Source of the DNA: Longimicrobiales bacterium
Lineage (GTDB): Bacteria; Gemmatimonadota; Gemmatimonadetes; Longimicrobiales; RSA9
Length of the DNA stretch: 57,326 bases
Assembly (NCBI GenBank): GCA_035461765.1
Contig: DATHUY010000038.1
Span: 1 to 57,326, forward strand
Direction of reading: 5' to 3'
The stretch's first letter is position 1, and each line of letters begins with the position of its first letter. The notes below the pieces were generated by a model. The model saw nothing but the letters and a program-made list of their open reading frames with translations, was not told where the DNA came from and did no database searches. Below, one piece after another: positions 1-57,326 of the stretch. Position numbers and translations under genes: made by a program.

Positions 1-39
1 GCGCTCAGCAGGAGCCAGGTCGAGCTGCCGCTGAAGTGA
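1..39 (+). CDS. C-terminal tail of an upstream gene (partial)
   Basis: The first 12 codons of the window read ALSRSQVELPLK followed by a TGA stop, in a frame ending one base before the tatC start. This looks like the 3' end of a gene lying upstream, transcribed with tatC. Too little is visible to name the product. The only support is the open frame and the tight spacing to tatC. Confidence 0.4.
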   Translation, partial: ALSRSQVELPLK

Positions 40-40
40 C

Positions 41-835
41 ATGATGGGGTTGCGGAAACTCAGGCCCGGCTCGCCCGCGGGCGAAATGCCGTTCTTCGAT
101 CATCTCGAGGAGCTGCGCTGGCGCATCGTGTGGAGCCTCGCCGCGCTTGCGGTCGGCACGGCCATCGGTTTCGTACTCGCGATGCGCTACGACGTGTTCA
201 GTCTGCTCAAACGGCCCGTCGACCCTTTCATTGACGGTGCGGAGCTGATCGCGCTCTCCGTTACCGCTCCGTTCATGATCACGTTCCAGATCGCCCTAAC
301 GATCGGCGTCATCCTGGCCGCTCCGATCATCGTCTATCAGATCTGGTCGTTTCTCGCGCCGGCGCTGACGAAGCGCGAGAAGCGCTACATCACGCCCGCA
401 CTGTATCTCGGAGGCGTGCTGTTCTGCGGCGGTGTGGTCATGGCGTACCTGTACGTGCTGCCCATGACGCTCAAGTTCATGGGCTCATTCCAGTCCATGA
501 GCCTGCGGTGGGCGCTCACCGCGGACTTCTACTTCGGTTTCGTCCTCAAGCTGCTGGTGGCGTTCGGTCTCATGTTCGAGCTGCCCGTAGTCGTCATGAT
601 CCTCACCGCGCTCGGCCTGGTCACATCGAAATTCCTCGCCTCGAAGCGACGTTATGCGATTGGTGCGATGGCCGTGATCTCGGCGCTCATCACGCCCGGT
701 GACGCCATCACGGCGACCATCTTCATGATGGGACCGCTGATCGCGCTGTATGAAATCAGCATTCTGCTCGCGAAGATGGTGGAGCGCGGCAAGGCCCGTC
801 ACGCCGCAGAAGACGCACTGGCGGAGGCGCAATGA
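41..835 (+). CDS. tatC: Sec-independent protein translocase TatC
   Basis: TatC is the polytopic subunit of the twin-arginine translocase that recognises RR signal peptides of folded cofactor proteins. The 264-aa product has the family's usual length, the N-terminal signature FFDHLEELRWRI (about residues 18-30), which is the cytoplasmic recognition segment, and about six hydrophobic membrane segments. Two ATGs in tandem (41 and 44) are possible starts; the first lies one base after the preceding stop. The last codons overlap the lptD-like start by 4 nt (ATGA). A TatA-type partner is encoded about 11 kb downstream at 11834. Identification is firm. Confidence 0.95.
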   Translation: MMGLRKLRPGSPAGEMPFFDHLEELRWRIVWSLAALAVGTAIGFVLAMRYDVFSLLKRPVDPFIDGAELIALSVTAPFMITFQIALTIGVILAAPIIVYQIWSFLAPALTKREKRYITPALYLGGVLFCGGVVMAYLYVLPMTLKFMGSFQSMSLRWALTADFYFGFVLKLLVAFGLMFELPVVVMILTALGLVTSKFLASKRRYAIGAMAVISALITPGDAITATIFMMGPLIALYEISILLAKMVERGKARHAAEDALAEAQ

Positions 836-3696
836 GGCGCGTGCTCCTGGTCCTCACGCTGCTGGCGGGTGCCGCGCCGGCAGCGGCTCAGCAGCGTCCG
901 CCCACGCCGCCGGACACGCTCACGGCAGAACAGCGCGCGCTCGAGCGCCTGCGTGGACTGCGCGGCGTTGCCCAGCCGGACACCGTCACCGAGCCAGCCG
1001 ACTCCATCGCGCCGCAGACCGTCTCCGTGATTACGCCGGGGATGCCACAGGCACGGCCGCGCCCCTCCCAGATCGAGCGCGATTCCATCATGGATCTCCT
1101 GCTCGGCGTCGGCGGCTACATCGGCACGGAATACAGCGCGGACAGCGCCCGCTATCTGTCGGAGACGAGCCGGCTCGAGCTGCGCGGCAGCCCGAAGGTC
1201 GCACGGGAAGGGAACCAGCTCGTTGCGGACTCGAGCATCGTCTACAGTCAGGCTCTCGCGCTCGCGTGTGGTTACGGTAATCCCGTTCTACACGCGGCGG
1301 ATCAGTCGGAGCCGCTGGCGAGCGACACCGTCTGTTTCGACGTCGAGCGGCAGATCGGCCGCGCGCCCGGCGCGAGCACGCGCGTGCAGGAAGGCGCGAC
1401 GTGGAACGTGCGCTGCGACGCCTACTTCATGGGCGACCAGCTCTACTGTCACGACGCGATCTTCACGGACTGCGACCTCCCTTATCCGCACCAGCACTAC
1501 GCGTTTCATGCCGGTGAGCTGAAGGCGATCCGCGGCAATGTCGTCGTGGGCCGGAACGTCACCATGCGCTTCGCGGATGTACCGGTGTTCTGGCTGCCGT
1601 TCTTCGTTCAGAGCCTGAGCCGCGGCCGGCGCAGCGGCATTCTCATGCCGCGCTTCGGCATCAATGACATCGCCCGCAACAGCTCGCGCTACGACCGACG
1701 TATCGAGGATATCGGATTCTACTGGGCCATCAATGACTACATGGGCGCCGAGCTCGCAATGGACTGGTACTCGAACAACTGGACCGGCCTGCGCGGCAGC
1801 TTCGATTACAACTGGCTCCAGAAGTTCCTGCGCGGCGGTGTGACGTTCCGGCGGTTCTGGAAGGCCGAGGGGGGACGTGACTTCACGCTGGCATCGACGA
1901 ACAGCTGGCAACCGGACGAGCGCACCAACATCGGACTGTCGGCGAACTTCGTTTCGGACACTCGCTTCGTAGCGCAGCGCACGTTCGATGCACGGGAGCT
2001 GAACCGGTCGATCGATTCGAATGCGTCGATCCGGCGGCGGTTCGACTGGGGGTCCGCCAACATCGGGCTGCAGCGCAGTCAGTATCTGTCCGACAATACC
2101 GTGCAGTCCAAGCTTCCGAGCTTCGGTGTGAGCGTGTCGCCGCTCACGCTGTTCGAGGCGGCGCCGGGCGAGGAGCGCTGGTACAGCAACATGACCTGGT
2201 CCGGCAGCGGCGATCTGACGCTTGACCGTCGCGATGTCGATGCGGCGAGCGTGAAGCCGCTGCAGAGCACGCGCGACCTGACCAGCAGTATCAGCAGCCG
2301 CCTCAACATCGGCCGCCTGTCCTGGGGACAGAGCTTCTCGTTCAACGAGCGGAAGGCAGAAGCGAGGACCGTCCCCGCGGACAGTGTATTCGATATCCCC
2401 GGCACGTCGCAGCAGCGCGGCCGGTGGAGCACGAACTTCGCGTTCGAGCAGCGGGTGATCGCGACGAGCACGATCACACCGTCGATCTCGCTGTCCGGCG
2501 AGTACCTGCGCAACGACAGCACGGGTCAGGCACTCGTCATGTCGCCGACCCGCATATCATTCAGCTCTGCATTGCGCCTGGAGATGTTCGGCTTCTGGCC
2601 CGGCGTCGGGCCGTTTGAGCGGTTCCGTCATCGCGTCTCGCCCAGCTTCTCCTACAGCTACTCGCCGGCCTCGCGCGTGGACTCGCTGCAGCAGGCGATC
2701 TTCGGCAACGGTGTCGCCGAACAGAACCGCGTTACGATCGGGCTGACGCAGACGTTCGAAGCGAAGTACCGTTCACGTCCGGAGGATGACGAGCGTGAAG
2801 CTGCGGCGGGCGACACGATGGGGCTGGCAGGGGACAGTGCCGCGGTCCGGGACACGGCACGCGCTGCGCGGCGTACGCCCGCCGCGGGTGATACGCTGGG
2901 CGGTGTGGTGCTGCGGCGGCGCGAGCAGGTGGCGACCCTGTCCCTGCTCGAGGTTTCCACGGAAGCGCTGGTCTATGACTTCGTGCGTGCACGCGACGAC
3001 TATGGTCTGGTGAACACGCAGATCCGCAACTCGCTTCGCTCCGACCTGCTGCGCGGCCTCCAGATGTCCGTGACGCATGATCTCTTCAGCTCGCGCACGG
3101 ATACGCTGGGTAATACCAGCCGGTCCTTCGCGCCGCACCTGCGCGACGTCAGTGCATCCTTCTCGATCAATGGCAATTCATGGCTCTTCCGCGTGCTGCG
3201 ACTCGGCACGGCCGATACCGTCAACACGCAGTCCGGCGGTGTGCCCCTCGAACCCGGTGACCCGAATGCCGCCGGGCCTGCCGTGGACCGGACGGAGACG
3301 GAGTACGGCATGATCGGCACGAGCCGGCGCACCGCCGAAGGGAGGCCGCGCGGATCGGTCGGCGCATGGAACGCAAGCATCAACTACTCGCTGTTCCGCC
3401 CCCGATCGGACGCCACGGGAAGCGAGAACCAGATGGTGAGAGGCAATGTCTCCTTCCAGCCCACGGAGAACTGGACGCTGCGCTGGACGACCGGCTACTC
3501 GATCACGTCTTCCGAGTTCTCCGACCACGTGCTCACACTCACGCGCACGCTGCACGACTGGGATGCGAACTTCGATTTCGTGAAGGCGCAGAACGGCAAT
3601 TTCAGCTTCCAGTTCCGCGTACACCTGCGTGCCAACCCCGACGTGAAGCTGGATTACCAGCAGAGCGAATCACCGGGGCTGCAGACGGCCAGGTAG
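832..3696 (+). CDS. lptD: LptD-like outer-membrane protein (putative LPS assembly protein)
   Basis: A 954-aa secreted outer-membrane protein. Residues 1-20 are a clear signal peptide (MRRVLLVLTLLAGAAPAAAQ). Residues about 120-260 form an OstA/LptA-like jelly-roll domain, with the family-typical stretch around ADVPVFWLPFFVQSL and GRRSGILMPRFG. The remainder is long alternating beta-strand sequence expected for the large LptD barrel. A low-complexity loop (about residues 645-690) interrupts the barrel. Five cysteines (C146, C168, C195, C206, C214) sit in the N-terminal domain. By homology it would insert lipopolysaccharide or a related glycolipid into the outer leaflet. Overlap with tatC suggests co-transcription. 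It could instead be a divergent OstA-family barrel with another cargo. Confidence 0.8.
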   Translation: MRRVLLVLTLLAGAAPAAAQQRPPTPPDTLTAEQRALERLRGLRGVAQPDTVTEPADSIAPQTVSVITPGMPQARPRPSQIERDSIMDLLLGVGGYIGTEYSADSARYLSETSRLELRGSPKVAREGNQLVADSSIVYSQALALACGYGNPVLHAADQSEPLASDTVCFDVERQIGRAPGASTRVQEGATWNVRCDAYFMGDQLYCHDAIFTDCDLPYPHQHYAFHAGELKAIRGNVVVGRNVTMRFADVPVFWLPFFVQSLSRGRRSGILMPRFGINDIARNSSRYDRRIEDIGFYWAINDYMGAELAMDWYSNNWTGLRGSFDYNWLQKFLRGGVTFRRFWKAEGGRDFTLASTNSWQPDERTNIGLSANFVSDTRFVAQRTFDARELNRSIDSNASIRRRFDWGSANIGLQRSQYLSDNTVQSKLPSFGVSVSPLTLFEAAPGEERWYSNMTWSGSGDLTLDRRDVDAASVKPLQSTRDLTSSISSRLNIGRLSWGQSFSFNERKAEARTVPADSVFDIPGTSQQRGRWSTNFAFEQRVIATSTITPSISLSGEYLRNDSTGQALVMSPTRISFSSALRLEMFGFWPGVGPFERFRHRVSPSFSYSYSPASRVDSLQQAIFGNGVAEQNRVTIGLTQTFEAKYRSRPEDDEREAAAGDTMGLAGDSAAVRDTARAARRTPAAGDTLGGVVLRRREQVATLSLLEVSTEALVYDFVRARDDYGLVNTQIRNSLRSDLLRGLQMSVTHDLFSSRTDTLGNTSRSFAPHLRDVSASFSINGNSWLFRVLRLGTADTVNTQSGGVPLEPGDPNAAGPAVDRTETEYGMIGTSRRTAEGRPRGSVGAWNASINYSLFRPRSDATGSENQMVRGNVSFQPTENWTLRWTTGYSITSSEFSDHVLTLTRTLHDWDANFDFVKAQNGNFSFQFRVHLRANPDVKLDYQQSESPGLQTAR

Positions 3697-3765
3697 AGGA
3701 ACGCCACGCGCCCGGGGCGGCGCGATCCCACTATTCGAAGATTGTGCATACGGCCCGGAGGGAGC

Positions 3766-3794
3766 TTGTCGCTCTTTCCGGGCCGGTCTATCTT
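3766..3794 (+). promoter_or_regulatory. hutH promoter, probably leaderless
   Basis: TTGTCG (3766-3771), a 17-bp spacer and TATCTT (3789-3794). Initiation about 7-9 nt downstream would fall at 3801-3803, on the hutH ATG. No Shine-Dalgarno sequence precedes the ATG, which fits a leaderless transcript. This is the only obvious promoter in the 106-bp gap after the LptD-like gene. Confidence 0.65.
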
Positions 3795-3802
3795 GGCGCC
3801 CC

Positions 3803-5335
3803 ATGAGCGACACCCTGATGATCCGCGGCGAGTTGACACTGGCCGAAGTGGAACGCGTGGCCCGCGGCGCAGGACGGGTGCAGGTGCGGCTGGACGATGT
3901 GGCGCGGAGCCGCATCGAGGCGGCACGTGAAGTCGTGGAGAGGATCGTGCGCGAGGAGCGTGTGGTCTACGGCATTACGACAGGGTTCGGAGCACTGTCG
4001 GACGTCGTGATCCCACCTGGCCGCATCCGTGAGCTCCAGCTCAACCTGATCCGGAGTCATGCGGGCGGTGTCGGCGAACCGCTCGACGAAGTCGAAACGC
4101 GGGCGATCATGCTGCTGCGCGCCAACGTGCTGTCCCTCGGGCATTCCGGCGTGCGACCCTGCATCGTCGAGCTGCTCCTCGAGTGCCTGAACCGCGGCGT
4201 GCATCCCATCATTCCCAGTCGCGGTAGTGTCGGTGCATCAGGCGACCTGGCACCGCTTTCCCATCTGGCGCTGGTGTTGCTGGGTGAGGGTCGTGCGGTG
4301 CTGGCGGGGGAGGTGATGGACGGTGCGTCCGCGCTCGAGCGGACAGGCCTGGAGCCCGTGGTGCTCGAGGCGAAGGAGGGGCTCGCGCTGAACAACGGCA
4401 CGCAGGTGCACTGCGGCATCGGCATCCTCGCGCTGCTGCGGGCTGAGCGCGTGCTCGAAACGCTGGAAGTCTCCGGTGCGATGAGCCTCGAAGGGCTGCG
4501 CGGCACTCCCGACGCGTTCGCCGCGGCGCTGCAGCGCGTGCGGCCCCAGCGCGGGCAGCAGATCAGCGCTGCGCGCCTGCGCACACTGCTGGAGGACTCG
4601 GCGATCCGTGAGTCGCATCGCCATGGCGATCCGCGCGTGCAGGATGCCTATTCGCTGCGCTGCATGCCCCAGGTGCACGGGGCGGCGCGCCAGGGACTCG
4701 CGTTCGTGCGGGATGTGCTGGAGGTCGAGGCGAACAGCGCGACTGACAATCCGCTGATCTTTCCCGATGAGGATCGCGTCATCAGCGGCGGCAACTTCCA
4801 CGGCCAGCCCGCTGCGCAGGCGCTCGACCTGCTCTGCATCGCACTGGCGGACCTCGGCTCGATCTGTGAACGGCGCATTGCGCGTCTGGTGGATCCGGCG
4901 CTGTCAGGGCTCCCCGCGTTCCTGACCCGCGATGCCGGCGTGAACTCGGGTCTCATGATCGCGCAGATCGCTGCCGCAGCGCTCGTTGCGGACCTGCGAC
5001 TGCGCGCGCATCCCGCCAGCGTGGACAGTGTGCCGACGGATGCGAACAAGGAGGACCACGTCTCCATGGGTGTCGCCGCCGCGCTCAAGGCGCGCGAGGC
5101 CGTGGCGTTGCTGGAGACGCTCGCGGGTCTCGAGCTGCTCTGCGCGGCACAGGCGCTCGAATTCCTCAAGCCGCTGGCGCCGGGGCGCGGCGTCGCGGTC
5201 GCGTACGAACTGGTCCGCGAGCGCGTCGCGCCACTGGAGCAGGACCGTGTTCTCGCATCCGACATGATGGCGCTCGAGGCGCTGGTACGCGAAGGTGCTT
5301 TCGCGGATATCTGGAGCCGGTTCGGCGACGCATGA
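3803..5335 (+). CDS. hutH: Histidine ammonia-lyase
   Basis: Catalyses L-histidine to trans-urocanate plus ammonia, the first step of histidine degradation in the cytoplasm. The 510-aa length is normal. The Ala145-Ser146-Gly147 triad within GSVGASGDLAPLSHL forms the electrophilic MIO cofactor. The YGITTGFG segment near residue 57 carries the conserved catalytic tyrosine, and the C-terminal PTDANKEDHVSMG block is also conserved. Its ATG lies just after a promoter and overlaps nothing upstream, so it begins the hut transcript. Its stop overlaps hutI by 4 nt. Urocanase (hutU), which should act next, is not in this window. Confidence 0.97.
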   Translation: MSDTLMIRGELTLAEVERVARGAGRVQVRLDDVARSRIEAAREVVERIVREERVVYGITTGFGALSDVVIPPGRIRELQLNLIRSHAGGVGEPLDEVETRAIMLLRANVLSLGHSGVRPCIVELLLECLNRGVHPIIPSRGSVGASGDLAPLSHLALVLLGEGRAVLAGEVMDGASALERTGLEPVVLEAKEGLALNNGTQVHCGIGILALLRAERVLETLEVSGAMSLEGLRGTPDAFAAALQRVRPQRGQQISAARLRTLLEDSAIRESHRHGDPRVQDAYSLRCMPQVHGAARQGLAFVRDVLEVEANSATDNPLIFPDEDRVISGGNFHGQPAAQALDLLCIALADLGSICERRIARLVDPALSGLPAFLTRDAGVNSGLMIAQIAAAALVADLRLRAHPASVDSVPTDANKEDHVSMGVAAALKAREAVALLETLAGLELLCAAQALEFLKPLAPGRGVAVAYELVRERVAPLEQDRVLASDMMALEALVREGAFADIWSRFGDA

Positions 5336-6552
5336 GCACGCTCCTCTTCACCGGCGCGGCAGAGATCATCACCAGCACGGCGGCCACCACGGACATCGTG
5401 CTGCGGAACGCGTCGCTGCTCGTTGTCGACGGGCACGTGCGCAGCATCGGTGACGTCTCTGCACATGACGTGGCGGATGACGCCATGCACGTGGATTGCT
5501 CGGGCTGTGTCATCACTCCGGGCTTCGTGGACTCGCACACGCACGCACTGTTCGGTGGCTGGCGCGCGGCCGAGTACGCGCTGCGCAGCCGTGGGGTTCC
5601 GTACATGGAGATCGCGCGACGCGGCGGTGGCATCAACGCATCCGTACGTGACATTCGCGCGCGATCGGAGGAGGAGCTGGTGGAACTCGCGCGTCCGCGC
5701 ATAGACGCCATGCTGAGCGGAGGCACGACGACCGCCGAGGTGAAGAGCGGATACGGCCTCGACACGGCGAGTGAGCTCAAGCAGCTCCGTGCCATACGCG
5801 CGCTCCAGGCTCATACGCCGGTCGAGCTCGTGCCGACGTTCATGGGTGCGCACGAGTTTCCGGACGAGTACCGCGACCGCCGCGACGACTACGTCGACAT
5901 CGTGGTGAATGAGATGATCCCGGCTGTCGCCGCTGAAGGCCTCGCCGTGTTCTGTGATGTGTTCATGGAGCCGGGCGTCTTCACGGCCGCGCAGACGCGC
6001 CGCGTGCTCGAGGCGGGTGCGCGTCACGGGCTCGTACCGAAGCTGCATGCCGATGAGCTTGAGAACTCCGGGGCGGCCGAGCTGGCCGCGGAGCTCGGTG
6101 CCGCGTCCGCCGACCACCTGGGTGCCATCAGCGAGACGGGCATCCGGGCGCTGGCTCACTCCGATACGGTGGCGACACTGCTGCCGGCGACGCTGCTGTT
6201 TCTGGGCAAGGCCCGGTACGCGCCTGCGCGGCGGCTGATCGATGCGGGCGCGACGATCGCGCTCGCGACCGACTTCAATCCCGGCTCGTCGCCCACGACG
6301 AGCATGCAGCTCGTGCTGACGCTCGCATGCTCTCAGATGGGAATGGATCCGCTCGAGGCGATCGTGGCCGCCACCGCGGGCGGCGCTCGGGCGCTCCGAC
6401 TCACGGATGGGACGGGCACGCTGGCGCCCGGCGCACCTGCGGACATCGCCGTCTGGGACGTTCCGGACCATCGTGAGCTGCCATACCGCTTCGGCGCCAC
6501 GCCGTTGCGCGGCCTGTGGAAGCGGGGTCTGCGCGTCCGGCCAAGCTTGTGA
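5332..6552 (+). CDS. hutI: Imidazolonepropionase
   Basis: Hydrolyses 4-imidazolone-5-propionate to N-formimino-L-glutamate, the third step of histidine catabolism. The 406-aa protein is an amidohydrolase-fold metalloenzyme. The metal-binding HTH motif lies in DSHTHALFGG (about residues 65-75), the HADEL segment is near residue 237, and the TDFNPGSSPT loop near residue 313 holds the conserved aspartate. The ATGA overlap with hutH indicates translational coupling. The family assignment is clear. Confidence 0.96.
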   Translation: MSTLLFTGAAEIITSTAATTDIVLRNASLLVVDGHVRSIGDVSAHDVADDAMHVDCSGCVITPGFVDSHTHALFGGWRAAEYALRSRGVPYMEIARRGGGINASVRDIRARSEEELVELARPRIDAMLSGGTTTAEVKSGYGLDTASELKQLRAIRALQAHTPVELVPTFMGAHEFPDEYRDRRDDYVDIVVNEMIPAVAAEGLAVFCDVFMEPGVFTAAQTRRVLEAGARHGLVPKLHADELENSGAAELAAELGAASADHLGAISETGIRALAHSDTVATLLPATLLFLGKARYAPARRLIDAGATIALATDFNPGSSPTTSMQLVLTLACSQMGMDPLEAIVAATAGGARALRLTDGTGTLAPGAPADIAVWDVPDHRELPYRFGATPLRGLWKRGLRVRPSL

Positions 6553-6575
6553 CGACGGATCGGCGCATTTATCTT
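6547..6575 (+). promoter_or_regulatory. ftcD promoter, probably leaderless
   Basis: TTGTGA (6547-6552), a 17-bp spacer and TATCTT (6570-6575). The -35 box overlaps the hutI stop codon. The expected initiation point (about 6582-6584) coincides with the ftcD ATG at 6584. The layout nearly copies the hutH promoter, so ftcD and the genes behind it can be expressed apart from hutHI. Confidence 0.62.
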
Positions 6576-6583
6576 CGGTTGCC

Positions 6584-7528
6584 ATGAGCACGGCCCGCTT
6601 GCTCGAGGCCGTACCGAATTTCAGCGAAGGGCGCGATCCCGCAGTCGTCCTGGCCATCGTCGATGCCATGAGGGCGGAAGGCGCGGAGGTCCTCGACTGG
6701 TCCGCGGACGCGGATCATCATCGCTCCGTCGTGACTCTGGTCGGTCCGCCGCACGTCGTGGAAAACGCCGCCGTGGCGGCCGCACGCGTCGCGGTGGAAC
6801 GCATCGATCTGAACCGTCACCAGGGTGTGCATCCGCGCGTGGGTGCGCTCGATGTGTTGCCGTTCGTGCCCGTGGCCGGCGCCACGATCGCGGATGCGCG
6901 AGCCAGCGCCCGCCGCGTCGGCCAGCGTCTCTCCCGGGAGCTTGGCATTCCCGTATACTTCTATGGAGCGGCGTCGGAGCCGCCGGGCCGGCCGCTGTCG
7001 GCGCTGCGGAAGGGCGGGTTCGAAACGTTGCGCTCGGCCTGGCCGACCGACCGGCCGGCCGATCTGGTGCCGGACGGCTGGCCGCACAGGGGTGCGCATC
7101 CGACGGCGGGCGTGACCTGCGTCGGTGCACGGCCGGTGCTGCTGGCCTGGAACGTGTTCGTCAGCGGCATCGACGATGACACGGCTCGCCGAATTGCACG
7201 TTCGCTGCGTGAAACGGAGGGCGGGTTCCTTGGCGTGCGCGCACTCGCGCTGCGCCTGCCCGCCACGAGCCGGTTGCAGATCTCCATGAACGTGGAGAAC
7301 GTCGAGATGGCGTCGCCCATGGACGTGTTCCGTCGCCTCGAGACGCTCGTCCACGAAGCGGGCGGCGCGGTGGATGAGACGGAGATCATTGGCATGCTGC
7401 CGGATCAGCTGCTGTGGGGTGCAGCGGCGGACCGGTTGAAGCTGGCTCCTGACACAGCGAGGCGGCTGCTGTCACGCGGGCTGCTGGATGTACTGACCCG
7501 GGAAGGAAGCACGTCGCAGGACGCATGA
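6584..7528 (+). CDS. ftcD: Glutamate formimidoyltransferase
   Basis: Transfers the formimino group of N-formimino-L-glutamate to tetrahydrofolate, releasing glutamate; this is the folate-dependent end of the histidine pathway. The 314-aa product covers the N-terminal and middle formiminotransferase subdomains, with the PNFSEGRD start and the NRHQGVHPRVGALD block holding the catalytic histidine. No cyclodeaminase domain is attached, which is common in bacteria. The frame is open upstream to 6407, inside hutI, but ATG 6584 is preferred because homology begins there and a promoter sits directly before it. Its stop overlaps the next gene by 4 nt. Confidence 0.93.
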   Translation: MSTARLLEAVPNFSEGRDPAVVLAIVDAMRAEGAEVLDWSADADHHRSVVTLVGPPHVVENAAVAAARVAVERIDLNRHQGVHPRVGALDVLPFVPVAGATIADARASARRVGQRLSRELGIPVYFYGAASEPPGRPLSALRKGGFETLRSAWPTDRPADLVPDGWPHRGAHPTAGVTCVGARPVLLAWNVFVSGIDDDTARRIARSLRETEGGFLGVRALALRLPATSRLQISMNVENVEMASPMDVFRRLETLVHEAGGAVDETEIIGMLPDQLLWGAAADRLKLAPDTARRLLSRGLLDVLTREGSTSQDA

Positions 7529-10449
7529 AGTCCATAAGCAAGCTCAAGGACGAAGCTCGCCGGTACGAGCAGCGCGAGGAGTGGGAGAAGGCCATTCAGG
7601 CCTACCTCCAGGTGCTGCGCACGGCCGATGAGGGCGAGACGGAAGTGGAGTTGCCGCTCTACAACCGAGTGGGCGACCTGTGCGTGCGGCTCGGCAAGCC
7701 GCAGGAGGCGGTGCGTCATTACGAGCAGGCCGCTGACCGATATTCCGAGGCGGGCCTGTACAACAATGCGATCGCCCTCTGCAACAAGGCCCTGCGCTAC
7801 AGCCCCGACCGGCTCGAGCTGATCCGGAAGCTGGGTCAGTTCAGCGCGTCGCAGGGGTTCATCACGGACGCCCGCCGCTATTTCCTCGATTACGCCGAGC
7901 GCCAGTTCAACGCCGGCAAGGTTACCGAGGCACTGAGCGCGCTCGAGGATTTCGCCAACGTCAGTGACGACGCGGACATTCGGGAGATGCTCGGCCGCCA
8001 GCTGCACGCACACGGCCGCATCAACGACGCAGTGGATGAGCTGCGCCGTGCCTACGCACTCCGTGTCCGCGACGGACAGACGGACAAGGCGACGGCGCTG
8101 CGCGCGGAGATCCAGGCGCTCGATCCGAACGCGTCGTTCGACAGCGGTGCCGCCGCAGCGCCGACGAGCAGCTCGCGAACGTCACCGACTGTAGAGCTGC
8201 CCGGTCTGGTCGATATCGAGCCCGATCGGATGGATAGCCAGGTGGAGGAGAGCAGCCCGAGCGGAGTCGAAGGCTTCGAGTCCGCGTCGTTTGCGGATGA
8301 GGAAAGCGGCGACGTCGAGCGGGTGCAGCTCTCGGGTTTCGAGACGACCGGCCAGCCGGACCTGGCAGACATCGATCCCGGCCCGGCCGGCGGCATCGAG
8401 GGTCTGGAAACCACGACACTGGATTTCGACGCGGTCGCACCCGGCGCGGCCTCGCTCGAGGACCTCGGCCTCGAGAGGGAAGACAAGACGTTTGACGGAT
8501 CGGTCGATGACGCAGATGGCGCGTTCGATCTGCCCCTGCTCGATGAGCCGGACGACGAAACCGCGCTCCCGCTGCTCGATGATCCGGACGACGAGGACGT
8601 GCCGGCGCGCGACAGCGTGGGAGTCACGGACCTGACCACTCTCGATGCAACCGGTCCCGCCGGTGACGCCGACACTGCACTCGACCTGCCGGAGGACGGC
8701 TCGTACGACCTGCCGCTGCTCGGCGACGATGATGAGGCCGAGCCGCTGGCACCTCCGCAGATTGATGACGATGTGCCGCCGGATCTGCCGTCCCCCGATG
8801 AGCCTCGGGATTTCGGCCTGGGCGGCGACCTGCCCCTGGACCTGAACTCACTCGGCGGCGCGGGTTCCATGTTCGACCTGCCAGTCTCCGATGAGGACGC
8901 CGTACGCAGGCCCGAGCGCGAGACGGGTGAAAGCGCGTTCGACATCCCCGATCTGGATGACGCCCCCGACCTGCCGGGCTGGGAGCCTGAGCCGGGCCCG
9001 TCGTTCGATCTCCCCTCGTTCGAGACGGAAGTCCCGCAATTCGAGGAAACCGCGTTCGAGGACGAAGACGAGGAAACGCCGCCAGCCGTCAGGGGGCCCG
9101 ATCCGGCCAGTCTGGATGCCGGGGCGCCGGTCGCGCCGGCCGCCGACGCGCCCGGGGAGGAGGGGGTCGACATACCTGCGATCGAGCTACCGACCTGGGA
9201 CACGGGCGTCTGGGACGACGCCAAGTCTGCGGTCAATGAGATGGATGCCGCGGAGTCGGCCGACGAAACCGAACCGTCGTGGGTGGATTCCATTGCCGAG
9301 GATGTCGCGGACAGCGGGACGGAGCTGCCGACCTTCTCGTACGAGGACGATACCGAGCTCGCTGCGACGCGGATCGAGGGGGACGCGCAGGATACGACAT
9401 CGCCAGAGCCGGACGTGGACGTGACCGCAGCCGGAGCGGGCAGCCCTGGAGCGGCTCCGGCAGACGACGTGGACATTGATGACGACCCGCTTGGACTCGC
9501 GGCACACCTCGCCGGTCGATCGACTGGTGCGCCGTCACCGACGGAGTCGGCGCCGGCGGCACCGGATGCACAGGCGGAGTCCGACTGGCTCGACGAAATC
9601 GCGGCCGATGGGCCGCCCGCGGGTGGCGCTCCGGCGATCGACGACTCGTTCGAAACGGAGCCTGTGCCGGACACCGATGCCGGCGATGACGGTATCGCGG
9701 CAGAGGACGCCGGTCGGGCGGGTGCTTCCGCAATCGAGGATCCCGGTGCCGACGCGGGCCGGGCGGCGGAGGCAGCGCGTGAATTGTCAGAGCCACCACC
9801 GGAGCCCCCGCCGCCTGTGGCCGAGCGTCCCGCCGCGCCGTCACAGCCGCCCGCAGCTGCTGAGCCGCCCGTACGAACGCGGCTGCCTGCGGCTTCGGCG
9901 CCGCCCGCGGGTGCGCCGCGCTCGGGCCCTGAGGACGGCTATGTGGATCTCGGCGCACTGATAGCCGGTGACGGCGAGGAGGAGTCGACGCGGTTCAGGG
10001 TCCAGGAGACGGCGCCGACAGGTGACGAGGACCGCGATTTCGCCGAGCTGCTCAGCCAGTTCAAGGCCAAGGTGCATGAGCATCTCCCCGCCGAGGATGC
10101 CGCGGCGCACTACGATCTCGGACTGGCGTTCAAGGAGATGGGTCTCATCGATGAAGCGATCGGCGAATTCCAGGTCGCGCTGCGCGCCGGTCACATGCGC
10201 CTGCGAGTCTACGAGGAGCTCGGTCAGTGTTTCCTGCAGAAGGAGCAGTTCAACATTGCCGAGAAGGTGCTGAGCCGAGCGCTGACCATGAAGTTCGATG
10301 ACGAGCTCGAGTTGCTTGGCGTCTACTATCATCTGGGCCGCGCGTACGAGGCCCTCGGCCGGCGTGACCAGGCACGCGATGCGTACGAGCGTGTGCTCGG
10401 GATGGACATCAACTTCGGCGACGTGAACGACCGGCTCGCCCGCCTTTGA
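7525..10449 (+). CDS. Large acidic tetratricopeptide-repeat protein
   Basis: A 974-aa protein with no signal peptide, so probably cytoplasmic. Residues 1-200 and about 835-974 are TPR-like helical repeats (for example AAAHYDLGLAFKEMGLIDEA). The roughly 600 residues between are acidic, Asp/Glu/Ala/Pro-rich and predicted disordered. Within that linker a short motif [FY]D[LI]P recurs at residues 334, 394, 450, 472 and 494, the last three exactly 22 residues apart. This architecture suggests a scaffold that tethers partners by short linear motifs. It overlaps ftcD by 4 nt but no metabolic link to histidine is implied. I do not recognise a specific function. Confidence 0.85.
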   Translation: MKSISKLKDEARRYEQREEWEKAIQAYLQVLRTADEGETEVELPLYNRVGDLCVRLGKPQEAVRHYEQAADRYSEAGLYNNAIALCNKALRYSPDRLELIRKLGQFSASQGFITDARRYFLDYAERQFNAGKVTEALSALEDFANVSDDADIREMLGRQLHAHGRINDAVDELRRAYALRVRDGQTDKATALRAEIQALDPNASFDSGAAAAPTSSSRTSPTVELPGLVDIEPDRMDSQVEESSPSGVEGFESASFADEESGDVERVQLSGFETTGQPDLADIDPGPAGGIEGLETTTLDFDAVAPGAASLEDLGLEREDKTFDGSVDDADGAFDLPLLDEPDDETALPLLDDPDDEDVPARDSVGVTDLTTLDATGPAGDADTALDLPEDGSYDLPLLGDDDEAEPLAPPQIDDDVPPDLPSPDEPRDFGLGGDLPLDLNSLGGAGSMFDLPVSDEDAVRRPERETGESAFDIPDLDDAPDLPGWEPEPGPSFDLPSFETEVPQFEETAFEDEDEETPPAVRGPDPASLDAGAPVAPAADAPGEEGVDIPAIELPTWDTGVWDDAKSAVNEMDAAESADETEPSWVDSIAEDVADSGTELPTFSYEDDTELAATRIEGDAQDTTSPEPDVDVTAAGAGSPGAAPADDVDIDDDPLGLAAHLAGRSTGAPSPTESAPAAPDAQAESDWLDEIAADGPPAGGAPAIDDSFETEPVPDTDAGDDGIAAEDAGRAGASAIEDPGADAGRAAEAARELSEPPPEPPPPVAERPAAPSQPPAAAEPPVRTRLPAASAPPAGAPRSGPEDGYVDLGALIAGDGEEESTRFRVQETAPTGDEDRDFAELLSQFKAKVHEHLPAEDAAAHYDLGLAFKEMGLIDEAIGEFQVALRAGHMRLRVYEELGQCFLQKEQFNIAEKVLSRALTMKFDDELELLGVYYHLGRAYEALGRRDQARDAYERVLGMDINFGDVNDRLARL

Positions 10450-10474
10450 CAGGCTACGGGACTGGCCGTAGCTT
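10446..10474 (+). promoter_or_regulatory. Promoter for the polyprenyl synthase gene
   Basis: A consensus TTGACA (10446-10451), a 17-bp spacer and TAGCTT (10469-10474). Transcription would start near 10481, giving a leader of about 30 nt to the ATG at 10512. The -35 box overlaps the stop codon of the TPR gene. Its presence argues against a TTG start at 10446. Confidence 0.68.
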
Positions 10475-10511
10475 TGCGCCCGTTCCGGAATATCCTGCGT
10501 CCAAGGCACTC

Positions 10512-11498
10512 ATGCTGCGCACGCGAACGCCGAAGCTGTCCGAGATTCAGCGTCCCGTCAGGGACGATGTTGAGCGCGTAGTCGACGAGCTGCGTCGCAT
10601 TGTGTTGTCCGACTTCCCCGCGATCGGAGAGGTGAACGATCACCTGCTCTGGGCGCGGGGAAAATTGTTCCGGCCGACGCTGCTGCTGCTGTCGCATCGC
10701 GTGAGCGGCGGGTCCGACGCGCGCGCCGTGACTCTCGCGGCGATTGTCGAGCTGGTCCATCTGGCTACGCTGGTCCACGACGACGCGGTCGACCATTCCG
10801 TGCTGCGGCGTGGCATGCCGACGGTCAACGCACTCTGGAACCACCAGACGGCCGTGATCATGGGCGACTATCTCTACAGCCGCTCGATCAGTGCTCTCGC
10901 CGACATCGGCCGCGTGGATTTTATCGCCGTGCTGTCGCGAGCCGCCAACGAGATGAGTGTCGGCGAGCTGCGTCAGCTGTCCTCGTGCGACGCGCTCCAG
11001 TTCTCCGAACAGGATTACGACCGGCTCATCGCGAGCAAGACGGCATCGCTCATGTCGGCGGCATGCGAGATCGGAGCTGCGCTGGCGACGGAGTCGTACC
11101 GGGAGCCGCTCGCGCGTTTCGGCCACGCGCTCGGCATGGCGTTCCAGATCGTGGATGACCTGCTCGACTACACGGAATCGGAGGCAATGGTCGGCAAGCC
11201 GACCGGGCAGGACCTGCGCGAGCACAAGGTCACGCTCCCGCTCATCGCCGCGATGCGGGAGATGGCGTCCGCCGCGCGCCACGACGTGGAGGCCTTCTTC
11301 GCCGATCCCGTGCCGACGGACGATGGCATACAGCGGCTCACGAAACTGGTCAGGGACAACGGTGGCCTGGAGTATGCCCGTAACCGCGCCGACGAATTCG
11401 GCCGGCGCGCCGCCGAGGCGCTGCTCGAGCTGCCGGACGGGCCGGGCACCGACGCGCTGCAGGCGGCTGTTGGATATGTGGTTGAGCGCAGGAACTAA
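10512..11498 (+). CDS. ispB: Trans-polyprenyl diphosphate synthase (IspB-like)
   Basis: Condenses isopentenyl diphosphate onto an allylic diphosphate to build the long isoprenoid tail of quinones. The 328-aa product has both aspartate-rich motifs: DDAVD (residues 90-94, first DDxxD) and DDLLD (215-219, second DDxxD), plus the chain-length region typical of long-chain enzymes. The frame extends to a TTG at 10446, but that codon is part of a promoter, so ATG 10512 is chosen. Product length (octaprenyl or other) cannot be read from sequence with certainty. Confidence 0.9.
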   Translation: MLRTRTPKLSEIQRPVRDDVERVVDELRRIVLSDFPAIGEVNDHLLWARGKLFRPTLLLLSHRVSGGSDARAVTLAAIVELVHLATLVHDDAVDHSVLRRGMPTVNALWNHQTAVIMGDYLYSRSISALADIGRVDFIAVLSRAANEMSVGELRQLSSCDALQFSEQDYDRLIASKTASLMSAACEIGAALATESYREPLARFGHALGMAFQIVDDLLDYTESEAMVGKPTGQDLREHKVTLPLIAAMREMASAARHDVEAFFADPVPTDDGIQRLTKLVRDNGGLEYARNRADEFGRRAAEALLELPDGPGTDALQAAVGYVVERRN

Positions 11499-11542
11499 GT
11501 GGGGGTGTGGGGAATGGAACCTGTTCATAACAGCGTAGTACG

Positions 11543-11818
11543 ATGATGAGTCCACGACGAGAGGCACTGCCGCGAATGTTCTGGGCGGTAGTCGTGGGGT
11601 TGTTCCTGGGTGCGCTGTTCACGAAGATCGCCGTCCTGTTCATGCCGGACAGTGCGGCGCGGGAGTTCCTGACGACCGCCCTGTCTGCGTCGCTGGGGCC
11701 TTTGAGCATCGACCTGATTGCTGTAGCTTTCGTGATCGGGCCACTCACACTGAGCCTGAACGCCTTGAGCCTGGTCGGTATCCTGCTGGTCGGGCTGGTG
11801 ATGCGCTCGTGGTTCTAA
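11543..11818 (+). CDS. Small membrane protein, DUF4321-like
   Basis: A 91-aa protein with two hydrophobic segments (about residues 13-32 and 53-88) separated by a short polar loop. It resembles the DUF4321 family of small two-helix membrane proteins of unknown function. It lies 15 bp upstream of tatA, so it is likely co-transcribed with it. Only size, membrane segments and context support the family call. Confidence 0.7.
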   Translation: MMSPRREALPRMFWAVVVGLFLGALFTKIAVLFMPDSAAREFLTTALSASLGPLSIDLIAVAFVIGPLTLSLNALSLVGILLVGLVMRSWF

Positions 11819-11833
11819 ACGCGGAGTAGTAAC

Positions 11834-12082
11834 ATGCCGTTTAATCTCGGCCCAATGGAGATGGTGTTCGTCGTGGTCGTGCTGCTCCTGGTGTTCGGCG
11901 CCAAGCGCCTGCCGGAGCTGGGCAGTGGCCTCGGCAAGGGCATCCGCGAGTTCCGCAATTCCATGCGCGACATCAATTCGGAGTTCAAGGAGCCGGAGAA
12001 TCCCAACCGGATTCACGACCCGCTCCCGCGCTCCCGCGTCGCCGCGACGCCCGAAAACGAACCGGCGAAGCGCGAAGACTGA
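11834..12082 (+). CDS. tatA: Sec-independent translocase subunit TatA/TatE
   Basis: An 82-aa protein with the TatA plan: one N-terminal membrane helix (about residues 6-22), the hinge FGAKRLPELG, an amphipathic helix (GLGKGIREFRNSM) and a short charged tail. It would oligomerise to form the Tat protein-conducting assembly with TatC (encoded at 41). The short length favours TatA over TatB. The gene ends shortly before a strong terminator. Confidence 0.93.
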   Translation: MPFNLGPMEMVFVVVVLLLVFGAKRLPELGSGLGKGIREFRNSMRDINSEFKEPENPNRIHDPLPRSRVAATPENEPAKRED

Positions 12083-12105
12083 CCACACCGGTCGCCCGGA
12101 TGCAT

Positions 12106-12138
12106 GAAGGCCCGGCGGTAACATACCGCCGGGCCTTC
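12106..12138. terminator. Bidirectional intrinsic terminator
   Basis: A perfect 15-bp stem, GAAGGCCCGGCGGTA (12106-12120) pairing with 12124-12138, closed by a 3-nt loop. It lies between the convergent tatA and foldase genes. The stem edges are A-rich on one side and T-rich on the other (short AA/TT at the base), so it can serve both strands, although the T-tract is short. Confidence 0.85.
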
Positions 12139-12159
12139 TGCGTTCCGGAGACCACGTTC

Positions 12160-13971
12160 CTACAACGCGGCGTTCCCGGAAGCGCGCAGGACCTCTGCTC
12201 GATTGTCGACGATGTCCGCCTCCTGTCGCAGAGCCAGCAGGTACTGGTTCCAGCGGGCGTCGGACAACGCCTGGAGTACGCGGGCGCGCTGCTCCTCGCG
12301 CTGCGCCTGCCAGCCCGTCCGGCTCGCCTCCTCACGAGAGACGCCGCGGATCAGGAACAGCTGTCCATCCGCCTCGATCAGCGGGCTCGTGGCGCCCGGC
12401 TGAAGGGCGAACGCCGCGCCGATAGCCGGATTCATCCGGCCCAGTCCGGGTGCACCCTCGCCGCGCGTGAACGGACCGGCCTGCGCAACTGTGGCATTGT
12501 ATGCCCGCGCGATCTCTTCCAGCGATGCGCCGGCCATGGCGCGCTTCTCGGCGTCCGCCAGGCGCTCACGCGCGCGCTCGATGCGCGCCTCGCGCATCAG
12601 CAGGGCGCGGATGGTCGGTGTGGCTTCCGCGAGGGGCAGCGGCCCCTCCTCGCGCCGTGACACGAGCTCCAGCATGTAGAACGCCTGATCGGTCTCGAAG
12701 ACCTCGCTCAAACTGCCGATCTCGGCATCCAGCGCCCAGTCCAGCCCTTCGTCGATCGCCCCCACGCCGGGCAGGATCGGCAGCGCGGGGGTGACTTCCG
12801 CCGTCTGGACCTGAAGACCCAGCCGCTGCGCCGCCTGCTCGAGCCCGACCGTTTCCGAGGCATCCTCCAGGGAGTCGGCCCGGTCGAGAAGGCGGTCCTC
12901 CGCCTGCCGCGACAGCTCGATGGGCACCAGGAACTGCCGCACCTGGGCCGAGTCGCCGCCGCGGCTCTCCACCTTCACCACGTGGTAGCCCGCCTGCGTC
13001 AGAATCGGCTCCGTCACCTGACCGGCCGATGTCGAGAACACCGCCTGGTCCAGCGCCGGGGCCGACTGGCCGCGGCGCGCGGTGAAGAGCTCGCCATAGA
13101 AGCGCGCATCCGGCGAGCCCTCGCCCGCACGCGCCGCCACGTCCTCGAAGGGCTCGCCTGCAACGGCCGCATTGCGGAGCTCGCGCGCCCGCTCCAGCGC
13201 CGCCGCACTGTCGGCGGCAGGTGCGCCACGATTCAGGGATACGTATCGGACGGTCACCTGCGCGGGCCGGATGAACTCGTCGTCGTGCTCCTCGTAGTAT
13301 GCGCGCACGGCGGCGTCCGTCACGTTCACCTCGCCGGCCGGCACCAGCGCCGCGGGGTCGAACGCGATGTATTGAACCGTCGCCTTCTCGTTCGCGTCGC
13401 GATACATCCGCCACAGCTGCCCGTCGCTGACCGTCAGCCCCGCGGACGTCTGGAAGAACAGCTTGCTGCGCGGGATCACGTCGCGGTAATACGCCTCGAG
13501 CTGAAGCAGGAACGCCGGATCCTGCGGCTGGGCGAGGAACTGGTGGTACTTGTTGATGTCGAACTGGCCGTCCGTCTGGAACGCAGGGGCACTCTGCAGC
13601 TCCGGTGGCGGGGCCATGCGCGCGGCGTCACGGATCTCATCATCCGACACGCGGATGCCGCGCCTGTCCAGCTCCTGCTGCAGCAGACGCTGCGTCACGA
13701 TCTGGTCCCAGGCGGCATCCTCGATCTGACGCGTCATCGCCGAGGTGATCGGACCGTCGATCGCGCTCTGTTGCTGCTGATACACGTTGCGATACACCGC
13801 CAGCCACTCCTCATAGCTGACGGACTCGCCATTAACGCGGCCTATTTCGCCGGCCACCGACCCGCTGCGGCCGGTCATGTCCATGCCCCACTCGAACACC
13901 ATGAGAGCCACGAAGGCCAGCGCAGTGATCAGCATGATCCACTTCGTGTTCTCTCTCATCTGACGCATCAT
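12160..13971 (-). CDS. Membrane-anchored SurA/PpiD-type peptidyl-prolyl isomerase
   Basis: A foldase predicted to face the periplasm from the inner membrane. From the chosen start (MMRQMRENTKWIM) it is 603 aa: one N-terminal membrane helix (about residues 11-28), a SurA-N/PpiD-like chaperone region, a parvulin-type rotamase domain (about residues 230-330) and a second C-terminal parvulin-like region, ending in helical sequence. The frame runs 40 codons further upstream to 14091, but that extension is not protein-like and would cross the divergent promoter region. It is one of only two minus-strand genes here. Family name PpiD is likely but not proven. Confidence 0.85.
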   Translation of the reverse strand: MMRQMRENTKWIMLITALAFVALMVFEWGMDMTGRSGSVAGEIGRVNGESVSYEEWLAVYRNVYQQQQSAIDGPITSAMTRQIEDAAWDQIVTQRLLQQELDRRGIRVSDDEIRDAARMAPPPELQSAPAFQTDGQFDINKYHQFLAQPQDPAFLLQLEAYYRDVIPRSKLFFQTSAGLTVSDGQLWRMYRDANEKATVQYIAFDPAALVPAGEVNVTDAAVRAYYEEHDDEFIRPAQVTVRYVSLNRGAPAADSAAALERARELRNAAVAGEPFEDVAARAGEGSPDARFYGELFTARRGQSAPALDQAVFSTSAGQVTEPILTQAGYHVVKVESRGGDSAQVRQFLVPIELSRQAEDRLLDRADSLEDASETVGLEQAAQRLGLQVQTAEVTPALPILPGVGAIDEGLDWALDAEIGSLSEVFETDQAFYMLELVSRREEGPLPLAEATPTIRALLMREARIERARERLADAEKRAMAGASLEEIARAYNATVAQAGPFTRGEGAPGLGRMNPAIGAAFALQPGATSPLIEADGQLFLIRGVSREEASRTGWQAQREEQRARVLQALSDARWNQYLLALRQEADIVDNRAEVLRASGNAAL

Positions 13972-13992
13972 AACGCGAGACTCCCACCAGCA

Positions 13993-14073
13993 ACGGTCCG
14001 GGGATATTGGGAAGTACGAGCATAAACGCTGAAAAGTAACCCTCCGGGTCGGACCATTCAACTCACGGTCCGG
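13993..14073. repeat. Repeated GGTCCG boxes in the divergent promoter region
   Basis: ACGGTCCGG occurs at 13993-14001 and again at 14065-14073 as a direct repeat, each followed by an A/T-rich TATT-containing stretch; the inverse CGGACC lies between them at 14050-14055. These sit in the 209-bp gap between the divergent foldase and TPR genes and could be regulator sites. They may also be chance in GC-rich DNA. Confidence 0.35.
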
Positions 14074-14104
14074 TATTTCACTGCGGATCATGGGTCTGGG
14101 CGCG

Positions 14105-14134
14105 TTGACAGCGTGCTGCGGCCGTTCCTATCTT
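14105..14134 (+). promoter_or_regulatory. Promoter of the second TPR gene and aroQ-accBC operon
   Basis: Consensus TTGACA (14105-14110), an 18-bp spacer and TATCTT (14129-14134). Transcription would begin near 14141, leaving a leader of about 40 nt with a GGAGCGGGTGG ribosome-binding region before ATG 14181. It is the best -35 match in the window. Confidence 0.72.
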
Positions 14135-14180
14135 GGTCCGCTCGCCCAGTAGCCTTCCGTGAATTCCGTGGAGCGGGTGG

Positions 14181-16613
14181 ATGGCCGAGTCCCACCGGGA
14201 AGAAATTGCGAAGCTGGAAGCCCTGTACGCCGGCAACCCCGGAGGCAGGGTATTCGTGCATCTGGCGGAGGCCTATCGCAAGGCAGGAGAGCACGAGCGG
14301 GCCCGCCGCATCCTGGATGAGGGCCTTGCCCGCCACCCCGATTCTGCCAGCGGTTACGTCGTCCTGGGGCGTGTCCTCGCCGATATGCAGATCACGGGCG
14401 AAGCCGAGATCGCGTTCCGTCGCGTTCTCGACCTGGACGGCGGCAACCTGGTCGCGCTGCGCTGGCTCGGCGACCTTGCGCGTCAATCCGGCCGCAATGC
14501 CGACGCCGCGATGCACTACCGCGAGCTGCTCATCCGTAACCCGTCGAACGAAGAGGTCCGCGATCTCGTCGAGATCGTCGAGCGCGAGGCCGAAGGCACC
14601 GGCGCAGCTGTCGCCGCCCGAGCCGATGATGACATCGGTGAGACCGGCGCGGATGAGCTGCGCGTCGACGCGTTCCCCGGTCTGGATGATCGTGAAGAAC
14701 CGGAGTCCGCTCTTGCCGGACAGCAGGCGGAAGCGGAGCAGGCCGCGCTCACGCCGCCACCGCCCGTGGGCGATGCGGCACCTCCGGATATCACACCGTG
14801 GTCGGCGGCTCCCGGGCGGACGGGCGACGCGGAAGAGCCGCCGGTCGAGTACGGCCTCGTCGAGCTCGATACCAGCGCGACGGCCGAATCGCCGTACCAG
14901 GCCGCGGGCGCTTCCGCAGGACCGCTGGAGAGCGGCGGTGACGCGGCGCACGGAGAGCCGTCCGATGCGACCGCCAGCGACGCCGCCGGCACCCCGAACG
15001 AGGGGGCTCCGGGCGCTGCGGAGCCGGTCGCCCATGCAGGTGACGAGGCACCCGAGCGGCCTGCGCCGTACGAGGACCGCCCCGCCGCGTCGGCCGCTCC
15101 GACGTGGCCCGCCGACGAATCCGATGTCGTGGCCTCGATCGACGAGGGCGACACGGACGCGCTCGAGCTGGATGAGCTGCGGCGGGATGACGAAGCCGAA
15201 CCTCTCGAGATCCACCTGCTGGACCCATCGTATGAGGCGTCGGCGGAGGAGGAAACCGAGGATTTCGTCGGCGAGCTCGACCTGTCGGACATGGTGAACG
15301 CCGGCAGCCTCGAGGACGCCGACGACTATGCGGATGAGACGTTCGTCGCCGACCTGACTTCGGCGGGCGAGGAGCCGGCGGCGCCCGATGAGCTGCCCGG
15401 CGGCGTCGATGTGCTGGACGCCGCCCTCACGCTGCTTCCTGACGATACGGACGAGGATGCGGCCGGGCATGCGTCGCAGGATGCGGAGACGGAGGAGCCG
15501 GCGTCATTCGGCTACGCTGTCGGAACGCCTGCCGGCGAGTCACCGGAAGCGGAGGATCGCGTGGCGTTCGCGGACGACACGGGATCGGCAGCCGATTCCG
15601 CTGAGCCCGCCTCCTGGCCGGGGGCCGGCGTGGCCGAAACGGAGCCGGAGCTGAGTGAAGCCGGATTTACGGCGCTCAGCGGGGCAGCGGAGCCGGCCGC
15701 GGAGTCGACGCCCGCGCCCGAGGCCCGCCGTACCGAGCCGGGTCTGGTGACGGAGACGATGGCAGTGCTGTACCGCAGTCAGGGCTTTCACGACCGGGCG
15801 GCGGACGTATACCGTGCGCTGTTGCGCACGCGACCGGACGACGCGCGCCTGGCGGCCCGGCTGCGCGAAGCGGAAGATGCCGCTGCGGCGGAGGCCGGCC
15901 CGCGCACCGAGGACGAGGCGGGTGAGGTGTGGCTGCGCGGTGTGGGCGCGGCCTGGACCGCAGAGGCGGAGTCATCCGGGACCGCCGAGACAACGCCTTA
16001 CGCCTGGACGGGGGAGGCGGAGGACGGTGAAACGGGTGAGCCGATCGGGACGTACCTCCACGACCTGGTATCCTGGAAAGCGGGTTCCGGCAACTGGCCG
16101 CCGCGCGACGTCGAGCCGCCGGAAACACAGGCACCGGGCGAGATCGAAGTGCCCGAATGGCTGAACGGACCGGGGTCGTCCGAACAGTGGACGCCTGAGC
16201 CGGAGCGCGAGGATTACCCGGTCGTCCCCGCTGCCGAATCCGACTGGGCACCGGCCGAGACCGAGCCGTGGGCTACAACACCCGACACGGTGACGCCGGA
16301 CACGGCCACGCCCGAGGAGATCACCTCGGATGCGGTTTCGTCCGAAGGCGCGGATGTCGCGGATTTGACGGAAGGTGCGCTCGACGCGTGGGGCCTGCCG
16401 GCCGACGAGGCGCCGGACACGTCGTCCGATGCGGAGCCCGAGGAGGAGTCGGGAGGCTGGACGCCGCTCGAGCTCGATCGTGACGTACCGGGCGCCGGCC
16501 AACCCGCCGCGGCAGCGGAGGAGCAGCAGGCGGCTCGGGCCGATGAGGACGACTCGTCCGAGGATGACGACCTGGAGATGTTCCGGTCCTGGCTGCAGAG
16601 CCTGAAGAAGTGA
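14181..16613 (+). CDS. Second large acidic TPR protein
   Basis: An 810-aa cytoplasmic-looking protein. Residues 1-140 are TPR-like (VFVHLAEAYRKAGEHERA, GYVVLGRVLADMQ). A long Asp/Glu/Ala/Pro-rich, probably disordered region follows, with one further TPR-like hairpin at about 521-567 (MAVLYRSQGFHDRAADVYRA). The protein ends in an acidic run and an amphipathic tail EMFRSWLQSLKK. The layout mirrors the 974-aa TPR protein at 7525, though the sequences differ. Its stop overlaps the aroQ GTG. A partner-binding scaffold is plausible; no specific function is recognised. Confidence 0.83.
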   Translation: MAESHREEIAKLEALYAGNPGGRVFVHLAEAYRKAGEHERARRILDEGLARHPDSASGYVVLGRVLADMQITGEAEIAFRRVLDLDGGNLVALRWLGDLARQSGRNADAAMHYRELLIRNPSNEEVRDLVEIVEREAEGTGAAVAARADDDIGETGADELRVDAFPGLDDREEPESALAGQQAEAEQAALTPPPPVGDAAPPDITPWSAAPGRTGDAEEPPVEYGLVELDTSATAESPYQAAGASAGPLESGGDAAHGEPSDATASDAAGTPNEGAPGAAEPVAHAGDEAPERPAPYEDRPAASAAPTWPADESDVVASIDEGDTDALELDELRRDDEAEPLEIHLLDPSYEASAEEETEDFVGELDLSDMVNAGSLEDADDYADETFVADLTSAGEEPAAPDELPGGVDVLDAALTLLPDDTDEDAAGHASQDAETEEPASFGYAVGTPAGESPEAEDRVAFADDTGSAADSAEPASWPGAGVAETEPELSEAGFTALSGAAEPAAESTPAPEARRTEPGLVTETMAVLYRSQGFHDRAADVYRALLRTRPDDARLAARLREAEDAAAAEAGPRTEDEAGEVWLRGVGAAWTAEAESSGTAETTPYAWTGEAEDGETGEPIGTYLHDLVSWKAGSGNWPPRDVEPPETQAPGEIEVPEWLNGPGSSEQWTPEPEREDYPVVPAAESDWAPAETEPWATTPDTVTPDTATPEEITSDAVSSEGADVADLTEGALDAWGLPADEAPDTSSDAEPEEESGGWTPLELDRDVPGAGQPAAAAEEQQAARADEDDSSEDDDLEMFRSWLQSLKK

Positions 16614-17065
16614 GGGTCGCGGTCGTCAGCGGTCCGAACCTGAATCTGCTGGGGAGGCGCGAGCCGGAAATATACGGTCCGGACACGCTCGAACAGATCG
16701 AGCAGCGGCTGCAGCGGCTGGGCGAGGAGTTAGGCGTCGAGGTGGAGTCGTTCCAGTCGAACGCCGAGAGCGCGCTGATCGATTACATTCAGGAGTCCGC
16801 GGAACGGGTGGATGCGTTCCTGGTAAATGCGGGCGGCCTGACGCACACGAGCGTGTCGCTGCGCGACGCGCTGGTCGGCGTCGGCCGGCCGTTCGTGGAG
16901 GTCCATCTGTCGAATCCGGCGGCTCGCGAGCCGTTCCGGCATGTCTCGCTCCTGACCGATCGTGCGCTTGGTGCAGTGGCCGGCTTTGGAGCGGAAAGCT
17001 ATGTACTTGGATTGCGTGGGCTGGTAGCGCGGATGAGCGCCGACCATCTGCCCCGAGGGAGTTGA
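16610..17065 (+). CDS. aroQ: 3-dehydroquinate dehydratase, type II
   Basis: Converts 3-dehydroquinate to 3-dehydroshikimate in the shikimate pathway. The 151-aa size and the motifs GPNLNLLG (residues 8-15), catalytic Tyr22 in EIYG, NAGGLTHTS and HLSN (with the catalytic histidine region) define the dodecameric type II enzyme. Starts at GTG 16610 overlapping the previous stop by 4 nt. It directly precedes accB, an order found in many bacteria, here without efp in between. Confidence 0.95.
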   Translation: MRVAVVSGPNLNLLGRREPEIYGPDTLEQIEQRLQRLGEELGVEVESFQSNAESALIDYIQESAERVDAFLVNAGGLTHTSVSLRDALVGVGRPFVEVHLSNPAAREPFRHVSLLTDRALGAVAGFGAESYVLGLRGLVARMSADHLPRGS

Positions 17066-17067
17066 AG

Positions 17068-17682
17068 ATGGCCCAGAGCACTGGGAAGCGCGCAGGCGGC
17101 AAAAGCGGCAGTACAGGCTCGGCGGTCGCCGAGCAGAACGGTCGCGGTGACGTCGCGCAGAACATGACCGACCTCGATTTCCTGCGCGGCCTCATCGACG
17201 CCGTCGATCAGAGCGGTATAGATTCGCTCGAGATCAACCGGTCGGGCACCCGCATCCGGATCGCGAAGACGCCCGCGGCAGCCGCTGCCCCATTCCCGTC
17301 CTACACACAGGTACCCGTCCCGCAGCACGCGGCGGCGACACACTCCGCGCCTGCCCAGTCGGCACCCGCCACACAGTCCGCGCCGGCCGCACCGGCCGCC
17401 GCCCCGGCCGAGGAAGCGGCACCGAAGAGCAACCTGGTCGACGTGAAGTCGCCGATGGTGGGCACGTTCTACCGCGCGCCTGCGCCCGACGCGCCGCCGT
17501 ACGTCGAACAGGGCACGACCGTGACGAAGGGTCAGACGCTGTGCATTCTCGAGGCGATGAAGCTGATGAACGAGCTCGAGTGCGAGGTGGAAGGCGTCAT
17601 TCGTGAGATCCTCGTCGAGGATACCGAGCCGGTCGAGTATGGCCAGGTGCTTTTCCGCGTCGAGCCGGCCGGCTCGAAGTGA
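17068..17682 (+). CDS. accB: Biotin carboxyl carrier protein of acetyl-CoA carboxylase
   Basis: Carries biotin between the carboxylase and transferase parts of acetyl-CoA carboxylase, the first step of fatty acid synthesis. The 204-aa protein has an N-terminal helix (about 30-65), an Ala/Pro/Gln linker (about 75-115) and a C-terminal biotinyl domain with EAMKLMNE, where Lys165 is biotinylated. A TTG at 17062 is in frame, but ATG 17068 with GAGGGAG upstream is the better start. Directly followed by accC. Confidence 0.95.
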   Translation: MAQSTGKRAGGKSGSTGSAVAEQNGRGDVAQNMTDLDFLRGLIDAVDQSGIDSLEINRSGTRIRIAKTPAAAAAPFPSYTQVPVPQHAAATHSAPAQSAPATQSAPAAPAAAPAEEAAPKSNLVDVKSPMVGTFYRAPAPDAPPYVEQGTTVTKGQTLCILEAMKLMNELECEVEGVIREILVEDTEPVEYGQVLFRVEPAGSK

Positions 17683-17703
17683 TTGCGGCTGCGTAGTACA
17701 TCC

Positions 17704-19062
17704 ATGTTTCGCAAAGTACTGGTCGCCAACCGCGGCGAGATTGCGCTGCGCGTGATCCGCGCATGCCGCGAGATGGGCATCCGCACGGTCGCAGTGTACA
17801 GTGAGGCCGATCGCGAGTCGCTGCACGTACGCTTCGCCGATGAAGACGTGTGCATCGGGCCCGCGCAGGCACGCGACAGCTATCTGAACATCCCGCGTAT
17901 TATCGCTGCCGCTGAAGTCACCGGCGCTGAGGCCATCCACCCCGGTTACGGATTCCTGGCCGAGAATGCGGAGTTCGCGGAAATCTGCGACCGCAGCGAC
18001 ATCGTGTTCATTGGGCCGTCGGCGGAGCACATCCGCCTCATGGGCGACAAAGCGACGGCGCGGAAGACGATGATGGGCGTCAACGTTCCGACGGTGCCGG
18101 GCAGTGCAGGTGCCATCGAGGACGCGGAGTCCGCGCTGGTTACGGCGCGGGAGATCGGGTTTCCGATACTCATCAAGGCGGCTGCGGGGGGCGGCGGGAA
18201 GGGCATGCGTGTCGCGCAGGATGAGGACGTATTCCAGACGCAGCTGCAGATGGCGCAGAATGAGGCACGCTCCGCGTTCGGCGACGCCTCGGTCTATCTG
18301 GAGAAGTACCTGGCGCGGCCGCGGCACATCGAGGTACAGGTCATGGGCGACCATCACGGCACCATTATTCACCTCGGTGAACGTGAATGCTCGCTCCAGC
18401 GGCGCCATCAGAAGCTGATCGAAGAGGCGCCGTCCGCGGCGCTCACGCCCGAGCTGCGGGAGCGCATGGGCGAGGCAGCCACGCGCGGGGCGAAGGCCAT
18501 CGGTTATTTCTCCGCCGGTACGGTCGAGTTTCTGCTGGACGAGGACGGCAGCTTCTACTTCATGGAGATGAACACGCGCATCCAGGTCGAGCATCCGGTC
18601 ACGGAGCTGGTCACGGGTGTGGATCTCGTGAAGGAGCAGATCCGTGTGGCGGCGGGGGAGCGGCTCTCGATCAGCGAAACGCCGGTACTACGCGGTCACT
18701 GCATTGAATGCCGCATCAATGCGGAGGACCCGGCGCGCAACTTCGCGCCGAGCCCCGGACAGATCACGATTTTCCACCCGCCGGGCGGCCCCGGTGTGCG
18801 CGTGGATACGCACGTGTACGCTGGCTACGTGGTGCCACCGTATTACGATTCGCTGATCGGCAAGCTCATCGTGCACGGCAACACGCGCGAGGAGGCACTG
18901 GTTCGCACGCGCATTGCGCTCGATTCATTCATCATCGAGGGCGTCCACACGACGATCCCGTTCCTGCTCGAGCTGCTGCGCGACGAGGATGTGATCGCGG
19001 GCCGGCTCGATACGAAGCTGGTGGAGCGTCGCATGAGTGAACGGGCAGCGAGCGCCGCGTGA
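17704..19062 (+). CDS. accC: Biotin carboxylase subunit of acetyl-CoA carboxylase
   Basis: ATP-dependent carboxylation of AccB-biotin with bicarbonate. The 452-aa protein has the N-terminal preATP-grasp segment ([21 protein letters not shown]), the glycine-rich [14 protein letters not shown]-grasp loop (about residues 158-168), and the [14 protein letters not shown] block with catalytic residues. The frame is open to 17683, but ATG 17704 starts exactly where the family does. The 3' end overlaps the next gene by 4 nt. Confidence 0.97.
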
Positions 19063-19766
19063 GACTCGATGTGGCATTCACGCCGGCCGAGGTGAAGGGA
19101 GCCATCGGCCGGCGCGCTGTCGTTGTCATCGATGTGCTTCGAGCCACGAGCAGCATGGTGTCTGCGCTCGTGAACGGCGCGCGCAGCATCCTGCCGGTGT
19201 CGGGCGTGGACGAGGCGGTGCGGAAGGCGGAGGAGCTGGGTCGCGACAATGTGCTGCTCTGCGGCGAGCGGGATGCGGAGCCGATCCGCGGATTCCATCT
19301 CGGTAACTCGCCCCTGGAGTTCACACGTGAGGCGGTCGCAGGCAGGACGCTCATCATGTCGACGACGAACGGCACCAACGCCGTGCTCGCGGGTGCAGCC
19401 GGCAGCGTGTGTCTGGTCGGGTCGCTGTTGAACGCGCGTGCGGTCGCACAGCGACTCGTCGACCTCGGTGGTGAGGCGCTGCTGTTGTGTGCGGGGCGCG
19501 AAGGTCGCTTCGCTCTGGAGGACGCCATCTGCGCCGGCCGGATCGCACGGCACGTTCGTGCGATCGCGGGTACATTGAGCGGTAACGATGCGCTGAGCGC
19601 GACGGTGCGGATGTCGCGCGCCGCGCCGTCGGTCCGGGCACTCACCCGCACCGCTGCGGGACGGCGTCTCACAGAGCTCCGACGCCATGATGACATCGCT
19701 TTCTGTGCGCGGGAGGACCTCTTCGATGCAGTTCCGGTCCTCGATGAGCACCGCATTCTTCTGTAG
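19059..19766 (+). CDS. comB: ComB-family (2-phosphosulfolactate phosphatase-like) protein
   Basis: A 235-aa member of the ComB family, whose characterised archaeal member removes phosphate from 2-phosphosulfolactate during coenzyme M synthesis. Family signatures present: [13 protein letters not shown] (about residues 21-33), [18 protein letters not shown], and STTNGTNAV (about 106-114). It starts at GTG 19059 overlapping accC. No other sulfolactate or coenzyme M gene is nearby, so the true substrate here is uncertain; the family is widespread in bacteria lacking coenzyme M. Confidence 0.85.
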
Positions 19767-19778
19767 CAGATCGTCGAC

Positions 19779-22019
19779 ATGATCAGCAGTCGTCAACGTC
19801 GGCAGCTCTTCGGCATCGGCCTCCTCTCGCTGAGCGCGTTCACGCTGCTCAGCCTGCTCCCCGTCGCAACTCTGGGCGGCGCCGCACTGGATGTGTTTGC
19901 GGCGGGCAACGTCATGGGTGTACTCGGTGCGCTCTTTTCCGGCGCGGGCATCACCGCGATCGGCATCGGCGTGCTGCTCGTGCCCGCGTTCCTTGCGATC
20001 GCGGGCGCTGCCTTCTTTGACTGGATCGAGGGAGAGCGTGCACTCCGGCTCGGCGCACTGCTGCTCGGCCTCGCCGTGCTGCTGCCCGCTGTGGCCGCGC
20101 TCTTTGCAGCGGATACCGGTTATGCCTTCGTCGAGGTGCTGCCCGCACGCAGCGCCGGCTGGGTGGGCCGTACACTCACGCTGCCGTTCGCGGCTCTGCT
20201 GGGAAAAGTAGGTGCGGCATTCGCACTGATGGTGCTCCTGGTCGCCCTGTCCGTCGCGACCATCGGCTGGAATCCGCTGGGCGCCGCCGCGCGCGGTATC
20301 CGTTCGCTGCGGCGCGCGCAGCCGCAGCAGCCGGAAACGGACGTTCTGCCGGAGCCGTCGCCAGAGCCCGTGCTCGCAGGTGTGCTCGACGAGCCGGCCG
20401 TGACAGAGCCCGCTGCGGCGCAGTCCCCGTCGCTGGTGCCCAGACTGTTGCGGCGGAAGAAGGCGGAAGCGGCCATTGTCCTGGAGGACACGGGCGATCC
20501 GGACGCAACGGAGACGCCCCCGCTCGCGCTTCTGAGCGAGCCGCCGCCTGGTGACCATGCAGCGAACGAGGCACACTACGACCGGCTCGGGCAGGTGCTC
20601 GTCGACACGCTGCGTACGTTCAAGGTGGAGAGTCAGATCGGCGGCCGCACCACCGGTCCGGTGGTAACGCAGTTCGAAGTGGTGCCGGCGCCGGGCGTGA
20701 AGGTGAACCGCATTGCCGCTCTCGATGCGGACCTGGCACTCGCGCTGCGTGCGCCGAGCATCCGCATCGTCGCCCCCATCCCGGGGAAGGGCGCAGTGGG
20801 CGTCGAGGTTCCCAATCCCGAAGCGGAAGTCGTCTACCTGCGCCGGATCCTGGAGAGCCCGACCTTCCAGCGCGCGCGTGGCGCACTGCCGCTCGCGCTG
20901 GGGAAGGACCTGAATGGGCGGCCGTACGTCGCAGACCTGGCGAAGATGCCGCACCTGCTGATCGCCGGCGCGACCGGCTCGGGCAAGTCGATCTGCATCA
21001 ATACGCTCATCACCAGCCTGGTATACAGGCATTCGCCGAAGACACTGCGCCTGCTCATGGTCGACCCGAAGATGGTCGAGCTCAGCATCTACGGCGATCT
21101 GCCGCACCTGCGTCATCCCGTGGTTACCGATCCCCAGGACGCAGCCACCGTGCTGAAGTGGGCGGTCCTCGAGATGGAACGGCGCTACGCGCTGCTTTCG
21201 GAGAACGGCGCGCGCTCGCTTGCGGAGTTCAACAAGCGCGCTGAGGAAGGCGCACCGCTGCGCCGCGCCAACCCGGTCGGCGCGGATGACGACCCGGAGC
21301 GCTGGACCTATACGGACGGGCCGCTGCCGTTCATCGTGCTGGTCGTCGATGAGCTGGCCGATCTCATGATGTCCGTGCAGGCGGAGATCGAGAAGCCGCT
21401 GGCGCAGCTGGCGCAGAAGTCGCGCGCCATCGGCATCCACCTGGTCGTGGCCACGCAGCGGCCGAGCGTCAACGTCATCACGGGCCTCATCAAGGCCAAC
21501 TTCCCGTGCAGAATCGCGTTCCGTGTCAGCTCCAAGGTCGACTCACGCACCATCATCGATCAGAACGGCGCGGATGCACTGCTCGGCAACGGCGACATGC
21601 TGTTCCAGCCGCCCGGAACGTCGGACCCCGTCCGCATTCAAGGCGCTTACATATCGACCGAAGATACCGAGCAGATGATGGACTGGTACCGCGCACGCGA
21701 GGCGGAGAAGCCCGCGCGCGAGGAGGACATCCTCGAGATGGTGCGCGCACGCGAGGCCGCGGACGCCGCGCCCGACGATGACAGCGCCTTCTTCGAGGAG
21801 CGCGACGCGCTGTTCCGGCAGGCCGCGGAGATCTGCGTCCAGTTCCAGCAGGGCTCGACGTCCCTGCTCCAGCGACGCCTCCGCATCGGCTACGGTCGCG
21901 CCGCGCGCATCATCGATCAGCTGCACAATGCCGGAGTGCTCGGCCCTCCGGACGGTTCCAAGCCGCGCGAAGTGCTCGTCGGCATGGAGTCCGTCGGCCA
22001 CATCTGCGGTGACGACTGA
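19779..22019 (+). CDS. ftsK: DNA translocase FtsK/SpoIIIE
   Basis: A septum-anchored ATPase that pumps chromosome ends toward dif during division. The 746-aa protein has about four N-terminal membrane helices (residues 10-165), a rather short linker, an FtsK motor with Walker A GATGSGKS (397-404) and a Walker B region around FIVLVVDELADLM, and a C-terminal gamma winged helix (LLQRRLRIGYGRAARIIDQL) that reads orientation sequences. It is followed by a LolA-like gene, an order also seen in proteobacteria. Confidence 0.96.
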   Translation: MISSRQRRQLFGIGLLSLSAFTLLSLLPVATLGGAALDVFAAGNVMGVLGALFSGAGITAIGIGVLLVPAFLAIAGAAFFDWIEGERALRLGALLLGLAVLLPAVAALFAADTGYAFVEVLPARSAGWVGRTLTLPFAALLGKVGAAFALMVLLVALSVATIGWNPLGAAARGIRSLRRAQPQQPETDVLPEPSPEPVLAGVLDEPAVTEPAAAQSPSLVPRLLRRKKAEAAIVLEDTGDPDATETPPLALLSEPPPGDHAANEAHYDRLGQVLVDTLRTFKVESQIGGRTTGPVVTQFEVVPAPGVKVNRIAALDADLALALRAPSIRIVAPIPGKGAVGVEVPNPEAEVVYLRRILESPTFQRARGALPLALGKDLNGRPYVADLAKMPHLLIAGATGSGKSICINTLITSLVYRHSPKTLRLLMVDPKMVELSIYGDLPHLRHPVVTDPQDAATVLKWAVLEMERRYALLSENGARSLAEFNKRAEEGAPLRRANPVGADDDPERWTYTDGPLPFIVLVVDELADLMMSVQAEIEKPLAQLAQKSRAIGIHLVVATQRPSVNVITGLIKANFPCRIAFRVSSKVDSRTIIDQNGADALLGNGDMLFQPPGTSDPVRIQGAYISTEDTEQMMDWYRAREAEKPAREEDILEMVRAREAADAAPDDDSAFFEERDALFRQAAEICVQFQQGSTSLLQRRLRIGYGRAARIIDQLHNAGVLGPPDGSKPREVLVGMESVGHICGDD

Positions 22020-22075
22020 GGAACGGCGCGGCCGTGGTCGTGTACGAGGCTCGGGACAAACCTGGAGTGGACTGC

Positions 22076-22987
22076 ATGAATGCACTTGTGAGGATGCTCG
22101 CCGCCGGCGCGCTCATCGGCGCTGCCGCCTGCGGCGGTTCCGATGTGCCGGATCCGGATACGGCCGCCGAAGTACGCGCTGACAGCACGCCGGCCGGCGA
22201 CCTGATGGCGCCTGCCGGGGACAGTACGCGGCCGCCACCGCCGGGGCTTGCTCCGGTCGCAGTCGACGACGCCGACCGCCATACCGCCGATCAGCCGACG
22301 ACGAACGGTCCTTCCGGCCAGCCGCGCCAGCCCGCTGCGCCGGCCGGAGGCCAGCAGCAGGCGCCCGCGCCCGCGACCCCGCAGGAGCCCGCGGCCGACG
22401 AGGGTGCCGCTGTACTGCGCCGCGCCGCAGCCGCGTATGAGGATGTGACCTCCATGCAGGCCTCGTTCGTCATGCATTTCAACAACCCGCTGCTCCGTCA
22501 GCAGACGACCAGCCGCGGGATGCTGTATCAGCAGAGGCCCGACAGGATCGCATTGCGGTTCACGGATCCGGACGGTGACATCATCCTGAGCGATGGCCAG
22601 AACTTCTTCATCTATCAGCCGAGCATTGACGCCAGGCAGGCCACGCAGACGCCCGCTGCCCCCGGCGGCGGCGGCGGTGTCGACCTCCAGGCCCAGTTCG
22701 TCGGGAACCCCACGGAGCGGTTCCGTTACACTCTCGAGGGTCGCGAGAACGTGGGGAACCGCCCGGCCGACGTGATGATACTGGTGCCGCGCGCACGGGC
22801 GGAGTACCGTTCACTCAAGGTCTGGTTCGACACGCGCGATTCGCTCGCGCGCCGTTTCGAGATCACGGAGCACAACGGCAGCGTCCGCCGGTTCGACCTG
22901 TCCGGGCTGCGGACGAACACGGCCGTTCCGGAGGACGTGTTCCGCTTCATTCCGCCCGCCGGGGTCCGCATCGTCCGCGTGGGCTGA
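22076..22987 (+). CDS. lolA: LolA-like lipoprotein-carrier domain protein, itself a predicted lipoprotein
   Basis: A 303-aa exported protein. ATG 22076 is chosen because it begins a lipoprotein signal peptide ending at Cys19 (MNALVRMLAAGALIGAAAC); the 14 codons upstream to 22034 would spoil the signal. Residues 20-115 are a Pro/Ala/Gln-rich flexible linker. Residues about 118-303 form a LolA/LolB-type domain (YEDVTSMQASFVMHF, RGMLYQQRPDRIALRF, VWFDTRDSLARRFEI). LolA normally is a soluble periplasmic shuttle; a lipid anchor and long linker suggest a tethered, LolB-like or dual role. Adjacent to ftsK as in other phyla. Confidence 0.8.
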   Translation: MNALVRMLAAGALIGAAACGGSDVPDPDTAAEVRADSTPAGDLMAPAGDSTRPPPPGLAPVAVDDADRHTADQPTTNGPSGQPRQPAAPAGGQQQAPAPATPQEPAADEGAAVLRRAAAAYEDVTSMQASFVMHFNNPLLRQQTTSRGMLYQQRPDRIALRFTDPDGDIILSDGQNFFIYQPSIDARQATQTPAAPGGGGGVDLQAQFVGNPTERFRYTLEGRENVGNRPADVMILVPRARAEYRSLKVWFDTRDSLARRFEITEHNGSVRRFDLSGLRTNTAVPEDVFRFIPPAGVRIVRVG

Positions 22988-23004
22988 CGGGCCCGTACAT
23001 TGAT

Positions 23005-23033
23005 TTGATGACGTCCCCGGAGCCGGGTATATT
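23005..23033 (+). promoter_or_regulatory. rimO promoter
   Basis: TTGATG (23005-23010), a 17-bp spacer and TATATT (23028-23033). Initiation near 23040 would leave a leader of about 29 nt before ATG 23069 with an AGGGGA ribosome-binding site. Confidence 0.68.
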
Positions 23034-23049
23034 GCGGTTCCGGGGACGT
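23011..23049. promoter_or_regulatory. Perfect 11-bp inverted repeat around the rimO -10 box (candidate operator)
   Basis: ACGTCCCCGGA (23011-23021) is repeated in inverted form at 23039-23049, with a 17-bp spacer containing the TATATT box. The left arm starts immediately after the -35 box and the right arm spans the expected start of transcription. The left arm is not in the transcript of this promoter, so a DNA-binding role fits better than an RNA hairpin. A role as terminator of the lolA transcript is an alternative, but no T-tract follows. Confidence 0.55.
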
Positions 23050-23068
23050 TTCGCTGCAAGGCAGGGGA

Positions 23069-24692
23069 ATGGCGAGAAGTACGATACGACGGGCATTGCC
23101 GGTGCTGGGCGCACCGCGCGAGACGCCGACGGCAGCGGTGGAGCTGTCGGCGGACGCGCTGCGCGTGGGGCTGGTGACGCTCGGCTGTGACAAGAACACG
23201 GTGGACAGCGAACGGCTGCTCGCGCGGCTGGCGGGCGCGGGTGCACGCGTCATCGGGGATGCCGGCGATGCGGACGTGGTGGTGATCAACACGTGCGGCT
23301 TCATCGATGTCGCGAAGGAAGAATCGGTAGACGCTATCCTGGACGCAGTGCGCCTGAAGCACGCGGGTCGCGTCCGTGCGGTAGTCGCGATGGGCTGCAT
23401 GGTGCAACGCTACAAGGCGGAGCTGCAGCGGGAGCTGCCCGAAGTCGATCTGTTCCTCGGCCTGACGGAAGCAGAACAGCTGGTGCCGGAGCTGCGCGCG
23501 CGCGGGCTGCTGCGCGAGAGCGTGGTACCGACGATGGAACAGCCGCTGCGGCTGCTGACGACATCGACGCCGCACACGTCTCATCTGAAGATCAGCGAGG
23601 GCTGCGATCACACGTGTGCCTTCTGCGCCATCCCGCTGATGCGCGGCCGACACCGCTCCACACCCATCGACGCGCTCGTGCGCGAGGCGCAGCAGCTGGA
23701 GGCCGCGGGCGTGGTCGAACTGAATCTGATCAGCCAGGACACGACCTGGTACGGCCGCGACATCGTGCGTGGCACTGCCGGGACGGAAACAGAGTGGTTC
23801 ATCGGCCGCACGTTCGCCGGCATGGCGAGCGTGATGGCGGACGTCCGCATCGCGGATCTGGACAGCGCCGCCGCGCGCGCCAACGGAGGCCGCACGACGC
23901 CGGCCGGGGCCGCCGCAGGAGCGACTCCGGCCGTCAGGGCGGACGGTGGGGCCGGTGGAGCGCGGCGGCATGGGCTGCTGCCGGAGTTGCTCGATGCACT
24001 CGTTGCCGGCACCTCGATCCCATGGTTCCGCCTTTTCTATATGTACCCATCGGGCATCTATCCCGCCCTGGTGGAGCAGATCGCGCGCGAGCCGCGCATC
24101 CTGCCCTATATCGACATGCCGATCCAGCACGGCAGTGACAGCGTGCTGAAGCGGATGCGCCGCCCCGAACGGCAGGCCACCATCCGCGAGCGTGTCACCT
24201 GGCTCCGTGATGCGATACCGGACGTCGCGCTGCGCACGACGGTCATCGTCGGCTTCCCGGGCGAGACGGACGAGGAGTTCGACGACATGCTGGGTCTGCT
24301 GGAGGAAATCCGGTTCGATCACCTGGGTGCATTCGCGTATTCCGAGGAAGAGAGTACGCCCGCGGCGGGGATGTCGGACCAGGTGGATGCAGCGGTCCGG
24401 CGCGAGCGTCTGGAACGTGTGCACGAGCTGCAGTCGGCGATCGCGCAGGAGCGCAATGAGCGCTGGCTCGGCAGGGAAGCGCATGTGCTGATCGATACGC
24501 TGACCGGTCGTGACTCGGACGATCCGGACGCGCGCGCGGGCGCGCGCGGTGCGATCGGCCGCACCGCCGGTCAGGCACTGGAGATCGATGGCGTCGTGCA
24601 CATCGCGGATGCGCGCGGTGCGCGACCTGGTGATTTCGTGAGAGTACGAGTGGTGGATGTCGTGGAAAACGATCTGAAGGCGGAGATCCCTG

Positions 24693-24700
<8 letters not shown>
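23069..24700 (+). CDS. rimO: Ribosomal protein uS12 methylthiotransferase RimO
   Basis: Radical-SAM enzyme that adds a methylthio group to an aspartate of ribosomal protein S12. Domains in order: UPF0004 N-terminal cluster-binding domain (LGCDKNTVDSERL, NTCGFIDVAKEESVD), radical-SAM core with CDHTCAFC (Cys179, Cys183, Cys186), and a C-terminal TRAM domain. At 543 aa it is about 100 residues longer than usual. A non-homologous N-terminal stretch of some 30 residues and an Ala/Gly/Arg-rich insertion at about residues 232-300 (nt 23762-23970), inside the radical-SAM barrel after DTTWYGRD, account for this. The 3' end overlaps hemL. Confidence 0.93.
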
Positions 24701-25996
<1,296 letters not shown>

Positions 25997-26000
<4 letters not shown>

Positions 26001-27268
26001 GGCAGACATCAGCAGTCCTCATGTGCGCAGCAGCCCTGTCGGCGTGCACGCCGGGCGAGCGCATGCCGGCGGGTCCGCCGCAGCCGCCGGCCGCCGGACT
26101 CCCGTCGGACGAGCCGCGCATCCGGATCGGGATCGTCGTCGACAGCAGCATGGCGACCGTCGGCGCATCAACCGGATTCGCCATCCGTGTCGCGGGCGGC
26201 GACGAGGTGGCGCGCGGCGGTGCGGGCGCGACGTGGACGTTCTCGGCGGACGCTCAGGGGCGGTTGAGCGCGCGCGGGCCGTCCGGTGTGGTCCGGCCGC
26301 GCGCGGCATCACTGCGCGTCATCCCGGATGCGCCGGGCGGCCTCACGATCAACGGGCGACAGTATCGCGGCGAGGCACTGATCATTCCGCGCAGCGGTGG
26401 CCTCGTGTCCGCGTTGAACGTGGTGGATCTCGAGGCGTACCTGCTCGGAGTGGTGCCGCGCGAGATCGGGCGGCTGCCCGCGTCGCAGATCGAGGCCATG
26501 AAGGCCCAGGCAGTGGCGGCGCGCACATACGCGATCGGTAATCTCGGTGGGCGCGAGACACTCGGATTCGACTTCTACGCGACCGTGATGGACCAGGTTT
26601 ACGGCGGTGTCGCTGATGAGGACTCCATCGTGAGTCGTGCGGTGCGCGAGACGGCGGGCGAGATCCTGACGTACAACGGCGCGCCCATACTGGCCTACTA
26701 CTCGTCCACGTGCGGGGGACGTACGGCCGCGATCGAGGACTCGTGGACGAACCGTCAGCCGCTGCCGTACCTGCGTTCCGTCTCCGATCGGATTCCCGGC
26801 ACCGATGAGTACTACTGCTCCACGTCCAACCGCTTCAACTGGACGACGCGCTGGACCCGCGCACAGCTTCTCGCCGTGCTTGGCGAGACGCTCCGTGCCC
26901 ACACGCGCGGTGCGGTGCAGGCCGTCAGCCGCGTCGATGACGTGCGCATCATCGACCGTAACGCGTCCGGTCGGGCGACTGTCGAGCTCACTGCGGACGG
27001 ACGGGAGTACACCCTGCGCGGCGACTCCATACGCTGGGTCCTCCGGCCACAGCCGGGCCCCGCGATCCTGAACAGCTCGCTGCTGCACGACATTGCTGTC
27101 GAACGGGGCCCCGGAGGCGTCTCGTCCATGGAGATCGAGGGCGGCGGCTGGGGCCACGCGATCGGCATGTGCCAGGTCGGGGCCATGGGGCGCGCACGAG
27201 CCGGCCAGTCTTACAGTGAGATCCTGCGCGCCTACTATACCGGCGTGGAAGTCCGCAGGCTCTACTGA
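25997..27268 (+). CDS. SpoIID/LytB-domain lipoprotein
   Basis: A 423-aa predicted lipoprotein: signal peptide with lipobox LSAC, lipidated Cys17. The SpoIID domain follows: LEAYLLGVVPREIG with the candidate catalytic Glu156, IEAMKAQAVAARTYA, a cysteine motif STCGGRT, and the C-terminal signature GHAIGMCQVGAMGRA. SpoIID proteins are lytic transglycosylases acting on stem-peptide-free glycan strands, or amidase enhancers, so a role in cell-wall turnover in the periplasm is likely. There is no sporulation context. Confidence 0.88.
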
Positions 27269-27951
27269 TGCGTTTGTTCGCGCGACTGCTGACGGCCTGC
27301 GCTCTTCTGCTTCCCGCGGCCCGGGCACACGGCCAGGAGCTGGCCGACTACGATTACGAGAATCTCACGTTCCGCGGCATCGGCTTCGACTACGGCTATA
27401 TCTGGCCGACGAAGGTCGAGGCGGCGCCCATGTACTCCATCCGCCTGGACCTCGGCTTCCTCGGCCCCGCGGTCCGCATCTCACCCAGCCTCTCGTACTG
27501 GTCATCGGAGTTCCGGGCCACGGAGCTGGATCGGCTTGCCGACCGCCTCAACAACCTGCCGCCGCTGCAGCAGCAGGGCGTGGTGATCACCGCGGCGGAC
27601 CTCGGTACGGTCGAATGGAGCGACCTCACGATGTCGGTCGATGCCCACGTGGTGTGGACGGCGCCCCTCGATATCATCACATTCGTCGGTGTGGGCGGGT
27701 CGCTGCATGCGCTCAACGGTCGCGGTGATGCCATTGCGGAGACGTTCGTGGAGGACCTCCTCGACTCGACCACCGCTGGCCTGGCCGTGCTCGCGGGCGC
27801 CGAGTACCAGCCGATCCCGCGCCTGCGCCTGTATGGCGAAGCGCGCTACACGCTGGTGAGCGACGTGCGATACCCGGGCATACGGCTGGGCGCCGCATTG
27901 ATGCTGCCGCCGCGCTCCGTGACATCCGAATCGGGGGGGCTCGATGAGTGA
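27268..27951 (+). CDS. Predicted outer-membrane beta-barrel protein
   Basis: A 227-aa exported protein with a signal peptide (MRLFARLLTACALLLPAARAHG). The mature part alternates aromatic/hydrophobic and polar residues (GIGFDYGYIWP, IRLDLGFLGPAVRISPSLSYW, AEYQPIPRLRLYGEARYTL), as in small eight-strand barrels. Its start shares one base with the stop of the SpoIID gene (TGATG), implying coupled translation and perhaps an envelope link. No named family is recognised. Confidence 0.75.
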   Translation: MRLFARLLTACALLLPAARAHGQELADYDYENLTFRGIGFDYGYIWPTKVEAAPMYSIRLDLGFLGPAVRISPSLSYWSSEFRATELDRLADRLNNLPPLQQQGVVITAADLGTVEWSDLTMSVDAHVVWTAPLDIITFVGVGGSLHALNGRGDAIAETFVEDLLDSTTAGLAVLAGAEYQPIPRLRLYGEARYTLVSDVRYPGIRLGAALMLPPRSVTSESGGLDE

Positions 27952-28957
27952 AGGGAAGCTGCGCGTGGCGCTGATGGGCGTCGGCGCCATCGCACAGGTG
28001 GTGCATCTGCCGGTGCTGAACGAGCTCGATGAGGTCGAGCTTACCGCGGTCTGCGATGTCGATTACGTGCGCGCCAACGCACTCGCCGCCCGCTTCGGCA
28101 TCCCCCACATATTCCGCGATGACGATGAGGTGTTCAGATCCGACCTGATCGACGCGATCATCATCTGCACGCCCAGCTATCTCCACGAGGAGCAGGCGAT
28201 CGCGGCGCTCGAGGCCGGCAAGCACGTGCTCGTCGAGAAGCCGCTCGCGCTCTCACCCGAAGCCGTCGAGCGCGTCATCGCCGTCGCCGAGCGCACCGGC
28301 CGCACGCTGATGGTCGCCATGAACAACCGCTACCGCCCGGATACGGTCGCGCTGCGGCCGTTCTCCACCAACGGCGAGCTGGGCGATGTGTTTCTCACCC
28401 GCGGTGCGTGGCTGAACCGCAAGATGCGCGTCGTGCGGCCCACCTGGCGCCACCGTCGCGCAACGGCCGGCGGCGGCGCCATGATGGACCTCGGCGTGCA
28501 GACCCTCGACCTGTGCCTCTGGATGCTCGGCTGGCCCGACGCAGCCAGCGTCATGACCCACATGCATTACCCCGATGGCATGGAGGTAGAGGACACCGCG
28601 GGCATCATCGTCCGCCTGAAGAACGGCTCCGGCATCTCACTGACCGTGAGCTGGAGCCTCGTCGCCGAGCGCGACCGCCACTACATGCGCATGCTCGGTA
28701 CCCGCGGCTCCGGCGCCATATCGCCGCTGGCCGTCTTCAAGGAAGTGGAGACCGGTCAGATGATCGATGTCACGCCGAACGTCTCGCTCGGACGCGAGAA
28801 TCTCTACACCGCCTCGTACCGGCGCGAGCTGACGCACTTCGTGAGCGTTGCGACCGGCGGCAGCGAGGAGCCGCTGCCGCGTGAGCAGATCCAGATCATG
28901 CGCATCGTCGAGGCCGCCTACCGGTCGGCGGAAGAGAAGGCGGAGGTGAACCTGTAG
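27944..28957 (+). CDS. Gfo/Idh/MocA-family oxidoreductase
   Basis: A 337-aa NAD(P)-dependent dehydrogenase-like protein. The N-terminal Rossmann segment is VALMGVGAIAQVVHLPVL, the family lysine lies in HVLVEKPLALS (about residues 92-102), and the C-terminal domain is the usual beta-sheet substrate domain with GGGAMMDLGVQTLDL. Such enzymes act on sugars, inositols and many other compounds; the substrate cannot be told from sequence. Overlaps the barrel-protein gene by 8 nt. Confidence 0.9.
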   Translation: MSEGKLRVALMGVGAIAQVVHLPVLNELDEVELTAVCDVDYVRANALAARFGIPHIFRDDDEVFRSDLIDAIIICTPSYLHEEQAIAALEAGKHVLVEKPLALSPEAVERVIAVAERTGRTLMVAMNNRYRPDTVALRPFSTNGELGDVFLTRGAWLNRKMRVVRPTWRHRRATAGGGAMMDLGVQTLDLCLWMLGWPDAASVMTHMHYPDGMEVEDTAGIIVRLKNGSGISLTVSWSLVAERDRHYMRMLGTRGSGAISPLAVFKEVETGQMIDVTPNVSLGRENLYTASYRRELTHFVSVATGGSEEPLPREQIQIMRIVEAAYRSAEEKAEVNL

Positions 28958-29026
28958 CTCTCGCCGCGGCCTCCTCCCTCCTGCCGGGGAGACTTCCTGC
29001 CCGGGTCCCGCCGGGCCGGCGAAACC

Positions 29027-29055
29027 TTGCCCGTACCGGCGATTTTCGTTAATCT
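29027..29055 (+). promoter_or_regulatory. rpmE promoter
   Basis: TTGCCC (29027-29032), a 17-bp spacer and TAATCT (29050-29055). Initiation near 29062 leaves a leader of about 30 nt with GAGGG before ATG 29093. The TTG at 29027 is in frame with rpmE but belongs to the -35 box. Confidence 0.62.
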
Positions 29056-29092
29056 TCCTGTCTATACGCGAACACGCCACGAGGGCCAGAGC

Positions 29093-29305
29093 ATGAAGCC
29101 AGGCATTCATCCGGACTACACGACTTCCACGGTGCATTGCGCCTGTGGGAACAAGTTCGAGACGCGCAGCACGCAGGACGACATCCACGTTGAGATCTGC
29201 GCCATCTGCCACCCGTACTACACGGGGCGGCAGAAGCTGATCGATACCGCGGGCCGGGTCGAGCGATTCCGCCAGAAATGGGGAAAGCAGACGGCCGGAG
29301 CATGA
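29093..29305 (+). CDS. rpmE: 50S ribosomal protein bL31
   Basis: A 70-aa ribosomal protein of the large subunit. MKPGIHPDY at the N-terminus is diagnostic. The CACG and CAIC pairs provide four cysteines, the zinc-binding (C+) form, so this is the zinc-replete paralogue type. An open frame extends to 29027 but ATG 29093 matches the family start. A terminator-like hairpin follows immediately. Confidence 0.96.
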
Positions 29306-29306
29306 G

Positions 29307-29331
29307 AAGAGCCGGGGTTTCCCCGGCTCTT
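29307..29331 (+). terminator. Terminator-like hairpin after rpmE
   Basis: AAGAGCCGGGG (29307-29317), loop TTT, and the perfect complement (29321-29331), an 11-bp stem followed by a short T run. It lies 2 nt after the rpmE stop and just before the prfA ribosome-binding site, so it probably attenuates read-through from rpmE into prfA. Confidence 0.75.
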
Positions 29332-29351
29332 TCAGCATCCGCGAGGGAACG

Positions 29352-30431
29352 ATGAGCTGGGAATCGCGCATTCCATCCGTGCGACAGCGCTACAGCGACC
29401 TGACGGACCGGCTGGCGGATCCGGCGGTCCTGAACGATCGCGATACGTTGCGAAAGGTTGCGCAGGAGCAGGCGGAGCTGGCGCCTCTGGTCGAGGTCGC
29501 GGACCGGCTGGAACGTGTTCGTGCGCAGCTGGGCGAGGCGCGGGCGCTGATCGGTTCGGGCGAGGAGCCGGAGCTGGTGGAGCTGGCCGAGGCTGAGGTC
29601 GGCGAGCTGGAGGCGGAGGAGGAGCGCCTGAGCGCCGAGCTGCGACGGCTGCTGCTGCCGAAGGACCCGCTGGCAGATCGCGCGGCGGTGGTGGAGATCC
29701 GCGCGGGCACCGGCGGCGATGAGGCCGGCCTGTTTGCAGCGGACCTGTACCGGATGTACACCCGGTACGCGGACGCGCGGAACTGGGGCGTCGAGCTGGT
29801 CGATCTGTCGGAAGGCGAACGCGGCGCCTACAAGGAAGTGGTGTTCATCGTCCGGGGGCGCAACGCCTATGGCGACCTGCGTCACGAATCCGGCGTACAT
29901 CGCGTACAGCGCGTGCCGGCGACGGAGAATCAGGGCCGAATCCACACGTCTGCGGCCACCGTTGCGGTGCTGCCGGAAGCGGAGGACGTGGACATCGAGA
30001 TCCGCGATGAGGACCTCAGGATCGACGTCTATCGTTCCAGCGGTCCGGGCGGGCAGTCGGTCAATACGACGGACTCGGCGGTGCGGATCACGCATATCCC
30101 GACGGGCGTCGTGGTGACGTGTCAGGACGAGAAGTCGCAGCTGAAGAACAAGACCAAGGCGATGAAGGTCCTGCGCAGCCGCCTGCTCGATGCGCGCATC
30201 GCGGAGCAGGAGGCGGAACGGTCACGGGACCGGAAGACGCAGGTGGGCACCGGCGACCGCTCGGCCAAGATCCGCACGTACAACTTCCCGCAGGGCCGCG
30301 TCACGGATCATCGCATCGGGTTGACGATGCACCGGCTTCACGAGGTGCTCGACGGCGATCTCGATGAGCTGATCGGTGCACTCAAGCTGGCGCGCGAGGC
30401 GGAGCAGCTCGAGTCCGCGTCCGCGGCCTGA
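29352..30431 (+). CDS. prfA: Peptide chain release factor 1
   Basis: Recognises UAA and UAG stop codons and triggers peptide release. The 359-aa protein has the GGQ catalytic motif at residues 233-235 (SSGPGGQSVNTTDSAV) and the codon-recognition tripeptide Pro-Ala-Thr in RVPATENQGR. PxT marks RF1 rather than RF2 (SPF). GAGGGA precedes ATG 29352. The release-factor glutamine methyltransferase follows at once, as usual. Confidence 0.95.
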   Translation: MSWESRIPSVRQRYSDLTDRLADPAVLNDRDTLRKVAQEQAELAPLVEVADRLERVRAQLGEARALIGSGEEPELVELAEAEVGELEAEEERLSAELRRLLLPKDPLADRAAVVEIRAGTGGDEAGLFAADLYRMYTRYADARNWGVELVDLSEGERGAYKEVVFIVRGRNAYGDLRHESGVHRVQRVPATENQGRIHTSAATVAVLPEAEDVDIEIRDEDLRIDVYRSSGPGGQSVNTTDSAVRITHIPTGVVVTCQDEKSQLKNKTKAMKVLRSRLLDARIAEQEAERSRDRKTQVGTGDRSAKIRTYNFPQGRVTDHRIGLTMHRLHEVLDGDLDELIGALKLAREAEQLESASAA

Positions 30432-30438
30432 GGCCGGC

Positions 30439-31320
30439 GTGACGGAGCGGGCGCTGGACGTCTCGCGCAAGGCCGCGGGCGTCCTCGAGGAACGCGGCTT
30501 CGAACAGGCGCGGCTCGAGTCCGAGCTGCTGCTGGCGGGCATTCTGGGACTGAAACGGCTCGACCTGTATCTTCAGCATGATCGCCCGCTGACGGAGAAC
30601 GAGCTGGAGCAGTACCGCAGCGCGGTCCGCCGCCGGCTCAGGCGCGAGCCCGTGCAGTACATCCTGGGCACGGCCGCCTTCCGCGGCCTGGACCTCCAGG
30701 TAGATGCGCGCGTGCTGATCCCGCGGCCGGAGACCGAAGTGCTCGCGGGCGCGGTGCTGGACTGGTCGAGAAGGCAGGGGCGGTGGGGCGGCGTTCTCGA
30801 CATCGGTACGGGATCGGGCGCCATCGCGCTCAGCCTGGTCACAGAGGGTGAGTACGAGCGGGTGGTAGCGAGCGACGTCTCAGTGGACGCGCTCGACGTG
30901 GCGCGGCTGAATGCGGCCCGACTCGGCGTGGCCGATCGGATCGAGTTCCGCGAGGGATCGCTGTTCGACGTGGTCGGTGAGGGCGAGCGCTATGACGTCA
31001 TCGTGTCGAATCCGCCGTATGTGGCGGAGTCGGACCGGGGCGGTCTCGCAGCCGAGGTCGTGACGCATGAGCCGGGAACTGCGTTGTTCGCCGGCGCCGA
31101 CGGTCTGGCCGTGATCGGCGGGCTCATCGCGGGCGCGGCGGACCGGCTTCGCCCGGGTGGACTGCTGGCCCTCGAGATGGGGGCGATGCAGGGGCCGGCC
31201 GTCCTGGATCTGCTTGCGAAATCGGGCAGGTACGTCGATTCGCGGGTGGAGCGCGACCTCGCCGGGCGCGACCGGATCGCGCTGGCGCAGACAGTCGGAC
31301 GCGGAACCCACTCTGCATAA
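30439..31320 (+). CDS. prmC: Release factor glutamine methyltransferase
   Basis: Methylates the glutamine of the GGQ motif in RF1/RF2. The 293-aa protein has an N-terminal helical domain, the RREPVQYILG and FRGLDL motifs, the SAM-binding DIGTGSGAIALSL (about residues 115-127) and the catalytic SNPPYV. GTG 30439 is chosen: the frame opens earlier inside prfA, but homology begins here, 7 nt after the prfA stop. The last eight codons and the stop lie inside the left arm of a long inverted repeat. Confidence 0.94.
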   Translation: MTERALDVSRKAAGVLEERGFEQARLESELLLAGILGLKRLDLYLQHDRPLTENELEQYRSAVRRRLRREPVQYILGTAAFRGLDLQVDARVLIPRPETEVLAGAVLDWSRRQGRWGGVLDIGTGSGAIALSLVTEGEYERVVASDVSVDALDVARLNAARLGVADRIEFREGSLFDVVGEGERYDVIVSNPPYVAESDRGGLAAEVVTHEPGTALFAGADGLAVIGGLIAGAADRLRPGGLLALEMGAMQGPAVLDLLAKSGRYVDSRVERDLAGRDRIALAQTVGRGTHSA

Positions 31321-31426
31321 CGGCTCAAAGGCACATGGCCGTGTCGCCGGTACCGCGGGCCGGAAGATCTGTATGCGCCACTGCCATGATGGGCTGAGCC
31401 GGTATGCAGAGTGGGTTCCGCGTCCG
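31296..31426. repeat. 131-nt near-palindrome overlapping the prmC 3' end
   Basis: The left arm 31296-31327 and right arm 31395-31426 are 32-nt inverted copies with one mismatch. Inside, 31334-31343 and 31379-31388 also pair (9 of 10), after a symmetric 6-nt internal loop; the central loop is about 35 nt. The left arm includes the last codons and stop of prmC, so the right arm is an inverted copy of coding sequence. In RNA it would make a very stable hairpin. No transposase gene or target-site duplication is visible. Confidence 0.85.
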
Positions 31427-31483
31427 GTGGCGCCGGTGGCGACGCCGGCGTAATAATTGGTGACTCTACCGGCGTGCGCCGGT
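31425..31483. repeat. Short GC-rich repeats before the YlbF-family gene
   Basis: CGGTGGCG is repeated in tandem (31425-31432 and 31434-31441), followed by the palindrome CGCCGGCG (31443-31450) and a hairpin ACCGGCG (31468-31474) pairing with 31477-31483. With the neighbouring long inverted repeat this makes the whole prmC-ylbF gap strongly structured. Confidence 0.5.
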
Positions 31484-31503
31484 TCATGCGGCATGGAGGA
31501 GTA

Positions 31504-31866
31504 ATGACGGACGGAATGAAGGAACGCGCCCAGGAGCTGGGGCGCCTGCTCGGTCAGAGCGACGAGTACAAGGCGCTCGGGCGCGCGCGGCAGCGACTCA
31601 CGGATGACCAGGACGCCGTAGGGGCGATGACGCGGCTCGACAAGCTGGAGCGGGAGATTTCCACCGCGCTCCACAGCGGCCAGGAGCCGGAGGAGAGCGC
31701 GAAACAGGAGTACGAGACCGTATTCGGCACGCTGCAGTCGTCGACTTCCTATCAGGGGCTGGTGGCCGCGCAGTCGAATTTTGACAAGCTGCTGCAGCGG
31801 GTGAACGAGGAGATCTCGCGCGGTATGGAGATGGGCGCGCAGTCACGCATTATCCTGCCGTCCTGA
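31504..31866 (+). CDS. YlbF/YmcA-family protein
   Basis: A 120-aa all-helical protein resembling the YlbF family (Com_YlbF, formerly DUF964). In Bacillus, YlbF, YmcA and YaaT form a complex that steers RNase Y. Visible: ELGRLLGQSDEYKALGRARQRL near the N-terminus and YQGLVAAQSNFDKLLQRVNEEI near the C-terminus. ATG 31504 is chosen for its strong GGAGG site 5 nt upstream; the frame extends to 31411 inside the repeat. Role in this organism unknown. Confidence 0.75.
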   Translation: MTDGMKERAQELGRLLGQSDEYKALGRARQRLTDDQDAVGAMTRLDKLEREISTALHSGQEPEESAKQEYETVFGTLQSSTSYQGLVAAQSNFDKLLQRVNEEISRGMEMGAQSRIILPS

Positions 31867-31873
31867 GGCAAGC

Positions 31874-32500
31874 ATGGCCCTCGAGTCGTTGCGAAGCGGC
31901 GTCTACGGGATCATACGACCGCTCATCGATGTTCTCGTGCGGCACCGGGTGCATCCCAATCTGCTCACGACGCTCGGGTTCCTGTCCACGCTCGGCGCCG
32001 GTCTGGCGTTCCATCAGCATCAGGTCCGCTGGGCCGGTTTCCTGATCCTGCTCGGCGGCTTTTTCGACATCCTCGATGGCCGTGTCGCCCGGCTGACTGC
32101 GCTCGGCAGCAAGTTCGGCGCATTCTATGACTCGACGCTCGACCGGATCAGCGAGATCGTCGTGTTCATCGGCATCCTGTCGCTGTACAACGATTACCGG
32201 CAGGAACTGGGCGATGTGGGGATGATCTACCTGGTCATGCTCGCCATGGCGGGCTCCCTCATGATCAGCTATACTCGCGCTCGCGCGGAAGCGCTCGGCC
32301 TGGACTGCCGGGTCGGGCTCATGCCGCGCGCGGAGCGTGTGGTGCTGCTCGGTGCCGCATCGCTCTTCTTCGGCGAGGCGTGGAACGGCCTGGTGCTCAA
32401 GGGCGTGATCGTGATCCTCGCGGTCCTCACGAACCTGACCGCCTTCCAGCGCATCGTATGGGTATACCAGCACGCTCGTGGCGTGCCCCTCGATGAATGA
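31874..32500 (+). CDS. CDP-alcohol phosphatidyltransferase, possibly phosphatidylinositol(-phosphate) synthase
   Basis: An integral membrane enzyme of 208 aa with the complete CDP-alcohol phosphotransferase signature: Asp65, Asp68-Gly69, Ala72-Arg73, Gly82, Asp86 and Asp90, in the order D-x2-D-G-x2-A-R-x8-G-x3-D-x3-D. About five to six membrane helices are visible. It transfers a phosphatidyl group from CDP-diacylglycerol to an alcohol. The adjacent inositol-phosphate synthase gene suggests the alcohol is inositol or inositol-1-phosphate; glycerol phosphate or another polyol remains possible. Confidence 0.88.
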   Translation: MALESLRSGVYGIIRPLIDVLVRHRVHPNLLTTLGFLSTLGAGLAFHQHQVRWAGFLILLGGFFDILDGRVARLTALGSKFGAFYDSTLDRISEIVVFIGILSLYNDYRQELGDVGMIYLVMLAMAGSLMISYTRARAEALGLDCRVGLMPRAERVVLLGAASLFFGEAWNGLVLKGVIVILAVLTNLTAFQRIVWVYQHARGVPLDE

Positions 32501-32555
32501 CAATGAAGTTCTTCGCATTACTACTACAGTTGTCCACCCGATCAATTGAGGTCAT

Positions 32556-33887
32556 ATGAGCGGCACCGAAGTCAGGCCCGCACAGGGTAAGCTCGGCGTC
32601 CTTCTGCCCGGCATGGGCGCGGTTGCGACCACCTTCATCGCAGGTGTCGAAGCCGTCCGCCGCGGCATGGCGGAGCCAATCGGCTCGCTGACGCAGCTCG
32701 CGCACATCCGGCTCGGCAAGCGCACGGACAATCGCAACCCGCTCATCCACGACTTCGTCCCGCTGGCGGGGCTGAACGACCTGGTGTTCGGCGGGTGGGA
32801 TCCGATCCCGGACAACGCGTACGAGAGTGCACTGAACGCCGGTGTGCTCAACAAGTACGAGCACATCGAGCCGATCGCCGATTTCCTGAAGGGCATCAAG
32901 CCGATGCCCGCTGTGTTCGACAATCGCTACGTGACGCGCATCGATGGCACGAACGTGAAGACGGGCGCCACGAAGCGCGACCTGGGCGAGCAGCTGCGCC
33001 AGGACATCCGCGACTTCAAGGCGGAGCACGGCTGTGATCGTCTGGTCATGGTCTGGTGCGCATCGACCGAGGTGTTCCTCCAGCCGTCCGACGCGCACAT
33101 GTCGCTGGAGAAGTTCGAGCGCGCGCTCGACTCCGACGACCCCGCGATCGCGCCGTCCATGCTGTACGCCTGGGCCGCCATCATGGAAGGTGTACCTTTC
33201 GCCAATGGCGCACCGAATCTGACGGTCGATTTCCCGGCCATCCAGGAGCTCGCGAAGCGGGAGGGCGTGCCGATCGCCGGCAAGGACTTCAAGTCCGGCC
33301 AGACCATGATGAAGACGATCCTCGCGCCCGGCCTCAAGGCGCGCATGCTCGGCCTCTCCGGCTGGTTCAGCACCAACATCCTGGGCAATCGCGATGGCGC
33401 GGTGCTCGACGATCCGAATTCCTTCAAGACGAAGGAGGAGTCGAAGCTCGGCGTTATCGAGCACATCCTCCAGCCCAAGCTGCATCCGGAGCTCTACGGG
33501 AACGTGTACCACAAGGTGCGCATCGAGTACTACCCGCCGCGTGGTGACAACAAGGAAGGCTGGGACAACCTCGACATCTTCGGCTGGCTCGGCTATCCGA
33601 TGCAGATCAAGGTCGACTTCCTCTGCCGTGACTCCATTCTGGCAGCGCCGATCGTCCTCGACCTCGCCCTGTTCATGGACCTCGCGCACCGCTCCGGCAT
33701 GAGCGGCATCCAGGAGTGGCTCTCGTTCTACTTCAAGTCGCCCATGACAGCACCCGGGCTGTATCCGGAGCACGATCTGTTCATCCAGCACATGAAGCTG
33801 AAGAACACGCTTCGCCACATCATGGGCGAGGACCAGATCACGCACCTGGGGCTGGAGTACTACGAGGAGACGGTAGAAGCCTCCTGA
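32556..33887 (+). CDS. ino1: Myo-inositol-1-phosphate synthase
   Basis: NAD-dependent isomerisation of glucose 6-phosphate to 1D-myo-inositol 3-phosphate. The 443-aa protein shows a nucleotide-binding start (GVLLPGMGAVATTFIAGVEA) and the active-site block KDFKSGQTMMKT with the catalytic lysines, followed by STNILGNRDGAVL. It lies 55 bp after the phosphatidyltransferase gene, and AT-richer DNA in the gap could hold a weak promoter (ATGACA near 32497, TACTAC near 32519). Together the two genes can supply and attach an inositol head group. Confidence 0.94.
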   Translation: MSGTEVRPAQGKLGVLLPGMGAVATTFIAGVEAVRRGMAEPIGSLTQLAHIRLGKRTDNRNPLIHDFVPLAGLNDLVFGGWDPIPDNAYESALNAGVLNKYEHIEPIADFLKGIKPMPAVFDNRYVTRIDGTNVKTGATKRDLGEQLRQDIRDFKAEHGCDRLVMVWCASTEVFLQPSDAHMSLEKFERALDSDDPAIAPSMLYAWAAIMEGVPFANGAPNLTVDFPAIQELAKREGVPIAGKDFKSGQTMMKTILAPGLKARMLGLSGWFSTNILGNRDGAVLDDPNSFKTKEESKLGVIEHILQPKLHPELYGNVYHKVRIEYYPPRGDNKEGWDNLDIFGWLGYPMQIKVDFLCRDSILAAPIVLDLALFMDLAHRSGMSGIQEWLSFYFKSPMTAPGLYPEHDLFIQHMKLKNTLRHIMGEDQITHLGLEYYEETVEAS

Positions 33888-33900
33888 TCGTGAACGAAAT

Positions 33901-33961
33901 CGGGAGCGGGAGCGTCGACGTGTGCGGGAACCGCAGCAGCGAAATGCACCGCCCGCTCCCG
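33901..33961. repeat. Inverted repeat between ino1 and tmk
   Basis: CGGGAGCGGG (33901-33910) and its exact complement (33952-33961) flank a 41-nt loop in the 115-bp gap. It may be a weak terminator for ino1, though no T-tract follows. Nothing else is seen in the gap. Confidence 0.4.
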
Positions 33962-34002
33962 CGAACCGATAACGATCCCGATCCCGCGCCAGGCTTCGTG
34001 TG

Positions 34003-34632
34003 ATGTTTCTGGTATTCGAGGGCGTCGAGGGGTCGGGGAAGTCGACCCAGGCGCGACTGCTCTCCGAGTGGCTGAGCGGTGCCGGGATCGCGAACGTGCT
34101 GACCCGGGAGCCGGGGGGTACGCAGGTCGGCGAGGAGATCCGGCAGGCTCTGCTGCACGGCGGTGATGTGCCTGCGCGCACCGAGCTGCTGCTGATGGTG
34201 GCGGCGCGCGCTGCGTTCGTGGAGCAGGTCGTCCGGCCGGCGCTGGACCGCGGCGACGTGGTGATCGGCGACCGGTACGAGCTCTCATCGTTCGCGTACC
34301 AGGGATACGGTCGGGGGGTGGATCTGGAGGACGTGCGCAGGGTGAACGCGTTCGCGACCGGCGGCCTGCGGCCGGACCTGACGATACTTCTTGATGTCGA
34401 ACCGCACGAAGGTGCGGCACGGCGGCAGCGCGCGGGCGCGGCGGCCGACCGGATCGAACGCGCCGGGGACGATTTCCACCGGGCGGTCGCCGGGGCATAT
34501 CGCTTGCTCTCGGAAACCGAGGAGGATGTCGCCGTGGTCGCCGGGGACGCGTCGCCGGAGGCCGTTCACGCTCGGATCCGAGGGCTGCTGCGGGATAGAT
34601 TTCCAGAAACATTCCCGCCTGCCGAGGGTTAG
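34003..34632 (+). CDS. tmk: Thymidylate kinase
   Basis: Phosphorylates dTMP to dTDP for DNA synthesis. The 209-aa product has the P-loop FEGVEGSGKSTQ (about residues 5-16), the DRYELSSFAYQGYGRG block with the DR(Y/F) motif, and a C-terminal lid. A GTG at 34000 immediately precedes ATG 34003; the ATG is preferred. Confidence 0.95.
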   Translation: MFLVFEGVEGSGKSTQARLLSEWLSGAGIANVLTREPGGTQVGEEIRQALLHGGDVPARTELLLMVAARAAFVEQVVRPALDRGDVVIGDRYELSSFAYQGYGRGVDLEDVRRVNAFATGGLRPDLTILLDVEPHEGAARRQRAGAAADRIERAGDDFHRAVAGAYRLLSETEEDVAVVAGDASPEAVHARIRGLLRDRFPETFPPAEG

Positions 34633-34659
34633 ACAGACAGCACGTACTGGCAGGTTTTA

Positions 34660-34673
34660 CGTCCTGGAGGACG
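34660..34673 (+). promoter_or_regulatory. Hairpin covering the ctpA ribosome-binding site
   Basis: CGTCC (34660-34664) pairs with GGACG (34669-34673) around a TGGA loop, so the GGAGG site is partly folded one base before ATG 34675. It could moderate translation; the stem is only 5 bp and may be accidental. Confidence 0.3.
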
Positions 34674-34674
34674 G

Positions 34675-36312
34675 ATGAAAATCAATCGCACAATTCTGGC
34701 CCCGGTGCTCGTCGCTGTGACGGCGATGGCAACGGGTGGCTGGTTCCTGCAGCGGGGCATGGGGCAGGAACGCAACGTCTACGCGAACGCGCGCCTGTTC
34801 GAGGACGTGCTGCGTTTCGTGTCGGAGAGCTTTGTGGACTCGAAGGAGTCCTCCGACCTCTACCGCATGGCCGTCGACGGCATGCTCGAGCAGCTGGGCG
34901 ATCCGCATACATCGCTGATGCTCGCGGAGGATTACGAGCGCCTGCGGCTCCAGACGCAGGGCGAGTACGGCGGCATCGGCGTCTCGATCGACCGGCGCAG
35001 CGGCTGGATCACGGTCATTAGTCCGCTGCCGGGCACGCCGGGCGCGCGGGCGGGGCTCCAGGCGGGCGACCAGATCATCGAGGTGAACGGCGAGTCGACG
35101 CGGGACTGGGACACGGACCTCGCGGTGAGCAAGCTGCGCGGGCCGAAGGGCAGTCCCGTCGACATTATGGTCGCGCGCGGTGGCGTGGATGAGCCGATCC
35201 CGATCCGCATCGTGCGGGAGGAGATCCACATCCAGGCGGTACCGGCAGCGTACATGCTCAGCGGTAACGTCGGTTATGTGGAGCTGACATCGTTCAGCGA
35301 GAGCTCGACGACGGAGTTGCGCGAGGCCATCCGCGGCCTGATGGACGAAGGCGCCCGCGGTGTCATCCTGGACCTGCGCGGCAATCCGGGCGGACTCCTC
35401 GACCAGGGCGTCACCGTCGCCGACCTGTTCCTCGAGCGCGGGCAGACCGTGGTCGAGACGAAGGGTCGCGCGGCGAACCAGAACCAGCGGGCAGCGGCGC
35501 GCACACCGGATCAGTTCCCGGGACTGCCTGTCGTGGTGCTGGTGGGGCCGCAGAGCGCGTCTGCCTCGGAGATCGTGGCGGGTGCGCTGCAGGACCATGA
35601 TCGTGCGCTTGTGCTCGGACGCACGACGTACGGCAAGGGCTCCGTGCAGTCGCTCTATCCGCTCGAGGACAATAACTGGCTGAAGATTACGACAGCGCGC
35701 TGGTACACGCCGATCGGCCGCAGCATCCAGAAGCCGTACGGCATCGATGCGCACCTCGTCGAGGACGAGGTGGGCGAGCCGGCCGAAACGGACACGGCGG
35801 CGAAGCCGTCGTACAAGACGGATGCGGGTCGGACGGTTTACGGCGGTGGTGGTATCCACCCGGACCTGGTGCTCGCGCCGGATACGACGACGCTCGACGA
35901 GCGGCAGTTCATCCAGGCGATGCAGCAGCACTTCTCCGAGTACATCAATGCGCGGCTGAGCTTCGCAGTGGCGTACCTGCGGCAGAATCCGAATCTGCGG
36001 CCTGGCTTCGAGGTGACGCCGCAGATGCTCGGGGCCTTCTATGACGCGATCGAGGCGGTCGGCGTCGAAGTGGAGCGTGAGCTGTACGACAACGCGGCCC
36101 GCTGGGTGGCGAATGATCTCGGCGTCGAGATCGCCTACTCGAAGTGGGGCCAGGAGGGGGCGCGCCAGCGCACGAACGCCGGCGACCCGCAGGTGGCGGC
36201 GGCGGCCGAGCTGCTGCGGCGCGCGACGACCCCGGAGTCGCTGTTCGCACTTGCGCAGAATCCGGGCGCGCTGGGGCTTTCCGGGGCCCGGCCGGGGCCG
36301 GGATCACGTTGA
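34675..36312 (+). CDS. ctpA: S41-family carboxyl-terminal processing protease
   Basis: A 545-aa tail-specific protease with an N-terminal membrane anchor or signal (about residues 5-25), a PDZ domain (about 95-180: GIGVSIDRRSGWITV, GLQAGDQIIEVNG) and the S41 catalytic domain, with the SASASE block (S294-E299) holding the nucleophile and Lys321 in GRTTYGKGSVQS as general base. The 100-plus residues after GGIHPDL form a helical C-terminal extension. It acts in the periplasm on protein C-termini. GGAGG lies 5 nt upstream of the ATG. Confidence 0.93.
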   Translation: MKINRTILAPVLVAVTAMATGGWFLQRGMGQERNVYANARLFEDVLRFVSESFVDSKESSDLYRMAVDGMLEQLGDPHTSLMLAEDYERLRLQTQGEYGGIGVSIDRRSGWITVISPLPGTPGARAGLQAGDQIIEVNGESTRDWDTDLAVSKLRGPKGSPVDIMVARGGVDEPIPIRIVREEIHIQAVPAAYMLSGNVGYVELTSFSESSTTELREAIRGLMDEGARGVILDLRGNPGGLLDQGVTVADLFLERGQTVVETKGRAANQNQRAAARTPDQFPGLPVVVLVGPQSASASEIVAGALQDHDRALVLGRTTYGKGSVQSLYPLEDNNWLKITTARWYTPIGRSIQKPYGIDAHLVEDEVGEPAETDTAAKPSYKTDAGRTVYGGGGIHPDLVLAPDTTTLDERQFIQAMQQHFSEYINARLSFAVAYLRQNPNLRPGFEVTPQMLGAFYDAIEAVGVEVERELYDNAARWVANDLGVEIAYSKWGQEGARQRTNAGDPQVAAAAELLRRATTPESLFALAQNPGALGLSGARPGPGSR

Positions 36313-36334
36313 GCGGAGGGGCGGCGCGACCCCG

Positions 36335-37174
36335 ATGACTGCCGCGGCGCTGCTGGCGCTGATCGTCGTCGGGTTCGCTGTCGGATTCCTCGCCGGCCTC
36401 GTCGGGATCGGAGGAGGGGTACTCATAGTACCCTTCCTCTATTTCTTTTACGCCCACGCCGCGTGGAGCGGGGTGAGCATTCCGCCGTCGCTGCACGCGA
36501 CGGTCGCGCACGCGACCAGTCTGTTCATCATCATACCGACCGCGATGGCGGGAACGGCGACGTACGCCCGCAACGGCCTCGTGGCGTGGCGCACCGCACT
36601 GCCGGTCGCGCTGTTTTCGATGGTGCTCGCGGCCGTGGCCGCGAAGCTGGCGACGAGCATGCCACCTGAGGTGCTGAAGGTGGCATTCGGCACGTTCCTG
36701 GTCCTCACCGGCATCCAGCTCCTCACGCGCCGGGCAGCACGCGTAAGCGGACCGCCGCGCAGCAACCTGATCGCGGCCGGTGCGACAGGCGCGCTCGTCG
36801 GCATTTTTTCCGCGCTGCTCGGTGTCGGCGGTGGCCTCGTGGCCATTCCGATGCTGATGTATGTGGTACGCCTGGACATACGACACATCGCCGCGACCTC
36901 GCTTGCGATCGTCGCGTTCGCTGCCACGGCCGGGACGGTGACCTACATGGCCACCGGCGCAGGCACGACGGGGCTTCCCCCCGGTAACATCGGCTATGTG
37001 CATGTCGCTGCCGCACTGCCCATGCTGCCCGGTGCGGTTCTGGCCGCGCGGTGGGGGGCGCGGCTCAACCAGCGACTCGACGCCCGGAAGCTGCGCTGGC
37101 TGTTCGCCGTGATGTTCGCCGCACTGGGCGCCAATCTCGTTATCCGTAACTTTCCCCTGCTGCTGAACGGGTGA
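36335..37174 (+). CDS. TauE/SafE-family membrane transporter
   Basis: A 279-aa inner-membrane protein with about eight hydrophobic segments in two similar halves. Each half begins with a glycine-rich motif: GFLAGLVGIGGGVLIVPFL near the N-terminus and GIFSALLGVGGGLVAIP about residue 160. This internal duplication defines the TauE/SafE (sulfite exporter) family of organo-anion or sulfite exporters. Substrate unknown. The frame is open to 36041 within ctpA, but ATG 36335 with GGAGGGG upstream is the natural start. Confidence 0.9.
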   Translation: MTAAALLALIVVGFAVGFLAGLVGIGGGVLIVPFLYFFYAHAAWSGVSIPPSLHATVAHATSLFIIIPTAMAGTATYARNGLVAWRTALPVALFSMVLAAVAAKLATSMPPEVLKVAFGTFLVLTGIQLLTRRAARVSGPPRSNLIAAGATGALVGIFSALLGVGGGLVAIPMLMYVVRLDIRHIAATSLAIVAFAATAGTVTYMATGAGTTGLPPGNIGYVHVAAALPMLPGAVLAARWGARLNQRLDARKLRWLFAVMFAALGANLVIRNFPLLLNG

Positions 37175-38103
37175 GTCCCGGCAGCGGCGTCCATCCCCGC
37201 GCCGAGCATCCCGCGGTATCCCCGACCGCAGCGCTCGTGGTCGCCGTGTTCGCAATCAGCTGGGCGGGTCCGCTGGTGCGGTTCGCGTCCGCACCGGCGC
37301 TCGCCGTGTCGGCGTGGCGTCTGCTCATGTCGGTGGCGTTCATTGCTATCGTGCTGCTGGTGCGTCGGACGCCGGTGCCGCGCCTGTCACACCGGGACTG
37401 GCTGCTTGCCACGGCCGCCGGCCTGTTTCTGGCCCTTCATTTCTGGAGCTGGATCGCTTCGATCAGCCTCACGACGGTGTCCAGCTCCGTCGTGCTCGTG
37501 TCGACGCAGCCGGTGTTCGTTGCGCTCCTCTCCGGCGCGGTGCTCGGCGAACGTGCCACGCCGCGGCAGTGGGCGGGCATCGCGGTGGCGGTCACGGGCG
37601 CCATCATCATCGCCTGGGGTGACTTCGGCCTCGGTGCCAGCGCCATCCTGGGCGACGCACTCGCGCTCGCGGGCGCCCTGTTCGTTTCGGTCTACTACGT
37701 GATAGGCCGGCGACTCCGTCTCCAGATGGACCTGTGGTGGTACATCTTCATAATCTACGGCATCGCGGCCCTGGCACTCTTGCTCGCCATCGCCGTCATG
37801 CCTGCTGTTCCTCTGACCGGGTTCCCCGGCCGCGACTGGCTCATTTTCGCCGCCCTCGCCGCCGGCCCCATGATGCTCGGGCATACTGCCGTGAATTATG
37901 CATTGCGATACGTGCGGGCGTACATCGCCAATATTGCCATTCTCGGCGAGCCCATCGGCGCGACACTGATTGCGTGGCTGCTGCCTGCGATCGCGGAAGT
38001 GCCGGGTCCACAGACAATGGTGGGAGGCATTCTGATCCTGGCCGGTATCACCGTGACCGTGATCAGGCGGAACCCGGTGAACGCCGGACCGGACCACGCA
38101 TGA
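37171..38103 (+). CDS. EamA/DMT-superfamily transporter
   Basis: A 310-aa inner-membrane protein with about ten hydrophobic helices in two EamA repeats (first ending near residue 150; second containing FVSVYYVIGRRLRLQ and ending GGILILAGITVTVI). The family exports amino acids, metabolites or drugs; the cargo is not readable here. It starts at GTG 37171, overlapping the previous stop by 4 nt. Confidence 0.9.
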   Translation: MSPGSGVHPRAEHPAVSPTAALVVAVFAISWAGPLVRFASAPALAVSAWRLLMSVAFIAIVLLVRRTPVPRLSHRDWLLATAAGLFLALHFWSWIASISLTTVSSSVVLVSTQPVFVALLSGAVLGERATPRQWAGIAVAVTGAIIIAWGDFGLGASAILGDALALAGALFVSVYYVIGRRLRLQMDLWWYIFIIYGIAALALLLAIAVMPAVPLTGFPGRDWLIFAALAAGPMMLGHTAVNYALRYVRAYIANIAILGEPIGATLIAWLLPAIAEVPGPQTMVGGILILAGITVTVIRRNPVNAGPDHA

Positions 38104-38108
38104 GAGAT

Positions 38109-38143
38109 CCCCAGGCAGCCATGTCGCGCTCCGGCTGCGGGGG
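38109..38143 (+). terminator. Weak hairpin before the asparaginase gene
   Basis: CCCC and GCAGCC (38110-38120) pair with GGCTGC and GGGG (38132-38142) with a 2-nt bulge. It lies in the 58-bp gap after the transporter gene. No T-tract follows, so terminator activity is doubtful; it may separate the transporter pair from the asparaginase gene. Confidence 0.35.
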
Positions 38144-38161
38144 CGATCGTAGGAGTCGAAC

Positions 38162-39178
38162 GTGAGATCCAGCGAGAAGGGCGCATCGGTAGAGGTGCTG
38201 CGTGGTGGATTCGTCGAGTCGGTGCACCGCGTGAGCGTGGCGGTGGTCGATCCGGCTGGTCATCTGCGCGCGTACGCCGGGATACCCGATATGGTGGTGT
38301 TCGCGCGTTCTGCGGTGAAGCCGGTGCAGGCTGTGCCGATCGTCGCCGATGGTGTCGCTGAGCGGTTCGGGTGGGGTGATGCGGAGCTGGCGCTGGCGTG
38401 CGCATCGCACAGTGGCGAGCCGCGACACGTAGAGGTAGCGCGCGGGATGCTCGCCAGTCTCGGCCTGGGCGAGGAGGCGCTGGCGTGTGGGGCGCATGCG
38501 CCCTTCAACGCCGCTGCCGCGCGGGATCTGAGCGATCGAGGCGAAACACCGACGCGGCTGCACAACAACTGCTCGGGCAAGCACGCCGCGATGCTGGGCC
38601 TGGCGGCGGCGCACGGCTGGCCGCTGCGGGGCTATCATGAAGCCGAGCACCCGGTGCAGCAGCGCATGCTGGAGGCGATCTCGCACTGGAGCAGTGTGTC
38701 GACGGATCGCATCGACATCGCCGTCGATGGCTGCGGTGTGGCGACGTTCGCGCTGCCGCTCAATGCGCTGGCCCTCACATTCGCGCGGCTGGCCGTGACA
38801 ACGCGCTCGCCGGAAAGCCCAGCGGCACGGCTGATCCACGCAATGCAGACGTTCCCGGAGCTGGTCGGCGGGACCGACCGCCTGTGTACAGAGTTGATGC
38901 GGACGACGCGGGGCCGCATCTTCGCCAAGGTCGGCGCGGAGGGAATCTACTGCGCCGGAGTGCCGGGCGCGGAGATCGGTGTGGCGCTCAAGGTCGAGGA
39001 CGGCGCGAAGCGCGCGGCTGAGCCGGCACTCATCGAGGTGCTGCGATTGCTTGGACTGCTCACGGAAGAGGATATGGGAGACCTGGACAGGTATGCGGGG
39101 CCGGACGTGAAAAATACGCGAGGTGAGATTGTCGGCTCGCTGCGCTCGCGCATCGCGCTGGAGACCGGCCATGGATGA
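38162..39178 (+). CDS. Rhizobial-type (class 3) L-asparaginase
   Basis: A 338-aa cytoplasmic enzyme of the asparaginase II (Rhizobium etli AnsA/ReAV) family, unrelated to the E. coli type; expected to hydrolyse asparagine to aspartate and ammonia. The two-serine/lysine catalytic set is visible: Ser50-Ala-Val-Lys53 in FARSAVKPVQ, and Cys137-Ser138-Gly139-Lys140 in NNCSGKHAAML. Both are offset by exactly two residues from the ReAV numbering I recall (S48/K51, C135/K138), where the cysteine and lysine bind zinc. It starts at GTG 38162 with AGGAG 6 nt upstream. Confidence 0.88.
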   Translation: MRSSEKGASVEVLRGGFVESVHRVSVAVVDPAGHLRAYAGIPDMVVFARSAVKPVQAVPIVADGVAERFGWGDAELALACASHSGEPRHVEVARGMLASLGLGEEALACGAHAPFNAAAARDLSDRGETPTRLHNNCSGKHAAMLGLAAAHGWPLRGYHEAEHPVQQRMLEAISHWSSVSTDRIDIAVDGCGVATFALPLNALALTFARLAVTTRSPESPAARLIHAMQTFPELVGGTDRLCTELMRTTRGRIFAKVGAEGIYCAGVPGAEIGVALKVEDGAKRAAEPALIEVLRLLGLLTEEDMGDLDRYAGPDVKNTRGEIVGSLRSRIALETGHG

Positions 39179-39791
39179 CGCGACTCGCGCACTGATCGAC
39201 ATATCGGCTGCGCTCGCAGGCGGCTCCGCCGGTCGCCTGGATTCCTCGCTGCGCGCCGCCGTCGGCGTGGCAACGCCCGAGGCCATCGAGGAAGCACTGC
39301 TTCAGACCTACCTCTTCCTCGGCTATCCCGCTGCGTTACGCGGCCTCGCCGCCTGGCGGCGGGTCAGCGGGATTCCGGCGCTCGGCACGCCCGCGAAGGA
39401 TTTCAAGGAATGGGAGCGGCGCGGGACCGAGATATGCGCCCGCGTGTACGGCGGACAGTACGAGAAGCTCCGCGCCAACATTGCCGCACTCCATCCGGAC
39501 ATGGAGCGCTGGATGGTCGTGGAAGGTTATGGCAAGGTGCTCGGTCGTCCCGCCCTCGACCTCATCACGCGCGAGCTGTGCATCGTTGCCGTGCTCGCTC
39601 CCCAGGATGCGGGGCCGCAGGTCTACTCGCATTTGCGCGGCGCCCTTAATGCCGGGGCGGAGGAGGCCGAGGTCGACGAGGCCGTGCGCCGCCTTCTCGC
39701 CTCGCTGCCGCCCGAACGTGCGCGCATGCTGAGCGAGCAGTGGAACGCCGTCCGCGCGCGTCGCGCGGCGAGTCAGAAGGATCAGGACTGA
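39171..39791 (+). CDS. Carboxymuconolactone decarboxylase-family protein
   Basis: A 206-aa all-alpha protein of the carboxymuconolactone decarboxylase/AhpD-like superfamily (ALLQTYLFLGYPAALRGLAAW; ITRELCIVAVLAPQDAGPQVYSHLRGALNAGA). The CxxC of peroxidase-active AhpD is absent, so redox activity is not supported. ATG 39171 overlaps the asparaginase stop by 8 nt. The function is unknown; the internal repeat of the helical motif suggests a two-lobed fold. Confidence 0.8.
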   Translation: MDDATRALIDISAALAGGSAGRLDSSLRAAVGVATPEAIEEALLQTYLFLGYPAALRGLAAWRRVSGIPALGTPAKDFKEWERRGTEICARVYGGQYEKLRANIAALHPDMERWMVVEGYGKVLGRPALDLITRELCIVAVLAPQDAGPQVYSHLRGALNAGAEEAEVDEAVRRLLASLPPERARMLSEQWNAVRARRAASQKDQD

Positions 39792-39792
39792 G

Positions 39793-40812
39793 ATGTTCGT
39801 CGATTATACAGAGATTCAGGTCATCGCCGGCACGGGCGGCTCCGGTGCAGAGGCCTTCCGTCGCGAGATGGGTGTCGCGCACGGCGGGCCGTCGGGTGGC
39901 GACGGCGGCCGGGGGGGCAACGTCATCCTGCGCGCAGATCCGCAGCTGTGGACGCTGCTCGACCATCGCTACCAGCAGCACTATCGAGCGGAGCGTGGCC
40001 AGCACGGTCAGGGCAAGAACCGCACGGGCCGCGACGGCGAGGACATGCTCGTGCGCGTGCCGGTGGGAACGGTCGTTCGCGATGCCGAGACGGGCGACAT
40101 CATCGGCGAGCTGACCGAGCCCGGTCAGGAGATCGTCGTCGCACAGGGTGGCCGCGGCGGTCGCGGCAACGCACAGTTCGCGACGCCGACCCGCCAGGCT
40201 CCCCGCTACTGGGAGCCCGGTGCGGCAGGGGAGGAACGCCGCATCGCGCTGGAGCTGAAGCTCATCGCGGATGTGGGGCTGGTCGGTCAGCCGAACGCTG
40301 GCAAGTCGACGCTGCTCGCGGCCGTTTCGGCCGCCACACCCAAAGTCGCAGACTATCCGTTCACGACCCTCACGCCGAATCTCGGCGTGGTGTCGCTGAC
40401 CGGCTCGCGCACGTTCGTGATTGCCGACATCCCCGGCATCATCGAGGGGGCACACGAGGGGAAAGGCCTCGGCCATCGTTTCCTGCGCCACATCGAGCGC
40501 ACGCGCACGCTGGCCTACCTCATCCCTCTCGACATCGAGGACGTGCAGGCGGAGTACGAGCTGCTGCGCGGTGAGCTCCGTCGCTATTCCGAGGAGCTGG
40601 CCGACAAGCCGCACTGCATCATCATCACGAAGACCGATGTGCTGGCTCCCGGCGAGGACCCGCCGCGTATCGACGCTCCGGAGGCATGGGGCCAGTTTGC
40701 GATTTCCTCAGTCGCCCGCCGCGGGTTGACGGAACTGCTCGAGGCGCTGTGGCTGCGCGTGCGCGACGTCGTGGCGGAGGAGGAGCCGGAAGAGGAGCTG
40801 TACCGGCCGTGA
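39793..40812 (+). CDS. obgE: Obg-family GTPase
   Basis: Essential GTPase of ribosome assembly and stress control. The 339-aa protein has the glycine-rich Obg fold (residues 1-155: GTGGSGAEAFRREMGVAHGGPSGGDGGRGG) and the G domain with G1 GQPNAGKST (165-173), G3 DIPGIIEG and G4 TKTD. It ends after the G domain, so the variable OCT domain is absent, which is common. Confidence 0.96.
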   Translation: MFVDYTEIQVIAGTGGSGAEAFRREMGVAHGGPSGGDGGRGGNVILRADPQLWTLLDHRYQQHYRAERGQHGQGKNRTGRDGEDMLVRVPVGTVVRDAETGDIIGELTEPGQEIVVAQGGRGGRGNAQFATPTRQAPRYWEPGAAGEERRIALELKLIADVGLVGQPNAGKSTLLAAVSAATPKVADYPFTTLTPNLGVVSLTGSRTFVIADIPGIIEGAHEGKGLGHRFLRHIERTRTLAYLIPLDIEDVQAEYELLRGELRRYSEELADKPHCIIITKTDVLAPGEDPPRIDAPEAWGQFAISSVARRGLTELLEALWLRVRDVVAEEEPEEELYRP

Positions 40813-41927
40813 GCGGCGCACGCGATCGTGCGGAGCTGATCGCGCGGCTCACACTGCTCGCGACGCCGGGCCTGCCACAATCGGTCGTACTGAGGCTGCT
40901 GGAGAAATTCGGCAGCGCGCGGGAGGCGTGCATGCGACTCCGCGCCGTGTGCGGCGCTGGCGTGGCAGCGGCCGCACGATCGCGGCGCGTGCAGGACCGC
41001 GTAGAGAGCGCCCTCACCGTGATCGACACCGATCACATCCACGTCATCGCACACGGCGACGCCCTGTATCCAGAGCTCGTGCGGCTGCGGTTGGGTGCGC
41101 ATGCACCACCCGTACTGTTCGCGCGCGGTGCGCTCGAGCTGCTTGCTGCGCCCGGCATTGCCGTTGTCGGGTGCAGAAAGGCGAGCGAGTACGGCCTCGA
41201 CCTGGCCGATCAGATCGGCGGAGGCGTAGCGCGGGCGGGCGGCTGCGTGGTGAGCGGGCTCGCGCTCGGCATCGATGCGGCCGCGCATGCCGCCGCCCTC
41301 GAGGCAGGCGGCACGACTGTCGCCGTGCTGGGCTGCGGCATCGACATCCACTATCCCCGCCAGAACACCGGCCTGCAGGATCGCATCGCGCGCGAAGGAC
41401 TGCTGCTGTCCGAGCTGCTCCCGGGTCAGACCCCGCGGCAGCATACGTTCCCTCACCGCAACCGGATCATTGCAGCCCTTTCCAACGCCGTGGTCGTGGT
41501 GGAGGCAGGCGAGAAGAGCGGCGCGGTCGCGACGGGCAACCATGCGGCGAACCAGGGCGTGCCGGTGTACTGCGTGCCGAACGCCATCCATCTGCCCAAC
41601 GCGCAGGGCATCTTCAACCTGATCCGCGACGGCGCGCACACCTATACGGGTCTGCGTGACCTGCTGGAGGTCACCGGCCTGATCCGCCTCGGCGATTCCG
41701 TCCCGATGGACCTCTTCGACGAGAGCCCGCCCCCCAACGCTGTACATGCTCGGCTGTGGCGGGCTCTGGAGGCCGGTCCCGTCCATGCGGACGCGCTGGC
41801 ACGGGCTGCCGGTATCGCTCCCACCGCCGCGCTCGTGGCGCTGCTCGAGCTGGAGCTGGACGGCCGCGTGCGACAGCTCGCCGGCCACCGCTTCGAGCGC
41901 CGGCGCGAGCGCGTGCAGCACGCATGA
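40809..41927 (+). CDS. dprA: DNA processing protein DprA
   Basis: Loads RecA onto incoming single-stranded DNA during natural transformation. The 372-aa protein has an N-terminal SAM-like helical domain, the Rossmann-like DprA core (VVGCRKASEYGLDLADQI; VVSGLALGIDAAAH; FPHRNRIIAALSNAVVVVEA) and a C-terminal winged helix (about 310-370). GTG 40809 overlaps the obgE stop by 4 nt. Presence suggests at least a remnant of competence, although dprA is also retained in non-competent bacteria. Confidence 0.94.
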   Translation: MSGARDRAELIARLTLLATPGLPQSVVLRLLEKFGSAREACMRLRAVCGAGVAAAARSRRVQDRVESALTVIDTDHIHVIAHGDALYPELVRLRLGAHAPPVLFARGALELLAAPGIAVVGCRKASEYGLDLADQIGGGVARAGGCVVSGLALGIDAAAHAAALEAGGTTVAVLGCGIDIHYPRQNTGLQDRIAREGLLLSELLPGQTPRQHTFPHRNRIIAALSNAVVVVEAGEKSGAVATGNHAANQGVPVYCVPNAIHLPNAQGIFNLIRDGAHTYTGLRDLLEVTGLIRLGDSVPMDLFDESPPPNAVHARLWRALEAGPVHADALARAAGIAPTAALVALLELELDGRVRQLAGHRFERRRERVQHA

Positions 41928-41979
41928 AGCCGCCGGTCGCGGACCGCAACGTACAACCGGCTGACGGGTAACATCGTAC

Positions 41980-43110
41980 GTGAATCCCGAGCATCTCTAC
42001 ATCCACGTCCCGTTTTGCCTGCGGCGCTGCGGCTACTGCGATTTCGCCGTCACGGCCACCCGTGCCGCGCCCGTCGACGCTTGGCTCGACGCCATCGCGG
42101 CGGAGCTCGCGCTGCGCCAGCGTGCGCGCATGTGGGACCGGCTGGAACTGCAGACTGTCTATGTCGGCGGCGGCACGCCGTCTCTGCTCGGCGTCGGCGC
42201 CATGCGGAGGCTCGCCGACCTGCTCTCCAGGTTCGCCAACTGGAGTGCGTCCTCCGTCGAGTGGACCGCCGAGGCCAATCCGGAGAGCTTCACGCCCGAG
42301 CTCGCGGCCGACTGGGCCGCGGCCGGGGTCAATCGGATCAGTCTGGGCGCCCAGACCTTCAGCCCCGAAGCCCTGGCCTGGATGGGGCGCATGCACGGAC
42401 CCGACGGTCCGGGACGCGCCGTGAGCGCCGCACGCGACGCCGGTATCGAGAACATCAGCCTCGACCTCATTTTCGCGCTCCCCTCGCGCCTGCCGCGCGA
42501 CTGGGCCGGGGACCTCGAGCGCGTGATCGAGCTGGAGCCCACCCACGTGTCGCTCTACGGCCTCACCGCCGAGCCGGCCACGCCGCTCGGCCGGTGGGTC
42601 GCCAGCGGCCGCGAGGCCATGGCCGATGAGGATCGCTATGCCGAGGAGTACCTGCTCGCGACCGAGCGTCTGGGTGGGGCGGGTTTCGTACACTACGAGG
42701 TGTCCAATTTTGCCAGGCCGGGCGCCGAGAGTCGACACAACCAGGCGTACTGGCGTCACCGTCCCTACATCGGTCTGGGGCCGGGTGCACACTCGTTCGA
42801 GCCGCCGGTACGGTCGTGGAACGTGCGGGACTGGGCAGAGTACAGGCGGCGGCTGGTGGACGGAATGTCGCCGGAGGAGAGCCGGGAGGAGCTGGAGACG
42901 GCGGATGTCGCTCTGGAGCAGGTCTGGCTCGGCCTGCGGGCCGCGGACGGCCTGGAGCTATCGGGTCTGAGCGCCGGTCAGCGGGCGAGGACAGGGGAGT
43001 GGGAGGCCTCGGGGCTGGCGCGGCGGAGCGGGGGTGTGGTGCGTCTGACGCGGGAGGGCTGGCTGCTGCTCGATCGTCTGGCGGTGGAGCTGGAGGCGGT
43101 GCGCGGTTGA
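41980..43110 (+). CDS. hemW: HemW (coproporphyrinogen III oxidase-like radical SAM protein)
   Basis: A 376-aa radical-SAM protein with the cluster motif Cys13-x3-Cys17-x2-Cys20 in CLRRCGYCDF. HemN has a further cysteine directly after this motif; here it is Asp-Phe, which indicates HemW, a heme-binding insertion factor rather than the oxidase. VYVGGGTPSLL, EANPES and the C-terminal HemN_C-like domain fit. It starts at GTG 41980 with a TAACAT box 12 nt upstream and little ribosome-binding sequence. Confidence 0.92.
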   Translation: MNPEHLYIHVPFCLRRCGYCDFAVTATRAAPVDAWLDAIAAELALRQRARMWDRLELQTVYVGGGTPSLLGVGAMRRLADLLSRFANWSASSVEWTAEANPESFTPELAADWAAAGVNRISLGAQTFSPEALAWMGRMHGPDGPGRAVSAARDAGIENISLDLIFALPSRLPRDWAGDLERVIELEPTHVSLYGLTAEPATPLGRWVASGREAMADEDRYAEEYLLATERLGGAGFVHYEVSNFARPGAESRHNQAYWRHRPYIGLGPGAHSFEPPVRSWNVRDWAEYRRRLVDGMSPEESREELETADVALEQVWLGLRAADGLELSGLSAGQRARTGEWEASGLARRSGGVVRLTREGWLLLDRLAVELEAVRG

Positions 43111-43173
43111 CGGGGTCTTTGCAACGTCGCCACATTTCATGGTTTGCGGGAGAATTGCGAAGCCGGTGATGAG

Positions 43174-44241
43174 ATGAGCCACAGTGGTCTGACGGAGCGC
43201 GAGGAGCAGATCCTCGACGCGGTGATCCGGACGTACGTCGAGACGGCGGAGCCTGCGGGAAGCAGGACCGTCGCGCGTCGTCACGGTCTCGGCGTGTCTC
43301 CGGCCACGATCCGCAACGCGATGTCGGACCTGGAGGAGAAGGGCTTTCTCTTCCATCCACACACATCGGCGGGGCGCATCCCCACGGACATGGCGTACCG
43401 GTACTACGTGGACACGCTGATGCAGCCTGTGCGGATCTCGCCGGCCGAGCAGCGCCGTCTGCGGCGTCAGCTGGCGGAGGACGGACCGGGCCCGCTGGAG
43501 CGGCTGATCCGGCGTTCGATCCAGGTGCTCGGGCTCGTGACAGGCGAGCTCGGGCTCGCGATCTCGCCGCGGCTGGACGAGGTGGTGCTGGAGAAGCTGG
43601 AGCTGGCGCTGGTATCGGCGGAGAAGGTTCTGCTTGTGCTGACGCTGCGCAGCGGGGTAGTTCGCACCGTGTATGTGGACCTGCCTGGAGCGGTGCCGGC
43701 GGAGACCCTCGCCGCGGTTAACGCCGTGCTGAACGAGCGGCTGGGCGGTCACACGCTGGGGGAGATCCGCTCGACACTGGCGGAGCGGCTGCGCGACGCG
43801 GTCAGTGATGAGGGGGCCTCCGAGCTGCTGAACATTTTCATGCAGTCGGCGGAGGACGTCCTGGACCCCACCGGTCTCGCAGGTACCGAGCTGCTGCTCG
43901 GGCGGACGAGCGTGCTGGCGGACCAGCCTGAATTCTCGAGCGGGCCGCGCCTGCGCAGCCTGATCGAGCTGACGGAACAACAGGACCTGCTGACGGGCGT
44001 GCTCAGCACGCGGGAGCATGACCGTGTGCCGCGGATCACGATTGGCGGCGAGCACGGCAACCCGAAGCTGAGCACCCTGACGCTGGTGACCTCGGAGTAC
44101 CGCATCGGCAAGCTCTCGGGCGTGCTCGGTGTGATCGGTCCGACGCGGATGCCGTACGCGAAAGTCGCGGCGATCGTCGAATACACGAGCAATCTCATGA
44201 CTGAGCTGGCCGGTCCGGCTGGCGGTGAAAATAATGCGTGA
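43174..44241 (+). CDS. hrcA: Heat-inducible transcription repressor HrcA
   Basis: Represses heat-shock operons by binding CIRCE elements. The 355-aa protein has the winged-helix N-terminus (LTEREEQILDAVIRTYVE, SRTVARRHGLGVSPATIRNAM), the FHPHTSAGRIPTDMAYRYYVD block and the GAF-like C-terminal domain. ATG 43174 is chosen; an in-frame TTG lies at 43144. The 63-bp gap upstream shows no TTAGCACTC/GAGTGCTAA CIRCE element. dnaJ follows directly; grpE and dnaK are not between them. Confidence 0.94.
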   Translation: MSHSGLTEREEQILDAVIRTYVETAEPAGSRTVARRHGLGVSPATIRNAMSDLEEKGFLFHPHTSAGRIPTDMAYRYYVDTLMQPVRISPAEQRRLRRQLAEDGPGPLERLIRRSIQVLGLVTGELGLAISPRLDEVVLEKLELALVSAEKVLLVLTLRSGVVRTVYVDLPGAVPAETLAAVNAVLNERLGGHTLGEIRSTLAERLRDAVSDEGASELLNIFMQSAEDVLDPTGLAGTELLLGRTSVLADQPEFSSGPRLRSLIELTEQQDLLTGVLSTREHDRVPRITIGGEHGNPKLSTLTLVTSEYRIGKLSGVLGVIGPTRMPYAKVAAIVEYTSNLMTELAGPAGGENNA

Positions 44242-45385
44242 TTATTACGAAATTCTGGGAGTGGAACGCGGCGCCGATGCGGACGCGATCAAACGGTCGT
44301 ATCGCAAGCTCGCGCTCCAGTTTCACCCTGACCGCAACAACGGCTCTGCGGAGGCGGAAGAGAAGTTCAAGGAGCTGACGGAGGCGTACGAGGTCCTGAA
44401 GGACCCGGACAAGCGCAGCGCCTACGACCGCTTCGGTCACGCGGGCGTGAAGGGCGGGGCCGGCGCAGGATACGGCGGCTTCAGCTTCCACGACGCGCTC
44501 GACATCTTCATGCGCGACTTCGGCGGGTTCGGCGTCGAGGACATCTTCGGTGGTGGGCGGCAGCGTCGCGGCGGACACAGCGTGCGCAAGGGGCCGGACA
44601 TGCGCATCACGTTCCGGCTCACGCTCGACGAAGTGGCGAGTGGCGTGAAGCGGACCGTGCGTGTCGAGGTGAACGACGAATGCGGCCGCTGCGGTGGGAG
44701 CGGCGCGGCGGAAGGTACGTCGCCCGTGACGTGCACGACGTGCAGCGGTGCCGGCGAGGTTCGCCGGGTGCAGCGCTCGTTCCTTGGCCAGCTGGTGAGC
44801 GTGATGCCGTGTCCGGAGTGCGGCGGCGAGGGACAGCGCATCGAGGAGCCGTGTGGCCAGTGCAATGGGCGGGGTGTCGAACGCGCCACGCGCGAGCTGG
44901 AGGTCAGCGTGCCACCCGGCGTCTCGACGGGCGACTATCTGACACTCCGTGGACAGGGCAACGCCGGCGTGCGCGGCGGCCCGCGCGGGGATGTGCTGGT
45001 GGTGCTGGAAGTGGAAGAGGACGAGCGGTTCCTGCGCGATGGCGCGGATCTCGTCTACGAGCTGCCCGTCACGTTCAGCCAGGCGGCGCTCGGCGCTGAG
45101 CTGGAGGTCCCGACGATCGGCGGCAGTGCGCGGCTGCGGGTGGCGCCGGGCACGCAATCCGGACGGCTCCTCCGCATGCGCGGCCGGGGACTGCCGCACC
45201 TGCAGAGCACCAATCGCGGTGACCTGATCATTCGCGTCGTCGTATGGACGCCCACGTCGCTGACAGCCGAGCAGGAATCGGCATTCCGACAGCTTGCCAA
45301 GACGGAGGCTCCCGCTGAGCGGGTCGATGACGTTCGCGACCGTGGCTTCTGGAGTCGGGTCAAGGAAGCGCTGACAGGGAGCTGA
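44234..45385 (+). CDS. dnaJ: Chaperone DnaJ
   Basis: Hsp40 co-chaperone that delivers substrates to DnaK. The 383-aa protein has a J domain (residues 1-70, HPD in LQFHPDRN), a Gly/Phe-rich stretch (GGFSFHDALDIFMRDFGGFG), four zinc-binding CxxCxGxG repeats (CGRCGGSG, CTTCSGAG, CPECGGEG, CGQCNGRG) and the C-terminal substrate domain. ATG 44234 overlaps the hrcA stop; GTG 44225 in frame is a possible alternative. Confidence 0.96.
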   Translation: MRDYYEILGVERGADADAIKRSYRKLALQFHPDRNNGSAEAEEKFKELTEAYEVLKDPDKRSAYDRFGHAGVKGGAGAGYGGFSFHDALDIFMRDFGGFGVEDIFGGGRQRRGGHSVRKGPDMRITFRLTLDEVASGVKRTVRVEVNDECGRCGGSGAAEGTSPVTCTTCSGAGEVRRVQRSFLGQLVSVMPCPECGGEGQRIEEPCGQCNGRGVERATRELEVSVPPGVSTGDYLTLRGQGNAGVRGGPRGDVLVVLEVEEDERFLRDGADLVYELPVTFSQAALGAELEVPTIGGSARLRVAPGTQSGRLLRMRGRGLPHLQSTNRGDLIIRVVVWTPTSLTAEQESAFRQLAKTEAPAERVDDVRDRGFWSRVKEALTGS

Positions 45386-45386
45386 C

Positions 45387-46250
45387 GTGCCGAACTGGCT
45401 GCGCATCTCCGTCACGAGCCCCTCGGAAGAGCTGACCGGACTGCTTGCCGAGGGGCTCCTCGCGTGTGGGGGATCGGCGATCGAGGACCACGGCGACAGC
45501 CTCGTGACCTACATCCTTTCGGTCGAGGATCCCGAGGCAGCGCTGGGGCGCATTCGTGAGGTGCTGCAGGCCATACTCGGCACAGAGTCGCTCGAGCTCA
45601 GTGGCGAGGAGGTGCCGGAGCAGGACTGGCTGGCCATCTGGCGCTCCGGCCTGGAGCCGCGCCGTGTCGGCAACCGCATCGTCGTGAGCCCCACGTGGGC
45701 CGAGTTCGAGCCGGAGCCCGATGACCTCGTCATCCGCATCGACCCGCAGATGGCGTTCGGCACCGGTGAGCATGCATCCACGCGCGGCGTTCTCCGCCTG
45801 ATGCAGGCCCTCGATCTGGACGGCGCGCGGCTGCTCGATGTCGGCAGCGGCTCCGCCATCCTTGCGATCGCCGGCGCATTTCTTGGCGCGCACCACGTCG
45901 TTGCCGTCGAGAGCGATCCCGACGCGACACCCAACGCCTTCGAGAACATGCAGCGGAACGGTGTCGTCGAGCGCATCACGCTCCTGTGCTCGCTCGTCGA
46001 TGATCCATTCCTCGACGCCTACGGCGGCGGTGCCTTTGACGGCATCCTCGCCAACGTGCTGAGCAGCGTTCTGGTGCCGCTCCTGCCGGCGTTTCATCGT
46101 GCACTCGCGACGCGTGGCTGGGCCATCCTCTCGGGCATCCTGGTGGAGGAGGCGGACATGATGCGCGAGGCAGCGGAGCGTGCCGGGTTCGCGATCGAGG
46201 CCGAGGACATTGAGGAGCAGTGGTGGAGCGTCACCCTGCGCCGCCTGTGA
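45387..46250 (+). CDS. prmA: Ribosomal protein L11 methyltransferase
   Basis: SAM-dependent trimethylation of ribosomal protein L11. The 287-aa protein has a divergent N-terminal substrate domain, the PQMAFGTGEHASTRGVLRLM block diagnostic for PrmA, and the SAM motif LDVGSGSAILAIAG. It starts at GTG 45387, one base after the dnaJ stop. It is the last gene of this plus-strand run; no terminator hairpin is visible in the 36-bp gap before the convergent gene. Confidence 0.94.
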   Translation: MPNWLRISVTSPSEELTGLLAEGLLACGGSAIEDHGDSLVTYILSVEDPEAALGRIREVLQAILGTESLELSGEEVPEQDWLAIWRSGLEPRRVGNRIVVSPTWAEFEPEPDDLVIRIDPQMAFGTGEHASTRGVLRLMQALDLDGARLLDVGSGSAILAIAGAFLGAHHVVAVESDPDATPNAFENMQRNGVVERITLLCSLVDDPFLDAYGGGAFDGILANVLSSVLVPLLPAFHRALATRGWAILSGILVEEADMMREAAERAGFAIEAEDIEEQWWSVTLRRL

Positions 46251-46286
46251 CCCCGAGCCGGCGCGTGGACAATGCCATGACGGGAA

Positions 46287-46775
46287 TCATGTGCGCAGCA
46301 CACGCCGCGCGGCATGAAGCTCCTCCAGGGCGCAGGCCACGGCCGCATGGAACGGATCATCGGGATCGGAAGCGTGCAGCAGCTGTGTGAGCGCAGCGTG
46401 CGCGTCGCCGAACACATCCGCAGCGGTGGCCGGTCTTGACGTGTCCGGGCCGGCCGCGGGAGAGTGGTCGAGTTCATCCCGACGCACCCTGCGCTCGGCG
46501 AGGACGATGAGCGGCTGCGTCATGCCGGCTGCTTCCATGGCTGCTTCGTACAGGCAGCGCTGGCGCGGGTCCCATGCGGCCGCTGCGCCCACGACGGGAT
46601 CCGGCGGTATCACGGCAAAATGGTCCGGCGTGCCCCGGAGCGCGTCCATGAACCGGTTGAACGGCATGTCGAGGCCCGTTTCCCGCGCGGCCCGTCGATA
46701 GAGCGCATTGGCTTCCATGCTGCGCGTCGGTTGATGCTCGAGCACGCGGGCGGCCTGTTCCAGCAATGAGTTCAC
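46287..46775 (-). CDS. Hypothetical protein, minus strand
   Basis: A 162-aa protein starting at GTG 46775, with no signal peptide or membrane helix. The N-terminal half (LEHQPTRSMEANALYRRAARETG, FNRFMDALRGTPDHFAVIPP) is helical and resembles a winged-helix-like fold; the rest is helical with an Ala/Pro/Asp linker. Codon third positions are mostly G/C as in neighbouring genes, and the competing plus-strand frames here are less protein-like, so the gene is probably real. No family is recognised. It is divergent from the HIT gene and convergent with prmA. Confidence 0.6.
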   Translation of the reverse strand: MNSLLEQAARVLEHQPTRSMEANALYRRAARETGLDMPFNRFMDALRGTPDHFAVIPPDPVVGAAAAWDPRQRCLYEAAMEAAGMTQPLIVLAERRVRRDELDHSPAAGPDTSRPATAADVFGDAHAALTQLLHASDPDDPFHAAVACALEELHAARRVLRT

Positions 46776-46777
46776 GA

Positions 46778-46827
46778 GTGCCCCGGGTTGCAGGTTGTGC
46801 TACAATTAGGTGCGGTAACCGGGGCAC
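46778..46827. promoter_or_regulatory. Divergent promoter region with a 9-bp inverted repeat
   Basis: GTGCCCCGG (46778-46786) and its exact complement CCGGGGCAC (46819-46827) flank an extended -10 box TGCTACAAT (46798-46806) directed toward the HIT gene. The left arm is 3 bp from the start codon of the minus-strand gene. The CCCCGG core recalls the repeat at the rimO promoter. It could be an operator shared by the two divergent genes. Confidence 0.5.
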
Positions 46828-46864
46828 TTCCATAGCGGGGCAGGACGACTTTCCGGGAGGTTGG

Positions 46865-47218
46865 ATGGCAGGACGATCGGCTTGCATTTTCTGCCGCATA
46901 GCAGACGGGGAGATACCGGCGACGGTCGTGCGGCAGGACGAGCACACCGTGGCGTTCCGCGACCTCGATCCGAAAGCACCGATGCACGTGCTCGTGATTC
47001 CACGAAAGCACATTGCCTCGATCAACGACATTGGCGACGATGACGCGGCCGTGATGGGCGCACTGCTGATTGCGGCGCGTGACGTCGCCGCCTCGGAAGG
47101 GATCGCGGAGAGCGGCTACCGCCTGGTCGTGAACACGGGCGCAGCTGCGAACCAGACGGTGCATCACGTGCATCTGCACGTAATGGGCGGCCGCGACATG
47201 CGCTGGCCGCCGGGCTGA
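46865..47218 (+). CDS. HIT-family nucleotide-binding protein
   Basis: A 117-aa histidine-triad protein, likely an adenosine phosphoramidase (HINT-type) or a nucleotidyl hydrolase. The triad HHVHLHV places His101, His103 and His105 in the HxHxHxx motif. The N-terminal CIFCRI is typical of HINT proteins with paired cysteines. GGGAGG precedes ATG 46865; the frame is open further upstream, but through the promoter. yqeY follows by 15 bp. Confidence 0.92.
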   Translation: MAGRSACIFCRIADGEIPATVVRQDEHTVAFRDLDPKAPMHVLVIPRKHIASINDIGDDDAAVMGALLIAARDVAASEGIAESGYRLVVNTGAAANQTVHHVHLHVMGGRDMRWPPG

Positions 47219-47233
47219 ACGACAGGGGACTCG

Positions 47234-47668
47234 ATGAGCGGGCTGACGGAAAGGCTGCGTGCGGATCTCAACACCGCGCGCCGTGAACGTGACAAGCTGC
47301 GCACCCTCGTGCTGACCACGACGCTGTCGGAGATCAAGAACCGGCAGATCGAGATGGGACGCGAGCCGACGGACGAGGACGTGACGGAAGTGGTCGGCCG
47401 TGCGATAAAGAAACGGCGTGAAGCGGCCGAACAGATTCGAGCGGTCGGCCGAACGGACCTGGCCGACAAGGAAGAGCAGGAGGCCGCGCTGCTGCTGCCC
47501 TACATGCCCGCCCAGCTGTCGGAGGACGAGGTGCGCCGGATGGTGAAGGATGCCATTGCCGGCGGCGCGGACAACGTAGGTTCCGTCATGGGCGCCATCA
47601 TGCCCCGGGTGAAGGGCCGCTTCGACGGGAAGGAAACGAACCGCATCGTGCGCGAGGAGCTCGGCTGA
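47234..47668 (+). CDS. yqeY: GatB/YqeY-domain protein
   Basis: A 144-aa helical protein of the YqeY family, related to the tail domain of the amidotransferase subunit GatB. The LPYMPAQLSEDEVRRMVKDAI and GSVMGAIMPRVKGRFDGKETNRIV blocks are characteristic. It may assist tRNA-dependent amidation or bind tRNA; the role is not established. AGGGGA precedes the ATG. Confidence 0.92.
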   Translation: MSGLTERLRADLNTARRERDKLRTLVLTTTLSEIKNRQIEMGREPTDEDVTEVVGRAIKKRREAAEQIRAVGRTDLADKEEQEAALLLPYMPAQLSEDEVRRMVKDAIAGGADNVGSVMGAIMPRVKGRFDGKETNRIVREELG

Positions 47669-47702
47669 CCGGGTCCTCCCGCCACGATCCACGATCCCTG
47701 CC

Positions 47703-50123
47703 ATGAACGGGCACGCGCTCGACGTCCTACAGTTGCCGGAAGCGCTGGCCGTCGTCGCCGGTCACGCGAGCAGCGCACTCGGCGCGCGTGCCGTGCGGGC
47801 GCTGGAGCCAGCGGACAGCTACGCATTCGTCGTCGATGAGCTCCTGCGTGTCGACCAGATGTCGGCGTTCCTGTTCCGTGCGCAGGACTGGCACATGCCG
47901 CCGATTCCCGATGCACGTGCCGCGCTGCGCCGGCTCGGGGTCGAAGGCTCGGTCCTCGACCCGGCCGAGCTGCGCGACACCGCCATCCTGCTGCGCGGCT
48001 CCGCTGCGACCCGCCGCGCCATCCTCCAGCATGCCGAAGACTATCCGCTGCTCGCGGCGGTTGCCGAGCGCCTCGCCAGGCTGGACGAGGAGGAGCGTCG
48101 CATCCGGGAAGCCATCGATGACGGCGGCGAGGTGCGCGACAATGCTTCGCATGAGCTGGCCCGCCTCCGCCGTGAGATGCGCGGCGCCCGTAGCCGCATC
48201 GTGGAGCGCCTGGAGCACTACATTGCCACGCTGCCGCCGCGCTTCCAGGTGCAGGATGCCAGCGTGTCGCTGCGTGACGGGCGTTACGTCATTCCGGTCC
48301 GGCGCGAGGGCAGGGGAGAAGTGGGCGGGCTCGTGCACGATGAGAGCGCCACCGGAGCCACGCTGTTCGTCGAGCCGCCCGTCGCGCTCGAGCTGATGAA
48401 CCGGCTGCGCGAGCTGGAGCTGGCGGAGGCGCGTGAGGTGCTGCGCATCCTGCGGGAGCTGACGGAGTCACTGCGGCCGTCGCACGCGATGATCACGGAT
48501 GCACTCGACGCACTGGTCCGCATCGACTCGCTGTTCGCCCGCGCGCGCTACGCCCTGCACGTGCAGGGTAGTCGCCCGGAGATGAGCGCCGACACGAGCG
48601 CGCTGACGCTGGTGAACGCCCGTCATCCGCTGCTGCTCGCGACCACCTCCGGTGTGGTGCCGTTCGACCTCGCGATGGAACCGGCTGACCCGGCGGCTGG
48701 GAAACGATCGGACGACCGGGCAGCGCGCGGTCCGTTGCATGGCGAGCGCACACTGCTCGTGTCCGGGCCGAACACGGGAGGCAAGACCGTCCTGCTGAAA
48801 GCAATCGGTCTCATCTCCACAATGGCGCAGGCAGGCGTGATCCCCCCGGTGGGGCCGGGAACGCGACTGCCTCTATTCCGCGACATATTCGCGGACATCG
48901 GCGATGAGCAATCCATCGAGGCGAGCCTGTCGACGTTCTCGGCGCACCTGAAGAATCTGCGCGAGATCGTGGAGCGCGCCGATGACAGATCGCTCGCTCT
49001 CATCGACGAAATGGGCAGCGGTACGGACCCGGCCGAAGGCGGCGCGCTCGCCGATGCGATACTGCGCTCGCTCACGCGGCGCGGCACGCTCACCATCGCC
49101 ACCACCCACCTCGGTCAGCTGAAGCAGATCGCGGCGGAAGAGCCGGGTGTGGTCAACGCCTCGCTCCAGTTCGATGCGGCCGAGCTGCGACCGACCTACC
49201 GCCTCCTCAAGGGTGTACCCGGCCGCAGCTACGGTCTTGCGATCGCGCGCCGGCTGGGATTGCCGGCGGACCTGCTGGAAGCGGCGGAATCCGCGCTGCC
49301 CGAATCCGAGCGGGACGCCGGCCAGCTGCTGGCGGAGCTGGAGGGGAAGGATCGCGCGCTCGCCGCCGCGGTGTCCGAAGCCGCGCGCGAAGCGCGGCGT
49401 GCCACGTCGCTGCGCGAGGAGCTGGAGAAGCGGGAAGAGTCACTCAGGCGACGGGAGAAGGAGGCGGAGCGGCGCGCGCGGCAGCAGGCGCGAGACCTTC
49501 TTCTGAACGCGCGCGAGGAAGTGGAGACGGTGATACGCGAGCTGCGCGAGGCCGCCCTCACGGGTGAGGACGCGGTCGAGGAGGCGGCGCGCGAAGCACG
49601 GCGCCGTGTCGAGCAGCGCGCGCGCCGCGAGGCGGAGCGCACGCCGCGCGAGCGGGCGGCGCGGGGTGTGGGAGCCGATGTGCACGAGGGCGCGTTCGTC
49701 CGTATCACAGCGAGTGGTCTACAGGGAGTGGTGGTCGAAGTCCGTGACGATCGTGCGACTGTCGAGGTGGGCGGGCTACGCGTACAGGTGCCGGCGGCGG
49801 AGCTGACGGTGGCGGAGGCGCCGAAACCGGTGCGTGAGCGGCAGCAGGCGCGCGGGGGCTGGACTGCGCAGGACCTGGATGCGTCCAGCGAGGTGGACCT
49901 GCGCGGACTGCGTGCCGAGGAAGTGGCCTCGCGACTCAATCCGGCGCTCGATGCTGCCGTGCAGGCGGCGCTGCCGAGCCTGCGCGTGATCCACGGCAAG
50001 GGTACCGGCGCGCTGCGCGAAGTGGTGACGGAGATCATGCGTGCGGACAGTCGCGTGAAGTCGTTCCGGCCCGGCGGCCTGGGCGAGGGCGGCACGGGCG
50101 TGACCGTCGCGGAGCTGCAATGA
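47703..50123 (+). CDS. mutS2: Endonuclease MutS2
   Basis: An 806-aa MutS paralogue acting on recombination intermediates or stalled, collided ribosomes. Present in order: helical core/lever, ATPase with Walker A GPNTGGKT (355-362) and DEMGSGTDPAEGGAL, a long coiled coil (about 520-650, rich in Arg/Glu/Ala) and a C-terminal Smr nuclease domain with VDLRGLRAEE and HGKGTGALRE. The mismatch-recognition domain of MutS1 is absent. Its end overlaps dnaG by 4 nt. Confidence 0.95.
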   Translation: MNGHALDVLQLPEALAVVAGHASSALGARAVRALEPADSYAFVVDELLRVDQMSAFLFRAQDWHMPPIPDARAALRRLGVEGSVLDPAELRDTAILLRGSAATRRAILQHAEDYPLLAAVAERLARLDEEERRIREAIDDGGEVRDNASHELARLRREMRGARSRIVERLEHYIATLPPRFQVQDASVSLRDGRYVIPVRREGRGEVGGLVHDESATGATLFVEPPVALELMNRLRELELAEAREVLRILRELTESLRPSHAMITDALDALVRIDSLFARARYALHVQGSRPEMSADTSALTLVNARHPLLLATTSGVVPFDLAMEPADPAAGKRSDDRAARGPLHGERTLLVSGPNTGGKTVLLKAIGLISTMAQAGVIPPVGPGTRLPLFRDIFADIGDEQSIEASLSTFSAHLKNLREIVERADDRSLALIDEMGSGTDPAEGGALADAILRSLTRRGTLTIATTHLGQLKQIAAEEPGVVNASLQFDAAELRPTYRLLKGVPGRSYGLAIARRLGLPADLLEAAESALPESERDAGQLLAELEGKDRALAAAVSEAAREARRATSLREELEKREESLRRREKEAERRARQQARDLLLNAREEVETVIRELREAALTGEDAVEEAAREARRRVEQRARREAERTPRERAARGVGADVHEGAFVRITASGLQGVVVEVRDDRATVEVGGLRVQVPAAELTVAEAPKPVRERQQARGGWTAQDLDASSEVDLRGLRAEEVASRLNPALDAAVQAALPSLRVIHGKGTGALREVVTEIMRADSRVKSFRPGGLGEGGTGVTVAELQ

Positions 50124-51940
50124 TCGCGGAATCGATCATCGATGAGATCCGCGCGCGCGCCGACATCGTCGAGGTGGTCGGTGAACAGGTCCCGCTGAAG
50201 CGCGCCGGAAAGGACTTCCGCGCACTGTGTCCGTTCCATCACGAGAAGACGCCATCGTTCTACGTGGTGCCCCGCGGCGGCTTCTACAAGTGCTTCGGCT
50301 GCGGCGAGTCCGGCGACGTCTTCACGTTCCTGATGAAGCGCGCGGGCGTCTCGTTCCAGGACGCCGTGCGCGAGCTGGGCACGAAGTACGGGGTCGACGT
50401 GCCCGACCCGCGCCTCGGTCGCGAACACGACGAGCCGCACCGCATCCTGTACGAGGCCGTGGCGTTCGCGCAGGACTTCTTCCGCCGCCATCTCACCGAG
50501 AGTGAGCCGGATTCGAAGGTTCGCACCTATCTGGAGCAGCGCGGCATCCCTGATGCCGCCGTCGAGCGCTTCGGCCTCGGCTATGCACCGGACGCATGGC
50601 GTGCGCTGCGCGAGGAGGCGCACAGACATGGCATCGAGGACGACGTCCTGCTCGCCGCCGGTCTCATCAAGGAGAGTGAACGCGATGACGAGCCGTACGA
50701 CCGTTTCCGCGACCGGCTCATGTTCCCGATCGCGGAGCTGTCCGGGCGCGTAATCGCCTTCGGCGGCCGCGACCTGTCCGGTTCGCCCAGGGCGCCGAAG
50801 TACCTGAACTCGCCGGAAACGCCGATCTATCACAAGGGCGACATCCTGTATGGCCTGAACTGGTCGAAGTCGGCGATCCGCCGGGAGGGATCCGCGCTGG
50901 TGGTGGAGGGCTACATGGACTACGTGTCGCTGGCCGGGCGCGGCATCGAAAATGTTGTGGCAGGCATGGGCACGTCCATGACCGAAGCCCAGGCCAACCT
51001 GCTCGCCCGCTATACCGGCAAGGCGCTGATGCTGTACGACAGCGATCAGGCCGGCCTGCGCGCTGCATTCCGCACGGCCGATGCACTGCTGCAGACCGGC
51101 GTGCATCCGCTCGTCGTGACACTGCCGACCGGCGAGGATCCCGACTCGATCGTCCGTCGCGGCGGCGCCGAGGCGCTCCGGCCGCGGCTCGATGATGCCG
51201 TCGATGTGCTCGAGCGGAAAGTCCAGATGCTCGAGGAGCGCGGCTTCTTCGATGACATCGAAGGCGTGCGCAGGGCGCTCGATCGACTGCTGCCCACACT
51301 GCGGGCGACGGTTGATCCTGCGCTCCGTGACATCTACACTGCGCGGATCGCCCAGCGCACGGGCGTGCGGCGCGAGACGCTCGAACGCGATGTCGAAAAG
51401 ACACCGCCGCCGCGCACGGAGCCCAGACGGAGCACGCCGGCTGCCCCCGCGGCACGCGCGCTCGTCGACCGGTTCTCGGCCGAGCGCATGCTGCTCAAGG
51501 TGCTGATCGCCGACCGCGCGCGGCTCGCCACCGTACTCAACGATGTCGCACCGGACCATTTACGCGATCCGCGCCACCGCGAGATATTCGAGGCATTGCG
51601 GGCGGATCCGGAGTCCGAGATGCCTGCACTCAGCAGCGCGGCGCAGCTGGTCTGGCACGACCTCGTCGGTGGATTGGCCGAGATCGTGAGCGCCGACGCG
51701 ACGTACCAGGGCGTCGTGGCCGGCCTGCGACTGGAGGAGCTGGATCTGCGTGACAGTTTCCTCGAGGCACAGCTCGCGACTTGCGAGGAGAGCGAGAAAA
51801 TGGCCATCGTTCAGCAGAAGCATCAGATCCAGCGTCTGCGAGGACAATTGAGCGAGACCTACCGCCTGGGTTTCAAGCCGACCCGGGCATTCCGAAAGAT
51901 GCGCGACCGACAGGTCCTTCCCCCTGAACCCCCCGAATAG
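50120..51940 (+). CDS. dnaG: DNA primase
   Basis: Synthesises RNA primers at the replication fork. The 606-aa protein has the N-terminal CHC2 zinc site (Cys37, His40, Cys58, Cys61), the RNA-polymerase core, a TOPRIM domain (VVEGYMDYVSL; LMLYDSDQAG) and a C-terminal helicase-interaction domain after a Pro/Arg linker (about 430-450). It overlaps mutS2 by 4 nt. It is not in the rpsU-dnaG-rpoD order seen elsewhere. Confidence 0.96.
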   Translation: MIAESIIDEIRARADIVEVVGEQVPLKRAGKDFRALCPFHHEKTPSFYVVPRGGFYKCFGCGESGDVFTFLMKRAGVSFQDAVRELGTKYGVDVPDPRLGREHDEPHRILYEAVAFAQDFFRRHLTESEPDSKVRTYLEQRGIPDAAVERFGLGYAPDAWRALREEAHRHGIEDDVLLAAGLIKESERDDEPYDRFRDRLMFPIAELSGRVIAFGGRDLSGSPRAPKYLNSPETPIYHKGDILYGLNWSKSAIRREGSALVVEGYMDYVSLAGRGIENVVAGMGTSMTEAQANLLARYTGKALMLYDSDQAGLRAAFRTADALLQTGVHPLVVTLPTGEDPDSIVRRGGAEALRPRLDDAVDVLERKVQMLEERGFFDDIEGVRRALDRLLPTLRATVDPALRDIYTARIAQRTGVRRETLERDVEKTPPPRTEPRRSTPAAPAARALVDRFSAERMLLKVLIADRARLATVLNDVAPDHLRDPRHREIFEALRADPESEMPALSSAAQLVWHDLVGGLAEIVSADATYQGVVAGLRLEELDLRDSFLEAQLATCEESEKMAIVQQKHQIQRLRGQLSETYRLGFKPTRAFRKMRDRQVLPPEPPE

Positions 51941-51941
51941 C

Positions 51942-52646
51942 ATGCAAGAGCTGCATGCAGCGCTGCTGGCGCTGCAGGAGTTGGACGCGGAGATCGCTCG
52001 TGCGGAAGCGCGTGTGCAGGAGTTCACCCCCCGCATCGAGACAATGGATGCGCCGGTCACGACCATCGAGCGGGAGCTGGACGCCACGCGCACCCGGCTC
52101 GAGGAGATGCGCACGGAGTATTCGCGGCTCGAGCGCAACGCGCAGCAGAAGGAAGAACGGCTGCATGCGTATCACGAGAAGCTGACGAAGGCGCGCACGT
52201 CCCGGGACGAGGCGGCGGTGCGTGCCGAGCTGGACCTGGTGGGCAGCGCGCTGGCGGCCGACCGCAGCGACATTCGCCACGTCGGCGAGCAGACCACGCG
52301 CACGGATGTGAAGGCGGACGATCTCCAGAAGCAGCTGGACCGTGCGCGCGCGGAGATTGCCGCGGAGCGGGAGCAGCTGATCGCCGAGCGGGATGCCGCG
52401 CAGCTGGAGCTGGACCAGCTCCGTGAGCGGCGCGAGAACGCTGCGATCCGGCTCGATCCGCAGAGTCGCCGCCTCTACGATCGTGTGCGCGGCGGCCGCT
52501 CCAGGATGGTGCTGGCGCCGCTGACGGAGGAAGGTGCGTGCGGTAACTGTTTCAACGTCCTCCCCGTGCAGGAGCAGACGGAAGTCAGGCGCGGTGAATC
52601 GCTGCGGCGGTGCGAGGGCTGCGGCGTCATTCTCTACGCCGCGTAG
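51942..52646 (+). CDS. Coiled-coil C4 zinc-ribbon protein
   Basis: A 234-aa protein: residues 1-175 are a long charged antiparallel coiled coil, and the C-terminus is a four-cysteine zinc ribbon (CGNC ... CEGC, about 200-228). This matches the conserved zinc-ribbon family (CdsZ/YbgI-context type) frequently found near dnaG and recJ. Binding to nucleic acid or the cell envelope is possible; the function is not known from sequence. Confidence 0.88.
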   Translation: MQELHAALLALQELDAEIARAEARVQEFTPRIETMDAPVTTIERELDATRTRLEEMRTEYSRLERNAQQKEERLHAYHEKLTKARTSRDEAAVRAELDLVGSALAADRSDIRHVGEQTTRTDVKADDLQKQLDRARAEIAAEREQLIAERDAAQLELDQLRERRENAAIRLDPQSRRLYDRVRGGRSRMVLAPLTEEGACGNCFNVLPVQEQTEVRRGESLRRCEGCGVILYAA

Positions 52647-52649
52647 CCG

Positions 52650-54404
52650 GTGGAAACAGCGGCAGTCAGGCGGCGTTCGCTCGACGCTTCGCGTCGCTGG
52701 GTGTTCCGGGCAACGGAACACGACGATGCGGCGGTCGCCTGCCTCATGGAGGAGCTCGGGCTGCCGCGCGCACTGTGCCGGCTGCTTCACCTGCGCGGTC
52801 ATCCTACCCCCGACGCGGCGCGGCATTACCTGAAACCCAGGCTCGATGAGCTGCACGATCCGCGGCTGCTCGCCGGTGCGGAGCAGGCGGTGGATCGGAT
52901 CGCCCGCGCCATCCATGAGCGAGAGACCATTCTCGTGCACGGCGACTACGACGTCGACGGCATGTGCGCGGCGGCGCTATACACGCGCGTCCTTCGCTCC
53001 CTCGGTGCGATCGTCGAGCCGTTCGTGCCGCACCGCATGAGCGATGGCTACGACCTCGGCCATGCCGGCGTACGCCGCGCGGCCGAGGCGGGCGCGACTC
53101 TCATCCTCACCGGCGACTGCGGCACGGTCGCGCACGAGGCAGTCGAGCAGGCGCGGGCGCAGGGCATCGATGTCATCATCACTGATCACCACACGCCCGG
53201 CGACACGCTGCCCGCAGCAGCTGCCGTGGTGAACCCGAACCGCGCGGACTGCTCATATCCCTTCAAGGGACTCGCAGGCGCAGGCGTCGCCTACAAGCTC
53301 TGCCAGATGCTGACGACCGCAATGAATGGGGACGCGGACGCGCTGCGCTGGCATCTCGATCTCGTCGCGCTCGCAACGATCGCCGACCTCGCTCCGCTGC
53401 GCGGCGAGAACCGCATCCTGGCGCACTACGGTCTGCGCGTGCTGCGCGATACACGCAGTGCCGGGCTGCGCGCGCTCATGGTACGCGCCGGAATCAACAC
53501 AAAAGCCGCACTGACGGCGGGGCAGGTGAGCCACGTGCTCGCGCCGCGTCTGAACGCCGTGGGTCGCATGGGCGCCGCGAGCCGCGGCGTCACGCTGTTG
53601 CTTGCGGATGACGCGGCGGACGCAGCGACGCTCGCGGATGAGATGGAGTCGGAGAACCACACGCGGCAGAGCGTGGACCGCGCTATGCTCGAGGAGGCGC
53701 TGGCCATGCTCGAGGAGCGCTTCGACCCCGACGCCGATTACGGCGTCGTACTGTCCTCCCCGGGATGGCATCCGGGTGTGATCGGCATTGTCGCCTCACG
53801 CGTCGTCGAGCGGGTCCACCGGCCGGTCGTGCTCATAGCGGAAGACCCGGCGACGGGACGCGGGCGCGGCAGCGCCCGCTCCATTCCGGCGTTCCACCTG
53901 TACGATGGCATCCATGAATGTGCGCCACTGCTCGAGCGGTACGGCGGCCATCGGCAGGCGGCGGGCATGGACATTCGCATCGAGCGCATTGCTCAATTCC
54001 GTGAAGCGTTCAACCGCCACGCCCGCGCCGTGCTCAGGGCGGACGACCTGGTCGCGGAAGTAAAGGTGGACCTGGAAGTCACGATTGCCGAAGCAAATGC
54101 GGAGTTGTGCCGCATGATGCGCCATTGCGGCCCGTTCGGCCTCGGCAACCCGCAGCCCGTATTCATCGCGCGCGGCGTCGCGGCGTACCACTGCAAGACG
54201 GTGGGCGGCGGCCAGCACCTGCGACTGACGCTCGGACAGGACGATGCGCGACTGCCGGCCATCGGGTTCCGCATGGCGGAACGCCTGCGCGACATCGATT
54301 TCGGCAACACAAGCATCGATGTCGCGTTCCAGCTCCAGCAGGACGAATGGAACGGCCGCGAACGGCTGCAGGCGCGCCTCGTCGACGTACGCGTCGCACA
54401 GTGA
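52650..54404 (+). CDS. recJ: Single-stranded-DNA exonuclease RecJ
   Basis: A 5'-3' exonuclease of recombination and mismatch repair. The 584-aa protein carries the DHH phosphoesterase motifs: HGDYDVDGMCAAALY (motif I), TGDCG, TDHHTPG (DHH motif), and the DHHA1 region with ARSIPAFHLYDGIHEC and GGHRQAAGMDI. It starts at GTG 52650, 3 bp after the preceding stop. Its stop overlaps rsmD. Confidence 0.95.
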   Translation: METAAVRRRSLDASRRWVFRATEHDDAAVACLMEELGLPRALCRLLHLRGHPTPDAARHYLKPRLDELHDPRLLAGAEQAVDRIARAIHERETILVHGDYDVDGMCAAALYTRVLRSLGAIVEPFVPHRMSDGYDLGHAGVRRAAEAGATLILTGDCGTVAHEAVEQARAQGIDVIITDHHTPGDTLPAAAAVVNPNRADCSYPFKGLAGAGVAYKLCQMLTTAMNGDADALRWHLDLVALATIADLAPLRGENRILAHYGLRVLRDTRSAGLRALMVRAGINTKAALTAGQVSHVLAPRLNAVGRMGAASRGVTLLLADDAADAATLADEMESENHTRQSVDRAMLEEALAMLEERFDPDADYGVVLSSPGWHPGVIGIVASRVVERVHRPVVLIAEDPATGRGRGSARSIPAFHLYDGIHECAPLLERYGGHRQAAGMDIRIERIAQFREAFNRHARAVLRADDLVAEVKVDLEVTIAEANAELCRMMRHCGPFGLGNPQPVFIARGVAAYHCKTVGGGQHLRLTLGQDDARLPAIGFRMAERLRDIDFGNTSIDVAFQLQQDEWNGRERLQARLVDVRVAQ

Positions 54405-54928
54405 GGATCATTGCGGGCCGCTGGCGCGGTCACAACATTGTCGCGCCGCCGGGCGAGAAGACGCGTCCGACCACCGACCGCGTACGTGAGGCATGGATGA
54501 GCACACTCCAGCATGACCTGCCCGGCGCCCGTGTCCTCGACCTGTTCGCCGGCTCGGGCGCCCTGGGTCTCGAGGCGCTGTCGCGCGGCGCGGCGCACGT
54601 CACGTTCGTCGAGAAGGCCGGCGGGCCCCTGCGCGCGCTCCAGGCCAACGTCGACAAGCTCGGGGTGGCCGACGATGTCGAGATCGTGAAGCAGGACGCA
54701 CTGCGCTACATCGCAACGGTGCCGGACCACGCGTTCGATGTCACGTTGGCTGACCCGCCCTATGACAGCGGCGCCGCCGCTCGTCTGATTGTGCACTTTG
54801 CGGATGCGCCGTTCTCTCACATCCTGAGCGTGGAGCATCGCGCAGGCGACGCGCTGCCGGCCCTGGAGGGTGCGCGCACACGCCGCTATGGCGACACGGC
54901 AATCACCTTCATCACGGCACCCGAATGA
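54401..54928 (+). CDS. rsmD: 16S rRNA (guanine966-N2)-methyltransferase RsmD
   Basis: Methylates G966 of 16S rRNA. The 175-aa protein begins RIIAGRWRGHNI, has RPTTDRVREAW, the SAM motif VLDLFAGSGALGLEALSRGA and the catalytic DPPYD. GTG 54401 is chosen because family homology begins there and it overlaps the recJ stop by 4 nt; the frame is open upstream through recJ. Confidence 0.94.
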   Translation: MRIIAGRWRGHNIVAPPGEKTRPTTDRVREAWMSTLQHDLPGARVLDLFAGSGALGLEALSRGAAHVTFVEKAGGPLRALQANVDKLGVADDVEIVKQDALRYIATVPDHAFDVTLADPPYDSGAAARLIVHFADAPFSHILSVEHRAGDALPALEGARTRRYGDTAITFITAPE

Positions 54929-55422
54929 CCGAGAGAGTCGCAGTCTATCCTGGCTCGTTCGACCCGATCACGCGCGGCCACGAGGACATCGTGAGACGGG
55001 CGCTCGGCTTCGTCGACCGCGTCATTGTCGCGGTCGCGCATCGCCGTACCCAGCCGAAGGCGGGACTGTTCGAGATCAGCGAACGTGTCGATCTCATACG
55101 AGCCGTCTTCGATGATGAGCCGCGCGTTACGGCCACGGACTTCACCGGCCTGCTCGTGGACTTCGCGCGCACGGAGGACGTGCACATCATCATTCGCGGC
55201 CTGCGTGCCGTGTCGGATTTCGAGTACGAGTTCCAGATGGCGCTCATGAACCGCCAGCTCTACCCGGCGGTGCAGACGATCTTCCTCGCGCCTGACGAGC
55301 ACTATTCCTATCTCTCCGCGTCACTCGTCCGGGAGATCGCATCGCTCGGTGGTGACATTGCGCAGTTCGTTGCGCCCGAGGTGCTGACCGCGCTTCAGCA
55401 GAAGCTCGCGACCGCGCCGTGA
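54925..55422 (+). CDS. coaD: Phosphopantetheine adenylyltransferase
   Basis: Penultimate step of coenzyme A synthesis, joining ATP and 4'-phosphopantetheine. The 165-aa size and motifs [17 protein letters not shown] (with the TxGH nucleotidyltransferase signature), [19 protein letters not shown] and [17 protein letters not shown] are typical. It overlaps rsmD, its common neighbour, by 4 nt. Confidence 0.97.
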
Positions 55423-56414
55423 TCCCGTTCCGCGAATCCATCCAGGAACGCGCCCGCACATTGCAGCGCATTGTCGTGTTCCCGGAGGGTGACGATGAAC
55501 GCACGCTCGATGCGGTCGCGCGCCTCCAGATCGCCGGTCTCGTGCGCCCGCTCGTGCTCGGCGAACCCGACCGCGTCCGCACAGCCATTCACGGGTTTGG
55601 CGGGGATGGCGATGCGGTGGACGTGCTCGATCACACGACGGACCCGCGCTTCGAGTTGTTTTCGCGCGAGCTGCACGAGCTGCGCGCATCCAGGGGTTGG
55701 AGTGAGGCGGATGCGCGCGAGCGGATGCGTGACCCGCTCGTGTTCGCCGCTGCGCTCGTGCGCGGACGCCATGCCCACGGCTCCGTCGCGGGCGCATCGC
55801 GCACGACCGGCGATGTGCTGCGGGCCGCACTCTGGCTCGTCGGCACCGCACCGGGCATACGCACCGTGTCGTCCTCCTTCTACATGGTGGTTCCTTCCTT
55901 CCGCGACACGAACGCGCCCGAGGTCCTGACGTTCACCGATGCCAGCGTGGTGCCCGATCCCGATGCCGGGCAGCTGGCCGACATTGCGGCCGCCGCTGCC
56001 GTTGCACGTACCCAGATCGTCGGCGACGAACCGCGCGTGGCATTCCTTTCCTTTTCCACCCACGGCAGCGCGGAAGGCCCTTCCGTGGACAAGGTGCGCG
56101 CTGCGCTCGCGCGATTCCGCGAGCTCATGCCCGGCGTCACCGCCGATGGTGAGCTGCAGGTCGATGCCGCGCTGATCCCCGCCATCGCACAGCGCAAGAC
56201 TGCCGGCTCGGCTCTCGCAGGGCGCGCCAACGTCCTCGTATTCCCCGACCTCGATGCCGGCAACATCGGCTACAAGCTGGTGCAGCGGCTCGGGCACGCC
56301 GACGCCGTGGGGCCGGTGCTCCAGGGGCTCGCCCGGCCCTGCAACGATCTGTCGCGCGGTGCCAGTGCCGACGACATCGTGGCGGTTGCATGCGTTACGG
56401 CGCTCCAGGACTGA
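55419..56414 (+). CDS. pta: Phosphate acetyltransferase
   Basis: Interconverts acetyl-CoA and acetyl phosphate. The 331-aa product matches the short, catalytic-domain-only form, with [14 protein letters not shown] near the N-terminus, [35 protein letters not shown] and the C-terminal [23 protein letters not shown] block. It starts at GTG 55419, overlapping coaD. No acetate kinase gene is adjacent. A phosphate butyryl- or related acyltransferase is less likely. Confidence 0.92.
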
Positions 56415-56431
56415 CCCGGCACCGATTTTGC

Positions 56432-56447
56432 GCCAGCCACGGCTGGC
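56432..56447. promoter_or_regulatory. 7-bp palindrome upstream of the STAS gene
   Basis: GCCAGCC (56432-56438) and GGCTGGC (56441-56447) form an inverted repeat with a 2-bp gap, 24 bp before the STAS start codon. The tiny loop favours a protein-binding site over an RNA hairpin. No convincing -35/-10 pair was found around it. Confidence 0.35.
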
Positions 56448-56470
56448 AATCACGTACATATGGAGGAGCG

Positions 56471-56803
56471 ATGAGCTTCGATGTGAAGAAGCAGGACGAT
56501 GTCACGATCATTGATGTCGAGGGTCAGCTGATCGTGGGCAACCGGCAGGAGCTGAAGCAGAAGGTGCTGGAGGAGCTGGAGGGCGGGGCGCGGAAGTTCC
56601 TGATCGATTTCTCGAGCACCGGTTACATCGACTCCTCCGGCCTCGGTGTGCTGGTGAGTCTCTCGAAGAAGATCCGCGAGCAGGGCGGGGAGCTGCGGCT
56701 CGCCAATCTGAACGAGGACCTCCGGACGCTGTTCGAGCTGACGAAGCTCGATACGCTGTTCCACATCGCGTCCGACCGAGGGGAAGCGCTCGCATCGTTC
56801 TAG
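56471..56803 (+). CDS. STAS-domain anti-sigma factor antagonist
   Basis: A 110-aa single-domain STAS protein of the SpoIIAA/RsbV type. VTIIDVEGQLIVGN and the phosphorylation loop YIDSSGLGVLVSLSKK are clear, the Ser of DSSG being the expected kinase target. ATG 56471 follows a strong GGAGGAG site; the upstream open frame is not used. The gene precedes an HATPase-type kinase gene, so the pair should form a partner-switching module. Confidence 0.92.
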   Translation: MSFDVKKQDDVTIIDVEGQLIVGNRQELKQKVLEELEGGARKFLIDFSSTGYIDSSGLGVLVSLSKKIREQGGELRLANLNEDLRTLFELTKLDTLFHIASDRGEALASF

Positions 56804-56810
56804 CGGACGG

Positions 56811-56886
56811 CGGGAAGCGGCCGGAGGGGCAGCCGGCCGCCAGGACGTCCGTTCCAGCCACCGGGACGGACGCCTTCCGCTTCCCG
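56811..56886 (+). repeat. Multi-hairpin intergenic region
   Basis: Three perfect or near-perfect inverted repeats lie in the 112-bp gap: CGGGAAGCGG (56811-56820) with 56877-56886; GCGGCCGG (56817-56824) with 56833-56840; and CGTCCGTTCC (56846-56855) with 56863-56872 (one mismatch). The outer stem encloses the two inner hairpins, or competes with the first. It could terminate or partly block transcription from the STAS gene; no T-tract follows. Confidence 0.55.
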
Positions 56887-56909
56887 TGCAGCACGAGGGC
56901 GCTTATCAT
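56881..56909 (+). promoter_or_regulatory. Possible leaderless promoter of the HATPase gene
   Basis: TTCCCG (56881-56886), a 17-bp spacer and TATCAT (56904-56909). The expected start of transcription is at 56916, the A of the ATG. The -35 match is weak and overlaps the right arm of the hairpin region. Confidence 0.42.
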
Positions 56910-56915
56910 AACGGC

Positions 56916-57326
56916 ATGCAGCTGGACTATGTTCTGGAACTGCCCAACGATCTCCGCGCCATCGAGCGGTCGGTCGACTATCTGACGGACAAGGGGTCGG
57001 AGATCGGTTTCGACCGCGATCGTCTGCGCCTCAATTTCCGGGTCGGCCTTACCGAAGCCCTGGCCAATGCCATGCTGTACGGCAACTGCCGGGATCCGCG
57101 CAAGCGGGTGCGCGTCGAGGCACACCTCACACCCAGCGAGATCAGGGTACAGGTCACGGACGAGGGTCGCGGGTTCGACCCGGGTGCCGTGCGGGACCCG
57201 ACGCTGCCGGCGAACCGGGTCCGTCCGGGCGGCCGCGGCATCTTCCTGATCCGGCAGCTCATGGATCAGGTGGAGTTCAACGAGCGCGGCAACTCCATCA
57301 CGATGATCCTCCAGAGCCGGGCCGAA
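56916..57326 (+). CDS. HATPase-type anti-sigma factor serine kinase (partial, runs off the window)
   Basis: From ATG 56916 the frame is open to the last base (137 codons, no stop). The product, MQLDYVLELPNDLRAIERSV onward, has the GHKL ATPase motifs of RsbW/SpoIIAB proteins: N box EALANAMLYGN, G1 box DEGRGFDP and G2 box GGRGIFLI. Such kinases phosphorylate the STAS antagonist and bind a sigma factor or other target. Its 3' end and any fused domain lie outside the window. It is 112 bp after the STAS gene. Confidence 0.85.
   Translation, partial: MQLDYVLELPNDLRAIERSVDYLTDKGSEIGFDRDRLRLNFRVGLTEALANAMLYGNCRDPRKRVRVEAHLTPSEIRVQVTDEGRGFDPGAVRDPTLPANRVRPGGRGIFLIRQLMDQVEFNERGNSITMILQSRAE

Follow-up and report, generated by a model that had tools for sequence, protein, structure and literature searches.

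A probable REPIN with a CGGAC tag forms the end of prmC in a Longimicrobiales bacterium

What is the long palindrome in which the prmC gene of this Longimicrobiales bacterium ends, and how did it come to be there? The window, which is the whole stretch of 57,326 nt analysed (contig DATHUY010000038.1), carries prmC at 30439–31320 on the plus strand and, downstream on the same strand, a YlbF-family gene at 31505–31866. The palindrome occupies 31296–31426 and so includes the last codons of prmC and none of ylbF. Its outermost 32 nt (31296–31327 and 31395–31426) are inverted arms with a single mismatch (A/C at arm position 25), and in a repeat search the pairing stretched to 52 nt with 83% complementarity, leaving 27 nt in between. 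The minimum free energy of the segment as RNA is −86.2 kcal/mol, and the z-score of −9.7 against dinucleotide shuffles excludes chance; the palindrome reported in the initial annotation is therefore real. The same annotation took the whole segment for an inverted duplication, and this is correct for two units of 52 nt and incorrect for the central 27 nt, which are neither duplicated nor conserved elsewhere.

The arms recur throughout the genome. A query of 161 nt gave 79 BLAST matches at ~40 places in the same assembly (4.68 Mb in 171 contigs; this assembly and that of the sister species, G001, are both fragmented), and the 22-nt core CCGGACGCGGAACCCRYTCTGCA occurs 103 times at up to three mismatches, compared with 0 for the reversed control. 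With up to four mismatches we counted 107 cores of this unit, termed REP1, in the loci retrieved, which took in all but a few of the matching places. Ninety-six of the 107 lie in head-to-head (+/−) pairs, about 11 have no close partner, and 48 of the 49 neighbouring pairs less than 500 nt apart are oriented head-to-head. The total is ~48 elements, and their outer lengths fall into two classes, 130–131 nt (26 elements) and 185–187 nt (15 elements), with a few at 122–198 nt. The elements of the sister species have similar length classes. No plasmid or phage copies of the element were found. In both species inverted REP1 units enclose a gene whose translation, on visual inspection, looks DUF503-like (YlxP; L044:1492–1967 and L103:1070–1546; 476/477 nt).

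Read inward from either end, the REP1 unit consists of CGGAC, then GCGG[A/C]ACCC[R][Y]TCTGCA, GGC at positions 27–29, CAT at 39–41, G at 48 and CC at ~50–52. The conserved unit spans ~52 nt, and the sequence past position 52 is unconserved: the median pairwise identity of the interiors is 0.556 in the short class (0.556 when shuffled) and 0.602 in the long class (0.585 when shuffled). The two arms of one element agree better with each other than do arms from different elements (none of 20000 permutations matched the observed agreement, whether in the short, the long or the G001 set), with two-sided changes at unit positions 10, 15 and 23–25. Within the unit, GCGGAACCCRTTCTGC could fold into a hairpin of six pairs that has a CCCR loop and one G.T mismatch; this single-unit hairpin is weak, at ~−2 kcal/mol (DNA parameters), and the variant in the window reaches −0.4. 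The position-by-position conservation across 26 short and 15 long elements places the left unit of the element at prmC, a member of the 131-nt class, at 31296–31347 (plus strand), where the CGGAC tag is followed by the hairpin-forming GCGGAACCCACTCTGC and by the conserved GGC (unit positions 27–29), CAT (39–41) and G..CC (48–52). The right unit, also of 52 nt, is inverted at 31375–31426 (minus strand), and the strandless 27-nt spacer at 31348–31374 is held in length and unconserved in sequence among the copies. Adjoining the left end is CAGT (31292–31295, plus strand), which matches the flank consensus C-M-G-Y of this genome; adjoining the right end is GTGG (31427–31430, minus strand), which reads CCAC outward-in and has C at position −1, like 39 of 96 ends.

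The element supplies prmC with seven complete codons and the stop (GGA CGC GGA ACC CAC TCT GCA TAA, 31297–31320, the stop being 31318–31320), so that the protein ends in GRGTHSA*. The initial annotation had counted eight codons and the stop within the arm; the stop and seven codons do lie there, and the eighth from the end (GTC, Val) straddles the element border at 31296. It had also read the right arm as an inverted copy of prmC coding sequence, and the relation is rather the reverse, the tail of prmC being element sequence. In the sister species, which belongs to the same genus, prmC ends in ...LAETQSS* and continues to ylbF without the element, with CAGT at the place matching the CAGT immediately left of the element here. 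The two genes are also adjacent in most relatives with no element in between. Of the origins the annotation had offered, the one borne out is a small non-autonomous element from which prmC took its C-terminus; the recurrence of the arms (79 matches, ~100 cores) and the empty site with its different tail support it. In other relatives prmC ends 2–29 residues beyond the conserved core. Because the tail past the conserved DLAGRDR region varies in all relatives, the element should leave the function of PrmC intact. The finding on the window itself is modest: the tail of prmC is mobile-element sequence and looks harmless. An identical element-encoded GRGTHSA* ending is found on at least one other upstream reading frame (L024:1533, contig C116).

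Two Y1_Tnp genes were found in the genome, both on contig C107. One, RAYT1 (C107:99580–100527, 316 aa), is a single-copy Y1/HUH gene between inverted REP1 units in which the 52-nt pattern is complete, with CAT (AAT in the 3′ unit) and G.CC. It matches the NCBIfam REP-associated tyrosine transposase with E 5e-18 and 65 bits, under the curated cut-off of 80. Its best PDB match by sequence is 4er8, a complex of E. coli TnpA-REP with a REP hairpin (E 3e-5), and its AlphaFold model (mean pLDDT 86.8) has the same structure as its top Foldseek match (E 2e-7), followed by the ISDra2 and IS608 transposases. The HUH motif (H58, H60) and the catalytic Tyr117 (YVHLNP) are conserved, and residues 269–311 are modelled with high pLDDT as three helices that match HTH_23/HTH_28 weakly, below the Pfam cut-offs. 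At residue 57 (L035) the protein has T before HUH (THIH), compared with the usual N in the G001 ortholog and the paralogs (NHIH/NHLH). The second gene, RAYT2 (C107:1806–2738), is 49% identical to RAYT1, has YVHLNA at the Y motif and is bordered by a different inverted unit, CCGGACCTGGCTTCACTTTA. This unit, REP2, has 30 matches in the genome, mostly as dimers of ~136–187 nt, of which there are at least 14 (loci L080–L094 and L043). REP1 and REP2 have in common the CGGAC tag and the inner CATG...TG.CC pattern. Since RAYT2 is bordered by its own family and RAYT1 by REP1, the genome holds two enzyme/repeat pairs. The elements are packed more densely than elsewhere on contig C56 (46.7 kb), where a stretch of ~24 kb carries five of the 131-nt class and one REP2 dimer.

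A comparison of 61 genomes of the order located REP1 DNA only in this genome and the sister species, and close RAYT homologs in the same two alone; one further weak match, in G051, has E 1.8e-4 and an internal stop. A scan of genome contigs with four RAYTs returned only the sister genome (Gemmatimonadetes MAG SH-MAG3) and one distant Poribacteria match. The neighbours of both genes, named from their translations, are syntenic between the two species (aldehyde dehydrogenase/lepB for RAYT1; rplI/rsfS for RAYT2), and RAYT1 is flanked by REPs in both. Such shared neighbourhoods would be anticipated for a RAYT that has been domesticated and is passed on vertically. In the phylum Gemmatimonadota, 26 of 395 genomes have a more distant RAYT match (E ≤ 0.001, some of them weak), and several of these other RAYTs lie between inverted repeats of the GGGGTCAGAG type, which is the classic motif of TIRtrons. 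Of six genomes searched in genus g63, four (G305, G351, G361 and G374) have 54–80 matches each to the motifs GGGGTCAGAGTC, which are border repeats of other Gemmatimonadota RAYTs, often as close inverted pairs.

Most of what is known about REPINs derives from systems of the gamma-proteobacteria, where the tag is GTAG and the RAYTs are short. Taking together the dispersed family, its inverted pairs, the REP1 units flanking RAYT1, the co-occurrence of RAYT and REP and the second pair of RAYT2 with REP2, we conclude that 31296–31426 is very probably a REPIN, with REP1 as the probable cognate substrate family of RAYT1, which by analogy would also have dispersed it. The repeated unit is an inverted, head-to-head pair of REPs with preferred fixed spacings, an unconserved spacer and hairpin-forming ends, and a cognate single-copy RAYT lies between copies of REP1. 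The REPINs of Pseudomonas fluorescens SBW25 resemble these elements in their head-to-head pairs, preferred spacings and conserved ends, in a poorly conserved spacer of kept length, in paired arm changes and in a cognate RAYT between repeats; there too, spacer length and hairpin capacity rather than sequence appear important (Bertels and Rainey 2011, PMC3116915). They differ in that the tag of REP1 is CGGAC and not GTAG, RAYT1 has a C-terminal HTH domain, the unit (52 nt) and the elements (131/186 nt) are longer, and there are ~48 dimers and not hundreds. E. coli TnpA-REP with its REP/BIME sequences (PDB 4er8; PMC8266576) shares the HUH/Y1 core, being the best sequence and fold match, as well as an imperfect hairpin behind a short tag and intergenic copies; it differs by its GTAG tag, the lack of an HTH tail, cleavage at CT and BIMEs that are often tandem arrays. 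At the foot of the hairpin, REP1 and REP2 carry the tag CGGAC and not GTAG or a variant of it; GTAG marks the best-known REP superfamily, and REP-like families without it have been described (PMC6006769). The opposite strand of the unit contains CGTCCG, and yet we do not equate REP1 with the CGTC superfamily because those REPs lack a transposase and have a CCA-like tail and stems of 8–9 bp, which mostly begin with AT pairs (PMC3733652).

The type of transposase complicates this assignment. RAYT1 has the HUH and Y--NP core, the Y[IV]HLNP motif and the HTH_23/HTH_28-like C-terminus of TnpA-Y1 subclass 2.1 (Quentin et al. 2018, PMC6006769). This subclass is probably the same group as the TIRYTs described by Di Nocera et al. 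(2013, PMC3733652), and on the motifs just listed RAYT1 and RAYT2 would be classed as subclass 2.1/TIRYT-like. A survey found no REP-like sequences with subclass 2.1 (PMC6006769), and this, together with the non-GTAG tag, the weak hairpin of a single unit, the ~11 unpaired REPs and the fragmentation of both assemblies, counts against the REPIN reading. TIRtrons resemble the present system in their long Y1 protein, in a gene lying between inverted repeats and in moderately abundant genomic copies, some of them dimers. It is possible, if somewhat doubtful, that the element is a dimer of the TIRs of a TIRtron, an internal-deletion derivative of the RAYT1 element and not a REPIN proper: RAYT1 comes close to the TIRYTs by its HTH-tailed protein type and by the GGGGTCAGAG-type TIRs found with other Gemmatimonadota RAYTs, and TIR families with dimers are on record (PMC3733652). 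Against it, GGGGWSAS, which borders several other Gemmatimonadota RAYTs, is absent from REP1 and REP2, the REP1 core can form a REP-like imperfect hairpin behind its tag, and nearly all copies are head-to-head pairs of fixed length with co-varying arms, which fit REPINs closely. An ordinary DDE-type insertion sequence could likewise leave a short, non-coding and dispersed MITE with long terminal inverted repeats, here of 52 bp. We consider this highly improbable, as no target-site duplication is visible in the element flanks and the only transposase gene found between two REP1 units is the Y1/HUH gene RAYT1, single-copy and at the same locus in the sister species. As for an origin at prmC itself, a local duplication of prmC sequence is rejected by the genome-wide family, which equally refutes the fresh quasi-palindrome made by template switching that the annotation had put forward. 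The near-perfect inverted arms would suit template switching, and palindrome correction could account for part of the arm matching within elements; the same 22–52 nt at ~48 sites with equal ends and lengths, and a sister-species prmC free of the sequence, leave it next to no probability.

A role in RNA was also considered, in which the element would function chiefly as a hairpin closing the prmC mRNA, where it would terminate transcription, protect against 3′ exonucleases or offer RNase III a cutting site ahead of ylbF. REPs elsewhere act in mRNA. The fold is very stable (z −9.7), the interiors of the family are modestly folded (mean z about −0.5 to −1.3), and many elements, above all those in convergent gaps, have a stop codon no more than ~10 nt away, distances of 0–11 nt being frequent in convergent and tandem contexts. 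By a home-made codon score, which may err on single distances, 25 of the 48 elements are between tandem genes, 13 between convergent and 8 between divergent genes, with 2 at contig or locus edges. The eight divergent cases speak against an RNA device, and the bias towards the 3′ gene end in tandem gaps (nearer in 16 of 23, Wilcoxon p 0.06) is only suggestive. No U-tract terminator (a GC-rich hairpin with a T-run) was found in 31000–31800, and no Rfam family exceeded its threshold, the only hit being P27 at 18.2 bits (gathering score 50), outside the palindrome. Arm co-variation is equally expected under recognition of single-stranded DNA, and an RNA device leaves the flanking of RAYT1 and the co-occurrence unexplained. 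We therefore regard it as unlikely, and the dedicated, YlbF-tied device of the initial annotation finds no support in elements spread over ~48 unrelated gene pairs.

On the REPIN reading, the two head-to-head REP1 units can pair into a single long hairpin, whether as single-stranded DNA or as RNA. By analogy with the E. coli and Pseudomonas RAYT/REP systems, RAYT1 would use the CGGAC tag and the hairpin to bind the unit in its folded, single-stranded state and would nick beside it by means of Tyr117, in the manner of TnpA-REP in vitro (PMC8266576); it would then disperse copies into intergenic DNA exposed as a single strand. One such copy would have inserted at the 3′ end of prmC, directly after CAGT, where its codons and stop replaced the native stop.

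The bases that abut the elements differ between the two species. In this genome CGGAC is preceded by T or C (Y) at 90 of 96 ends, and there is also an excess of C at −4 and of G at −2; in the sister species (L096–L112) it is preceded by G at 32 of 32 ends. Five element loci of the sister species have coding flanks in common with element loci here, and their ends obey each species' own rule. At four of the five the spacers have no recognisable identity between the species, and three of these four have similar lengths (189/187, 187/190 and 186/186 nt). These four may be old common insertions with rewritten ends or independent insertions into the same gaps. The fifth locus is the DUF503-like gene between REP1 units (477/476 nt). 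For TnpA-REP in vitro, the four nucleotides on the 5′ side of the hairpin have been proposed to guide the choice of cleavage site, a GTAC variant of this guide having directed cleavage at GT or GA (PMC8266576). The ...AC before the hairpin of REP1 and the GT or GC before the tag in this genome would fit such a guide; AG or GG before an identical CGGAC in the sister species is unexplained by the simple model. It is conceivable, though we think it rather unlikely, that the HTH-tailed RAYTs maintain the REPIN populations and set their ends, Y|CGGAC having been rewritten to G|CGGAC genome-wide alongside the divergence of RAYT1. If so, the rewriting would proceed by replacement in place or by repeated re-insertion into the same gaps, with spacer length kept and sequence lost.

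REPINs are a kind already known; new here are those of the Gemmatimonadota that have CGGAC as their tag and HTH-tailed RAYTs. The unusual features are a tag that is neither GTAG nor CGTC, the C-terminal helix-turn-helix of the RAYTs and the switch of abutting bases between sister species. Two cognate RAYT/REPIN pairs in one genome offer a natural comparison of RAYT recognition, with two enzymes and two substrates under one tag, and the species-specific switch of the abutting bases makes the guide-sequence model of cleavage-site choice testable.
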